Positions 1 through 42,211 of a DNA stretch of 42,211 bases are shown here, piece after piece (positions within the stretch are counted from its first letter, which is position 1; every line of letters begins with the position of its first letter). Source of the stretch: a virus; the IMG/VR virus record IMGVR_UViG_3300028843_000067, positions 1-42,211 of that record; one strand, 5' to 3'. The notes beneath the pieces are model-generated. The model was not told the DNA's origin. It saw nothing but the letters and a program-made list of their open reading frames with translations, and made no database searches. A program made the position numbers and the translations under genes.

Positions 1-121
1 TTTACGACGTTTCATTTTAAGATTAATAAAATTATAAAGAGTTGCTTTTAACAAAAGTTATAAATAATTAAAGTTGTATTGAATTCATTTCAAAGTAGTT
101 TATAATATTTAAAACGAAAAG

Positions 122-848
122 AAAGATATCGATGTGTAAACACAATAATAATTTTCCTCCTTTACTCCACTAGAAGCAATAAGATGGGATCAGTTATCAG
201 ACTCCGATCCAGAAGAGGTTGATGTTTAAAGTGACTCTGAAGAAGAGGAAACTATAATTAAAAAGAAAACAAAGGAAAAGAAGAAAATTATTTCTGTAGT
301 CAACAATGCCACCTTTAACACTAATAGACGAACCAATTCGCAGGGTTTTAGATATAATCCAGCGATGAGGATGATGATGAAGATAGAAAGAAGAGGAGGA
401 AAAAGAAAAAAAAGAAAGAGAAAAAAGATAAGAAGAAAAAGAAGAAGAAGTTCGACCCAACACTTGCTGCGCTTTTGATTGCGCCTATAGAAACTGATAG
501 TAAAACCGAAACAAAGAAATCTAAGAAGAAGAAGGATATTGAAGATTTAAATGACATTTTAGCTTCGATGGGTAATTCCTTTGGCACTTTCCTCACAAAA
601 TAGACATGGGTTAAGAAGCTGAAGCAGCGAAGCCCAAAAAGAAGAAGAAGAAGAAAAAACCCAAGACAAACCCAGAAGAAGCCATTAAAAAAAAGAAGGA
701 AGCTGTTAAAAATGAAGACACTCCTCCTCAGCCCACAAAGGAAGAAGAAAAAATAACCGAACAGGACTCTCATTAAAAGCGCGAATAACTAGAGAAAATG
801 TACCTTGATAAAATGAAGGAGAAGAAAGTTAAATCAAAGCGCCCAGAG
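122..848 (+). CDS. Lys/Glu-rich ciliate-type gene fragment, three exons, TAA/TAG read as Gln
   Basis: The exons are about 122-295, 328-571 and 604-848. Exon 1 includes WDQLSDSDPEEVDV followed by a TAA at 227. Exon 2 has TAG at 349 and TAA at 355, then an acidic stretch, a run of lysines and the segment KFDPTLAALLIAPIETDS. Exon 3 has TAA at 612, 774 and 786 and the segment EAEAAKPKKKKKKKPK. Splicing joins three different frames exactly and no in-frame TGA appears. The alternating acidic and polylysine blocks with an FDPT motif faintly recall the N-terminal part of eukaryotic eIF2-beta, but that is a weak resemblance and I assign no function. Both ends are incomplete: the true start is unclear and the gene is cut at the phage junction. 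Confidence 0.65.
296..327 (+). other. Putative 32-nt spliceosomal intron 1
   Basis: It begins GTAGTC and ends ACTAATAG, 32 nt long. Removing it joins the frame read at 122-295 to the frame read from 328 at a codon boundary. Tiny GT-AG introns are known in several ciliates. Part of the ciliate-like segment. Confidence 0.6.
572..603 (+). other. Putative 32-nt spliceosomal intron 2
   Basis: It begins GTAATTCC and ends AAAATAG, the same length as intron 1. Removal after the first base of a codon creates GAC and moves the reading into the frame that stays open through 848. Confidence 0.65.
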
Positions 849-3800
849 CTAAGTACAAACCACCACCAATTCCAAATGGATAGGCACAGGCTCAGACCAC
901 ATTTCACTTTCTATTTCAAACCTGTCTTCCATGTCGATAACACGGTGTGTGTTACCAAATTCGTCGACGTACATAAGTTCTTCGTCTATTTGGTCAAATT
1001 CAGGATTGGTTCCGTCAGTTTCTATTGCAGCTCTCAATTCATCAATTTCATCTATGAGAGCCTGTACTTTAGCTTTGTAATCTGCTTTATCTTTTAACGT
1101 AATATCGCCGGGCTTAGAAAAGTAACCCCCATCAAGTATTTCTTGTTTCTCAGCTTTTAACCTACCGATGTAACTAACAAGTTCTCCTTCATTCATAGCA
1201 TAACGTTTGCCTTCAAACAGTATGTATTCTGGAGGAGTCTCTACCCACTCGTCTGGGAATTCTTTTTTGAATTCTTGAGAAGACCTTCTCTTCCAGTATT
1301 TATTCTTGTCTGCTATATGCTGTCGTGCTCTATTCGCTCTTTTAAGAGACCTGTCTATTGCATCAAGCTTTTTACCCATGTTAATGCGTATGCGCTCACC
1401 TTCAGCATCGTTAACTAACTCAGCTAAAAGAGCTCGCTTTAATTCAAGTTCGTTCTGGGCTTCAGAAACTGTGAGTGCCGCTTTCCGTCTACCACTTGCA
1501 TCATCTGGATCGAATCCTTGAGTTATGCGCCCTTCGTTAAGATTTGATAACTCTTGCCTAATAGCCAGTAACTCTTTCTTGTCTTTGCTACGGTTAGCTT
1601 CTTCTATCTTCAGAGCCCGCTCCTCCAAAAGAAGAGTCTCTTCCTTATTAAGAGGGCCTTTAGCTCTCTCTTCTCTCAATTCTTTAAAGAATTCTCGGCG
1701 CAATTTAGGGTCATATAATTCTTGGTTAATACGCTCGGCTAATACGTTGGCTTTGGCTTTAAGCACTTTAATGCGAGCATTTCGGGCCGCCTTTGCTTGG
1801 TACTCTTTCAATTTACCAAGCGTCGTGTCCCAATCGTCCGGCCTCCACTCTCCTTCTTCAATCTGTTTCAGTTCAGCTTGAGCCGCTTTACGAGCTTCGT
1901 ATAACTCGGCGTTATGGAATGTTTGTGGCGTAGATTTCTTTTTGTCTCGTAACTTCTTACGCGATCCAGCGTGCACTTCCTTAAGGGCTTTAATTTCTAA
2001 GTCTAACTGGTCTAACTCGTCAGCGATCTCTGATATTTCTTTAATAGACAAACCTTTGTAATTGCCGGCTTTCTTTCGTTGTTCAGGGGTGAGCTTGTCA
2101 AGGTTGTCATTCCAATCTTTGATTTTTTGTTCAGTTCCTTCTAACTCGTGATGCCTGTCCAAAAGAGGCTTCATAACCACACGTTGGTCTTTACGCAAGT
2201 TCTTCATTTCAGGTGTGTTTTCGAAACTTGTTTCTTGTGTAGTGTGCAAATCAGCTTTTTCTATATTAGCCTTTAGCTCCTTAGTCCTATACCTGGTGCG
2301 CATGTTAAGTTCTAACATGGCTTCACCTTCGCCATCTAACAAAGCTTTGATTTTGTCTATTTGTATTTGTGTATTCGCTTTATTAGTCTTAGCAACTTTC
2401 ATCTGTTCGCGTATACGAAGAGGCTTGCGACCTTGATAATTAGACAACTCACCAAGTTCTCCGCTGTACGAATCTAATTCGTCTAGCATACCTTCAATCT
2501 TGTCAAGGTTTTTCATTCGGTTAACTTCATCAGGAGATACTTCTCTAGTGACGGTCACCGGAGGAGGGGCCTTTTCTTTTTCCCCAAGTGGCTTGTTACT
2601 AAGAGGCTCCTTTTCAGTTATCTTGTTCTTGCCACCTATCTTGAACGGCTCTTGAAGCCTAGCAGGAGGAGGAGTTTCGCCACTAAATGCGTGGCCTTGC
2701 ACCGCTCTGTCTACTACTTCCTCAAGCTTGCGTACTTTATCTCTAATAGACACGGTGCCATCACCGTAATCAGTAAGCTTCAATATATCAAGCTCACCTT
2801 CAAATTGTTCTAATACGTCAATGCTATCTTTGTGTTTACGAGACCATAACCTTATAGCTGCATGGTCTTTCATATTCGCCAAAGTAAAAGCATCACGCTC
2901 TTTAACAAGAGCCTCATATTTGACATCGTATTCTTCTTGGCTTAAAAGCCTGCCATCCACATCTGGTTCGTTTAGCGCGGATACTTTCCTACCAAAGTCT
3001 ACTTCAATAGCTAATAAGTTAGTATTCATGGTAGACTCTGAACGGTTTAAAAATGCATCCAGGGCCATTTCTTTTGTACGAGTAAGACTGTCAAATATTT
3101 GTTCTTCTTTTATTGTTTGTTTCTTAAGAGCATTGCCATGTCCAAAGAAAGCGGCGGTCCCAGTAAGTGTTGCATCAAACATACCGGATGCTGCAATATT
3201 CACGACAGAGTCCATGATTCCGTATTCACCCTCTGTCTCAGTCTGCCAAGACCAGATAAATGGTTCTATCACCGCTTGAGCAGCCGCGCCGCCGACGAAA
3301 GCTCGACGCGCCATTGCTGCTGTATATATGGCGCGTGAAGCGGCGACAGAACCGAATACTGGTGCGGCTACTACGCCGGCGATCAGTGCAGGAGGGTCTA
3401 GCGATCCAGCTACAAACCCACCTGCAAAACGAGCCGCGGTGCCCAAACCTGTAGAATGCTCTGCTGTTCTTTCTCTGGCTCGGCGCATTAAAGCCATCTC
3501 TTCGTTGCGTTCTTTTTCTAATTCCTTCATCGTAGGAATCAGCTCGTCTAAGTCAAGATTTTTGTTGGCCCATTCTGTAATGCCGTTATAATTGTATTTC
3601 CTTCCACCGCGACCAAACCTTGAATACGAATTTGCTACATCTTCAGGAATTTTGCCTTCGTCTATAAGGCTTTTAACATGTTTATCTCGTTCGTCTTCTT
3701 TTGTTTTGTGCAACAAAGACGAATACGAAGAGAACTCGTCTACGGTTTCGCTTACCCCAGCACCAAAGTTTTCCCATATACTAGAGTTTGGAACATAAGG

Positions 3801-3854
3801 TTTAGACTCACGGTCAGCTCTTTCTGCATAGCTTTTATACGTGCTAAGTGTCAT
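849..3854 (-). CDS. Large internal virion (ejection) protein, T7 gp16-like position, C-terminus cut by the chimeric junction
   Basis: Over 990 residues are present. Residues of about 140-200 form a Gly/Ala-rich hydrophobic stretch (AGGFVAGSLDPPALIAGVV and following), a membrane-interacting segment typical of proteins ejected with podovirus DNA. Most of the rest is charged, heptad-rich coiled coil (Lys/Glu/Leu), roughly residues 270-960. No lysozyme or transglycosylase motif is visible. The ATG overlaps the stop of the preceding gene in ATGA, so the two are translationally coupled. The apparent stop at 849 lies at or beyond the boundary with non-phage DNA, so the last residues are probably foreign. 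The real end is likely the open frame at 42169-42211. The function is inferred from position and size. Confidence 0.7.
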   Translation of the reverse strand: MTLSTYKSYAERADRESKPYVPNSSIWENFGAGVSETVDEFSSYSSLLHKTKEDERDKHVKSLIDEGKIPEDVANSYSRFGRGGRKYNYNGITEWANKNLDLDELIPTMKELEKERNEEMALMRRARERTAEHSTGLGTAARFAGGFVAGSLDPPALIAGVVAAPVFGSVAASRAIYTAAMARRAFVGGAAAQAVIEPFIWSWQTETEGEYGIMDSVVNIAASGMFDATLTGTAAFFGHGNALKKQTIKEEQIFDSLTRTKEMALDAFLNRSESTMNTNLLAIEVDFGRKVSALNEPDVDGRLLSQEEYDVKYEALVKERDAFTLANMKDHAAIRLWSRKHKDSIDVLEQFEGELDILKLTDYGDGTVSIRDKVRKLEEVVDRAVQGHAFSGETPPPARLQEPFKIGGKNKITEKEPLSNKPLGEKEKAPPPVTVTREVSPDEVNRMKNLDKIEGMLDELDSYSGELGELSNYQGRKPLRIREQMKVAKTNKANTQIQIDKIKALLDGEGEAMLELNMRTRYRTKELKANIEKADLHTTQETSFENTPEMKNLRKDQRVVMKPLLDRHHELEGTEQKIKDWNDNLDKLTPEQRKKAGNYKGLSIKEISEIADELDQLDLEIKALKEVHAGSRKKLRDKKKSTPQTFHNAELYEARKAAQAELKQIEEGEWRPDDWDTTLGKLKEYQAKAARNARIKVLKAKANVLAERINQELYDPKLRREFFKELREERAKGPLNKEETLLLEERALKIEEANRSKDKKELLAIRQELSNLNEGRITQGFDPDDASGRRKAALTVSEAQNELELKRALLAELVNDAEGERIRINMGKKLDAIDRSLKRANRARQHIADKNKYWKRRSSQEFKKEFPDEWVETPPEYILFEGKRYAMNEGELVSYIGRLKAEKQEILDGGYFSKPGDITLKDKADYKAKVQALIDEIDELRAAIETDGTNPEFDQIDEELMYVDEFGNTHRVIDMEDRFEIESEMWSEPVPIHLELVVVCT

Positions 3855-6271
3855 TTACCTTCTCTCTTCATTTGTTGCAGTCTAGCCCATGTGTTTGACC
3901 CACTAGTGAATGGATCTTCTTCGTCGTAAGGATTAAGGGCCTCTTCGTCTTTAGCTCTTTTAGATACTTCTTGCCAAGAAAGAGGCTCTGGAAGCATTTT
4001 TCTAGAAGGGTCATACATGTGTCGGTATGCATTTCCATCTCGCCCTTCTAGAGCGTGGCCTTTTTCGTCAATTATGAAGTATGTATCTTTATCGACTCTT
4101 TGAAAAGTCCAGTCGCCGTCAACTAATTTCTCTGTAATTATGTCTGCGCTAAGAGTTCCTTCAGTCATGCCTGAAGAGTCCGTGCGACGAATGCCGCCAT
4201 TCTCTTGCCACACCTCAGGAGGTAGCATCATAGGATAGTTATCAAATTCTTCTTGGTCCATGTCTCTTCTAAACGGGGTTGTTTCGCCTGTGCTTTGAGT
4301 AACTATCTCGCCAACTACAGCATAAGTAGCCCGTTTAAGCAAATCACTGTCAACACCATATTCAATATCTATGTTTTCAGCCCTTGCCATACCTATATAT
4401 GTATAAAGAACGGAGTCTCTCACTGCGGATTCTTTGGACCCGTCTCCTGCTCTATACGTAGTTCCTAAAATGTCAGTCATCTCACCATTTATATCTACAT
4501 CTTTATAAAGGTCGGCATTTTCTTTATATGCAATCTGGCCTTCAAGCATTAGTTGAGCATTTGTAAGTTGGCCACCCATCATCATCTCACCAGCCATAGC
4601 GGAGCTTCCGCCGTCTACTGAAAGTTGGTCAAATAGGTTATGAGCCTCACTACCGGCTCCGTCAACAATATCTTGGTAAATACCTATTTTACCTCCTACA
4701 CTCGCGTTCGATATTTTCGAATTGAGCCACGTTACTTCGTTCTTTGACAAAGGTCCTTGGCTTTCAACTTCATAGTTAATAGACAGGGCTTTAACTTCTT
4801 TCACTCTAGCTGTTAGAGTTTTAGAAAATGTTGCGGAGTCCTTATAGTCTAATACTGTTAAATCCTGTCCAACGTCCATAGAAGTTTGAACGAGATCATT
4901 TTGCATATTCTTTAATTGAGCTTCGCTAGAAGTCTTCATGAGACTATGCACTTGTAACCATGTTGCTCCTTCTGTAGGGTCTGACTGGCCTTTAGCGGCG
5001 CTTTCCATCATGCCTATAGATTGCGAGCGCTTAGCGTACGATTGCATAGACAAACCCATCATTTCGCCATTAGCCATGATCGCTACATCTAGCTCACGAA
5101 TATCTTCAAGATTCGCTCCGCCAGGTTCACCAAGAGAACCGATTAATTTTTCTCTTTGGTCAGTCAACAACATAGGATCTACAGGATTTCCTTCTAAAAG
5201 TCGACCAAGATGGGTTTTAACATTTGACTTAAGTATAGAGTAATCGGCTTTCTTAGTGGATTCTTTAGAACTGTCAATTCTACTTAGTTCTCTGGCCATC
5301 TTGTCTCGTGCCGCTAACCGTTCTTGGCTACTTAAGTATCCACCACCTTTAGCATATTCTTCATGGCTTTGATTAACAATCTTAGTCACTTCGTCCTTAA
5401 GAACTCTTTCGTTTTTATTTGTAATGAGCCCATCGTAATAACCTTTCTCAGCTTCGACATGAATTTCTCTAGTAAGAGCTTTCTTTTCAGCTTCGCTAGC
5501 AAACATACCTGGGACTATAGACAAAGCCAAAGGATAGTTGCCTTCTTCAAGGGCTTTCTTGACATCTTGTTTCTGTTGAAATACGTACTGCTCTTGTAAG
5601 TACTTGTTAGCGTCTGTTTGGACCTTTGCCATTCGGCCAACTAAAGTCTTATTAGCATCGTTAGTCCAACCTTCGCGGAAGTAATCGTTTTCAATTACCT
5701 TGCCACCTTCTGTAATGACACGGTCCATATGCTCTTTATACAAAGCGGGCATAACTTCAGCGGCTGGTATTTGCTGTCTTGCGTTATTAGCTGGCGTATC
5801 CGCTACTGTGCCAACCAAGTCTGCAGGAGTCAAGTACGCTTTGCCACCATATTTTTCTTGGAATGCCGCGTCTTCGCGCTGTGCAAAAGAAGAAGCTTCT
5901 TGAACCGTTTTCTGAGCTTTGAACTTTTGGTTCTCAAGGCTCATCTTAGCCCCCGCTTCAAAAATACTTGCTATACCAAATAATTGAGCAGCTTTACCTT
6001 GTCCTTCTTTTTCTTTAGCTTTGGCTATATCAATTTCGCTTTGGTGGTATACCTGTGCAATACGCACATCGACAGGAAGAGAATCAAAGACCGCTCCTTC
6101 TTTGCGCAGGTCTTCTTTGCGAGCTTGGCGTCTAAATTCTAAAGCTCTGAAATTTTCGTTCTCACCTCTAACGTTTTGTGTTCTTACAGCTTTAGCACCT
6201 TTAAGAGGAATAGAAGCATCCCGTCTACCTAAGCCTTGAACTTCTAATCTTTTAATGCCAGGTAGTTTCAT
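3851..6271 (-). CDS. Internal virion (ejection) protein, T7 gp15-like position
   Basis: 806 residues, largely helical and charged, beginning MKLPGIKRLEVQGLG. It lies between the small gp14-like gene and the large gp16-like gene, the place of T7 gp15, whose product forms part of the DNA-ejection channel across the periplasm. The first 130 residues are rich in Lys, Arg, Glu and Ala. No enzymatic motif is seen. Its ATG follows the gp14-like stop directly, and its own TGA overlaps the next ATG, so the ejection genes form one coupled set. Assignment rests on order, size and composition rather than on a recognised domain. Confidence 0.6.
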   Translation of the reverse strand: MKLPGIKRLEVQGLGRRDASIPLKGAKAVRTQNVRGENENFRALEFRRQARKEDLRKEGAVFDSLPVDVRIAQVYHQSEIDIAKAKEKEGQGKAAQLFGIASIFEAGAKMSLENQKFKAQKTVQEASSFAQREDAAFQEKYGGKAYLTPADLVGTVADTPANNARQQIPAAEVMPALYKEHMDRVITEGGKVIENDYFREGWTNDANKTLVGRMAKVQTDANKYLQEQYVFQQKQDVKKALEEGNYPLALSIVPGMFASEAEKKALTREIHVEAEKGYYDGLITNKNERVLKDEVTKIVNQSHEEYAKGGGYLSSQERLAARDKMARELSRIDSSKESTKKADYSILKSNVKTHLGRLLEGNPVDPMLLTDQREKLIGSLGEPGGANLEDIRELDVAIMANGEMMGLSMQSYAKRSQSIGMMESAAKGQSDPTEGATWLQVHSLMKTSSEAQLKNMQNDLVQTSMDVGQDLTVLDYKDSATFSKTLTARVKEVKALSINYEVESQGPLSKNEVTWLNSKISNASVGGKIGIYQDIVDGAGSEAHNLFDQLSVDGGSSAMAGEMMMGGQLTNAQLMLEGQIAYKENADLYKDVDINGEMTDILGTTYRAGDGSKESAVRDSVLYTYIGMARAENIDIEYGVDSDLLKRATYAVVGEIVTQSTGETTPFRRDMDQEEFDNYPMMLPPEVWQENGGIRRTDSSGMTEGTLSADIITEKLVDGDWTFQRVDKDTYFIIDEKGHALEGRDGNAYRHMYDPSRKMLPEPLSWQEVSKRAKDEEALNPYDEEDPFTSGSNTWARLQQMKREGK

Positions 6272-7138
6272 TTATACACCCCATCCGAATTGTTTATAAG
6301 AAGAAGATATGTCTGAAAGGCCTCCAACAGCACTACCAATTTGGCCATAGAAGCCACCTTTAGCGCTTTCATAACCTGCTTTCGCTTGGGCATTTCCAGC
6401 GTCTCTTCCGGCTTCGGCTTCCGCAAGCCTGAATTCACGGTCCGCTTCTCTTTCTTGGCGAGCTACATCTCTCATGGCCGCATCGGCTTCTCGTTGAGAT
6501 TCATAGAAATCATACTGAGCCTCACCTGTTTGGTATCCAAGAAAATCTGCGCGGTCTGAAGATATACGCTCCTGTTCGCCTACTCTATATTTCAAGTTGG
6601 CATCTTGTGTTGCAAGACTAGTCGAAGAAGACGCAGCATGTTTCATCCAAGCTAAGTCACTAGAGTTTGTTTCTTGTATGGTGTCAACCCATTTGTCAAG
6701 AGAGCTTCCGCCTCCAAAGCCGCTTGCTTTAGACCTTACATTGGCTCTGCCTTCATATATTTCGTTAGACCTTGCTTGGCGCTTAATTTGTTCGGCCTTC
6801 TCTTGGGCTCCTAAAGCTATGTTACCCATTTCTATAGACAGAGAGTCTCTGTTCGCTGATGCCCAATTCTTGCTATCTATTTGAGAATTTTTGTACTTTT
6901 GAGCATTAGCGTCTAAGAAAGCTTCATTAGCTTCTTTTAACGCGGCATCAGCAATACTTTCAGCCGCTGTCCGATCTTTCTCAATCTCTCTAGAACGTTC
7001 AACCGCTGCAGAAACATTCTCGAACATTTTCTCGTTGGCTTCACGCTGCGCTCTAGCAGATTGTTTAGCTGCGTCTTTCTGTTTCTTGGCTCCGATACCT
7101 TTAAGTACCGATCCGCCTATAAGTGCTCCAACTGCCAT
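6272..7138 (-). CDS. Internal virion protein, T7 gp14-like
   Basis: 288 residues. The N-terminus (MAVGALIGGSVLKGIGAKK) is a short hydrophobic, glycine-rich segment followed by a long Ala/Lys/Glu-rich helical region. The C-terminus is Gly/Ser-rich again (GGFYGQIGSAVGGLSDISSS). This plan matches the gp14 class of podovirus ejection proteins, which insert into the outer membrane. The start ATG overlaps the previous stop in TAATG. It is the first of three consecutive ejection genes after the tail tubular genes. Confidence 0.65.
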   Translation of the reverse strand: MAVGALIGGSVLKGIGAKKQKDAAKQSARAQREANEKMFENVSAAVERSREIEKDRTAAESIADAALKEANEAFLDANAQKYKNSQIDSKNWASANRDSLSIEMGNIALGAQEKAEQIKRQARSNEIYEGRANVRSKASGFGGGSSLDKWVDTIQETNSSDLAWMKHAASSSTSLATQDANLKYRVGEQERISSDRADFLGYQTGEAQYDFYESQREADAAMRDVARQEREADREFRLAEAEAGRDAGNAQAKAGYESAKGGFYGQIGSAVGGLSDISSSYKQFGWGV

Positions 7139-7572
7139 TATCTAAGCCTCATTACATATTTGACGTCCAAAGGAGAGTATCCCCGTTTTTCTAGCGTTGT
7201 ACAAAAGTACGAGCCAAATCTCGCAGACTGTAAAATGAAATCACATTCTATAGCCGTCATGAAATCTTCGGCAAAAGACATCATGTGTTTAGCCCATTCT
7301 CTATGATCTGGTTTTACATAAAATGTAAGTTGATCCGCGTGTTTCTCGTCTTTGTTATGTGGGTAAGGGCCTACATAGAAAAGTAACAACCCTTGTATTT
7401 CGTCATCAATTCGCAAAACTATAGGTATCATATTATCAGATACATTGAGATACATATCCCAATCAATGTTAAGAACTTCAAACTGTCCAGTTAAAGCATG
7501 GTTCTCACTAATTAGAGAAGACACTTCTTCTATAAGGTCTTTGTTAAAAGCTTCATATTTAATAGACTTCAT
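7138..7572 (-). CDS. GNAT-like acetyltransferase fold protein, T7 gp13-like
   Basis: 144 residues. The order of secondary structure resembles a small GNAT domain: an N-terminal helix (SSLISENHALTGQ), strands with IQGLLLFYVGPYPH, DQLTFYVKPDHRE as the strand before the cofactor helix, and a C-terminal segment with SARFGSYFCTTLEKRGYSP, which resembles the usual GNAT ending where a neighbour outgrows its rank. In T7 the gene in this position (gp13) encodes a virion-associated protein needed for assembly, and many podoviruses carry a GNAT-like gene here. Whether it binds acetyl-CoA cannot be told. It overlaps the tail tubular protein B gene by ATGA. Confidence 0.55.
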   Translation of the reverse strand: MKSIKYEAFNKDLIEEVSSLISENHALTGQFEVLNIDWDMYLNVSDNMIPIVLRIDDEIQGLLLFYVGPYPHNKDEKHADQLTFYVKPDHREWAKHMMSFAEDFMTAIECDFILQSARFGSYFCTTLEKRGYSPLDVKYVMRLR

Positions 7573-9629
7573 AATTTGCTCTCTTTCAGCTTGCCGCCAA
7601 TTGCTAATACAGTTAAGGGAAGCGGTAAGTTCTGCTCTACTTTTACAGTTCCTACGTGGTCATATCCTAACACACTAGCAAATATGAACTCAGAAGCATT
7701 AGGCTCTCTTGTATCCATCGGCGTAGAAGGGTTTCTTCTGGCCGTTTCAACCCCATTGATAGTAGGTCTTGCACTGTCTAGTACTAACAGGGCTACTTCA
7801 GGCCAGCGCTTGAAGTGGGAAAATGTATTACCGGATTCCCTAACATCTACCTTTGGCATAGTCCATAATTGACAGTTAAAGCTAAGACCAGCCAAGAGAG
7901 AAGTCGCGGGATATTGTAATTGAATGGTTCCATCAAACCCTACTTTCACATCAGGGTGAACAGCTCTATCGGCAAGCACCTGGACCGTCTGGCCTGCTAA
8001 ATGCTCAAAGCCGGTGAATATATCTGTTGGGGCCGGTACGTTAATAAATTTGGACGAGTCCAAGTAATTAGGATGCCTATCATAACGCTCTAGGTATGTT
8101 CTACCAAAGCGTCTTACTAACACCCAGGGCACGTCTAGGCCTTCCTCAGTTAACACCGTGACTGAAAGAATCTGCCCTTGTGTATCATGAGAAGCCCATC
8201 CCAAAGTACCTTGGTCTTTCTCAATAGACATAGAAACTAAATTTCCTGCCAAAGTAGAAAACCATACAATTCCAAATGGAGCCATTCCATAATCGGCATC
8301 GAGTATCACGTCTTCTGTAATATGTTCTGCTTGAAAAGACCATTGAACTGAGGACCAAGACTCGTTACGTTCGTCAAAGTCCATGCCTCTTACTTGAGCT
8401 CCTCTGGTCCCTACATACATTATATTTTCATTGACTACTACTGCATGGATACGAGAAGAACCGTACGTACTGTGCTGTTCTGTTTGAGCATTATCCACAT
8501 CAATAGGACCTTGTGGTCCGTATACAACATGTTCTCCCGTGTCAAGCCCTACGAATAATTTCTTATTAGACCTTAACCATTGGATCTCTCCGTGTTTATC
8601 CAAAGGAAGGTGTAAGGCATCACCTGGAGTTTGAGCTAATGGGTCGCCAAAATCAAAGTTTGTATGCTCTCCCGGTACACTTGCCCATATTGACACTGGA
8701 TTAGAGTATGTACCCGCAAGATAAAATCTGTTTTCGTGGAAAGCTAAAGACCCTGGATACTCGTTATCCCATGGATTTTCGTTGGAACCGAATGTAAACG
8801 CTATAGGAGAGAACTCCCACACCCCAGTATCAGAGCGGGTGAGCTTCATAGGCTCGTGTCCTCTTGTAACAAGATACATTATTTTGTTATTAGGAGTCAT
8901 TTCCACTTGTAATTCTACGATTTGTTGGTTCGTATAGGTAGATGGGAACTCTACAAAGGCGTCTATATCTTTTAGAAGCTGCATAGTAACTTCGGTTACA
9001 TCTACTATAGATTGTCCGGCTTCATTGACAATTTCTAACCATACAAAATTTGTGTTAAACGCGGGTAAATCAAGTTCAATAACAGGTCCAACGTGTGCTG
9101 CATTGTATATGTCGTTCCCACCTTCAAGTGACCCTATAATAACTGTAAGTGGACCTGTACTCTCTGTATTTATGATAAGCCTATAACTTTCGATGGCTTC
9201 TACATCTATTCGTTGTCTTATGGACGAAATTACATTTGTACGCGGTTTTAGCCTTGCACGGCCGGCGCCAAAAATTACTCTGTTTCTCTTGGCCCAACCA
9301 GTTTCCCCATCGTCAAAAGAAGGGTTGACTACAATGTTATCATCCAAAGAGAAGCCTTTCTCATCGGCTATTGTTATATTGTCTTCTGTAATTACAACTA
9401 CAAACGCTGTTGAAAAGCTTATTTCAAAATCAAATAGCCGGCCAAAATCTGCAGATAATTCAGCAATAAATTCAAAGCCATTGCGCGAAGAGACTGGACC
9501 CCAAGGCTCTGGTAGCATGTTTCTCAATCGGCTGCATCCGTTGTAATACACGGGACCGGCATCGTTGCGCCACCACATTTTTGGAGATATCTCTCCAGAC
9601 GAGAAGTTCTTTTGAAGTTCGTATGCCAT
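7569..9629 (-). CDS. Tail tubular protein B-like (nozzle, T7 gp12-like)
   Basis: 686 residues. The N-terminus (KNFSSGEISPKMWWRNDAGPVYYNGCSRLRNM, in outline F-x-G-E-[IL]-S-P ... YYNG ... N ... G) is the signature of the large tail nozzle/stabilisation proteins of podoviruses. The remaining sequence is mostly beta-strand, as expected for a beta-propeller nozzle. It starts immediately after the stop of the gp11-like gene and overlaps the next gene by ATGA. The product should close the tail tip and help retain DNA in the capsid. Confidence 0.8.
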   Translation of the reverse strand: MAYELQKNFSSGEISPKMWWRNDAGPVYYNGCSRLRNMLPEPWGPVSSRNGFEFIAELSADFGRLFDFEISFSTAFVVVITEDNITIADEKGFSLDDNIVVNPSFDDGETGWAKRNRVIFGAGRARLKPRTNVISSIRQRIDVEAIESYRLIINTESTGPLTVIIGSLEGGNDIYNAAHVGPVIELDLPAFNTNFVWLEIVNEAGQSIVDVTEVTMQLLKDIDAFVEFPSTYTNQQIVELQVEMTPNNKIMYLVTRGHEPMKLTRSDTGVWEFSPIAFTFGSNENPWDNEYPGSLAFHENRFYLAGTYSNPVSIWASVPGEHTNFDFGDPLAQTPGDALHLPLDKHGEIQWLRSNKKLFVGLDTGEHVVYGPQGPIDVDNAQTEQHSTYGSSRIHAVVVNENIMYVGTRGAQVRGMDFDERNESWSSVQWSFQAEHITEDVILDADYGMAPFGIVWFSTLAGNLVSMSIEKDQGTLGWASHDTQGQILSVTVLTEEGLDVPWVLVRRFGRTYLERYDRHPNYLDSSKFINVPAPTDIFTGFEHLAGQTVQVLADRAVHPDVKVGFDGTIQLQYPATSLLAGLSFNCQLWTMPKVDVRESGNTFSHFKRWPEVALLVLDSARPTINGVETARRNPSTPMDTREPNASEFIFASVLGYDHVGTVKVEQNLPLPLTVLAIGGKLKESKL

Positions 9630-10220
9630 TTAGTCAAATTGCGTAAACAGTCTACGCGATTTCTCCTGTTGTGAACGTTTCAGTCGTTCTCTCGACCCTT
9701 GTAAGCTATCCGCTGCCGTAGCTTCCTGAATCATGTCGCCAAACAATTGTAACAAGTCCGCCATGAGAGTTCTACTTTCCGTAAGAGGAACGCATATTTT
9801 CGCAGCTATATGAGCGCCCAAGGCTTCTGTAAATAGAGCTGAAAACTTGTTAGTGTTCTTTTGGTTAAATGTGTATTTAATATCAAGTTCAGACTCGTCA
9901 CTTAATATTTGGCTATCTTCAACCACATAAATAATGTCTTTGTTTCTTGAAGTCTCAACAGAATTGACTCTTAAACAGTCAGCTGGTAAGGCAAACAGGT
10001 ATCGGAATCCAAAAGAAGGCGTCTCAACAAGGTGGTTAAGACGCGCTCTCTTTTGAGCAAAGGTCCACTCTCTAGACTCTAACGTAGCCTTGCGCGAAGC
10101 ATCGTAGTTAGCCCTACAGAGAATTGCTTCCGTAGAATCATCATCATCAAGAGATGTCAATCGGTTCCCAGCTACCCAACTGATAGCTATGTTACAAATT
10201 TCTGTAGCGCTAGTGGCCAT
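9630..10220 (-). CDS. Tail tubular protein A-like (adaptor, T7 gp11-like)
   Basis: 196 residues. Features shared with the gp11 family are an N-terminal helix containing EICNIAISWVAGNRL, then CRANYDASRKATLESREWTFAQKRA (the L...W.FA..R motif), then FGFRYLFALPADCLRV. The protein joins portal to nozzle. The ATG has a good ribosome site (AAGGA) about 7 nt upstream. The order gp11-like, gp12-like, gp13-like, gp14-like is that of T7. Confidence 0.85.
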   Translation of the reverse strand: MATSATEICNIAISWVAGNRLTSLDDDDSTEAILCRANYDASRKATLESREWTFAQKRARLNHLVETPSFGFRYLFALPADCLRVNSVETSRNKDIIYVVEDSQILSDESELDIKYTFNQKNTNKFSALFTEALGAHIAAKICVPLTESRTLMADLLQLFGDMIQEATAADSLQGSRERLKRSQQEKSRRLFTQFD

Positions 10221-10229
10221 CGTAGTTCC

Positions 10230-10505
10230 TTATGCTTTTACTGTTACTGTAGCTTTAGTAGACTTAACTTTCTTCGCTGCCTTAGCTAGAACTTCTGCTG
10301 CTTCTTCCTGCTCTTTTTCATGAGCTATCTTAGCCTTTGCAATGCTCAAATGATCCTGTTTAGCTTTTTCTACTAAGGTAGGCGAGAACTTCTTAAGCGC
10401 AGGGATAGTAACACCTAAGTACTTTGAACATTCTTTCAAAGAAACATCCTGTTCAAGAAATTTGTGGAACTTTGCAATTTCGCGTTTACTCATCGTGGTT
10501 TTCAT
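10230..10505 (-). CDS. Small charged protein, possibly helix-turn-helix
   Basis: 91 residues. The first half (SKREIAKFHKFLEQDVSLKECSKYLGVTIPALKKF) looks like a helix-turn-helix with the LKECSKYLGVTIPALKKF element. The second half is a Lys/Ala-rich helix ending in a basic tail. A GGAG site lies 6 nt before the ATG. It sits between the fibre genes and the tail adaptor. It may be a small virion or regulatory protein. I do not recognise a family. Confidence 0.55.
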   Translation of the reverse strand: MKTTMSKREIAKFHKFLEQDVSLKECSKYLGVTIPALKKFSPTLVEKAKQDHLSIAKAKIAHEKEQEEAAEVLAKAAKKVKSTKATVTVKA

Positions 10506-10514
10506 ATCGTACTC

Positions 10515-10994
10515 CTATATAATTTGATTATTAAATACAAACAGATGGTTGAATAAAAACATGCCAGGAGGCAATAACCCTGTAGTGCCAAAAGAAACCT
10601 GCCAACCACCAGGTACCCTTTCTATAAAGAACTGAGCAACAACGTATAACTTTTCTAAAGTCTCTTCGTTTATATCCACATTTGGATAATCAAACGGTTT
10701 GGCAAAATAGACATCTCCAAATGCAGATTGTCCATCAAAGTTATTTGACACTGCCATTAACCACGTTGAAGAATTTACACACTGGCCTATAATATCAGGA
10801 GGAGCCGGACTAGGGCCAGGCAGAGTATCTGCATTTGCGTCAATATATGTATAGAAGAAGAATACAAGAGTTTCTCCACGTGTGTGCAAAGAAATACCTT
10901 CTCCTTGGCGAGTTAACGGATCTCCCCATACACCGGCTTCATCGGCAAAGGTTAAAGAACTTAATAATAGCAATAAAAACATAAAATATTTCAT
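10515..10994 (-). CDS. Secreted or periplasmic protein with signal peptide, unknown function
   Basis: 159 residues. Residues 1-17 (MKYFMFLLLLLSSLTFA, cleavage before DEAG) form a textbook Sec signal peptide: one Lys, a hydrophobic Leu-rich core and an A at the end. The mature part is beta-rich with aromatic residues (TLVFFFYTYIDANADTLPG, YVVAQFFIERVPGGWQVSF) and a single Cys. A ribosome site AGGAGA is 6 nt before ATG. A late-expressed phage protein exported to the envelope could act in lysis, superinfection exclusion or receptor masking. None of these is shown by the sequence. Confidence 0.65.
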   Translation of the reverse strand: MKYFMFLLLLLSSLTFADEAGVWGDPLTRQGEGISLHTRGETLVFFFYTYIDANADTLPGPSPAPPDIIGQCVNSSTWLMAVSNNFDGQSAFGDVYFAKPFDYPNVDINEETLEKLYVVAQFFIERVPGGWQVSFGTTGLLPPGMFLFNHLFVFNNQII

Positions 10995-11003
10995 GGCGGT
11001 CTC

Positions 11004-12464
11004 CTATGGTAAATCTGTTTGTGGGTAATACTGTACAGAAATGTCGTTAGCAAATCTGAATATTAATCTGCACGAAGCTCCTGCAGGAAGTTCAAATGTA
11101 GTTACGCCAGAGATGGCTCCGACTACAAATTGCTGTGGGGATGTTGAAGCAATTGTTAGCGTTTGTGTTGGTTCATTAGAACCGTTGTGTATCTCTATAG
11201 TTTGTATTGGATCTTCTACGCCAAGAGGAACCGTATACGTTTTTGGAGAGGCTAAGAAATTTACTACATATTTATTTCCCCATTCCAACGTAGTGTCGGC
11301 ATCTGGACCTCTTATCCAATGAGCTTCTAATGGAACACCATCCATACTGTACTTAGTACCTAATGCATTCGGACCATTCTCCTGTACATCGAATACAGTG
11401 ACTAATGCGTCCGAACCATTTGGTGTTAATCTAAACGTGAACTTACAGCCATTTGCAGTTTCCGTCCAAACCTCTGTAGGGGAGACTTGAAGTATTCCCT
11501 TAGACCCGGTCCAATCGACTCCGTTCCAGCCTCTAAAAGAAAATGCACCAAGATTTTGGCCGAGAGGTAAAACAACAGGAGCCGCTTTAGTGCCATCACA
11601 CGACTCACTTACGTATTGAGAACGGGATCCATAAGAGCGCAGACGAACTTGGCTGTTAGTGCCTTCTGTTTCATATAACGCAAAGTTTATAGACCATAAT
11701 AAATTATCGGAACCGAGTGATACTCCGTTACCAGGGTCTGTTGATACTGCAGTAGGACCTGGAGGACCGGCCGCCCCATCCGCTCCATCCGCTCCATTAG
11801 TGCCATCGTCACCTGAAAGACCTTGTGGGCCATCTGGACCTTCTGGACCTTCTGGACCATCTGGACCTGCAGGACCTGTGACCCCTGCCGGGCCAACTAC
11901 AGAGGTCCCTGGCATTGGCCATGCTCCTCCAGATTTTGGTCCAAATATGAAGTCAGTAGCCGTGTTAATAAAGAAGTCACCGTCTATGCCGTCTCCCGCA
12001 ACAGGGTCTACAATTCCATTTAACACCGTAGCACCTGGCGTTCCAGCTGGCCCTGTAGGACCATCGGCTCCCGTAAGACCGGTATCACCTTGAATACCTT
12101 GTGGGCCTTCTGGACCATCAGGTCCTATGGGGCCAGGTATTACACTATCGGCACCATCCGCTCCATCTAAGCCAGGAATACCTTGGTCACCTTGTGGCCC
12201 TGTATCCCCTACTGGACCTACCTCTCCTTGGATACCTTGTGGTCCAGGTACTACACTATCGGCACCATCAGGACCTGCGGGACCTGTAGGTCCTTCGGGT
12301 CCTGCGGAGCCAGTTGCACCCGCGGGACCTTCAGGCCCTTCAGGCCCTACAAGAAGATTAGTATCAATGTGCATATCAGAACCGGGCCCTACTCCTCTCT
12401 TAATAGGAGTAACATCTCCGGCTTCAATCGATGTAGCTAATGGGGTATCTGTAAGCAAAGGCAT
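11004..12464 (-). CDS. Collagen-like fibre protein
   Basis: 486 residues. Two collagen-like blocks of Gly-X-Y triplets rich in GPE, GPA, GPQ and GAD occupy about residues 36-145 and 190-240. They are separated by a short globular piece ([27 protein letters not shown]), a linker seen between collagen blocks in bacterial and phage fibres. The C-terminal ~240 residues are beta-rich and form the head domain. The product should be a trimeric rod, either a capsid or tail side fibre. The collagen coding contains internal near-repeats (for example the segments around 12130 and 12245). ATG directly follows the preceding TAA. Confidence 0.8.
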
Positions 12465-12845
12465 TTAAATCACCGGTAGTTGTAATTGGTAGTCACCAAA
12501 AGAATCAAATTGATAATTCTCAATTGTTCCTCCTGGCATTTCAAATTCGTATATAACTCTGGGCACTGGCTCAAATCCTGTCAATTCTTTCCAAAATAAG
12601 TACCACATGTCGTCAGTAGCACCTGTAAACCCTTGTGATAAAAGATACTCATATGTAGTATCATTAACATGTCCTGTCAGACCATGTTCTTTTTCTAAGT
12701 ACTCAGACCACAGATCATTTATCTGCCTATTATCAGGATCACCTGGTATTCCTAATAACACTGTTTCGTATTCACCGTCATCGATTGTAGTAGACTTCGC
12801 CAATACAATCTTGAGTGTTTCTAATTTGTAGTCATTTACATGCAT
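12465..12845 (-). CDS. Small structural-region protein, MHVND family, paralogue of the gene at 13430
   Basis: 126 residues. It opens MHVNDYKLETLKIVL and later has INDLWSEYLEKEHGLTGHVND and DDMWYLFWKELTG. The same plan (MHVND, then short units with W-x-x-[YF] and GH[VI]xD) is seen in the gene at 13430, so the two are paralogues flanking the gene at 12845. The C-terminal ~35 residues are beta-rich and differ. The unit structure suggests a short repeat domain capping a fibre or capsid protein. The start overlaps the preceding stop in TAATG. Confidence 0.6.
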   Translation of the reverse strand: MHVNDYKLETLKIVLAKSTTIDDGEYETVLLGIPGDPDNRQINDLWSEYLEKEHGLTGHVNDTTYEYLLSQGFTGATDDMWYLFWKELTGFEPVPRVIYEFEMPGGTIENYQFDSFGDYQLQLPVI

Positions 12846-13426
12846 TATGCAACACCGATCACAGTAACAGTACCTGAAGATCCCATATATTTAAGAGCAC
12901 CGGCTTCAACATACATGAATCCTCTTCCTACAGGTGGAGTAACAGGTGCCGTAGCAATATCAGGAATCGAAACGTAAGCCCCCGTGGCCCCATTCAAGTC
13001 GCTTTCAACCCTTAAACCTTCTTTACCTAAGGCTATTAACAGCACCTGGCCCTCTCCTGAGCGACCTAACCCTGTTGTTTTGTCGTTACTCCACGAATAC
13101 GTAGGAGCGTCTGTAGACACAGCGCTAGTTCTATTAATATGGCATGAATCTACAAACGGGCCAATTTGTACCCCGCCGTTAGAGAAAAAGGTGTTTTCTC
13201 CAAAAAACGAAATGTTAGCCCCAGAAGATTGTATACCTTTTACAGCGTCAGGGCCAAATAACAAAGTGCCGTTAGCTTCTAATCTAAGCATTGAAACAGA
13301 GTCGACTTGCAAGTTTAACAAGAGAGACCCTTCTGAAGAGGCTGTGTTAGTAACGTTCATTTTAATAGCATCAAAATGCGTTAAAATATTGTCCCATAAA
13401 TCTGTTAAATTGTAAATTTCTGCCAT
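12845..13426 (-). CDS. Fibre- or head-decoration-like protein, unknown function
   Basis: 193 residues, Gly/Ser/Thr-rich and mostly predicted beta. The N-terminus (MAEIYNLTDLWDNILTHFDAIKMNVTN) could be an attachment helix. The rest (LLLNLQVDSVSMLRLEANGTLLFGPDAVKG, and a C-terminal GRGFMYVEAGALKYMGSSGTVTVIG) looks like the repetitive shafts found in phage fibre and tail-spike tips. It lies between the two MHVND paralogues and just upstream of the collagen-like fibre. No family is recognised. Confidence 0.55.
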   Translation of the reverse strand: MAEIYNLTDLWDNILTHFDAIKMNVTNTASSEGSLLLNLQVDSVSMLRLEANGTLLFGPDAVKGIQSSGANISFFGENTFFSNGGVQIGPFVDSCHINRTSAVSTDAPTYSWSNDKTTGLGRSGEGQVLLIALGKEGLRVESDLNGATGAYVSIPDIATAPVTPPVGRGFMYVEAGALKYMGSSGTVTVIGVA

Positions 13427-13429
13427 GAG

Positions 13430-13747
13430 TTATCTCGCTAAAATGTTTTCAGAGTTTCTATCAGTTATAAAAATGCCAAACCTATCTTCAATTGGGTTAT
13501 CAACAGGAGGAGTACCACCACCGCCGCCGGCTAACCAGTATTGGTACCACTGATCGTTGATATGGCCTGTGTAACCAAGAGAAGACAGCCATTCAGATGG
13601 TCCTGCAAAGCCTGCCTTGTAAGCTAAGTCATTAAAGCTCTCAGCTCCTTGTGTTTCAAGCCAAGCTCCTTCTAAATCAGAAACATGCCCCTCTGTCAAC
13701 CCTAATAAGGTTAACAGAGCGGCGTGCTTAAGGTCATTAACATGCAT
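13430..13747 (-). CDS. Small structural-region protein, MHVND family
   Basis: 105 residues. It contains MHVNDLKHAALLTLLGLTEG, HVSDLEGAWLETQG and GHINDQWYQYWLAGG, each a copy of a short motif with D-x-x-x-x-W. A glycine run follows, then a short C-terminal tail. It is a paralogue of the gene at 12465. TAATG overlap with the upstream gene implies coupled translation. The function is unknown. The small repeated units suggest a protein-binding module on the virion. Confidence 0.6.
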   Translation of the reverse strand: MHVNDLKHAALLTLLGLTEGHVSDLEGAWLETQGAESFNDLAYKAGFAGPSEWLSSLGYTGHINDQWYQYWLAGGGGGTPPVDNPIEDRFGIFITDRNSENILAR

Positions 13748-14505
13748 TAACTAGCAACCCAAGTTTGTTGGAACTCATCATGAGATGCTATATCAATTAC
13801 AGAGTTAATAAACATACGTCCTGCATAATCATAAACCTTGTAATAAGGTTTCCATGATGTAGGTGTATTGCGAGTAAGTGCATCAATCAAATCAGCTTCT
13901 GTGGCAAATGTTCCTTGTACCGTATGGGCTTCCATAGGCACCGCATCAAACCGAAGTGGCTGAATAGTGTATGTACCGGATTCGCCGGGGCTGTAACCAG
14001 AAGCCGTAGGAATTATTTCAAACGCCGTATTTGGCGGTAAAACATTATCCCACGGAGCCGCACCATCGTACTTAAAGATGCCACTTTCTTTGGCAAAGTC
14101 TATGAGTCGCACGAAAAATGCCTCGTATATGATAGTCATATCCGGGGCTCCTTCCACAATAGAGACTCTTAAGTCAGGGCCAATACCAATAGCAATATGA
14201 TCGTCTACCAATACATCGCCAGAGTTTATAGATGTCCTTCGTAAAGTAGTAGTAGCATTACCAATAGGAACGCCTGAATATAGCGTGCCTGCAGGAAAAA
14301 TCCTATCTGACCAATAGTTACGATCGCGTATACCCTTGAGTAGAAACTTAAAAGCAGTGAAAATCTCTACTTGCCTATACAAGTCCACACCATCTGTGAT
14401 GAATAGATTCAAACCTTTAGAAGGCACAGGCGAAAGAATACTATCGTGTGTTGCACTCTGTTTAGAGTCATTAGCGTTTACGTTAATAGAAAATGTGTGT
14501 GCCAT
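13747..14505 (-). CDS. Structural protein following the major capsid gene, unknown
   Basis: 252 residues from ATG 14505, chosen over an upstream TTG at 14517 because GGAG lies 7 nt before this ATG. The product (MAHTFSINVNANDSKQSATH and so on) is mainly beta with few charged runs. It may be a head-decoration protein or an adhesin base, but no family is recognised. A hairpin (14519-14542) separates it from the capsid gene, so its expression can be set independently of the very abundant capsid message. Confidence 0.5.
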   Translation of the reverse strand: MAHTFSINVNANDSKQSATHDSILSPVPSKGLNLFITDGVDLYRQVEIFTAFKFLLKGIRDRNYWSDRIFPAGTLYSGVPIGNATTTLRRTSINSGDVLVDDHIAIGIGPDLRVSIVEGAPDMTIIYEAFFVRLIDFAKESGIFKYDGAAPWDNVLPPNTAFEIIPTASGYSPGESGTYTIQPLRFDAVPMEAHTVQGTFATEADLIDALTRNTPTSWKPYYKVYDYAGRMFINSVIDIASHDEFQQTWVAS

Positions 14506-14518
14506 ATTGTTCTCCAAA

Positions 14519-14542
14519 GGAGGCTTCCAAAAGGAAGCCTCC
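14519..14542 (-). terminator. Hairpin after the major capsid gene
   Basis: A perfect 10-bp stem (GGAGGCTTCC / GGAAGCCTCC) with a 4-nt loop lies 7 nt after the capsid stop. On the coding strand it is followed only by TTT, so it may act as a leaky terminator or as a 3' stabiliser, comparable in position to the terminator after T7 gene 10. Confidence 0.6.
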
Positions 14543-14549
14543 TATCCGA

Positions 14550-15413
14550 TTACAGGGTATCCGCAACGTGGATGAGCTGAACGTGTTCATCTTCAACACG
14601 GGTAGCACCCATTGTCCATTGGCTAAACACTTGCCACATGTAGCTCATAGAAGAGTTTTCACCGATCCGAGTAAATGTGTCTTGGTTAACAGCCAAAGCT
14701 GGACCTTTGCGAGTAAACGATAAGCAGTAAAGCTCACCGGCCGCGGGGGCTTCAAGCAGATTAGATACAATCCATTTGTAACCTAGCCAGTTAGGAACGA
14801 TACCATAGCGTTGTAAAGCCTGCACCTGTACATAATCAGACGATGTCTGCTCGGTCAGCTGCATGAGTTTACGAACCTGTGTAGGACCAACAACCATACA
14901 TTTTTCTTCGTCAGGCATGATTTCATCAGTCATGTACTGCTCTTGAGAAGCAGTGATCAAGTCAAAGCTAATAGGAGCGGTGCCATCACCGATGATCTGA
15001 CTTGCAGGAATCGGTACTGCTACGCCATCACCGTCTAACGCATCGCCAGAACAGGCTTGAATAATGAGCGCATCAACTTCACGCTGCATTGCCTGTGCTT
15101 GGTTATAAGCATAGTTGGATTCAGGGTTAACAAGCATTTGTACCTTGTCTTCGTGTTCAATCGTCATAGTGTGATTAAACGTTTTTGGTACTGCTACACG
15201 GCGTGACCAATCGTCATCAATGTAAGCAGTAGGGACCCGGCGTCCAATCTTCTCTGCGGCGTCAGTTTTACCTAAGCGCTCAAAGTTGTAAGCCTCACCA
15301 CCACTAGATACTTCATAAACATATGGGCGCAAGCGTGTACCAATCTGTTGGGCTAAATGCCGAACGTTATCTTCGTACTCTTCAATGAAGGCACTGTCAA
15401 TTGTAATTGCCAT
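14550..15413 (-). CDS. Major capsid protein
   Basis: 287 residues from ATG 15413 (MAITIDSAFIEEYED). A longer reading from GTG 15470 is less likely because AGGAG sits 8 nt before the ATG. The sequence has the look of podovirus HK97-fold capsid proteins: RRVPTAYIDDDWSRRVAVPKTFNHTMTIEHEDKVQMLVNPESNYA (the segment with a conserved D-D-W and the E-loop region), then CMVVGPTQVRKLMQL and a C-terminal SMSYMWQVFSQWTMGATRVEDEHV. It lies directly after the scaffold gene and before a hairpin, as expected for the most abundant protein. Confidence 0.85.
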   Translation of the reverse strand: MAITIDSAFIEEYEDNVRHLAQQIGTRLRPYVYEVSSGGEAYNFERLGKTDAAEKIGRRVPTAYIDDDWSRRVAVPKTFNHTMTIEHEDKVQMLVNPESNYAYNQAQAMQREVDALIIQACSGDALDGDGVAVPIPASQIIGDGTAPISFDLITASQEQYMTDEIMPDEEKCMVVGPTQVRKLMQLTEQTSSDYVQVQALQRYGIVPNWLGYKWIVSNLLEAPAAGELYCLSFTRKGPALAVNQDTFTRIGENSSMSYMWQVFSQWTMGATRVEDEHVQLIHVADTL

Positions 15414-15484
15414 TTTTAGTTCTCCTGGCGTTAAGTTAAAATTATGGCTTTTACGATACCCGCTTGCCACACGGACGTATTTGT

Positions 15485-15522
15485 GTAGGACTACGAGGGA
15501 CCCTTTCGGGATATCCTCCTAC
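15485..15522 (-). other. Stem-loop between scaffold and capsid genes
   Basis: GTAGGA (15485-15490) pairs with TCCTAC (15517-15522), and inside it CCC-TTTC-GGG forms a short stem. The structure starts at the scaffold stop codon. It could process or stabilise the capsid mRNA. No promoter-like sequence is obvious in the 105-bp gap before the capsid ATG. Confidence 0.45.
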
Positions 15523-16334
15523 TGGATGTTATTCGCAATCTTATAAAGATCCCGCATTTTAGCCCGAGCACCGTTGTGCCCAGGCTTGTTATGATCAAAG
15601 TAAGGATGCTCAGGGTTATTGCGAATTTCTGCAATCTTGGCTCTTGCATCGGCAGGTGTGTTGTCGATATTAGCCTGATCTCCTTGAGAACCAAATTCTT
15701 TTTGGCCACCTAATTGCTTAGCAATAGAGTGAAAAGACTTCAATTCAGCTGCAGAAAAGTTGGTTTCTTTACTTAACTGCGGAAAAAACATTTCAGCTAC
15801 TTTCTTAGCCTGATGAACTCTATCCTCAAAGGATAAACCCCATTCTTGTCTTAGCTCGCCTAACTTAGAAGTCTGGTCATTTTTGAGTGATTCCAAAGAA
15901 GAAGCCTCACGAGTTCTTAACTCTTGATCTAATTTCTTTAGCTGTGCTTTAGTAAGCCCCGTTTCAAGCGCTATTTTAGCAATGAACGACTTGCGCTCGT
16001 CATCTAACTCAGAACCTTCTACTTCTGCAAATTCGTACCCTGTTGCATCGTCTGGCGTGCCAAGAGCTTTGTATAGCGCTTTGCGTTCTTCTTCATTTTC
16101 AAGGTCTGGCCTTGGCATCAGACGTCCGTCTGAAAGCTCTACGGCTCTAGTAATAAACTTAGCTCTGTCTTCATCCCCAGCGTCTTCACTGGGAGCATAC
16201 AAACCAGTTCCTATTTTCTTACGCATGTTACCCAAACGATCCCAGACTACTTCTGGCGAATCTGAGTTCTTTACTTCATCCCAGTCCCTTACGGACTCTG
16301 GAAACGTTTCTAATTGTTCTTGACTAAGCGGCAT
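15519..16334 (-). CDS. Capsid assembly scaffolding protein
   Basis: 271 residues, acidic and helical, with the start MPLSQEQLETFPESVRDWDEV and a long charged coiled coil at about residues 105-190. The basic C-terminal region (EHPYFDHNKPGHNGARAKMRDLYKIANN) contains the YFD...N..HNGARAKM pattern common to podovirus scaffolds, where the C-terminus contacts the coat protein. It sits between portal-associated genes and the major capsid gene, the usual place. Confidence 0.85.
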   Translation of the reverse strand: MPLSQEQLETFPESVRDWDEVKNSDSPEVVWDRLGNMRKKIGTGLYAPSEDAGDEDRAKFITRAVELSDGRLMPRPDLENEEERKALYKALGTPDDATGYEFAEVEGSELDDERKSFIAKIALETGLTKAQLKKLDQELRTREASSLESLKNDQTSKLGELRQEWGLSFEDRVHQAKKVAEMFFPQLSKETNFSAAELKSFHSIAKQLGGQKEFGSQGDQANIDNTPADARAKIAEIRNNPEHPYFDHNKPGHNGARAKMRDLYKIANNIQ

Positions 16335-16335
16335 C

Positions 16336-16569
16336 TTAGACTTCCTCTATAGGTTGTGAAATATGAGACTTCATCTCCATGATCAAGTCTCGTTGTGCGA
16401 CGTTATACGTCATAATTAATTCATCGGAATTGAACAGCTGAATATCAACGAACAGTGTTTCCAAGAGAAGCATTAATTCCGCTCCTTCCGCCGATCCAAA
16501 TACATTGCGGCAAAGTGTGTTAAAGCGCTCCTGTCTTTTTATTAGTTTTTGTATCTGTTCGTTCATCAT
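16336..16569 (-). CDS. Small helical protein between portal and scaffold, unknown
   Basis: 77 residues, mostly alpha-helical and acidic at the C-terminal end (MMNEQIQKLIKRQERFNTLC at the start). ATG 16569 overlaps the portal TGA. A second ATG follows at once. It ends one base before the scaffold ATG. The position suggests a small head-assembly accessory, but no family is recognised. Confidence 0.55.
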   Translation of the reverse strand: MMNEQIQKLIKRQERFNTLCRNVFGSAEGAELMLLLETLFVDIQLFNSDELIMTYNVAQRDLIMEMKSHISQPIEEV

Positions 16570-18236
16570 TGAGCTCCTTGTACCGCAGCCTGTTGAGCCG
16601 CTTGGCCCTTACCCTGAGCCTCCATCGCTTCGCCGCCCGCGCGTTGGCTTTCAATTGCTTGTGCTTCTTGTGCTTTCTTAGCGTCCTCAGCTTTTTGTTT
16701 CTTAACCTCATCTTTGCCATTGATGACTTTTTCAGGGATATTTTTAAGTCTTGCCACCAACCTACCAAGTTCATCGTCGTTCACCACATATCTAAGGTCA
16801 GGATACATCTGACTGAGTTCACCCATTTGACCAGCCCATCCTAGAACCTCATTTGCAAGTTGAGCTTTCTGAGCTGTAGCCATAGAACCTACGTACTCTA
16901 TGTTAATCTTCGGATCTAATTCTTCTAAACCAGCAGGTTTCTCTTTGAGCCTACCGGCTCTAAATTCTATATCGAATACAGTCTGAATTACACGATCTAA
17001 CCAATCAACCTTAAGCCGAGATAAAGTTGGGCCGAGAAGTCTTTGCATTAACTCGTATCTTACTTGAACCTCGGTCGCTGTCATAGCTGGGGATTCTTTC
17101 AATTCAAGCTGATCAGTGCGAAACGCTTGTTTAATCGACCGTTGAAGGAGTGCGAGCTCTTCTGCCGATACTTGAAAGTTTGCCCGAGATTCATACGGTT
17201 TGAGGTCGTCGATGTTCCGTAATACAGTTAATCCTCTCGGCCCAAGATCTAAATTAGACATTAAGCCTCGTTCAGTAGTGACATTCGCCGGGTCGATAGC
17301 TTTTTCAATTGCCCGAGTTCGCATCAACCGGTGCTGATTAAGCTGTCTTATATCACCAAGTGCTATGTGACCCGGTCCATGTCCCCATTGAGAACCGGAA
17401 ACTTTACGCCAACGCACTGAATATACAGGCATTTCGTAATAGCCGCCCTCTTTACCGACTCTCTCTTCTGACTGGTGTAAAAAGTATGTATGACCCCAAG
17501 GACGCTCAGTAGGGCTAAGAGGCTTTGAGGTATCAGCTTCTTCATCCAAATTTCTTGGATAAATTGCAAAAATGACATCAATGCGAGTATCTTGAGCCTC
17601 ATCATTGTCATACTTCTTTTGGACCAGTTCTGGTACATTATCGTACCCAAACTTACTCACTATCTTAACCGGTGTCCATTGCAGTTTTCTGAAGAAATAG
17701 TGAGGCATTCCTCTGTAATCTTCTTCAAATACCGCCTCTTTAATCGGAATCATTGTGAAAGAGAGCTCTTCTTCCTCTAAACCTTCAGTTTCACTAATCA
17801 TAAACGCATGGCCAAAGCCGGTTAGATCAATGAACAATTCATCAGCTTCCAAGGAGAAGTTGCTGTCCTTAAGTGCATCATAAATTCTGCGTGCGCTATC
17901 AGCAAGCCAATTGCTGTTCTCTTCGTTATCCTGTATCTCAGCATCGTCAAATACGAGATCAAACCACTGCAGAGAAGGCAGAATCGCGCCGTGCATAGAA
18001 GCGCTTAGCGTCTGTGCCGCAATAACTGCAGTATCATCATAGTGGTTATATTTGTCCCACTCAACACTACCTTCACTCGTTTCTGACTGAAACATACGTC
18101 CACGGTAAGGCACTACAAAGCGCTCTAATTCGTTCCATACACCACGGACGACCTGACTATTCGTATAGGCCGCATCAAACCGTTTCTTCAGTTTGCGTAT
18201 TAGAGCATCATTTGTCGTTATACTACTAGGCACCAC
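16566..18236 (-). CDS. Portal protein (head-to-tail connector)
   Basis: 556 residues from a GTG start (two GTG codons, 18236 and 18233, are preceded by GAAAGG). The N-terminal region LIRKLKKRFDAAYTNSQVVRGVWNELERFVVPYRGRMF and the central DLTGFGHAFMISE, EAVFEEDYRGMPHYFFRKLQWT, PAMTATEVQVRYELMQRLLGPTLSRL are characteristic of the T7-like head-tail connector family. The Ala/Gln-rich tail is typical. The portal forms the dodecameric ring for DNA packaging. Confidence 0.9.
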   Translation of the reverse strand: MVPSSITTNDALIRKLKKRFDAAYTNSQVVRGVWNELERFVVPYRGRMFQSETSEGSVEWDKYNHYDDTAVIAAQTLSASMHGAILPSLQWFDLVFDDAEIQDNEENSNWLADSARRIYDALKDSNFSLEADELFIDLTGFGHAFMISETEGLEEEELSFTMIPIKEAVFEEDYRGMPHYFFRKLQWTPVKIVSKFGYDNVPELVQKKYDNDEAQDTRIDVIFAIYPRNLDEEADTSKPLSPTERPWGHTYFLHQSEERVGKEGGYYEMPVYSVRWRKVSGSQWGHGPGHIALGDIRQLNQHRLMRTRAIEKAIDPANVTTERGLMSNLDLGPRGLTVLRNIDDLKPYESRANFQVSAEELALLQRSIKQAFRTDQLELKESPAMTATEVQVRYELMQRLLGPTLSRLKVDWLDRVIQTVFDIEFRAGRLKEKPAGLEELDPKINIEYVGSMATAQKAQLANEVLGWAGQMGELSQMYPDLRYVVNDDELGRLVARLKNIPEKVINGKDEVKKQKAEDAKKAQEAQAIESQRAGGEAMEAQGKGQAAQQAAVQGAQ

Positions 18237-18318
18237 GTTTTACCTTTCTTGAGTTGCGCTTTGTTTTACGCTTAGACACTTTCTTCTTCATTTTCTTCTT
18301 GTGCATCGGCATTTTCAT
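18226..18318 (-). CDS. Very small, highly basic protein between large terminase and portal
   Basis: 30 residues, of which more than half are Lys or Arg (begins MKMPMHKKKMKKKVSKRKTK). ATG 18318 overlaps the terminase stop in TAATG, and its TAG overlaps the portal start region, so it fits the coupled gene chain exactly. Without it there would be an 80-base gap in an otherwise gapless operon. The composition suggests a nucleic-acid-binding or capsid-interior peptide. The function is unknown. Confidence 0.6.
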   Translation of the reverse strand: MKMPMHKKKMKKKVSKRKTKRNSRKVKRGA

Positions 18319-19793
18319 TATTGGTACCCTGCTGGCAAGTCATGCCTTATCTGTTTACGTTGGCTAGCGCTGAATCCAAGAGAACCCTTCACGGTAAACT
18401 TACTAGAGTCTACAGCACCACTTATTACGTCGTACCCATATCCCGCTCCTAAACATAAATATTGCAGAGCTTCACATACATGGGAATACTTGCTTTTGTC
18501 TGGTTTGTTCTGGAACTTCTCGCCACTAGTCTGTACACGCATGTACTTATAACCACCTGTGAGACCTTTCCTTAGCATAGTACAACGGGGACTAACAACT
18601 AACTGAGGCTCTCCGTTCATGTTAAGAGCCAAGAGAGGCTTAGCCACCGCGTTGCGGCGAATGCTAAAGTTGTTCGTATGAGCAGGGTCTATCGGTATCC
18701 CTAAGTTCTGTAATATCTCTATACACGTCTCGTCTATCTGTTCACCTGGGTTATCTCCAGCAGGGTCTCCGGTAGCTATTAACTCGGCTCCTGCGTAGTG
18801 GCCCATAATACGCTCTTTAAGGAGATGACCAAACGTAACTGCGGATACACCAAACGTAACTAACTCATCGAATACGATCATTTGGCCAGCGATTTCTTGG
18901 GCAAACACCGCAGCTGGAGTCCTACCAAAATCAACTCCAATATAGAGTCGGTGTCTCTTATCGTAATCATGGTTTTCTTCTAAAATGTGTACGTGGTCCT
19001 TAAATTCAGGTACTACAGGCATGCCGTCACTCACGAAACCATACTCCCCATGAACATATACTTTGACCCATTCCATATCCTTACCGGACTGCATGTTTTC
19101 ATAGTATAGTTCCGGCAAGTTTTCAACATTCTCGGCCTCTGTGCTCATTCCACTTGGCTGATGAAAGATTTCAGCATTCTCTGGCAAGTTCTCCTCAAAC
19201 ATGACGTAGTACCAGTGATCACTGTCAGGAGGGTTTGTGTCCATGATTACACCCCACCAAGAAGGACCTCCTGCCCTCTTTCCCGGATACCTTCCTACCC
19301 GTCCGACTAACATGTCTAAGACCTGCTTAGGTATTTCTCTTACTTCGTTTATCCAGCCACCTGTCAATTCAAGCGACAAGAGCTTCTTAATATCGTTTGG
19401 CCTATCAAGCGCCCTGAAGAGTATCTCACACCTTACGATTGTCTCGTCAGGCATCATGAACTCCATCACAAATTCCATGTCTTGTTTCTTCATGAGACCC
19501 GCTGATTGAGGAATCCAATCAAACCAAGTCCTCATCGTCGTATCTATCAACTCTCGATAGGTGTTCCTTATAATTACCCACCGAGACTTACGGTATCCAA
19601 AGAAAGACTTTTGTTCCATCGCTTTCTTTAGTATCTCGATGCAACAAGCCACTGATTTGCCACTACCAATAGGACCTATGATAGTCCTTATAAATGAGTC
19701 ACTCGCATGAAACAACTTAGCCGTAGGTGTCGACACGTAGTCGATATCTGCAGCAGTAGTTTCGCGGTATGTGTTTTCAGCAATTCCGGCCAT
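18318..19793 (-). CDS. terL: Terminase large subunit (packaging ATPase and nuclease)
   Basis: 491 residues from ATG 19793 (MAGIAENTY). Walker A is GPIGSGKS at residues 40-47, followed by WVIIRNTYRELIDTTMRTWFDW typical of podovirus terminases. The ELTGGWINEVREIP segment is the Walker B/catalytic region, and GVDFGRTPAAVF is the first acidic motif of the RNase H-like nuclease domain. The start was chosen because it agrees with the family and lies exactly at the predicted transcription start of the promoter at 19796-19829, giving a leaderless message. It is the first gene of the minus-strand block. Confidence 0.92.
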   Translation of the reverse strand: MAGIAENTYRETTAADIDYVSTPTAKLFHASDSFIRTIIGPIGSGKSVACCIEILKKAMEQKSFFGYRKSRWVIIRNTYRELIDTTMRTWFDWIPQSAGLMKKQDMEFVMEFMMPDETIVRCEILFRALDRPNDIKKLLSLELTGGWINEVREIPKQVLDMLVGRVGRYPGKRAGGPSWWGVIMDTNPPDSDHWYYVMFEENLPENAEIFHQPSGMSTEAENVENLPELYYENMQSGKDMEWVKVYVHGEYGFVSDGMPVVPEFKDHVHILEENHDYDKRHRLYIGVDFGRTPAAVFAQEIAGQMIVFDELVTFGVSAVTFGHLLKERIMGHYAGAELIATGDPAGDNPGEQIDETCIEILQNLGIPIDPAHTNNFSIRRNAVAKPLLALNMNGEPQLVVSPRCTMLRKGLTGGYKYMRVQTSGEKFQNKPDKSKYSHVCEALQYLCLGAGYGYDVISGAVDSSKFTVKGSLGFSASQRKQIRHDLPAGYQ

Positions 19794-19795
19794 AA

Positions 19796-19829
19796 GTATA
19801 TTATAACATATTGTGGGCTTGAAGTACAC
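19796..19829 (-). promoter_or_regulatory. Late-type promoter for large terminase (GTGTAC-N18-TATAATATAC)
   Basis: On the minus strand GTGTAC (19829-19824) is separated by exactly 18 bp from TATAATATAC (19805-19796). The base 7 nt after TATAAT is 19793, the A of the terminase ATG, so the transcript would have no leader. The element upstream (19821-19844) is repeated perfectly at the promoter at 22493. Confidence 0.8.
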
Positions 19830-19844
19830 AACTTCTTTACACAG
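19821..19844. repeat. 24-bp element shared by both minus-strand promoters, copy 1
   Basis: Identical to 22518-22541. It covers the GTGTAC box and the 15 bp upstream of it. It contains GAAGT / ACTTC as an inverted repeat around ACACA. It is absent from the six plus-strand promoters, so it may bind a late activator. Confidence 0.7.
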
Positions 19845-19866
19845 GATGTAATGTTTGTTATGTACC

Positions 19867-19969
19867 CCCCAAGAAATCTGTTCTCAAAATTAAATGTACA
19901 ATGTATTCTACCCCAAGAAATCTGTTCTCAAAATTAAATGTACAATGTATTCTACCCCAAGAAATCTGT
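19867..19969. repeat. 44-bp tandem repeat, 2.3 copies, upstream of the first early gene
   Basis: Units 19867-19910 and 19911-19954 are identical, and 19955-19969 repeats the first 15 bases. Each unit contains TTCTCA, 17 bp, then TATTCT, which could be a weak sigma70 promoter, and a TGTACAATGTA segment that may be an operator. The array lies between the divergent terminase and early operons. Confidence 0.8.
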
Positions 19970-19978
19970 GCTACAGTT

Positions 19979-20051
19979 ATAAGTGAGTCCAAAGATGTCA
20001 ATTGACATGATGGCCACTTATACGACGAAGGTTTGGAATGTTTCCAAACCT
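19979..20051 (+). promoter_or_regulatory. Structured leader of the first early gene
   Basis: Three nested or adjacent pairings are seen. ATAAGTG (19979) pairs with CACTTAT (20015-20021) and encloses the perfect palindrome ATGTCAATTGACAT (19995-20008). Next is a 10-bp hairpin, AGGTTTGGAA / TTCCAAACCT with a 3-nt loop (20029-20051), ending just before the ribosome site AAGGAG. The promoter itself is not certain here; no GTATAC-type site precedes this gene. Confidence 0.45.
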
Positions 20052-20067
20052 CAATAAGGAGACAACT

Positions 20068-20322
20068 ATGTCTAAAGAAGTAAGCGTCTTAATCAACGAC
20101 GTTAAAGTTGATAGCTCGCATGTCCTGTCCTACGTGACTAACCCTAAGCGTAGAGGCTGTATGGCTTGGACGCGGTACGAGATGTATTCACAGTACAAGA
20201 GTATTGCTGAATACATGGAGTGTGCTGATCCTAAGCGTGCTATGGCTGACTTGAGATACGATGAGTCGAAAGGCTTCTTGTCTATCATGTTAGACGGAGA
20301 GTGTATCAATCCGAAGGATTGA
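20068..20322 (+). CDS. Small early protein, NPKR family, copy 1
   Basis: 84 residues from ATG 20068 with AAGGAG 7 nt upstream. The core is NPKRRGCMAWTRYEMY, then SIAEYM and ADLRYDESKGFL. The same pattern (NPKR-x-G-x2-A ... [ST]-[IV]-x-E ... A-x-[LY]-x-[YF]-D-x2-[KH]-GF[LI]) occurs in the genes at 21283 and 27708, so the phage has three paralogues. The function is unknown. The family is small, probably a single domain, and is made from the earliest transcribed region. A hairpin follows at 20335. Confidence 0.75.
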   Translation: MSKEVSVLINDVKVDSSHVLSYVTNPKRRGCMAWTRYEMYSQYKSIAEYMECADPKRAMADLRYDESKGFLSIMLDGECINPKD

Positions 20323-20334
20323 TATATAACCAAA

Positions 20335-20357
20335 GAGAGCCACATGGTGTGGCTCTC
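20335..20357 (+). terminator. Hairpin after NPKR copy 1
   Basis: A 10-bp perfect stem, GAGAGCCACA / TGTGGCTCTC, with a 3-nt loop. There is no T-run, so it may be a processing or stabilising hairpin rather than a full terminator. Confidence 0.55.
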
Positions 20358-20376
20358 CACTTAAGGAGTAAGTAAG

Positions 20377-20619
20377 ATGTACAAAGAATTAAGAGTCAAT
20401 GACGACATCGCACAAGATGAAGTGAATGCAGTTATCACCATACTGAATTACATGGACGGCTTGGATAAAGAGCTGAAGATAAAGGATATAGCTGAACCAC
20501 TTAAGCTGTATCTAAGAGAACTGTATGAAGGTTGTGATGGTAAGGAGGATGATATCGCTGTACTAAGGTATCACGCACGGATCTCCAAATGGAGACTTGA
20601 TAACAGAAGGAGTAATTAA
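20377..20619 (+). CDS. Small early protein, copy 1 of a tandem duplicate
   Basis: 80 residues, acidic and helical (MYKELRVNDDIAQDEVNAVI at the start, DDIAVLRYHARISKWRLDNR near the end). AAGGAG lies 11 nt before the ATG. The neighbour at 20621 is about 70 percent identical by eye and has the same length, so the pair arose by a recent tandem duplication. The function is unknown. The gene lies in the early region where host-takeover proteins are usual. Confidence 0.7.
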   Translation: MYKELRVNDDIAQDEVNAVITILNYMDGLDKELKIKDIAEPLKLYLRELYEGCDGKEDDIAVLRYHARISKWRLDNRRSN

Positions 20620-20620
20620 G

Positions 20621-20863
20621 ATGTACGAAGAGTTAAGAGTTGATAATGACATCGCACAAGATGAAGTGAACGCAGTCATCACCATACTGAATTACTTGAT
20701 CGACGCTGATCAAGAGATGAAGGTCAAGGATCTTGTTGAACTGAACAAGCTGTATCTGCAAGAGCAGTATGACATGTGTAATGGCAAGAAGGATGATATC
20801 GCTGTACTAAGGTATCATGCATGGATCTCCAAATGGAGACTTGATAACAGAAGGAGTAAGTAG
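20621..20863 (+). CDS. Small early protein, copy 2 of a tandem duplicate
   Basis: 80 residues (MYEELRVDNDIAQDEVNAVI). It begins 1 nt after the stop of copy 1, with its own AGAAGGAG site inside the end of that gene. Differences from copy 1 cluster in the middle (residues 25-60), while the two ends are almost unchanged. The ATG at 20621 was chosen over 20597 because of the matching N-terminus and ribosome site. Confidence 0.7.
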   Translation: MYEELRVDNDIAQDEVNAVITILNYLIDADQEMKVKDLVELNKLYLQEQYDMCNGKKDDIAVLRYHAWISKWRLDNRRSK

Positions 20864-21015
20864 TGAAAGAGCAGTACGAAGTATTAGTAGCCTATTGGGA
20901 GCTACTAGCAGCTAAGCAACGAGTATCATACTCGTTAGTCGTATCACAGATCATGTTTGACTTGATCGATGAGATGAGATGGTACGAAGACATACTTGAC
21001 GAGCTGTACGCATAG
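20863..21015 (+). CDS. Small early protein with GTG start
   Basis: 50 residues from GTG 20863, which overlaps the preceding TAG by one base. AAGGAG lies 7 nt upstream, the same sequence that precedes the two genes before it. The product is acidic and helical (KEQYEVLVAYWELLAAKQRV, DEMRWYEDILDELYA). It ends the short early gene cluster. The function is unknown. Confidence 0.6.
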   Translation: MKEQYEVLVAYWELLAAKQRVSYSLVVSQIMFDLIDEMRWYEDILDELYA

Positions 21016-21029
21016 CTTGAATAGATAAC

Positions 21030-21190
21030 TGAACTGGGAAACCGTGCGTGAGGTCCATCACGAGGGCTGGTGGTGCGCGCCGCAATGGGAGAGGTCTCAC
21101 GGCCACGATAGGTCCACGACAGGCAGGCTGGTGTCAGCACGCAGGGCCGACTGCACAGAGCCCACAGTGTGACCAATGATGGTTCCAAAA
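21030..21190 (+). ncRNA. GC-rich non-coding island, candidate structured RNA (orientation uncertain)
   Basis: By hand count 21061-21180 is about 65 percent G+C, while the flanking DNA is strongly AT-rich. Small hairpins can be drawn: CGTGA/TCACG with a 6-nt loop (21048-21063), GCTG/CAGC and GCAG/CTGC (around 21126-21155). A closing pairing is possible between GGAAACC near 21038 and GGTTCC at 21181-21186. No coding frame in keeping with the neighbours is seen; a minus-strand open frame across it has unusual composition and no ribosome site. It lies directly upstream of the promoter at 21203. No known RNA family is recognised, and a foreign insertion is an alternative. Confidence 0.4.
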
Positions 21191-21202
21191 GAAAACAAAG
21201 AG

Positions 21203-21236
21203 GTATACATTGGAATTAACATGTTATATAATATAC
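21203..21236 (+). promoter_or_regulatory. Phage promoter (GTATAC-N18-TATAATATAC)
   Basis: GTATAC 21203-21208, 18 bp, TATAATATAC 21227-21236. Predicted start 21239, which is the first base of a hairpin. It drives NPKR copy 2. Confidence 0.85.
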
Positions 21237-21238
21237 TT

Positions 21239-21260
21239 AATGAATAAATAATTATTCATT
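21239..21260 (+). promoter_or_regulatory. 5'-terminal mRNA hairpin with ATAA loop
   Basis: 9-bp perfect stem AATGAATAA / TTATTCATT, loop ATAA. It starts exactly 7 nt after TATAAT. The same hairpin occurs at 22603 and 27668. It probably protects the mRNA 5' end. Confidence 0.8.
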
Positions 21261-21282
21261 CAAATCGATAAGGAGTTTTATC

Positions 21283-21540
21283 ATGGAATTATTAGTTAAC
21301 GCAGTGAAGATCACGTCCGATTGTACGCTTGAATACAAGGCTAACCCGAAACGCAGCGGTTGTAAAGCTTGGACTCGTTATGAAGGTTATCAAGCCGCAA
21401 CAACGATTGATGAGTACATGGAAATTACCACTGACCAAGATGGTAAGTATGGATACGCTGATCTACGTTATGACGAAGCGAAAGGATTCTTGAAAGTTAT
21501 GAACGCGGATGGTGAGCAGATTAACCTGAAAGAAGAGTAG
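21283..21540 (+). CDS. Small protein, NPKR family, copy 2
   Basis: 85 residues. Core NPKRSGCKAWTRYEGY, TTIDEYMEI, YADLRYDEAKGFLKV. It is closest to copy 1 at 20068 (same AWTRYE and DLRYD segments). It has its own promoter, 5' hairpin and a strong terminator, so it is a single-gene unit that should be strongly transcribed. Ribosome site AAGGAG, spacing about 8 nt. The function is unknown. Confidence 0.8.
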   Translation: MELLVNAVKITSDCTLEYKANPKRSGCKAWTRYEGYQAATTIDEYMEITTDQDGKYGYADLRYDEAKGFLKVMNADGEQINLKEE

Positions 21541-21552
21541 TACTCAACAGAA

Positions 21553-21579
21553 GGACTGGCTAACAACCAGTCCTTTTTT
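21553..21579 (+). terminator. Rho-independent terminator
   Basis: GGACTGG / CCAGTCC, 7-bp stem, 7-nt loop, followed by six or more T. It ends the NPKR copy 2 unit. Confidence 0.9.
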
Positions 21580-21804
21580 AGGCCCCAACCAAGAGGAACC
21601 TAATTCTATTTTATGCGAGGCTGCAAACTAAGGACCACGACCAAGGGAGCTCTATTTACTTTATTAGTTTTATAACATTGATAGCCAAAACAGATAGATA
21701 GACTAATATAATAATCCGGTGCTGGTCAAAGGTTTAACATTGAGCTATATAAAAGCCGGATTTTTTATCTACAGCTATCATCGTTAGTATACTTTGCTCC
21801 TAAA
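21580..21804. other. Intergenic region with a possible small transcript
   Basis: No gene is seen. AATCCGG (21713-21719) pairs with CCGGATT (21766-21772), which is followed by a T-run. A TATAAT lies at 21707-21712, but no GTATAC is placed 18 bp upstream of it. A GTATAC occurs alone at 21787. The segment could be a 60-nt RNA or just a long terminator loop. Confidence 0.3.
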
Positions 21805-21831
21805 GCGCATCACACGTCTAACTTGATGCGC
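21805..21831 (-). terminator. Hairpin overlapping the end of the gene at 21810
   Basis: GCGCATCA / TGATGCGC, a perfect 8-bp stem. On the minus strand it spans the stop codon and is followed by TTTAGG. It is probably a weak terminator. Confidence 0.5.
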
Positions 21832-22358
21832 ATAAGTTTCTTACGGTTGATGTCTTCTAAGTCTTCAGCATTCTTCAACAACAAACCACTAACTTCAAGG
21901 TACATCTTCACAGCGCGTGGGTCTCCAGCTCTAGCTCCTTCAAATAGCTCACCACACACTTCGTTTAGGCCATATGCTTGACCATACATATAACAAGTCT
22001 CAAAGAGCAACTCTTCATTTGAGTCCATCTCATAATCCGCAAATACAAGGGCCTCGACGCTCTTCTTTGGTAAGCCCTTTTGTGCAGCGTCAAAGATATC
22101 TCTACACTGCCACAACGAGATAGACATGTTAGCATGCCATACATAATTCTGCTCAACGCTAGCTCCGTTGCCGCCGTCAACATCTCCTCCACCGTTAAGC
22201 CAAGACAAACTGATCTCACTCCTCTTGCCTTCATAATACCCAACGTCCGGTCCATCAGGCTTTCTTATACTGTGAGCAAGGTGCTCTTCCAATAGGCCAT
22301 ACTCGAACTGCATATTATCCGGCCTGTTCTCTTTGGTTAGCTTGACATACGTCGCCAT
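21810..22358 (-). CDS. Probable terminase small subunit
   Basis: 182 residues. The C-terminal third (ELFEGARAGDPRAVKMYLEVSGLLLK) matches the pattern seen in small terminase subunits (A...GDP.A.K.Y....G), which bind the packaging site. The acidic N-terminal part contains a Gly/Asp-rich loop (NGGGDVDGGNG) and shows no clear helix-turn-helix. It is the only minus-strand gene among the early genes and shares the 24-bp promoter element with the large terminase, which supports a late packaging role. The ribosome site is weak. Confidence 0.6.
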   Translation of the reverse strand: MATYVKLTKENRPDNMQFEYGLLEEHLAHSIRKPDGPDVGYYEGKRSEISLSWLNGGGDVDGGNGASVEQNYVWHANMSISLWQCRDIFDAAQKGLPKKSVEALVFADYEMDSNEELLFETCYMYGQAYGLNEVCGELFEGARAGDPRAVKMYLEVSGLLLKNAEDLEDINRKKLMRIKLDV

Positions 22359-22393
22359 TATTTCAATCCCATATCATCGGTTAGTTGCTATAA

Positions 22394-22498
22394 ATAAACC
22401 TGGATGGGTTGATTTAAGCTTATACCGGCTCAGATATTTTAGTACCCCCACCTAAATAGGTGAGTTGATATACGCCCAAATAGCCCATCCAGGTTTAT
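22394..22498. repeat. 15-bp inverted repeat flanking the leader of the small terminase gene
   Basis: Positions 22394-22408 and 22484-22498 are perfect reverse complements (CCTGGATGGG / CCCATCCAGG at the core). One arm overlaps the -10 region. In the predicted minus-strand transcript (start near 22490) the last 7 bp of the arm (GGATGGG / CCCATCC) can form a stem that starts at the first base. An inner hairpin CACCT/AGGTG lies in the loop. Confidence 0.7.
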
Positions 22499-22526
22499 TA
22501 TAACATATTAGGCCATAGAAGTACAC
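22493..22526 (-). promoter_or_regulatory. Late-type promoter (GTGTAC-N18-TATAATAAAC)
   Basis: Minus strand GTGTAC 22526-22521, 18 bp, TATAATAAAC 22502-22493. The predicted start is about 22490. It drives the small terminase gene and shares the GTGTAC variant with the large terminase promoter. Confidence 0.8.
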
Positions 22527-22541
22527 AACTTCTTTACACAG
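22518..22541. repeat. 24-bp element shared by both minus-strand promoters, copy 2
   Basis: Identical to 19821-19844. See that entry. Confidence 0.7.
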
Positions 22542-22566
22542 AATAGAAAGTTAGTATAACTTAATA

Positions 22567-22600
22567 GTATACATCAGTTATAAATTGTGATATAATATAT
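22567..22600 (+). promoter_or_regulatory. Phage promoter (GTATAC-N18-TATAATATAT)
   Basis: GTATAC 22567-22572, 18 bp, TATAATATAT 22591-22600. Predicted start 22603, the first base of the hairpin. It lies about 40 bp from the divergent minus-strand promoter. Confidence 0.85.
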
Positions 22601-22602
22601 TT

Positions 22603-22624
22603 AATGAATAAATAATTATTCATT
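22603..22624 (+). promoter_or_regulatory. 5'-terminal mRNA hairpin with ATAA loop
   Basis: Same sequence as the hairpin at 21239: 9-bp stem AATGAATAA / TTATTCATT, loop ATAA, beginning 7 nt after TATAAT. Confidence 0.8.
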
Positions 22625-22646
22625 CACTAAGGAGTATTACACCACT

Positions 22647-22916
22647 ATGAAAGATATTAACGGTAAGCAACTTAACAAAGAAGAAGAGAAAGTTTATCTT
22701 CTCAACGCACGACGTAAAGGACGCCTCGATGCTTTCCTCATCGTACTTGAAGAGTATGGTTATTACAAGACGGCTAGCGCCAACAATGGCATCGAACATA
22801 TACGCAGCCAAGTCAAGAAAGACTTGGCCGAAGTCCGCTCTTTTCTTGGATATCAAATCAATGACAAGAACATCAAGTTCAACAAAACAGGAGTTCATAA
22901 AAATGGAACTGGATAA
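22647..22916 (+). CDS. Small helical protein, unknown
   Basis: 89 residues, charged and helical (MKDINGKQLNKEEEKVYLLNARRKGRLDAF at the start, DLAEVRSFLGYQI later). AAGGAG is 12 nt before the ATG, a longer gap than usual. Transcribed from the promoter at 22567. It overlaps the next gene by 14 bases. No family recognised. Confidence 0.65.
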   Translation: MKDINGKQLNKEEEKVYLLNARRKGRLDAFLIVLEEYGYYKTASANNGIEHIRSQVKKDLAEVRSFLGYQINDKNIKFNKTGVHKNGTG

Positions 22917-23310
22917 ACCAATTGTAGAAGGCCCTTTCACCGATACTTCAGATGAAAAGTTTAAACGGCTTTTAAATGACTATGAACCATACTCTATAGT
23001 GTATAACATATCTCCAAATGACGAAAACGCAAGCGATTTTACTGACCTGTTAAATGAAAGTCTCATCAATATGTGCAAACGCAACGGGTGTGTTGACAAG
23101 CACCCTAAAATGAAAGTGTGTATGGAAACGTTGGTTTCAATGTGTGCACACGTAAGTAGTGAGCCTGGATTAGGAGCTATGGCAGTCGCTTATGATGATA
23201 CACAGAAGCCAAATGTCGCTAATGTTTTCTTTGGACCCGATATAAATAGTGTAAAAGCCAAGATAGAACTTCACGCTATGTTAAGTGCATTTGGGATAGA
23301 AAACATTTAA
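22903..23310 (+). CDS. Unknown protein
   Basis: 135 residues from ATG 22903 (MELDKPIVEGPFTDTSDEKF), chosen because of the CAGGAG about 9 nt upstream; the longer frame from 22729 only shadows the preceding gene. It has several Cys (NMCKRNGCVDKHPKMKVCMETLVSMCAHV), not in an obvious metal-binding spacing. It is coupled to the gene before it. No family recognised. Confidence 0.6.
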   Translation: MELDKPIVEGPFTDTSDEKFKRLLNDYEPYSIVYNISPNDENASDFTDLLNESLINMCKRNGCVDKHPKMKVCMETLVSMCAHVSSEPGLGAMAVAYDDTQKPNVANVFFGPDINSVKAKIELHAMLSAFGIENI

Positions 23311-23327
23311 TATAGGGTAATGTATAG

Positions 23328-23361
23328 GTATACACGTGCTATAAAATATGTTATAATATAC
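23328..23361 (+). promoter_or_regulatory. Phage promoter (GTATAC-N18-TATAATATAC)
   Basis: GTATAC 23328-23333, 18 bp, TATAATATAC 23352-23361. Predicted start 23364, directly before a hairpin. It drives the structured leader and the primase-helicase gene. Confidence 0.85.
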
Positions 23362-23364
23362 CTT

Positions 23365-23479
23365 ACAGATTTAATTAATCTGTGCAGCGCATCCTTGCTG
23401 GTTGGTAGAACGTATTCCTCGGTGCAACGCCGAGGCATACTTATAAACTGCAAGGACACACCAACACAAGGATAAAAGA
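23365..23479 (+). promoter_or_regulatory. Structured leader RNA with two mutually exclusive folds around the ribosome site
   Basis: A 7-bp hairpin starts the transcript (ACAGATT / AATCTGT, 23365-23383). A second hairpin has CCTCGG / CCGAGG (23417-23435) with GTAT / ATAC below it (23412 and 23437). ATCCTTG (23391-23397) can pair with CAAGGAT (23467-23473), which holds the ribosome site of the ORF at 23480; GTTGGT / ACCAAC (23401 and 23460) extends that stem. Alternatively TCCTTGC (23392-23398) pairs with GCAAGGA (23450-23456), leaving the ribosome site free. No known riboswitch family is recognised. Confidence 0.5.
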
Positions 23480-23569
23480 ATGAAATACGAATCACACCTA
23501 TTGAACGCTGAATTCAAGCAACCAGAGGTCAACGATATTATGAGCGAAGTAATGGGTCTCATAAAATGA
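23480..23569 (+). CDS. Short ORF upstream of and coupled to the primase-helicase
   Basis: 29 residues (begins MKYESHLLNAEFKQPEVNDI). AAGGA lies 7 nt before ATG. Its TGA overlaps the next ATG (ATGA), so ribosomes finishing this ORF can enter the primase gene, which lacks a good site of its own. It may be a leader peptide that passes the control of the structured RNA on to the replication gene. Confidence 0.6.
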   Translation: MKYESHLLNAEFKQPEVNDIMSEVMGLIK

Positions 23570-26217
23570 ACAAATCAGAGCAATATAACGCATTCATCAA
23601 ACATCTCCATCCCGATGCCGTAGGTACGGTAGCTTTAACAAGTAACGTTAAAGTACAAGGAAAAGAAGAAAAACAACTCAACTCTTTTCCAATGTCTAAC
23701 TTAGAGAATAGAGAAAAGTGGCAATCGACTCGCTTTCAAGATCATGGCTGTTTAGGCAAAGATCACACTCTTGTAATACTTGACATAGATGACCATAACG
23801 GAACTCTTACTAAAGATCAGATCACTGGCTTTAAGAAGGCATTTAACCTAACCAAAACTCTTGCTGTTAAGACTCCCTCTGGAAAGGGTCTCCAACTCTT
23901 GTACAAAGTACCTTCACATCTAAATGAGCGCCTTATGGGCAGGGGGTATTCATTTGCTGACTTTCCCAATGTTGAGGTGTTTGTATCGCTGAAGCCTAAT
24001 AAACAACGGCGTGTAGTACCGGGTAGCTCAAAGGCGGAAGGTGACTATACTCTTCTCTTAGACGCTCCTATTGCTGATCTGCCTATGCATATGTTAGAAG
24101 TATTACAGGTGCAATCAGAGACTCAGTTTGAGGATATAAGCAAAGATTCGACGAACTATATAGAGTATAACTCAAAGGGTAGTGAGGACAGTCAGCACAA
24201 CTTCAATGATGCTAGAGACTTCGTCAATCAAAAGATAGTTGATCCAGTCATGAATGGCGAAGAGTCCTTCTTTGCTAAAGGAAGAAATAATGCACTCTTT
24301 CAGCTGTCGAAAGACGTGGCTAAGTATAACTTGTCCAAAGAGAAAATTAGGCAGTTATACACAATTACTTTCTTTGGAATTCCTGCAATATGGGAAACTA
24401 ATGGCTTTGACGAAGAAGAAATAACTACTTGTATTGAGCAAGGTTATAATGCTATTAGAGAAGAGGGTAGAGCTACTCAAAGAGCTTCACGCTTAGTACC
24501 TTTTGAGAAGAACGACGAAGGTCACTACACAATAGACAAGAAGGATTATATTGCGAAGGCCGAACATGTACTGAAGTATGAGATCGGTAAGATACTTAGA
24601 GTAGACGATCTGAGAAGACAGTACTGGGAGTTAGTGATCAAAGATGGTAGCAACTATCATGTACCAAGAAAGAGACAAGTGGAGAGTTATAGAAGGAACT
24701 ATGAGCAGTCTGTAGCTAATGAAGAAGCTAATGACGTCTTCGTTGATTTAGAGATACTCAGAGAGAAGACTGAGACAGAGTTACATTGGGTACTGATGTC
24801 TGAGAAAGAGTTCAATGCGGTACACAAGTATCCTTCCGGTAAGGTAATGTGTAACCCATCGGGTAGAGACGAGTTTAATAGCAGAGTAATACACGCAAGA
24901 GTCGTACAGACCAAATTAGAATTGAGTACAAATATATGCGAGTATGGCACGTTCTATGCAGAACCGAAATCTGCAATCAGGATACTGAACAAATATACTC
25001 AAAAAGATAGATTGTTAGTTGAAAAATTGATAGACACTCTGTTAAAGAACGTAGTTGATCCAGATCACTTTGCAGAAGAAAAATGCTTTCTCTTGGATAG
25101 ATTCGCTAAGATTATACAGAACCCTCTAACAAGAACAGAGAACATACTCGTGTTACACGGACCGTATGGCTCGGGTAAGTCAATCTTCGTTAACTTAATG
25201 TCCGCTCTTCTCCCACTTAACTTTACATCAGTTATAACATCATCTGAAGAGCTAGACGTAAGGTTCACACACTGGAAGCCTTTAACTCACATCGATGATA
25301 TTGACCTTAACGAAGTAAGACCCTTAGCTTGGAATAGATTGAAGGCCTTGACTACTATGTCCAACGTTCCGTTAGAACGCAAAGGCGTTGACATGGTACT
25401 CACAGGTCACGGTACGAATATTAGTATAGGTACAAACACAGAGTTAGAAACCCCATCAGTTATACTCGGTGATCGTCGTACTACGTATGTGTCGTTTAAT
25501 GAGTACATAGACCAAGAAGAGGTTGCGGGCGAAGTAAAAGACGTATTGCAGCAGCTAAAGGACCACGACTTCCATTTATTAAGTGTATTAAAGACTATGC
25601 TATCGAGTAGAGATACTAGTGCTTTTAGTCCTAAATACAAGACTCATGCGCAGTTGGCTTTGGAAACACAGTCAGCTATGGAATCTAAGTTACTCATCGC
25701 GGTATTATTCGCTATTAAAAACTATGGATACATGTCTAATGACTTACAATTATTTGTGCCTAATGGAAGAGTACCTAAATTAGATATGGTAGCTTACTAC
25801 AATCATACGGTCAGAATTAGAGAAGGTTACACATTAGATATAGAAGAATATACGATAGAACAAGGTACTAAGCTCATAACACTCACTGAGAATATGCCGG
25901 ACAAAAAGAAGGTTAGGTCTTTGTTAAAGAAGACGTTTAGTGATAACCCATCAAGTTTAAAAGCATCTAAAATAAATGATAACATCCAAAGATCATTTGA
26001 CATGCATGTTCCTTTTATGAAAGATTGGATACGTTTCGCCGCTACTATAATGTATAATACTGAAGGTCTACACATTAAACTGATTGAAGAGTTTGGCTTT
26101 CAAGAACAATGGGACTGGGATGGTAAAACTAAGCCTGACGACCCCAGTTTAGGTTCTTTAAACCCGCTTGAGAATACTCCTTATGAGACTCTCAATCAGA
26201 GCGATGATGATTTTTAA
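23566..26217 (+). CDS. Primase-polymerase / SF3 helicase (replicative)
   Basis: 883 residues. The N-terminal part resembles the prim-pol (archaeo-eukaryotic primase) domain: LDIDDH at residues 72-77 supplies acidic residues, VKTPSGKGLQLLYKVP and KQRRVVPGSSKAEGDY follow. The C-terminal part is a P4/SF3-type helicase with Walker A GPYGSGKS at 532-539 and a Walker B-like HIDDIDL about 40 residues later. The enzyme should prime and unwind at the origin. It is coupled to the 29-residue ORF. Its fusion plan is common in podoviruses that lack a T7 gp4. Confidence 0.85.
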   Translation: MNKSEQYNAFIKHLHPDAVGTVALTSNVKVQGKEEKQLNSFPMSNLENREKWQSTRFQDHGCLGKDHTLVILDIDDHNGTLTKDQITGFKKAFNLTKTLAVKTPSGKGLQLLYKVPSHLNERLMGRGYSFADFPNVEVFVSLKPNKQRRVVPGSSKAEGDYTLLLDAPIADLPMHMLEVLQVQSETQFEDISKDSTNYIEYNSKGSEDSQHNFNDARDFVNQKIVDPVMNGEESFFAKGRNNALFQLSKDVAKYNLSKEKIRQLYTITFFGIPAIWETNGFDEEEITTCIEQGYNAIREEGRATQRASRLVPFEKNDEGHYTIDKKDYIAKAEHVLKYEIGKILRVDDLRRQYWELVIKDGSNYHVPRKRQVESYRRNYEQSVANEEANDVFVDLEILREKTETELHWVLMSEKEFNAVHKYPSGKVMCNPSGRDEFNSRVIHARVVQTKLELSTNICEYGTFYAEPKSAIRILNKYTQKDRLLVEKLIDTLLKNVVDPDHFAEEKCFLLDRFAKIIQNPLTRTENILVLHGPYGSGKSIFVNLMSALLPLNFTSVITSSEELDVRFTHWKPLTHIDDIDLNEVRPLAWNRLKALTTMSNVPLERKGVDMVLTGHGTNISIGTNTELETPSVILGDRRTTYVSFNEYIDQEEVAGEVKDVLQQLKDHDFHLLSVLKTMLSSRDTSAFSPKYKTHAQLALETQSAMESKLLIAVLFAIKNYGYMSNDLQLFVPNGRVPKLDMVAYYNHTVRIREGYTLDIEEYTIEQGTKLITLTENMPDKKKVRSLLKKTFSDNPSSLKASKINDNIQRSFDMHVPFMKDWIRFAATIMYNTEGLHIKLIEEFGFQEQWDWDGKTKPDDPSLGSLNPLENTPYETLNQSDDDF

Positions 26218-26219
26218 TA

Positions 26220-26253
26220 GTATACTTTGTATTAACCTTGATATATAATATAC
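26220..26253 (+). promoter_or_regulatory. Phage promoter giving a leaderless helicase mRNA
   Basis: GTATAC 26220-26225, 18 bp, TATAATATAC 26244-26253. The base 7 nt after TATAAT is 26256, the A of the ATG of the next gene. No ribosome site exists. Confidence 0.85.
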
Positions 26254-26255
26254 CT

Positions 26256-27629
26256 ATGAATAAATTTAAACCTAGAAAGTATCAAGAGCCGATGATCGAC
26301 CTGCTTAAAACGCACGACAATTTTGGCGTGCTGTCGTTTCCCGGCAGTGGTAAAACTGTCATGACTCTAGACATGTTGTATCTATATAGAGAGCCTACGC
26401 TAATTATAGTTCCTTTGGAAATAATGTATACAACTTGGATGTCAGAGCCTAAGAAGTGGGAGTTCTCACAAAACCTCAAATGCACAGTACTACACGGCAA
26501 AAATAAAGACGTAGACTTTTTTAAACCTTCAGGAATTACGTTCATAAACCCTGAAGGTATGAAGTGGCTAGTCAATAAGGTAAAACAAACTAAGAGATTC
26601 CCATGGAAGATATTAGTTATTGATGAGTCGGTTAAATTCAAGAACCCTTCAAGCGTGCGCTTTAAGGCTCTGAAACAAATGCTAAGATCATTTAAGAAAA
26701 GATACATATTGTCTGGTAATCCTATGCCAAATACGTATCTCGATTTATGGAGCCAGATCTTTATACTTGACTTAGGAGAGCGCTTAGGTTCTTCTTGGTA
26801 TAGCTTCCGTAATAAGTACTTTTATCCTACTGATTACAAGCGCTTCAATTGGGAAATAAAGCCAGGAGCCAAAGAAGAAATCATTGAGCTTCTTAACGAT
26901 GTAGTATACTTCTTAGACACATCAGATGAGATTGACTTACCTGAAGTGGTAGAGACCGATATACCTATCTTATTGCCACCTAAAGCTAAGAAAATATACA
27001 AACAGATGGAGAAAGACCTATTCGCTCAACTTGATGGAGGTGAGAATATACTCGCTCCTAACAAGACTAGCGCCCACATGAAATGCTGGCAGATAGCTAA
27101 TGGTTTTATGTACTCTACAGATGAAGACGAAGTAAGAACTACTCATCATGTGCACGACGAATTGATAAACGCTACTAAAACTCTAGTAGATTCTTTACAA
27201 GGTCATCCGATACTCATAGCATATCACTTCCAAGAAGATTTGACAAGGCTTAAGAAGGCATTTCCTCATGCTCATGTAGCCCAATCGGGAATAAGTAAGC
27301 ATGAATTACAGAAGATAGAAAGAGACTGGAACGCTAACAAGATACCAGTACTCATAGCATATGTAAGCAAACTCTCACATGGTTTGAACCTTCAACATGG
27401 TGATGGTCACAATATATTGTTTTATTGTCTTACGTATAACCATGACATTTATACTCAGCTCATATACCGTCTTAAGAGACAAGGTGCTAAGTTCAATAGA
27501 GTCATGGTACATAGATTAGTTGCTAAGGACACAATCCATGAAGCAATTATTACGTCCTTAGGACGTAAAGAAACGCAGTCAAAAGGTTTCCTTTTGGCTC
27601 TTAAAGAATATCGCAATCAATTAAAATAA
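26256..27629 (+). CDS. SNF2/superfamily 2 helicase
   Basis: 457 residues. Motif I FPGSGKT at 28-34, motif II DESV at 123-126, motif III SGNPMPN at 153-159 and motif VI-like QLIYRLKRQG near 401-410 define a SNF2-type SF2 ATPase common in phage replication modules. The ATG at 26256 is preferred over 26238 because it aligns with motif I spacing of relatives and coincides with the predicted transcription start. It likely remodels DNA during replication or recombination. Confidence 0.88.
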   Translation: MNKFKPRKYQEPMIDLLKTHDNFGVLSFPGSGKTVMTLDMLYLYREPTLIIVPLEIMYTTWMSEPKKWEFSQNLKCTVLHGKNKDVDFFKPSGITFINPEGMKWLVNKVKQTKRFPWKILVIDESVKFKNPSSVRFKALKQMLRSFKKRYILSGNPMPNTYLDLWSQIFILDLGERLGSSWYSFRNKYFYPTDYKRFNWEIKPGAKEEIIELLNDVVYFLDTSDEIDLPEVVETDIPILLPPKAKKIYKQMEKDLFAQLDGGENILAPNKTSAHMKCWQIANGFMYSTDEDEVRTTHHVHDELINATKTLVDSLQGHPILIAYHFQEDLTRLKKAFPHAHVAQSGISKHELQKIERDWNANKIPVLIAYVSKLSHGLNLQHGDGHNILFYCLTYNHDIYTQLIYRLKRQGAKFNRVMVHRLVAKDTIHEAIITSLGRKETQSKGFLLALKEYRNQLK

Positions 27630-27631
27630 TA

Positions 27632-27665
27632 GTATCTTTTGTATTAAAATTGTGATATAATAACC
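27632..27665 (+). promoter_or_regulatory. Phage promoter (GTATCT-N18-TATAATAACC)
   Basis: A variant of the class: GTATCT 27632-27637, 18 bp, TATAATAACC 27656-27665. Predicted start 27668. It drives NPKR copy 3 and, through its terminator, the modification genes. Confidence 0.8.
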
Positions 27666-27667
27666 CT

Positions 27668-27689
27668 AATGAATAAATAATTATTCATT
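27668..27689 (+). promoter_or_regulatory. 5'-terminal mRNA hairpin with ATAA loop
   Basis: Third copy of the stem AATGAATAA / TTATTCATT with loop ATAA, again starting 7 nt after TATAAT. Confidence 0.8.
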
Positions 27690-27707
27690 TTAACTAGGAG
27701 CACTACC

Positions 27708-28079
27708 ATGGCCAAGAATAAAGCCGCAGAAGTTGAACAAGAAGTATTACCCGCCAAAGAAGGTCCGAAATTGCGTAAGAAAGTCGTAGGCATTGAAGCA
27801 TCTTCAGCAATTACTGTATTGTCGGAAAGTAACCCTAAACGTGCCGGTTCACAGGCTCATAAAGACTGGGATATCTATGCAGACTCTGGCGCTAAAACAG
27901 TCCAGGAATTTTATGATGCGGGTGGCAACAAAGCGTCTATTGCTTATGATTTCATGCATGGTTTCATTGACTGCGCTGGCGCTGAAGTTGTAGAGTACGA
28001 AGTTACTCCACGTGGCCCTAAAGCAGAAGCAGAAACTGAAGAAGTAGCCGTTATGGAAGAAAGCGAAGACCAGTTCTAA
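27708..28079 (+). CDS. NPKR-family protein, copy 3, with terminal extensions
   Basis: 123 residues. The core SNPKRAGSQAHKDWDIY ... TVQEFYDAG ... ASIAYDFMHGFI matches the pattern of copies 1 and 2 but is more diverged (AWTRYE is replaced by AHKDWDIY). An extra Lys/Glu-rich N-terminus (about 35 residues) and an acidic C-terminus (about 30 residues) are added. AGGAG precedes the ATG. As with copy 2, promoter, hairpin and terminator enclose the gene. The function is unknown. Confidence 0.78.
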   Translation: MAKNKAAEVEQEVLPAKEGPKLRKKVVGIEASSAITVLSESNPKRAGSQAHKDWDIYADSGAKTVQEFYDAGGNKASIAYDFMHGFIDCAGAEVVEYEVTPRGPKAEAETEEVAVMEESEDQF

Positions 28080-28088
28080 GTTAGTTAA

Positions 28089-28116
28089 GAAGCCCTATTC
28101 GTAGGGCTTCTTTTTT
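28089..28116 (+). terminator. Rho-independent terminator with TTCG loop
   Basis: GAAGCCCTA / TAGGGCTTC, a 9-bp stem closed by the stable TTCG loop, then six T. The genes at 28143-30817 have no promoter of the phage class, so they depend on readthrough here or on antitermination. Confidence 0.9.
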
Positions 28117-28142
28117 CTCTCATTATCACAGGAATATATGTT

Positions 28143-28514
28143 ATGACACAGATTCAAGATGTAGAGTACCTTTATCGTAAGTTTAAGTTCCCTATTCCAA
28201 AAGAACCTAAAATGCTAGAAATTACTGAAATGGAACAGCGGCTTGCATTCTTAATGGAAGAGCTTACAGAGACTTCAGAGGCGGTATACAATAACGATAT
28301 TGAAGAAACAATTGATGGCCTTATAGACCTTGCATACGTTTGCTTTGGTACACTAGTTCTTATGGGTGTAAATACTGCGGCTCACTGGAATGAAGTGCAG
28401 CGCGCAAACCTTGAAAAAGAACGCATCGTAAATGGTGGTAAAAGATCAATGCGCTATGATCTTACAAAACCTAAAGGATGGAGACCCCCAAATCACAAGG
28501 AAATACTAGAATGA
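28143..28514 (+). CDS. MazG/dCTPase-fold nucleotide pyrophosphohydrolase
   Basis: 123 residues. The all-alpha NTP pyrophosphatase motifs are present: EELTE at 39-43 and the DGLIDLAYV segment with D59 and D62. The C-terminal KPKGWRPPNHKEI is usual in this phage group. Members include MazG, dimeric dUTPases and dCTP pyrophosphatases. In this neighbourhood (hydroxymethylase, kinase, glucosyltransferase) a dCTPase role, equivalent to T4 gp56, is the likely one: it would remove dCTP so that unmodified cytosine is not used. The substrate is inferred, not shown by the motif. The TGA overlaps the kinase ATG. Confidence 0.78.
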   Translation: MTQIQDVEYLYRKFKFPIPKEPKMLEITEMEQRLAFLMEELTETSEAVYNNDIEETIDGLIDLAYVCFGTLVLMGVNTAAHWNEVQRANLEKERIVNGGKRSMRYDLTKPKGWRPPNHKEILE

Positions 28515-29014
28515 AAAAAGTAATTATGGTAGAAGGACCAGATGGAGGAGGTAAATCAACTCTAATAAGCAAAATACATAGAGATGGCGTGGATAACGGC
28601 GATCTCATATTTCATAATGGATTGTACCCCACTCCAGATGACGCGTATTCGAGTTATTTAGGACAACTAAATGCATTTGAAGAAGGGGCTTGTGACCGTC
28701 TTATCCTAGATCGCAGCGTTATTAGCCAGATGATATATGGCGCTGTAATGCGCAATGAACCATTAAATTATGAAATGACTGATAAAATACAAGCTAAGTT
28801 CTTACAGTTAAATGGTATTATAATATTGTGTTTGCCTCCATTAAAAGTGTGTATGCAAAACTGGAGGGCTAGAAACGCACAGAATAAAGAATATGTAACT
28901 AAGTCAAAAAAGATGATCCAAATATATGGGCTTTATTCTGCTGTATCAGAAGCATTTAATTTAATAAAATATGATTACACTACCGATGAGGTGCCAAATG
29001 AACTCTACCGCTAA
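28511..29014 (+). CDS. Deoxynucleoside monophosphate kinase (thymidylate kinase-like)
   Basis: 167 residues from ATG 28511, coupled by ATGA to the previous gene. The P-loop is GPDGGGKST at residues 9-17. CDRLILDRSVISQMIYG has the D-R-S motif of thymidylate kinase-like enzymes. A basic lid region follows (WRARNAQNKEYV). In T4 the dNMP kinase gp1 phosphorylates hydroxymethyl-dCMP, which fits the next gene. It overlaps the hydroxymethylase gene by 17 bases. Confidence 0.8.
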   Translation: MKKVIMVEGPDGGGKSTLISKIHRDGVDNGDLIFHNGLYPTPDDAYSSYLGQLNAFEEGACDRLILDRSVISQMIYGAVMRNEPLNYEMTDKIQAKFLQLNGIIILCLPPLKVCMQNWRARNAQNKEYVTKSKKMIQIYGLYSAVSEAFNLIKYDYTTDEVPNELYR

Positions 29015-29726
29015 CATTATATATTTAGATTCATTACAGAAAGTACTCACAAGTGGGATAGAATCTTGTCCAAGAGGAATCAAAACAAAAGAAATCCTCA
29101 ACTTAGTTTCTTCTATAAATATGGAATACCCTATTGTAAGTATCCCTGATCGTAAAATTGGCAAAAAGTTTATGTTTGCGGAAGCTTACTGGATTACTCA
29201 AGGCTCTCCTTTGGTAGAAGAAATTTCGCCATATAACAAGCATATAGCTAAGTTCTCTGACGATGGTTACATATTTAATGGGGCCTATGGTCCTATGTTT
29301 AATAACCAATTTAACACTGTGGTTAATACCCTAAATGACGACAAAGATTCTCGTCAAGCTGTATGTACCATATGGCACCCAAATCCTGTAAAGTCTAAAG
29401 ATCATAAATGCACTATAATGCTTCACTGGATGATACGGAATGGCCGACTAAATTGTACAGTATATATGCGGTCTAACGATTTATGGCTAGGAAGAGCTTA
29501 CGATATTTTTAACTTCACAATGATGACTGTAAAAGTATTAACGCATCTTTCTCATGACCTAAAGTTAGGCGAACTTACTTTAATAGCGGGCAGCGCCCAT
29601 GTATATGAAACTAATTACTTAGAAGCTAGGAAGTTAATAGACTCTCCGTTTATAGATACAAAATTACCTGATTTCCATAATTGGAAAGAAGCCACAAACT
29701 TTCTTTTGATGATGAGGGACCTATAA
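28998..29726 (+). CDS. Thymidylate synthase-fold enzyme, probable dCMP hydroxymethylase
   Basis: 242 residues from ATG 28998 (GAGG upstream). Aligning by eye with E. coli ThyA gives catalytic Cys at C138 (KCTIMLHW), the R-S-x-D segment MRSND, and the HxY pair at H201 and Y203. The Asn of ThyA that recognises uracil (N177, in PFNIAS) is D169 here (AYDIF). Asp at this site is the mark of dCMP hydroxymethylases such as T4 gp42, whose MRSND and CT motifs are also matched. Length is near gp42 (246). A plain thymidylate synthase or dCMP methylase remains possible. Its stop overlaps the glucosyltransferase ATG. Confidence 0.78.
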   Translation: MNSTANIIYLDSLQKVLTSGIESCPRGIKTKEILNLVSSINMEYPIVSIPDRKIGKKFMFAEAYWITQGSPLVEEISPYNKHIAKFSDDGYIFNGAYGPMFNNQFNTVVNTLNDDKDSRQAVCTIWHPNPVKSKDHKCTIMLHWMIRNGRLNCTVYMRSNDLWLGRAYDIFNFTMMTVKVLTHLSHDLKLGELTLIAGSAHVYETNYLEARKLIDSPFIDTKLPDFHNWKEATNFLLMMRDL

Positions 29727-30817
29727 TGAAAATTGCTGTTTGCAAAATTGGAGCTAACATAACGTTTAGCAATAATAACAAGTCAGCGGCTAATGCTGAT
29801 ATTCTTTACTTCTTACGTCAACTTGATATCGGAGCCCATGATGTCACGATCTGTACACACAAGACTAGAAACACAGCAATACCAGCTCGACTTGCTTTCA
29901 AAGAAATACAACAGATTACTGATTTTAACGATTTTGACCGTGTCCTTATCTTTAATGGCAGTGTTAATTTTTATGGTGGTGCTATCGATGAAAACTTGTT
30001 AGCTCTATATAGAGCCATGTCAAAGACCGACAAGCCGTTAATATGGGTTAACACTGATGGGGCTCTTGTATTTAGACAACTGTGGCCTATGATAGCTAAT
30101 AGAGAATGGGCTAAAGACTTTAATAAATGGGAATTTCATATAGATCCTAAACAAGTTGTCTATCTTACTCAAGGTGCTAACCTACATAAAGTGCGCAAGA
30201 TGCTAGACGATCCAAAGAAGAAAGCCATATCTCCCGCATCATTGATTCATTATCCTCTTTACCAAACTATATTAGCAAAGCATGAGAAGTTCTTTGCAAG
30301 GAATACTAATGATTTCGTGACTAGGCCTTTTGATCTTGCATTTGGTGGCTACACTCGCAATACACATAAACGCAAGAAAATAGAGCACTACTACAATGAT
30401 CCAAGGTTTAGGAACCTTCTCTTTGGAAATCTTCGTGGAGTCAAAGCTCCAAATGCCAAGTTGAGAGCAAAGTGTAGTTACAGAGCTTTTGTAGAAACTA
30501 TGATGTATTCTAAAGCTACCGTTATCATCGGCGACGAGTATTACAACGATAACTTCTTTACGCTAAGAATGTACGAAGCTCTGTTAGCTGACAACATTAT
30601 ATTCATAGACAAAGAGCTTGATCCAAGATATGAGTTCTACAACAAGAATTACTTTTACGAGTACTACAAAGAGTTCTATGTTAAGAATTCTAATGACATT
30701 AAAATCAATGGACGTATGTATAGGAGGTTTACCGACTTTAAGAAAGACATCTTTAAGAAGTATGATTACGACAGAGAAAGTGCTTATTTAGTTTCAATTT
30801 TGGAACATATAAATTAA
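29726..30817 (+). CDS. bgt: DNA beta-glucosyltransferase (T4 BGT homologue)
   Basis: 363 residues (T4 enzyme 351). Long stretches correspond to T4 Bgt: FDRVLIFNGSVNFYGG matches YDRLIVVNSSINFFGG, QLWPMIANREWA matches QSWPNVKNRPWA, and VIIGDEYYNDNFFTLR matches LIIGDKNYNDNFITLR. Key T4 residues are kept: D100 as D111, R191 as R211, R269 as R281, E272 as E284; E22 becomes D25. These bind UDP-glucose and the flipped base. The enzyme should add glucose to 5-hydroxymethylcytosine in phage DNA. ATG overlaps the upstream TAA. Alignment was done from memory of the T4 sequence. Confidence 0.88.
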   Translation: MKIAVCKIGANITFSNNNKSAANADILYFLRQLDIGAHDVTICTHKTRNTAIPARLAFKEIQQITDFNDFDRVLIFNGSVNFYGGAIDENLLALYRAMSKTDKPLIWVNTDGALVFRQLWPMIANREWAKDFNKWEFHIDPKQVVYLTQGANLHKVRKMLDDPKKKAISPASLIHYPLYQTILAKHEKFFARNTNDFVTRPFDLAFGGYTRNTHKRKKIEHYYNDPRFRNLLFGNLRGVKAPNAKLRAKCSYRAFVETMMYSKATVIIGDEYYNDNFFTLRMYEALLADNIIFIDKELDPRYEFYNKNYFYEYYKEFYVKNSNDIKINGRMYRRFTDFKKDIFKKYDYDRESAYLVSILEHIN

Positions 30818-30824
30818 ATTAATA

Positions 30825-30858
30825 GTATACAAATGATTAAACATGGTATATAATATAC
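30825..30858 (+). promoter_or_regulatory. Phage promoter (GTATAC-N18-TATAATATAC)
   Basis: GTATAC 30825-30830, 18 bp, TATAATATAC 30849-30858. Predicted start 30861, the first base of the next hairpin. It drives SSB, polymerase and the downstream nucleases and ligase. Confidence 0.85.
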
Positions 30859-30860
30859 CC

Positions 30861-30884
30861 ATGATAAAAAATAATTTTTATCAT
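30861..30884 (+). promoter_or_regulatory. 5'-terminal mRNA hairpin with ATAA loop, different stem
   Basis: 10-bp stem ATGATAAAAA / TTTTTATCAT with loop ATAA. The stem sequence differs from the other three copies while pairing and loop are conserved, which is covariation evidence for RNA structure. Confidence 0.82.
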
Positions 30885-30903
30885 ATAACTAGGAACGTTA
30901 AAA

Positions 30904-31503
30904 ATGTTAAATATGAAAACGCTCGCCGAAAAATTCTCGGTAAAACCCACAATTGGTGGACCCACTCGCTGTAAGACTCCTGTCTTTCGTGCTTCTTACT
31001 CCTTTGTACATGAGCCAAGAGAAACTCCGAATGGTGACCTTAAATACATGACTTGTATGATCTTTGACCAAGATGATGCTAAGTTGTTAAAGCCAGTTGC
31101 CCAAGCTATTGTCAATGCATGCGCCACTAAGTTTGGCGCAGATATTGGCAAATGGCCTAAGAACCTCAAATGCCCTCTTCGTGATGGCGATGAGGAACGG
31201 GATAACCCCGAGTATGAAAATACTTACTTCATGAACGCCGGTAATAAGAATAAGCCCGGTATTGTTGACCGTAATGTTCAGCCAATCACTTCAGCTGAAG
31301 AGTTTTACTCTGGTTGCTATGCCCGTGCATCGTTGAGTTTCTATGCATACGATGTTAAGGGTAATAAAGGTGTTGGTACGGGGCTTAATAACCTCATGTT
31401 TTGGGAAGATGGAGAACGACTCGACGGCGCTGTGAAGGCCGAAGACGACTTTAAAGACTTCGCAGAAGCTAAGACTGAAGAAGAAGAAGAAGGTATATTC
31501 TAA
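30904..31503 (+). CDS. Single-stranded DNA-binding protein (DUF2815 type)
   Basis: 199 residues. The pattern RCKTPVFRASYSFVHEPRE, YMTCMIFD..D..LL, WPKNLKCPLRDGDEE and ASLSFYAYDVKGNKGVGTGLNNL is that of phage DUF2815 proteins, the gp2.5-like OB-fold SSBs. The C-terminus is strongly acidic and ends EEEEEGIF, which resembles the acidic aromatic-ended tails used by SSBs to bind partner proteins. AGGAA precedes the ATG; a second ATG follows three codons later. The polymerase ATG follows its stop directly. Confidence 0.85.
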   Translation: MLNMKTLAEKFSVKPTIGGPTRCKTPVFRASYSFVHEPRETPNGDLKYMTCMIFDQDDAKLLKPVAQAIVNACATKFGADIGKWPKNLKCPLRDGDEERDNPEYENTYFMNAGNKNKPGIVDRNVQPITSAEEFYSGCYARASLSFYAYDVKGNKGVGTGLNNLMFWEDGERLDGAVKAEDDFKDFAEAKTEEEEEGIF

Positions 31504-33432
31504 ATGGCAAATACTCAAAATTGTTTATTCACCGATTTTGAGACACGCTCCTTGCAGAGTATATCTGCAGGGAGTTTTTCATATGCTTCTCATCCTTCAA
31601 CTGAAATACTCTTAATTGGGTATTGTTGGGAAGACGAAGACTATGTGTGTTTTGAACCTTCTAACCAAAAAGAACTCAAAAAGTTCTTTGCACTTGTTAA
31701 CAGAGCTGAGTATTTTGTAGCTCACAACATGTTATTTGAAATACCTATTGTAATGTACCAAGGCTTTCGGTACGACTTTCCACCTATGCCTATGCACATG
31801 TGGAGATGCACTATGCAAATGGCTGGTAGAGCCGGACTTCCTTTAGCACTCGAATATGCCGCTAAGGCTTTGAAATTAAAAGACGAGAAACTAGAGTTTG
31901 GTAGGTTACTTATTCACAGATTTTGTATCCCTATAAAAGGCACCACAGAATTTAATGAAATGAAAGATTTTCCCATTGATGCCAAGAACTTCCTACACTA
32001 TTGTGGCGTTGACACTGTGGTATCTCGCGAAATATGGAAAAATTGCAGAGCATGGACTCCCAGTGAGGAAAAAGATATTTTGTTTGATCTTCAAAATAAT
32101 TGCCGCGGTGTGCCAATAGACATAATTGCGTGCAAAACAATTTATGATCAAGTTAACGTGGAGTTAAGTAAATATGCTAAGCGTCTATCTGAAATTACTA
32201 ATGGAAGAATTACTAAGGTTACTCAAATCCAGCGTATCAAAGCTTGGGTACAGAATAGCGTCAATGAAGAGATCACATCATGCGATGCTTCTAATATTAT
32301 TGATATTCTTGCTGGTATTCGTGGTCCAGTTGACGACGTATCTCGTGAAATACTAGAGATGAGACAATACGGTGGCAAGTCTTCGACCACTAAATATGCT
32401 AAGTATCTTGAATGCAGTATAGGTTATTACATATACGGAATGCAAATCTCCTTTGGCGCTCATACCGGAAGAGCTATTAGTAAGTTACTTAACCTTTATA
32501 ACTTACCCAAGCCTTCTGTAGAGTACGATACTATGGAGAGTTTAGTAGACCAGTTAATTAGTCTTTCTCATCCTGAATATGTCAAAGCTGCAAGTACCGC
32601 AATACGTGGTATGATACGAGCTCCAAAAGGAAAGATGATAGCCGTATCTGATTATGCTGCAATTGAAGCGAGAATAGTATTTTGGCTAGCTGATTGCAAG
32701 TTTGGCTTAGATAAGTATCACAAAGAAGTCGATCTTTACGTTGATATGGCTACTCACATAGGACCAAAAGCTGATAGATGGTTAGGTAAACAAGCTATCT
32801 TAGGTTGTGGCTACGGACTAGGAGCTAAAGGCTTTGTTAATTCATGTGCCAGATGGGGAGTAGAAGTGGAGTTCTCTTTGGCTGAAGATGCAGTGTCGTC
32901 TTATAGAGAAACGTATCCTGAAGTTGTAGATATGTGGGCTAACATAGAAAGCGCTGCACTTAAAGCTTGTTCTACCGGAAAGGCTCAATTATGTGGAAGA
33001 ATATCTTTCAAGACTGAACGAACTAAAAGTGGTGTTGTTAATCTCTTGTGTAAGCTGCCATCAGGTAGATGTATTACGTATCCTGATGTTAAGATCGGAG
33101 TAGTAACCACGCCATGGGGAGCCAAGAAGAAAGCCGTAACTTATAAGAAAGTCGCTGATAGAGGTTATTTTAGAGACTCCACTTATGGAGGCAAGTTAAT
33201 GGAAAACATATGCCAAGGTATCGCAAGAGATATAATGTATTATGGAGCTCAGATTGCCGCTTCTGAAGAGTTTGATATACTCTTCACAGTATATGATGAA
33301 GTTGTGGCACTCACTAAAGAACCCGGAGATATTGAGCAATTCAACGAAGCTCTATGTACCAAACCTGATTGGGCGGCAGGCTTGCCCTTAAAAGCCGAAG
33401 GTAAATTAATGAAAAGGTATGAGAAACTATGA
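31504..33432 (+). CDS. Family A DNA polymerase with 3'-5' exonuclease domain
   Basis: 642 residues. Exonuclease motifs: DFETRS (D11, E13), then AHNMLFEIP and YCGVDTV. Polymerase motif A is DYAAIE at 383-388, motif B is the DRWLGKQAILGCGYGLGAKG region, and motif C is VYDEVV with Y597-D598-E599 in place of the usual HDE. There is no 5'-nuclease domain, as in T7 polymerase. It replicates the phage genome and must accept the modified cytosine if the pathway upstream is active. Confidence 0.9.
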   Translation: MANTQNCLFTDFETRSLQSISAGSFSYASHPSTEILLIGYCWEDEDYVCFEPSNQKELKKFFALVNRAEYFVAHNMLFEIPIVMYQGFRYDFPPMPMHMWRCTMQMAGRAGLPLALEYAAKALKLKDEKLEFGRLLIHRFCIPIKGTTEFNEMKDFPIDAKNFLHYCGVDTVVSREIWKNCRAWTPSEEKDILFDLQNNCRGVPIDIIACKTIYDQVNVELSKYAKRLSEITNGRITKVTQIQRIKAWVQNSVNEEITSCDASNIIDILAGIRGPVDDVSREILEMRQYGGKSSTTKYAKYLECSIGYYIYGMQISFGAHTGRAISKLLNLYNLPKPSVEYDTMESLVDQLISLSHPEYVKAASTAIRGMIRAPKGKMIAVSDYAAIEARIVFWLADCKFGLDKYHKEVDLYVDMATHIGPKADRWLGKQAILGCGYGLGAKGFVNSCARWGVEVEFSLAEDAVSSYRETYPEVVDMWANIESAALKACSTGKAQLCGRISFKTERTKSGVVNLLCKLPSGRCITYPDVKIGVVTTPWGAKKKAVTYKKVADRGYFRDSTYGGKLMENICQGIARDIMYYGAQIAASEEFDILFTVYDEVVALTKEPGDIEQFNEALCTKPDWAAGLPLKAEGKLMKRYEKL

Positions 33433-34616
33433 CTGATAATACACCACATGCACACAGCGTTTATGGTCCTTCCGGATCAAAGCGTTGGATAGCCTGTCCG
33501 GCCTCTATACAGATGCAAGACGCTATGCCTAAACAAGAAGAGACTTATAACTTCTTCGCTGAAGAAGGTACTGCAGCTCATGAATTGGCTGCAGACTGTC
33601 TGATTGAAGAAGTTAAAGCAGAAGCTAAGTTAGGCAAGATATATAACAAAGAATTTGAAGTTGACCAAGCTATGGCAACGCAAGTTAATAAGTATCTTGA
33701 CTACGTTAATGGCGCAGTAACATGGGATGCAAGACTCGATGTAGAGTTAAGAGTCTCGTTAGAACATATAGCTGATGGAGTCTTCGGTACTGCGGATGCA
33801 GTGATACACGCTGATGATTATCTTGAAGTTATTGACTTGAAGTACGGACGTGGTATTGTAGTTGAGCCACAAGATAACACTCAACTTATGCTTTACGCAA
33901 GCGGCGTGTTAAAGAAGCACCACTATGACGATGAACAAAAAGTCAAGCTGACCATAGTACAACCACGAGCGCCACATAAAGATGGACCTGTACGTAGTAC
34001 TATAGTTACTGTGGCTCAGATAAAAGATCTTGAGCGTATATGTACAAGAGCTATAATGCAGTCCAAAGAAGAGAATCCTCCTTTTGGCCCTACTGATGAA
34101 GGTTGTAGATGGTGTGCCGCTAACCCAGTATGTACTCACTATGCTAACTATGTACTTGAGTCTATGCAGCTCGAATGGTCAGAGTTTGCAGAGACTCCAC
34201 GTAACTTCAATCTATTAGAAGCTAACTCCATGGACTCAAGTCACTTAGCTAATGTACTTAAACATAGTAAGTCTATAACTTCATGGCTTTCTGGCTTGGC
34301 TGACTATGCTACAAATCAGTTAACACAAGGCAAAGAAGTACCGGGATACAAGTTAGTATATGGCAGAAGTATACGTCGATGGAAGAATTCTTCAGAAGCA
34401 GAGAACATACTGCTTGAAGCTGGGGTGGAAGAAGATACCATGAATGTTACTAAGTTTAAGACGGCTCCACAGATGGAGAAAGCTCTTGATAAGGAACACT
34501 GGGAAATGGTACTTGACTTAGTAGAGAAACCACAAGGTAAGATTACTTTAGCTCCAGTAGGAGATGGGAGACGAGCTATTGATCCTAACCAAGATGCTGT
34601 GGACGATTGGTCATGA
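33429..34616 (+). CDS. PD-(D/E)XK nuclease, DUF2800 / Cas4-RecB-like
   Basis: 395 residues. The N-terminal EEGTAAHELA, then D123 (GTADAVI) and E133-x-I-D-L-K138 (YLEVIDLKYG) form the catalytic motif of the RecB/Cas4-like nucleases. Cysteines C226, C229 and C235 (GCRWCAANPVC), with C205, could hold an iron-sulphur cluster. DUF2800 proteins are regular neighbours of DUF2815 SSB and polymerase in phages and probably act in recombination or end processing. It overlaps the polymerase stop by 4 bases. Confidence 0.82.
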   Translation: MTDNTPHAHSVYGPSGSKRWIACPASIQMQDAMPKQEETYNFFAEEGTAAHELAADCLIEEVKAEAKLGKIYNKEFEVDQAMATQVNKYLDYVNGAVTWDARLDVELRVSLEHIADGVFGTADAVIHADDYLEVIDLKYGRGIVVEPQDNTQLMLYASGVLKKHHYDDEQKVKLTIVQPRAPHKDGPVRSTIVTVAQIKDLERICTRAIMQSKEENPPFGPTDEGCRWCAANPVCTHYANYVLESMQLEWSEFAETPRNFNLLEANSMDSSHLANVLKHSKSITSWLSGLADYATNQLTQGKEVPGYKLVYGRSIRRWKNSSEAENILLEAGVEEDTMNVTKFKTAPQMEKALDKEHWEMVLDLVEKPQGKITLAPVGDGRRAIDPNQDAVDDWS

Positions 34617-35005
34617 AATATTACATATATGTAATGAAATCTGTACTATGTTCTAAGCAATATGTTGGCATGACTAACAATCCAAGGAAAAGGCTCAAGT
34701 CTCATCTAAATTCAGAGAAACTTAAGTGGTATAAACTAACTAAGTTTGGCCGTGCAGTCAAGAGATATGGCGCAAAGAGTTTTACGATGCGCATTATAGC
34801 AGAGACTGAAGATGTAGACGAAGCTATGAAAATAGAATCTCTTTGGATTAAACGTCTTGGTTCTAAGAGAGTATGGAACTCAAACACAGGTGGTGCTTAC
34901 TCAGGTAAGCATCAAAAAGCTAAACCCTTTTTAAGGAAAACAAGTAATGAGACCAGAAGAAAGAGAAGAGAAGCGCTTCGTCAAAAAAGTAAGAGAGTAC
35001 GATAA
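34613..35005 (+). CDS. GIY-YIG endonuclease
   Basis: 130 residues from ATG 34613, coupled by ATGA. YYIYVMKS and QYVGMT form the GIY-YIG strands, NPRKRLKSHL carries the catalytic Arg, E75 (AMKIESLWIKRLGS) the metal-binding Glu and VWNSN the C-terminal Asn. The C-terminal ~35 residues are very basic and could bind DNA. It may be a free-standing homing endonuclease or a recombination/repair enzyme. It sits inside the coupled gene chain, overlapping the VRR-NUC gene by 59 bases. Confidence 0.8.
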   Translation: MKYYIYVMKSVLCSKQYVGMTNNPRKRLKSHLNSEKLKWYKLTKFGRAVKRYGAKSFTMRIIAETEDVDEAMKIESLWIKRLGSKRVWNSNTGGAYSGKHQKAKPFLRKTSNETRRKRREALRQKSKRVR

Positions 35006-35369
35006 AAACATTAGGTGCTTTAAGTTTGAAGTTCATGGAACTAAAGGTGCTCCGGATAGAATGATATTGTTTCCCGGTGGATACACTATGTTTATCGAGT
35101 TCAAGAGACCTGGTGGTGGTACAGTATCTCCACATCAGGTTACGTTTATTAAGATGCTAACAGACTTAGGCTTTGAAGCCTATATTATAGACAACTGGCG
35201 AGAAGCCTTGGAGAAAGTAGAATGCAGAATGAAATCAATTTGTACGGCAACGGAGTACATGGAACTAGACACTGGTCTATCCACTCAACTGGAAATGTCA
35301 TTCATATACTCGCAAATGGAAGCCGATATACGGAAGAAGTCAAAGAAGGAAAAGCAGGGCGTAGCATAG
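34947..35369 (+). CDS. VRR-NUC nuclease with C-terminal extension overprinted by the ligase gene
   Basis: 140 residues. GTKGAPDRM (D37), FIEFKRPGGG (E51, K53) and the following PHQ are the VRR-NUC motifs. The domain is complete by about residue 92 (NWREALEKV). The last ~49 residues are coded in the same DNA as the ligase N-terminus in another frame. VRR-NUC enzymes often act as structure-specific nucleases or Holliday-junction resolvases in phages. Confidence 0.82.
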   Translation: MRPEEREEKRFVKKVREYDKNIRCFKFEVHGTKGAPDRMILFPGGYTMFIEFKRPGGGTVSPHQVTFIKMLTDLGFEAYIIDNWREALEKVECRMKSICTATEYMELDTGLSTQLEMSFIYSQMEADIRKKSKKEKQGVA

Positions 35370-36253
35370 AGCAGCAGATCAAGTTGCGCATTGACGCAAG
35401 AGTAAGAGGCAAGTTAGCTTCTGGTTTTAAGCATACAGAAGCAGAGCTTAAGTCTACCAACACTAACCAGCTTGGACTCATCATGCCTATGCTTGCAACT
35501 CATGAGAAGAACAACAAACGCTTTCTTCTTAACGATTGTTATGTACAGCCTAAGTTAGACGGCCACCGTTGTTTAGTTAATAATAGTCTCGCTTATTCAA
35601 GAGGTGGTAAACAGATAGATACTATACCTGAAATCCAATCGGCTCTTAACTTACCTGAAGGAGTAACTATTGATGGTGAGCTATATTTACACGGAGCTTC
35701 TTTGCAGAGAATATCTTCTTTGGCCAAGAGAAGACAAGAAGGTACTAAAGACCTTATGCTCCATGTATACGACATCGTTGTTGAAGGAGTTCCTTTTAAA
35801 GAGCGCATAAAGATGTTGCAAGAAATCGTGCCGGAAACGTTGTTTACCACTATAGTCGCAACACCTAAGTTTAATCCTAGCGTAGACCTTAATTATTGTT
35901 ATACTCAATACCGAGAATTGGGTTATGAAGGAGCTATACTAAGGCCAAGTGGAGGAATGTACGAGCCTGGTAAAAGATCAAAAACTCTATTAAAGGTTAA
36001 GCGCAGATTCGATGCAGAGTTTCTATGTATAGATGTAATCTCTTCCCGCGAAGGCCTTGGTATATTAGTTCTTAAAGACACACGTGGCAATCCTTTCAAG
36101 ACCGTAGCTCCTGGTAATAACCATATGAAGAAGATAACTCTTAATAACAAAAAGAAGTTTATCGGCCGTTATGTTACATGCGAATACGCAGAACTAAGCG
36201 ACACACAAGTACCACAACACTGTGTGGCTATGCGTTGGAGATCAGACATATGA
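35222..36253 (+). CDS. ATP-dependent DNA ligase with N-terminal WGR-like domain
   Basis: 343 residues. KLDG at 111-114 holds the adenylated Lys, followed by DGELYLHG, EGAILR and LLKVKRRFDAEF (motifs III-V). Residues 10-70 (GTRHWSIHSTGNVIHILANG, GKAGRSIEQQ) resemble a WGR domain, a DNA-binding module seen in PARPs and in some phage ligases. The GGAGAAAG upstream of ATG 35222 supports this start, although it lies 148 bases inside the VRR-NUC gene. It seals nicks in replication and recombination. Confidence 0.85.
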   Translation: MQNEINLYGNGVHGTRHWSIHSTGNVIHILANGSRYTEEVKEGKAGRSIEQQIKLRIDARVRGKLASGFKHTEAELKSTNTNQLGLIMPMLATHEKNNKRFLLNDCYVQPKLDGHRCLVNNSLAYSRGGKQIDTIPEIQSALNLPEGVTIDGELYLHGASLQRISSLAKRRQEGTKDLMLHVYDIVVEGVPFKERIKMLQEIVPETLFTTIVATPKFNPSVDLNYCYTQYRELGYEGAILRPSGGMYEPGKRSKTLLKVKRRFDAEFLCIDVISSREGLGILVLKDTRGNPFKTVAPGNNHMKKITLNNKKKFIGRYVTCEYAELSDTQVPQHCVAMRWRSDI

Positions 36254-36558
36254 GTATACGCAAGAAAGAAATTCAAGTAACGAGTTTCATAGGCAAAGAT
36301 GGCGTTACTGTTCATGAAGCTAAGCTTCAAATAAGAGTACAACATGTAGGAGACGAGCTTGATCCAAAAGAAACTGACTCTATGTTGCGCGATTCTTTGT
36401 TAAGATTTTTGTACGATGAATTTGTGCCACATATTCATAGACTTACTATGATTGCTCAGCTGCACGCAAAGGGCTCTTCTTCCGCTTATGAAGTAAAGGA
36501 GATCGAGAAGAAGATTCTTTCGATTCTTCTTGGTCAAGAAAATTCGAGTCTTCATTAG
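36250..36558 (+). CDS. Unknown protein, last gene of the plus-strand block
   Basis: 102 residues from ATG 36250, coupled to the ligase by ATGA; the longer reading from 36178 is unlikely. Begins MSIRKKEIQVTSFIGKDGVT; a strand-rich first half and a helical second half (DSLLRFLYDEFVPHIHRLTM). No family recognised. Its last 113 bases overlap the lipoprotein frame on the other strand. Confidence 0.6.
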   Translation: MSIRKKEIQVTSFIGKDGVTVHEAKLQIRVQHVGDELDPKETDSMLRDSLLRFLYDEFVPHIHRLTMIAQLHAKGSSSAYEVKEIEKKILSILLGQENSSLH

Positions 36559-36715
36559 GATCTAAATCAATGTTGGGGTCTGCATTTTCATTGACCCCAA
36601 CATCTACATTGTCGCTATTTGACACCATCACTAAAGTGCATCCTGCTAACCACGTAATAGCAATGAGTATAATTCCCCATCTTTTAGTACCGGAGCATTC
36701 TCGTAAGTATACCAT
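36446..36715 (-). CDS. Small lipoprotein (possible spanin-type or exclusion protein)
   Basis: 89 residues. Residues 13-26 (WGIILIAITWLAGC) form a hydrophobic segment ending in the lipobox LAGC, so the product should be lipidated at C26. The mature part has an Asn/Asp-rich stretch (SNSDNVDVGVNENADPNIDL) common to small phage lipoproteins, then a Lys/Ser-rich tail. It overlaps the preceding fibre gene by 70 bases and the plus-strand gene at 36250 by 113, which lowers confidence. A partner inner-membrane spanin is not seen. Confidence 0.55.
   Translation of the reverse strand: MVYLRECSGTKRWGIILIAITWLAGCTLVMVSNSDNVDVGVNENADPNIDLDPNEDSNFLDQEESKESSSRSPLLHKRKKSPLRAAEQS
36570..36603. terminator. Hairpin at the convergence of the two transcription blocks
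   Basis: An 11-bp perfect stem, ATGTTGGGGTC / GACCCCAACAT, with a 12-nt loop, 11 nt after the plus-strand stop. No T-run on the plus strand. It lies inside the lipoprotein coding frame, so protein and terminator share bases. Confidence 0.6.
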
Positions 36716-38193
36716 ACTTGTTTTCCTTTCACAGAGAAGCGGTCGTATATCATATCTTCAGATTTTAATACAATTCCAAGTTCTTTTATATATAAAGTCC
36801 GCCAATATGTTTTAAGTCTAGGAGGCCCACTCATTATAATGGCAAACAAACTTGATTTTTCGTTATACACAATTCTTGAAATCTCATTTTCCCTATAGCC
36901 AATAGAAACATCACTTGATACGAGGCCTTCATTTTCTGTGGGTACTATACTATATTCAAAAGAATACAGAGCGGTAGGGGCCACTACATTATTGTCTGCA
37001 TAAAATGTAATAGAATAAGTTTGTCCCGCTACAAAATCTATAGGATCAGTATGTATTTCCCAGTTGTTAGGGAAACCAGGGTTGGAATCACTGTATTCAT
37101 TAAACAAGAAGTCTATTGAATTAAGTGTTATGTTACCTGGGTTTATGACCACATGATCCCAATAACCTTGTGGAAGGTTGCCTTGGAAACCTATACCTAT
37201 ACTCATTGCATTTCCTGTAGGCGTAGAAATCACACTATAAATTGGTATTCCTTTAAAATTAGGCGGAGTTATTGAACCCATATCTAGTATAGCGTAGTTA
37301 CCGAATCCTATATGAGTTGACTCTGCATTCTGTTCGGCTATCATCGTGTATTCCCCAGCGAATAACAGCTCATCTACACCACGTATTCTTACAAAATAAT
37401 TAACACCTGATTGGATGTTAGGGAAAACCCCATCAAACCTCCAGAATGTTCCGGTATCTGTTAAGGGCTCGAATACCGCATCCGCTGCATTTAAGTTGAG
37501 ACCTAATGCGGGTATTTCTATAGTACGCCAATAATCAACAGGCAATCCGTCATCTTCAAACCCGAAGTAGAACCCTAATCCCGTTTCTATAAGCGCTCCT
37601 ACAGTAGCGTTCTTAAACGTAGGAGGATCGAGATCACCTATAATATCACTAATATATTTTGCAGATGTGTATCCCACTGTGATGTTGTCGTCAGCCGTAC
37701 CAGGAAGAAGAGTGAAATCAGTGACAATTTCTAATGGTTTCTTTTGGAATATACCCACCGCGTAGTTAGTGTTATACGCAATTACTCCTACTGAAGGCCA
37801 TTTCCATATGCACTGTGTACCAGTGAAAGTGTAGGTAGCATCTATACTCAAGTACTCTGCACTCAACAATAAAATACCAACTACATAAAAGAAGTTTTGT
37901 CCTAAATCAGATGCAGAGTCAAAGCGTATTACGAATTCAGAAGAAGCATTGTCGTAATACATTGCTTCTATAAACTCAGACCTGAATTCTCTTGGCTGCA
38001 AGTCCCCATGCAAATTAAGTATATATCCTACGTTAGTTCCACCATCTGCAAGTTGTGTGGTGAGTCCAAAAGAAATCTCTTCCCCTAGGTTTGGTCCGTC
38101 ATGCACAAGTGTGCCATCAACATAGGCTCTGCTTTGCAACTCTTCATTTATATACAAGAAATCTATTTCAGTGCCATCTATTCTTAATGTCAT
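36646..38193 (-). CDS. Tail fibre or receptor-binding protein with four ~100-residue repeats
   Basis: 515 residues. Four diverged units are visible. Each has an IGY/VGY/IGF-type start (e.g. ITVGYTSAKY, STHIGFGNY, SSDVSIGYREN), then an FxxGxxxxYW segment (three of the four: PVDYWRTIEIPALGL, PQGYWDHVVINPG, LKTYWRTLYIKELG), a W near the unit end and a G-x-x-Y strand. All are beta-rich. Such tandem domains suit the distal part of a fibre that touches the host. It overlaps the T7 gp17-like fibre gene by 4 bases, so both are likely parts of the same organelle. Confidence 0.65.
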   Translation of the reverse strand: MTLRIDGTEIDFLYINEELQSRAYVDGTLVHDGPNLGEEISFGLTTQLADGGTNVGYILNLHGDLQPREFRSEFIEAMYYDNASSEFVIRFDSASDLGQNFFYVVGILLLSAEYLSIDATYTFTGTQCIWKWPSVGVIAYNTNYAVGIFQKKPLEIVTDFTLLPGTADDNITVGYTSAKYISDIIGDLDPPTFKNATVGALIETGLGFYFGFEDDGLPVDYWRTIEIPALGLNLNAADAVFEPLTDTGTFWRFDGVFPNIQSGVNYFVRIRGVDELLFAGEYTMIAEQNAESTHIGFGNYAILDMGSITPPNFKGIPIYSVISTPTGNAMSIGIGFQGNLPQGYWDHVVINPGNITLNSIDFLFNEYSDSNPGFPNNWEIHTDPIDFVAGQTYSITFYADNNVVAPTALYSFEYSIVPTENEGLVSSDVSIGYRENEISRIVYNEKSSLFAIIMSGPPRLKTYWRTLYIKELGIVLKSEDMIYDRFSVKGKQVWYTYENAPVLKDGELYSLLLRG

Positions 38194-39743
38194 GGGTTGA
38201 GTCCTGTTGTGCTAAAGAATGCATCATTTCCGTCAACTCTAATTTTCAATGTACCACCTGTAGTTGGAGTTGCATAATCATCTGCGCCAATTTTTGTAGC
38301 CACTTCAGTCTGAAGCGCTGTTATAGCTCCTTCGTTAGCGGTTACTTTAACATCCAGTGCATCGACAATTTGTTGTAAACTTGTTATTGCACTGTCTACG
38401 TATAACTTGTTAGTTAAATCCTCTTCCGCTGCTGGAGCCGTAACGGCTTTGATGAGTCCCGATACGGTGCCGCCAATCAAAGGAAGGACGGCAGAGTCAA
38501 GTCTCATTAAAGCAAGCTGAACGTTGATGTCGGCCGGCAAGATAATAACGTTGCCAGTAGGGTCGTACGCTACAGTAGATGCTGATGTGGTCTTCACCAT
38601 CTCTTTGATATAATACCAACCTTCATAAACGATGACATCATTTTGGTCGTCTCTTTGTTCTTCAATAAAGATAATGCCATCGCCTTCTTTCACTATTACA
38701 GGAGCTGGTACAGTTTCTCCTGATGAAGTGAACAGATTTATACTACCTTCTGTTTCTCCGTCAACTATAGTGATGATAAAGAAGTCTCCACCCTCAAATG
38801 CAAACTGTGTAAATCGTTCAGAAGGATTACGATGATCAGGTACGACGCAAACTCCCAAGCTATCACCGGGCTTGTCGCAAAGATCGTCTCCTCTAAACAA
38901 ACCTCTGTTTTGAAGTCCTGTAAAGTTAATAAGTTCTTCGGGTATGCGCCCTGCTGACGAAAGCTGTAGTAAGCCAAGAGGAAGGTTAGGGTTTTTAGCT
39001 CCAATTGCAGGATTTTCAGGATCTGTAGCGTTGTCGGTCTTGAGCATGTCAATAGAGTCCAGCATTACAGCTACACTCTTAACATTTAAGCCGGGAAGAC
39101 TATCTGCAGGAATTTTTCCTTGGCTATCAAGTCTTACTAACCTGTTTGGTTGGTTGGGGTCTATGACAAAGATCTTAGGATCGCTTGCTACACTAGCGTC
39201 TACACCTAATACAAATTCAGACTCTCCATCCTGTAATATGCTTATAGATTTTATACCATCACCACCAACTGCGGTGCCATCACTTACGGATACACCACCA
39301 TTAATGTCAAAGAACAAATACTTCATTGACCGTTCGGCTATAGGAGGCAATATGCTATTAGAGCCGAATATCTCCTGAACCGGAAACCGTATAGAACCAA
39401 GAGAAAAATCATTCAGTTGCTGTATTAACAAGGTTAATTTGTCTAAAGCTCGCTCGTGGGTTTCTGCAGGAAATGCATCATAAGCCCTGTAATCTATTTC
39501 TTGTACGGGTTCCATTAAACGATAAAGAATAATTACATCACCGTCTTGTAAAGTTGTGTCAAGTTGTACAGTACCTCCACTAGGGTCATTTAGCCCGGTT
39601 ACGGTAAATGCTCCAGGGTATATTGCCCCATTAAGAGTTACGTTCATGTCTTCTTCTTTGTATACGATAAAGTCGTATACAAATGTAGATTGGTCTTGTA
39701 TAGCTACGTGTTGAATCTTGTTTTTAGTCGATTGTACAGTCAT
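38190..39743 (-). CDS. Tail fibre protein with T7 gp17-like N-terminal domain
   Basis: 517 residues from ATG 39743, coupled by ATGA to the preceding gene. The first ~120 residues (FVYDFIVYKEEDMNVTLNG, YRLMEPVQEIDYRAYDAFPAETHERALDKLTLLIQQL) are the virion-attachment domain of T7-like fibres. The middle is beta-rich. The C-terminal region has a short coiled coil (SLQQIVDALDVKVTANEGAITALQ) and ends in beta-strands. There is no obvious C-terminal tip domain, which the next gene may supply. Confidence 0.88.
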   Translation of the reverse strand: MTVQSTKNKIQHVAIQDQSTFVYDFIVYKEEDMNVTLNGAIYPGAFTVTGLNDPSGGTVQLDTTLQDGDVIILYRLMEPVQEIDYRAYDAFPAETHERALDKLTLLIQQLNDFSLGSIRFPVQEIFGSNSILPPIAERSMKYLFFDINGGVSVSDGTAVGGDGIKSISILQDGESEFVLGVDASVASDPKIFVIDPNQPNRLVRLDSQGKIPADSLPGLNVKSVAVMLDSIDMLKTDNATDPENPAIGAKNPNLPLGLLQLSSAGRIPEELINFTGLQNRGLFRGDDLCDKPGDSLGVCVVPDHRNPSERFTQFAFEGGDFFIITIVDGETEGSINLFTSSGETVPAPVIVKEGDGIIFIEEQRDDQNDVIVYEGWYYIKEMVKTTSASTVAYDPTGNVIILPADINVQLALMRLDSAVLPLIGGTVSGLIKAVTAPAAEEDLTNKLYVDSAITSLQQIVDALDVKVTANEGAITALQTEVATKIGADDYATPTTGGTLKIRVDGNDAFFSTTGLNP

Positions 39744-42172
39744 TTCCACCACCTCTCGTTTGTGCCTTCTGTTTTGCGCCTTGCGCGTTCTGATCTTGCA
39801 GCTTTCATCTTAGCTCGGGGATCGGCTAACTCTCTCAATCCTTCCATCCATAATCTATCGTGTGCAAGGCGCCAATACCAAAATTGTCCGGGTATATAAC
39901 GCACCGCACCGGCCATGTCTCCTTGAGCTTTGCGTACTAATTCTTCCATCATGTTGTCAGCGGTTACCACGTCTTTAGCATCACCAAATATTCCTATCAT
40001 TACTATCTTATCGAGCTCTGATAAGAGGGGTCCTCCTAACATATCTGCTGTAGTCTGACCAAATTGCTGCATATTTCCAAGTATAATGTCTCCTGCGAAA
40101 GATAATAACCCTCCAGCAAGTACCGATTTCTTAGCCAAGAGAAGACTATCCCAATCTAATGGCTTGTTTCCTTTGGCAATCTCTTTAGCCTGTACTGACA
40201 TCATGCCTAGCACGAATGTTGATACCATCATGGTCCCCATATACTTAGCTCTATCACCGCCATTACCTAATCCTCTTGTAGCTCGAGCTAAGTGATTCAT
40301 GACTACGCTTACAGAGAAAGTCTTGAATTGTCCTGAAGACCGCAAGGCCTCTCCCGTAGCGGTACCACGTTTAGTTCCTTGGTTCATAAAACCCTGTACC
40401 AAAGCATCCGGCTCTGTAACGCCGTACCTGCTTTCAGATTTTATCATGCCTAAAACTCGTTCTGCAAGGTCTGTTGGCAACTGAGAAGGGTCCATAAACT
40501 TCGTGCTACCTTTTGTAATCTTCGTCGAAGACCCTATAATAGCCATGTCTTCAGGAGATATGCCATAGCGTTCAAGAGTTCTTAAGAAGTTCTTGTACGC
40601 CCCATCGGTCTTCGACATTTTAGCTAAAACATCAGGTGCTAACTCAGATACATGAGCTAAGTGCCCTGCAAACTCTAAGTGAAAGGCTTGCTTTGCAGCC
40701 ACAGTCCAATGGTTAAGGCCACCTGCTCGCATCATCACTTCTGCGAACTTAGCTGAAAAACCTCTTCCTTGGATAGTAGCAAACCTTGAAGAGGCGTGCA
40801 TCCTATCAATAGCGTGTTCCAAAAGAAAGCCTGTCGAAGCGGCTAACCGTTGTTTATCCTTTGTATTTGCGACCAATATTGATGTAAACGATTTGTACAT
40901 TTTTGTGACTGACAAACCGTTAACCCCAGCTGTAAGGCCTAAGAAACCTACATCGGGCAGCGCAGACAAGGCCGCAGACGTAAGCTTCAAGCCTGTCATA
41001 TAGTTTCGTAGCGATTGAAACGTATCAGCCATCCTCTGGTTTTCTGGAGCCAAGGCACCTGCTAAGTTATCAAAAGCTTTTGTAGCCATCCTTCCGGCAT
41101 CGCGAGTACCAACGGCCTTAGCTACTGTGTCACGTAGCATATTGAACCCATGGGTAGGAGAAGGCCCTAAAGACTCACGCATCGCAGTTTCTCGTGTTAT
41201 GATTGTCAAGTGATCCATAAGACCTGAGTAGGGGCTCTCTTTGGAAAACTGTTGAGAGTAATCCCACCACCCTTGTGAGTCTTTCCATTTAAGAGTTCTA
41301 TGTAACTCGTGCCTCTTTTGGAACGAGTTACCATGTACTTCACTTGAACTACCGAGTATCTGACTAGCAAAGCCATCAGTTTTAAGGTCTTTGAAATACA
41401 TTTCTAAATGCATACGCATCTCGCCTTTCTTGACACCCATTGCTTCGTAATCAAGCTTCTTTTCGAATGCACTTAACCATATATCTATATCGGCTCTTGT
41501 ATCACCAGCCTTATGCTGTTTAGATATAAAAGACATGACCATGTCGTAGTCAGATATGGTAGGAAGAGTCTGTCCTTCCTTAGCTAATCCTTTACCGGTT
41601 GTAGCTTCTGTCGTGTTATACTTTGCAATGAGCTCATCATTAACTTTGTTAAAAGCTCTAACAAATAATTTGTCTTGTGCAGAGCCACCGTCTCCAAAGA
41701 AAGCTGAAGCGAGTCCCCTTTGATGACTAACCATGCGTGACATAGACAAGTGTTTAGGAGCATACTTGATCATCATCTCGTTTAGCTTAGAGAATGCAAG
41801 CATTTGAGCTCCGTCCATTTTACCCTGTACAGACGTTCCTCTAAAAGATTCGTTCCTATCTGTAACAAGAAAAGCTATCAACCCTGCTTCAGGGTCTGAC
41901 ATCATTTCTCCTTTCTTCTTAGCTCTTCCGGCTCTGACGTCCGAGCCACGAGCAGGTCTAGTGTAAGACATTATGCTGTGAATATTATTAGCATATGCAA
42001 CCGCAGTTAGCTGAGCATTTTCTTTGGCATTCGTAAGATACTCTTTTCTATGTTCCAAAAATTCCATAACTTCCTTGTTAGAGACCACCCCAGTATCTGG
42101 ATCCTTAAACAAAGTTTCGCGGATTCTTCTTGCGTAAGCGGGTGGCAAACAATTTATTAGTGCATAACTCAT
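39740..42172 (-). CDS. Large internal virion (ejection) protein
   Basis: 810 residues from ATG 42172 (MSYALINCLPP), chosen over 42190 because AGGAAA lies upstream and the start overlaps the previous stop in ATGA. The central region (SLRNYMTGLKLTSAALSALPDVGFLGLTAGVNG ... VTKMYKSFTSIL) has amphipathic and hydrophobic helices, as in the C-terminal half of very large podovirus ejection proteins. Charged coils flank it. A second hydrophobic segment, KKSVLAGGLLSFAGDIILGN, lies near the end. It precedes the tail fibre gene, as gp16 precedes gp17 in T7. Confidence 0.68.
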   Translation of the reverse strand: MSYALINCLPPAYARRIRETLFKDPDTGVVSNKEVMEFLEHRKEYLTNAKENAQLTAVAYANNIHSIMSYTRPARGSDVRAGRAKKKGEMMSDPEAGLIAFLVTDRNESFRGTSVQGKMDGAQMLAFSKLNEMMIKYAPKHLSMSRMVSHQRGLASAFFGDGGSAQDKLFVRAFNKVNDELIAKYNTTEATTGKGLAKEGQTLPTISDYDMVMSFISKQHKAGDTRADIDIWLSAFEKKLDYEAMGVKKGEMRMHLEMYFKDLKTDGFASQILGSSSEVHGNSFQKRHELHRTLKWKDSQGWWDYSQQFSKESPYSGLMDHLTIITRETAMRESLGPSPTHGFNMLRDTVAKAVGTRDAGRMATKAFDNLAGALAPENQRMADTFQSLRNYMTGLKLTSAALSALPDVGFLGLTAGVNGLSVTKMYKSFTSILVANTKDKQRLAASTGFLLEHAIDRMHASSRFATIQGRGFSAKFAEVMMRAGGLNHWTVAAKQAFHLEFAGHLAHVSELAPDVLAKMSKTDGAYKNFLRTLERYGISPEDMAIIGSSTKITKGSTKFMDPSQLPTDLAERVLGMIKSESRYGVTEPDALVQGFMNQGTKRGTATGEALRSSGQFKTFSVSVVMNHLARATRGLGNGGDRAKYMGTMMVSTFVLGMMSVQAKEIAKGNKPLDWDSLLLAKKSVLAGGLLSFAGDIILGNMQQFGQTTADMLGGPLLSELDKIVMIGIFGDAKDVVTADNMMEELVRKAQGDMAGAVRYIPGQFWYWRLAHDRLWMEGLRELADPRAKMKAARSERARRKTEGTNERWWK

Positions 42173-42211
42173 GTATGTTTTCCTATGCAATTAAGCGCAT
42201 CGTCTAATATT
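42169..42211 (-). CDS. C-terminal end of an upstream gene, cut by the window edge
   Basis: The frame is open from the window end to TGA 42169 and ends ILDDALNCIGKHT. The TGA overlaps the ATG at 42172, the same coupling used throughout this operon. On a circular map this would be the end of the ejection gene truncated at 849. Confidence 0.55.
   Translation of the reverse strand, partial: ILDDALNCIGKHT

Follow-up and report, generated by a model that had tools for sequence, protein, structure and literature searches.

A predicted structured leader, possibly a translational switch, precedes the primase-helicase gene of a phage without close relatives

Results

Gene content of the window and the primase locus

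The window analyzed here is a virus record of 42,211 bases, taken at its full length, which carries genes for a portal protein (head-tail connector), a terminase, a major capsid protein, a family A polymerase, an SSB, a ligase, and nucleases. Because a head-tail connector, a terminase, a capsid protein, and a set of replication genes are encoded, we regard the phage as podovirus-like. The best match of its portal protein among deposited phages was at 43%, and the phage is without close relatives among them.

Several features away from the primase locus were noted. Consecutive PRA-PH/MazG-like, weakly thymidylate-kinase-like, thymidylate-synthase-family, and T4-type β-glucosyltransferase genes occupy positions 28143-30817, a gene row that suggests glucosylated hydroxymethyl-pyrimidine DNA. 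A 44-bp tandem repeat (2.3 copies, 19867-19972) lies near a switch of gene direction and of GC skew, and this region is a candidate origin or control region. At 20363-20850, a 244-bp tandem duplication (83%) with a small open reading frame (ORF) represents a duplicated small gene. GC-rich islands with no obvious gene were seen at 21031-21180 of the window and at 60-250 of the related sequence L007 (67 and 76%, respectively, over 120 nt), both upstream of homologous-looking small genes (21283-21540 in the window and 384-647 in L007); the island in the window had no Rfam match and folded no better than shuffled sequences. Further, the leader (22490-22359) of the minus-strand gene at 21810-22358 is closed by GGATGGG/CCCATCC from its predicted +1 and is well folded (z -2.9).

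The features of the primase locus are collected in Table 1. The large gene product matches PF19263 (4.6e-10) and the DNA primase family phrog_1156 (3.9e-15), and a profile built from four relatives found the Primase chains 6k9c/6k9e (2e-12). We take these chains, from general knowledge and the discussion of NrS-1 in PMC10516667, to be the helicase domain of the NrS-1 phage polymerase. The DUF5906, primase-family, and 6k9c/6k9e matches together make primase-helicase a fair name. The ORF that follows the leader has the 29 residues given in a preliminary description of this DNA, which had also called it coupled to the primase-helicase; the ATGA overlap fits such coupling, which would follow from the layout of the two genes. 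The Shine-Dalgarno (SD) sequence AAGGA stands seven bases upstream of the 29-codon ORF, and its duplex with the 16S tail was computed at -5.2 kcal/mol, compared with -3.1 kcal/mol before the primase ATG.

Table 1. Features of the primase locus, and the SSB gene, in window coordinates
Feature	Position	Strand	Remarks
Phage promoter TATACA-17-TATAAT	23329-23357	+	TG directly before the -10 box; consensus scan
5'-terminal hairpin ACAGATT-TAATT-AATCTGT	23364-23383	+	Begins at the predicted +1
Shared switch strand ATCCTTGC (anti-SD)	23391-23398	+	Pairs through 23392-98 in fold B and 23391-97 in fold A
GTTGGT	23401-23406	+	Partner in fold A is ACCAAC (23460-65); pseudoknot on fold B possible
Middle hairpin	23412-23440	+	Common to both folds; -16.8 kcal/mol
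GCAAGGA competitor strand	23450-23456	+	SD left open (fold B)
ACCAAC	23460-23465	+	Partner of GTTGGT
CAAGGAT	23467-23473	+	Contains SD AAGGA (23468-23472); hidden in fold A
29-aa ORF	23480-23569	+	29 codons, ATG at 23480; stop overlaps primase start as ATGA; putative coding
Primase-helicase gene	23566-26217	+	883 aa, ATG at 23566; PrimPol-like N terminus, DUF5906/SF3-type helicase
SSB gene	30904-31503		Phage SSB, Enc34 type, PF10991

A hairpin at the transcript start recurs in the phage group

The promoter places the predicted transcript start near 23364-23365, which gives a leader of ~115 nt up to the 29-codon ORF. Matching promoter motifs were found at 21204, 22568, and 30826 of the window and in related phages. 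We rejected an arrangement of the T4 gene e type, in which the 5' arm contains the promoter, because here both arms lie downstream of it. The 5'-terminal hairpin begins 6-7 nt after the -10 box and thus with the first bases of the transcript, the +1 itself being predicted. When promoter-like sites with a good -35 box were collected from the window, L007, L020, and L022, hairpin stems stood at +1 after 12 of the 25, compared with 6.4% of background positions with comparable AT content (P about 1e-8); a stem was counted if it had 7-11 pairs without interruption, G-U included, and began 5-9 bases beyond the -10 box. The stem sequences differ from phage to phage, including near the SSB gene. We conclude that the first hairpin of the leader belongs to a type of mRNA-end element that is general in this phage group, and this is the firmest part of the analysis. 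Its likeliest role would be to stabilize or protect the end of the mRNA, since ompA-type messages have analogous protective stem-loops (PMC7509114) and the T4 gene 32 message an analogous 5' hairpin (PMC8948821). The rule also offers a simple guide to transcript ends in phages without experimental data. Further +1 hairpins lie in the window at 21239-21260, 22603-22624, 27668-27689, and 30861-30882 and, in the relatives, at 7405 and 11092 of L007, 11126 of L020, and 3137 and 10957 of L022.

Two nearly isoenergetic predicted folds would expose or hide the SD

The preliminary description had proposed that ATCCTTG (23391-23397) pairs either with GCAAGGA (23450-23456) or with the ribosome site CAAGGAT (23467-23473), with a stable hairpin (23417-23435) in between. 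All three strands are where it placed them, and the hairpin is present and could be refined to 12 bp with one mismatch (Table 1). In the open fold B, TCCTTGC (23392-98) forms 7 bp with GCAAGGA; in the closed fold A, the 7 bp of ATCCTTG:CAAGGAT are extended by 6 bp of GTTGGT:ACCAAC, a block not among the pairings first described, to give 13 bp. The SD is open in the fold of minimum energy. Constrained folding gave -36.4 kcal/mol for the open and -35.8 kcal/mol for the closed fold, so that forcing the closed pairing costs 0.6 kcal/mol, and at 37 °C the open-type helix had a predicted occupancy of about 0.74, the closed helix one of about 0.24. Across four parameter sets and four dangle models, the closed fold differed from the open by -2.2 to +1.7 kcal/mol, and the order of the two could reverse. 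The folds are thus nearly equal whichever model is used, and which of them wins is model-dependent. Mutually exclusive folds that expose and hide the SD, as in translational riboswitches, are therefore predicted by constrained folding under the four parameter sets. This part of the earlier proposal stands; that the leader is a regulated cis-acting switch is possible, with the chance level of the switch pairing, described below, at p about 0.02.

For transcripts of increasing length, fold B was the minimum from end position 23456 onward. The direct path from fold B to fold A, with pseudoknots ignored, passes a saddle at -24.8 kcal/mol, a barrier of about 11.6 kcal/mol above B, which suggests slow exchange between the folds. 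The probability of the closed helix was 0.20 at 10 °C, 0.24 at 37 °C, and 0.17 at 55 °C. The models thus do not support an RNA thermometer, and we rejected this candidate, as predicted SD occlusion barely moves over 10-55 °C and is not released by warming.

The predicted structure is non-random, and the switch pairing is weakly so

Compared with dinucleotide shuffles, the whole leader scored z = -4.07. None of 1000 shuffles of positions 23384-23466, middle hairpin included, equaled the stability of both the open and the closed fold, a result that owes much to the middle hairpin because both folds share it. When both hairpins were kept and only the flanks shuffled, 1.9-2.4% of the sequences matched both folds (2.1% with Turner 1999 parameters; p about 0.02). 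The two folds fell within 1 kcal/mol of each other in 12% of shuffles, and, by the weaker of the two folds, the leader ranked third among the 37 SD-preceded starts in the window. Overall, we conclude that a structured leader is, as a prediction, well supported and clearly non-random and that, in these models, the alternative switch pairing exceeds chance weakly.

Leaders of related primase genes differ

At gathering threshold, Rfam returned nothing relevant in the window, L022, L020, or L007, and a search with the leader at E up to 10 gave only an irrelevant DnaX match. A DNA search of a phage collection with the leader and the start of the primase gene found no homologue. The exact DNA pattern of the 3' half of the switch had five matches in IMG/VR, of which four are one unrelated sequence and one is a repeat-rich stretch, and these were judged to be chance. 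Protein scans for closer relatives with the portal, helicase, polymerase, SSB, and primase, as single and as aligned sequences, led to no homologous leader; the best relatives stood at 55-57% for the helicase and at 22-26% for the primase. The nearest replication modules are those of L022 (helicase 57%, primase 26%) and of L020/L021 and L007/L008 (helicase 55-56%, primase 22-25%).

In L020 and L007, an ORF of 54 or 56 codons, by inspection unrelated in sequence to the 29-aa ORF of the window, is joined to the primase gene as TAAATG, and the primase leaders are short, essentially unstructured, and fold no better than shuffles. The primase leader of L022 is structured and has an anti-SD, is different from that of the window, and hides its SD less than most shuffles do. 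We rejected homology between the two, as only TGCAGCG before the anti-SD TCCT is common to them, MAFFT gave no sensible alignment, and occlusion of the L022 SD does not exceed that in shuffles. Within the L022 leader, at 3194-3235, a hairpin (AGCCAAGG..CCTTGGCT) followed by ACTTTTTG looks like an intrinsic terminator or attenuator. Because the leader of the window is known from one sequence and no relative was found that keeps the choice of folds, a working switch is possible rather than established.

Discussion

We propose that this region forms the 5' leader of a transcript dedicated to the primase, with a 5' hairpin that probably protects it. As computed, the 23392:23450 helix would form first during transcription and leave the SD open; once the ribosome site has been transcribed, the shared strand may refold into the 13-bp helix that hides the SD, at nearly equal energy and over a barrier of about 12 kcal/mol when pseudoknots are ignored. 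The likeliest effect would be to limit how much of the 29-aa ORF is translated, or to set when, and, through the ATGA coupling, to do the same for the primase; a trans-acting factor may bias the balance of the folds. The recurrent promoter with its +1 hairpin, the exact complementarities, the ORF overlap, the near-equal folds, their stability relative to shuffles, the early minimum of fold B, the computed barrier, and the better SD before the 29-aa ORF support such a bistable leader; the p of about 0.02 given the hairpins, the 12% of shuffles with folds equally close in energy, the lack of a leader homologue, the differing leaders of relatives, and the lack of an Rfam family argue against a bistable switch. 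On balance, we tentatively give somewhat less than an even chance to a role of the alternative SD pairing in the expression of the primase, and a response of the leader to a specific signal would be much less probable than that. The structured leader is well predicted, and a translational switch is a plausible reading of it. If the switch is real, it would be a compact control point on the start of DNA phage replication, exerted through the coupled 29-aa ORF. The preliminary description had already linked the leader to the start of replication; a primase gene does lie downstream, and the link to replication onset is drawn from that gene alone.

A static structured leader, in which the hairpins protect the mRNA 5' end, the middle stem spaces or slightly dampens the ribosome site, and the pairing that hides the SD arises by chance from the repetition of the SD-like CAAGGA, is a substantial possibility, only a little less probable than the switch. 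The group-wide rule of 5'-terminal hairpins, the p of about 0.02 of the switch pairing with the hairpins kept, and the L020 and L007 leaders without this pairing all agree with it; against it stand GTTGGT:ACCAAC and the seventh base pair, additional blocks of complementarity that bring the closed fold to parity with the open one.

We consider it unlikely that the leader is a protein-binding translational operator, at which the SSB or the primase binds the folded or pseudoknotted RNA to repress the primase operon, much as T4 gp32 acts on the pseudoknot of its own leader (PMC3014915). An Enc34-type SSB is indeed encoded, and a candidate pseudoknot of the 23392:23450 helix with GTTGGT:ACCAAC can be drawn from complementarity alone; however, the leader precedes the primase gene and not the SSB gene, and relatives have no homologous leader. 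Similarly improbable is an undescribed phage RNA switch with competing SD folds, possibly with a pseudoknot, whose state depends on a metabolite or on a replication protein and which times the primase and replication onset.

A small-molecule riboswitch of an undescribed class is very unlikely: a predicted bistable expression platform overlaps the SD, and phages can carry riboswitches (PMC9004378), but no aptamer-like conserved core is recognizable from one sequence and the Rfam searches described above gave no relevant match. Equally improbable is antitermination through a put-like element, in which the nascent RNA would modify RNA polymerase in the manner of HK022 putL, itself situated just downstream of a promoter (PMC9378689). 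Two stem-loops, together about 90 nt long, do directly follow the promoter, but a single plus-strand terminator-like site was found downstream (28087-28112), and later genes have promoters of their own.

A bistable leader at this locus would belong with the known SD-occluding bistable leaders rather than to a new class. Among the closest are metastable or bistable mRNA leaders that sequester the SD, for example those of hok and aapA3 (PMC6733600). As in these, the SD has an anti-SD strand as a potential partner, and access to it is altered by competing folds that form at different points in transcription; unlike in these, the early fold is predicted to be open and the late fold closed, a replication gene is concerned, and the case here is known by computation. 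In T4 and T2, a pseudoknot in the gene 32 leader is an autogenous operator; that of T4 lies 67 nt upstream of the start codon and nucleates gp32 on an A+U-rich unstructured stretch (PMC3014915). Gene 32 likewise is a phage replication gene, and the leader of the window may also form a pseudoknot, but here the structure reaches the SD itself. With HK022 putRNA, the leader shares two stem-loops immediately after a phage promoter, a likeness of layout only. Finally, as in the ompA and T4 gene 32 messages, the transcript begins with a hairpin; unlike in those cases, such hairpins here recur across four related genomes, after about half of the phage promoters, and their stabilizing role is a prediction.
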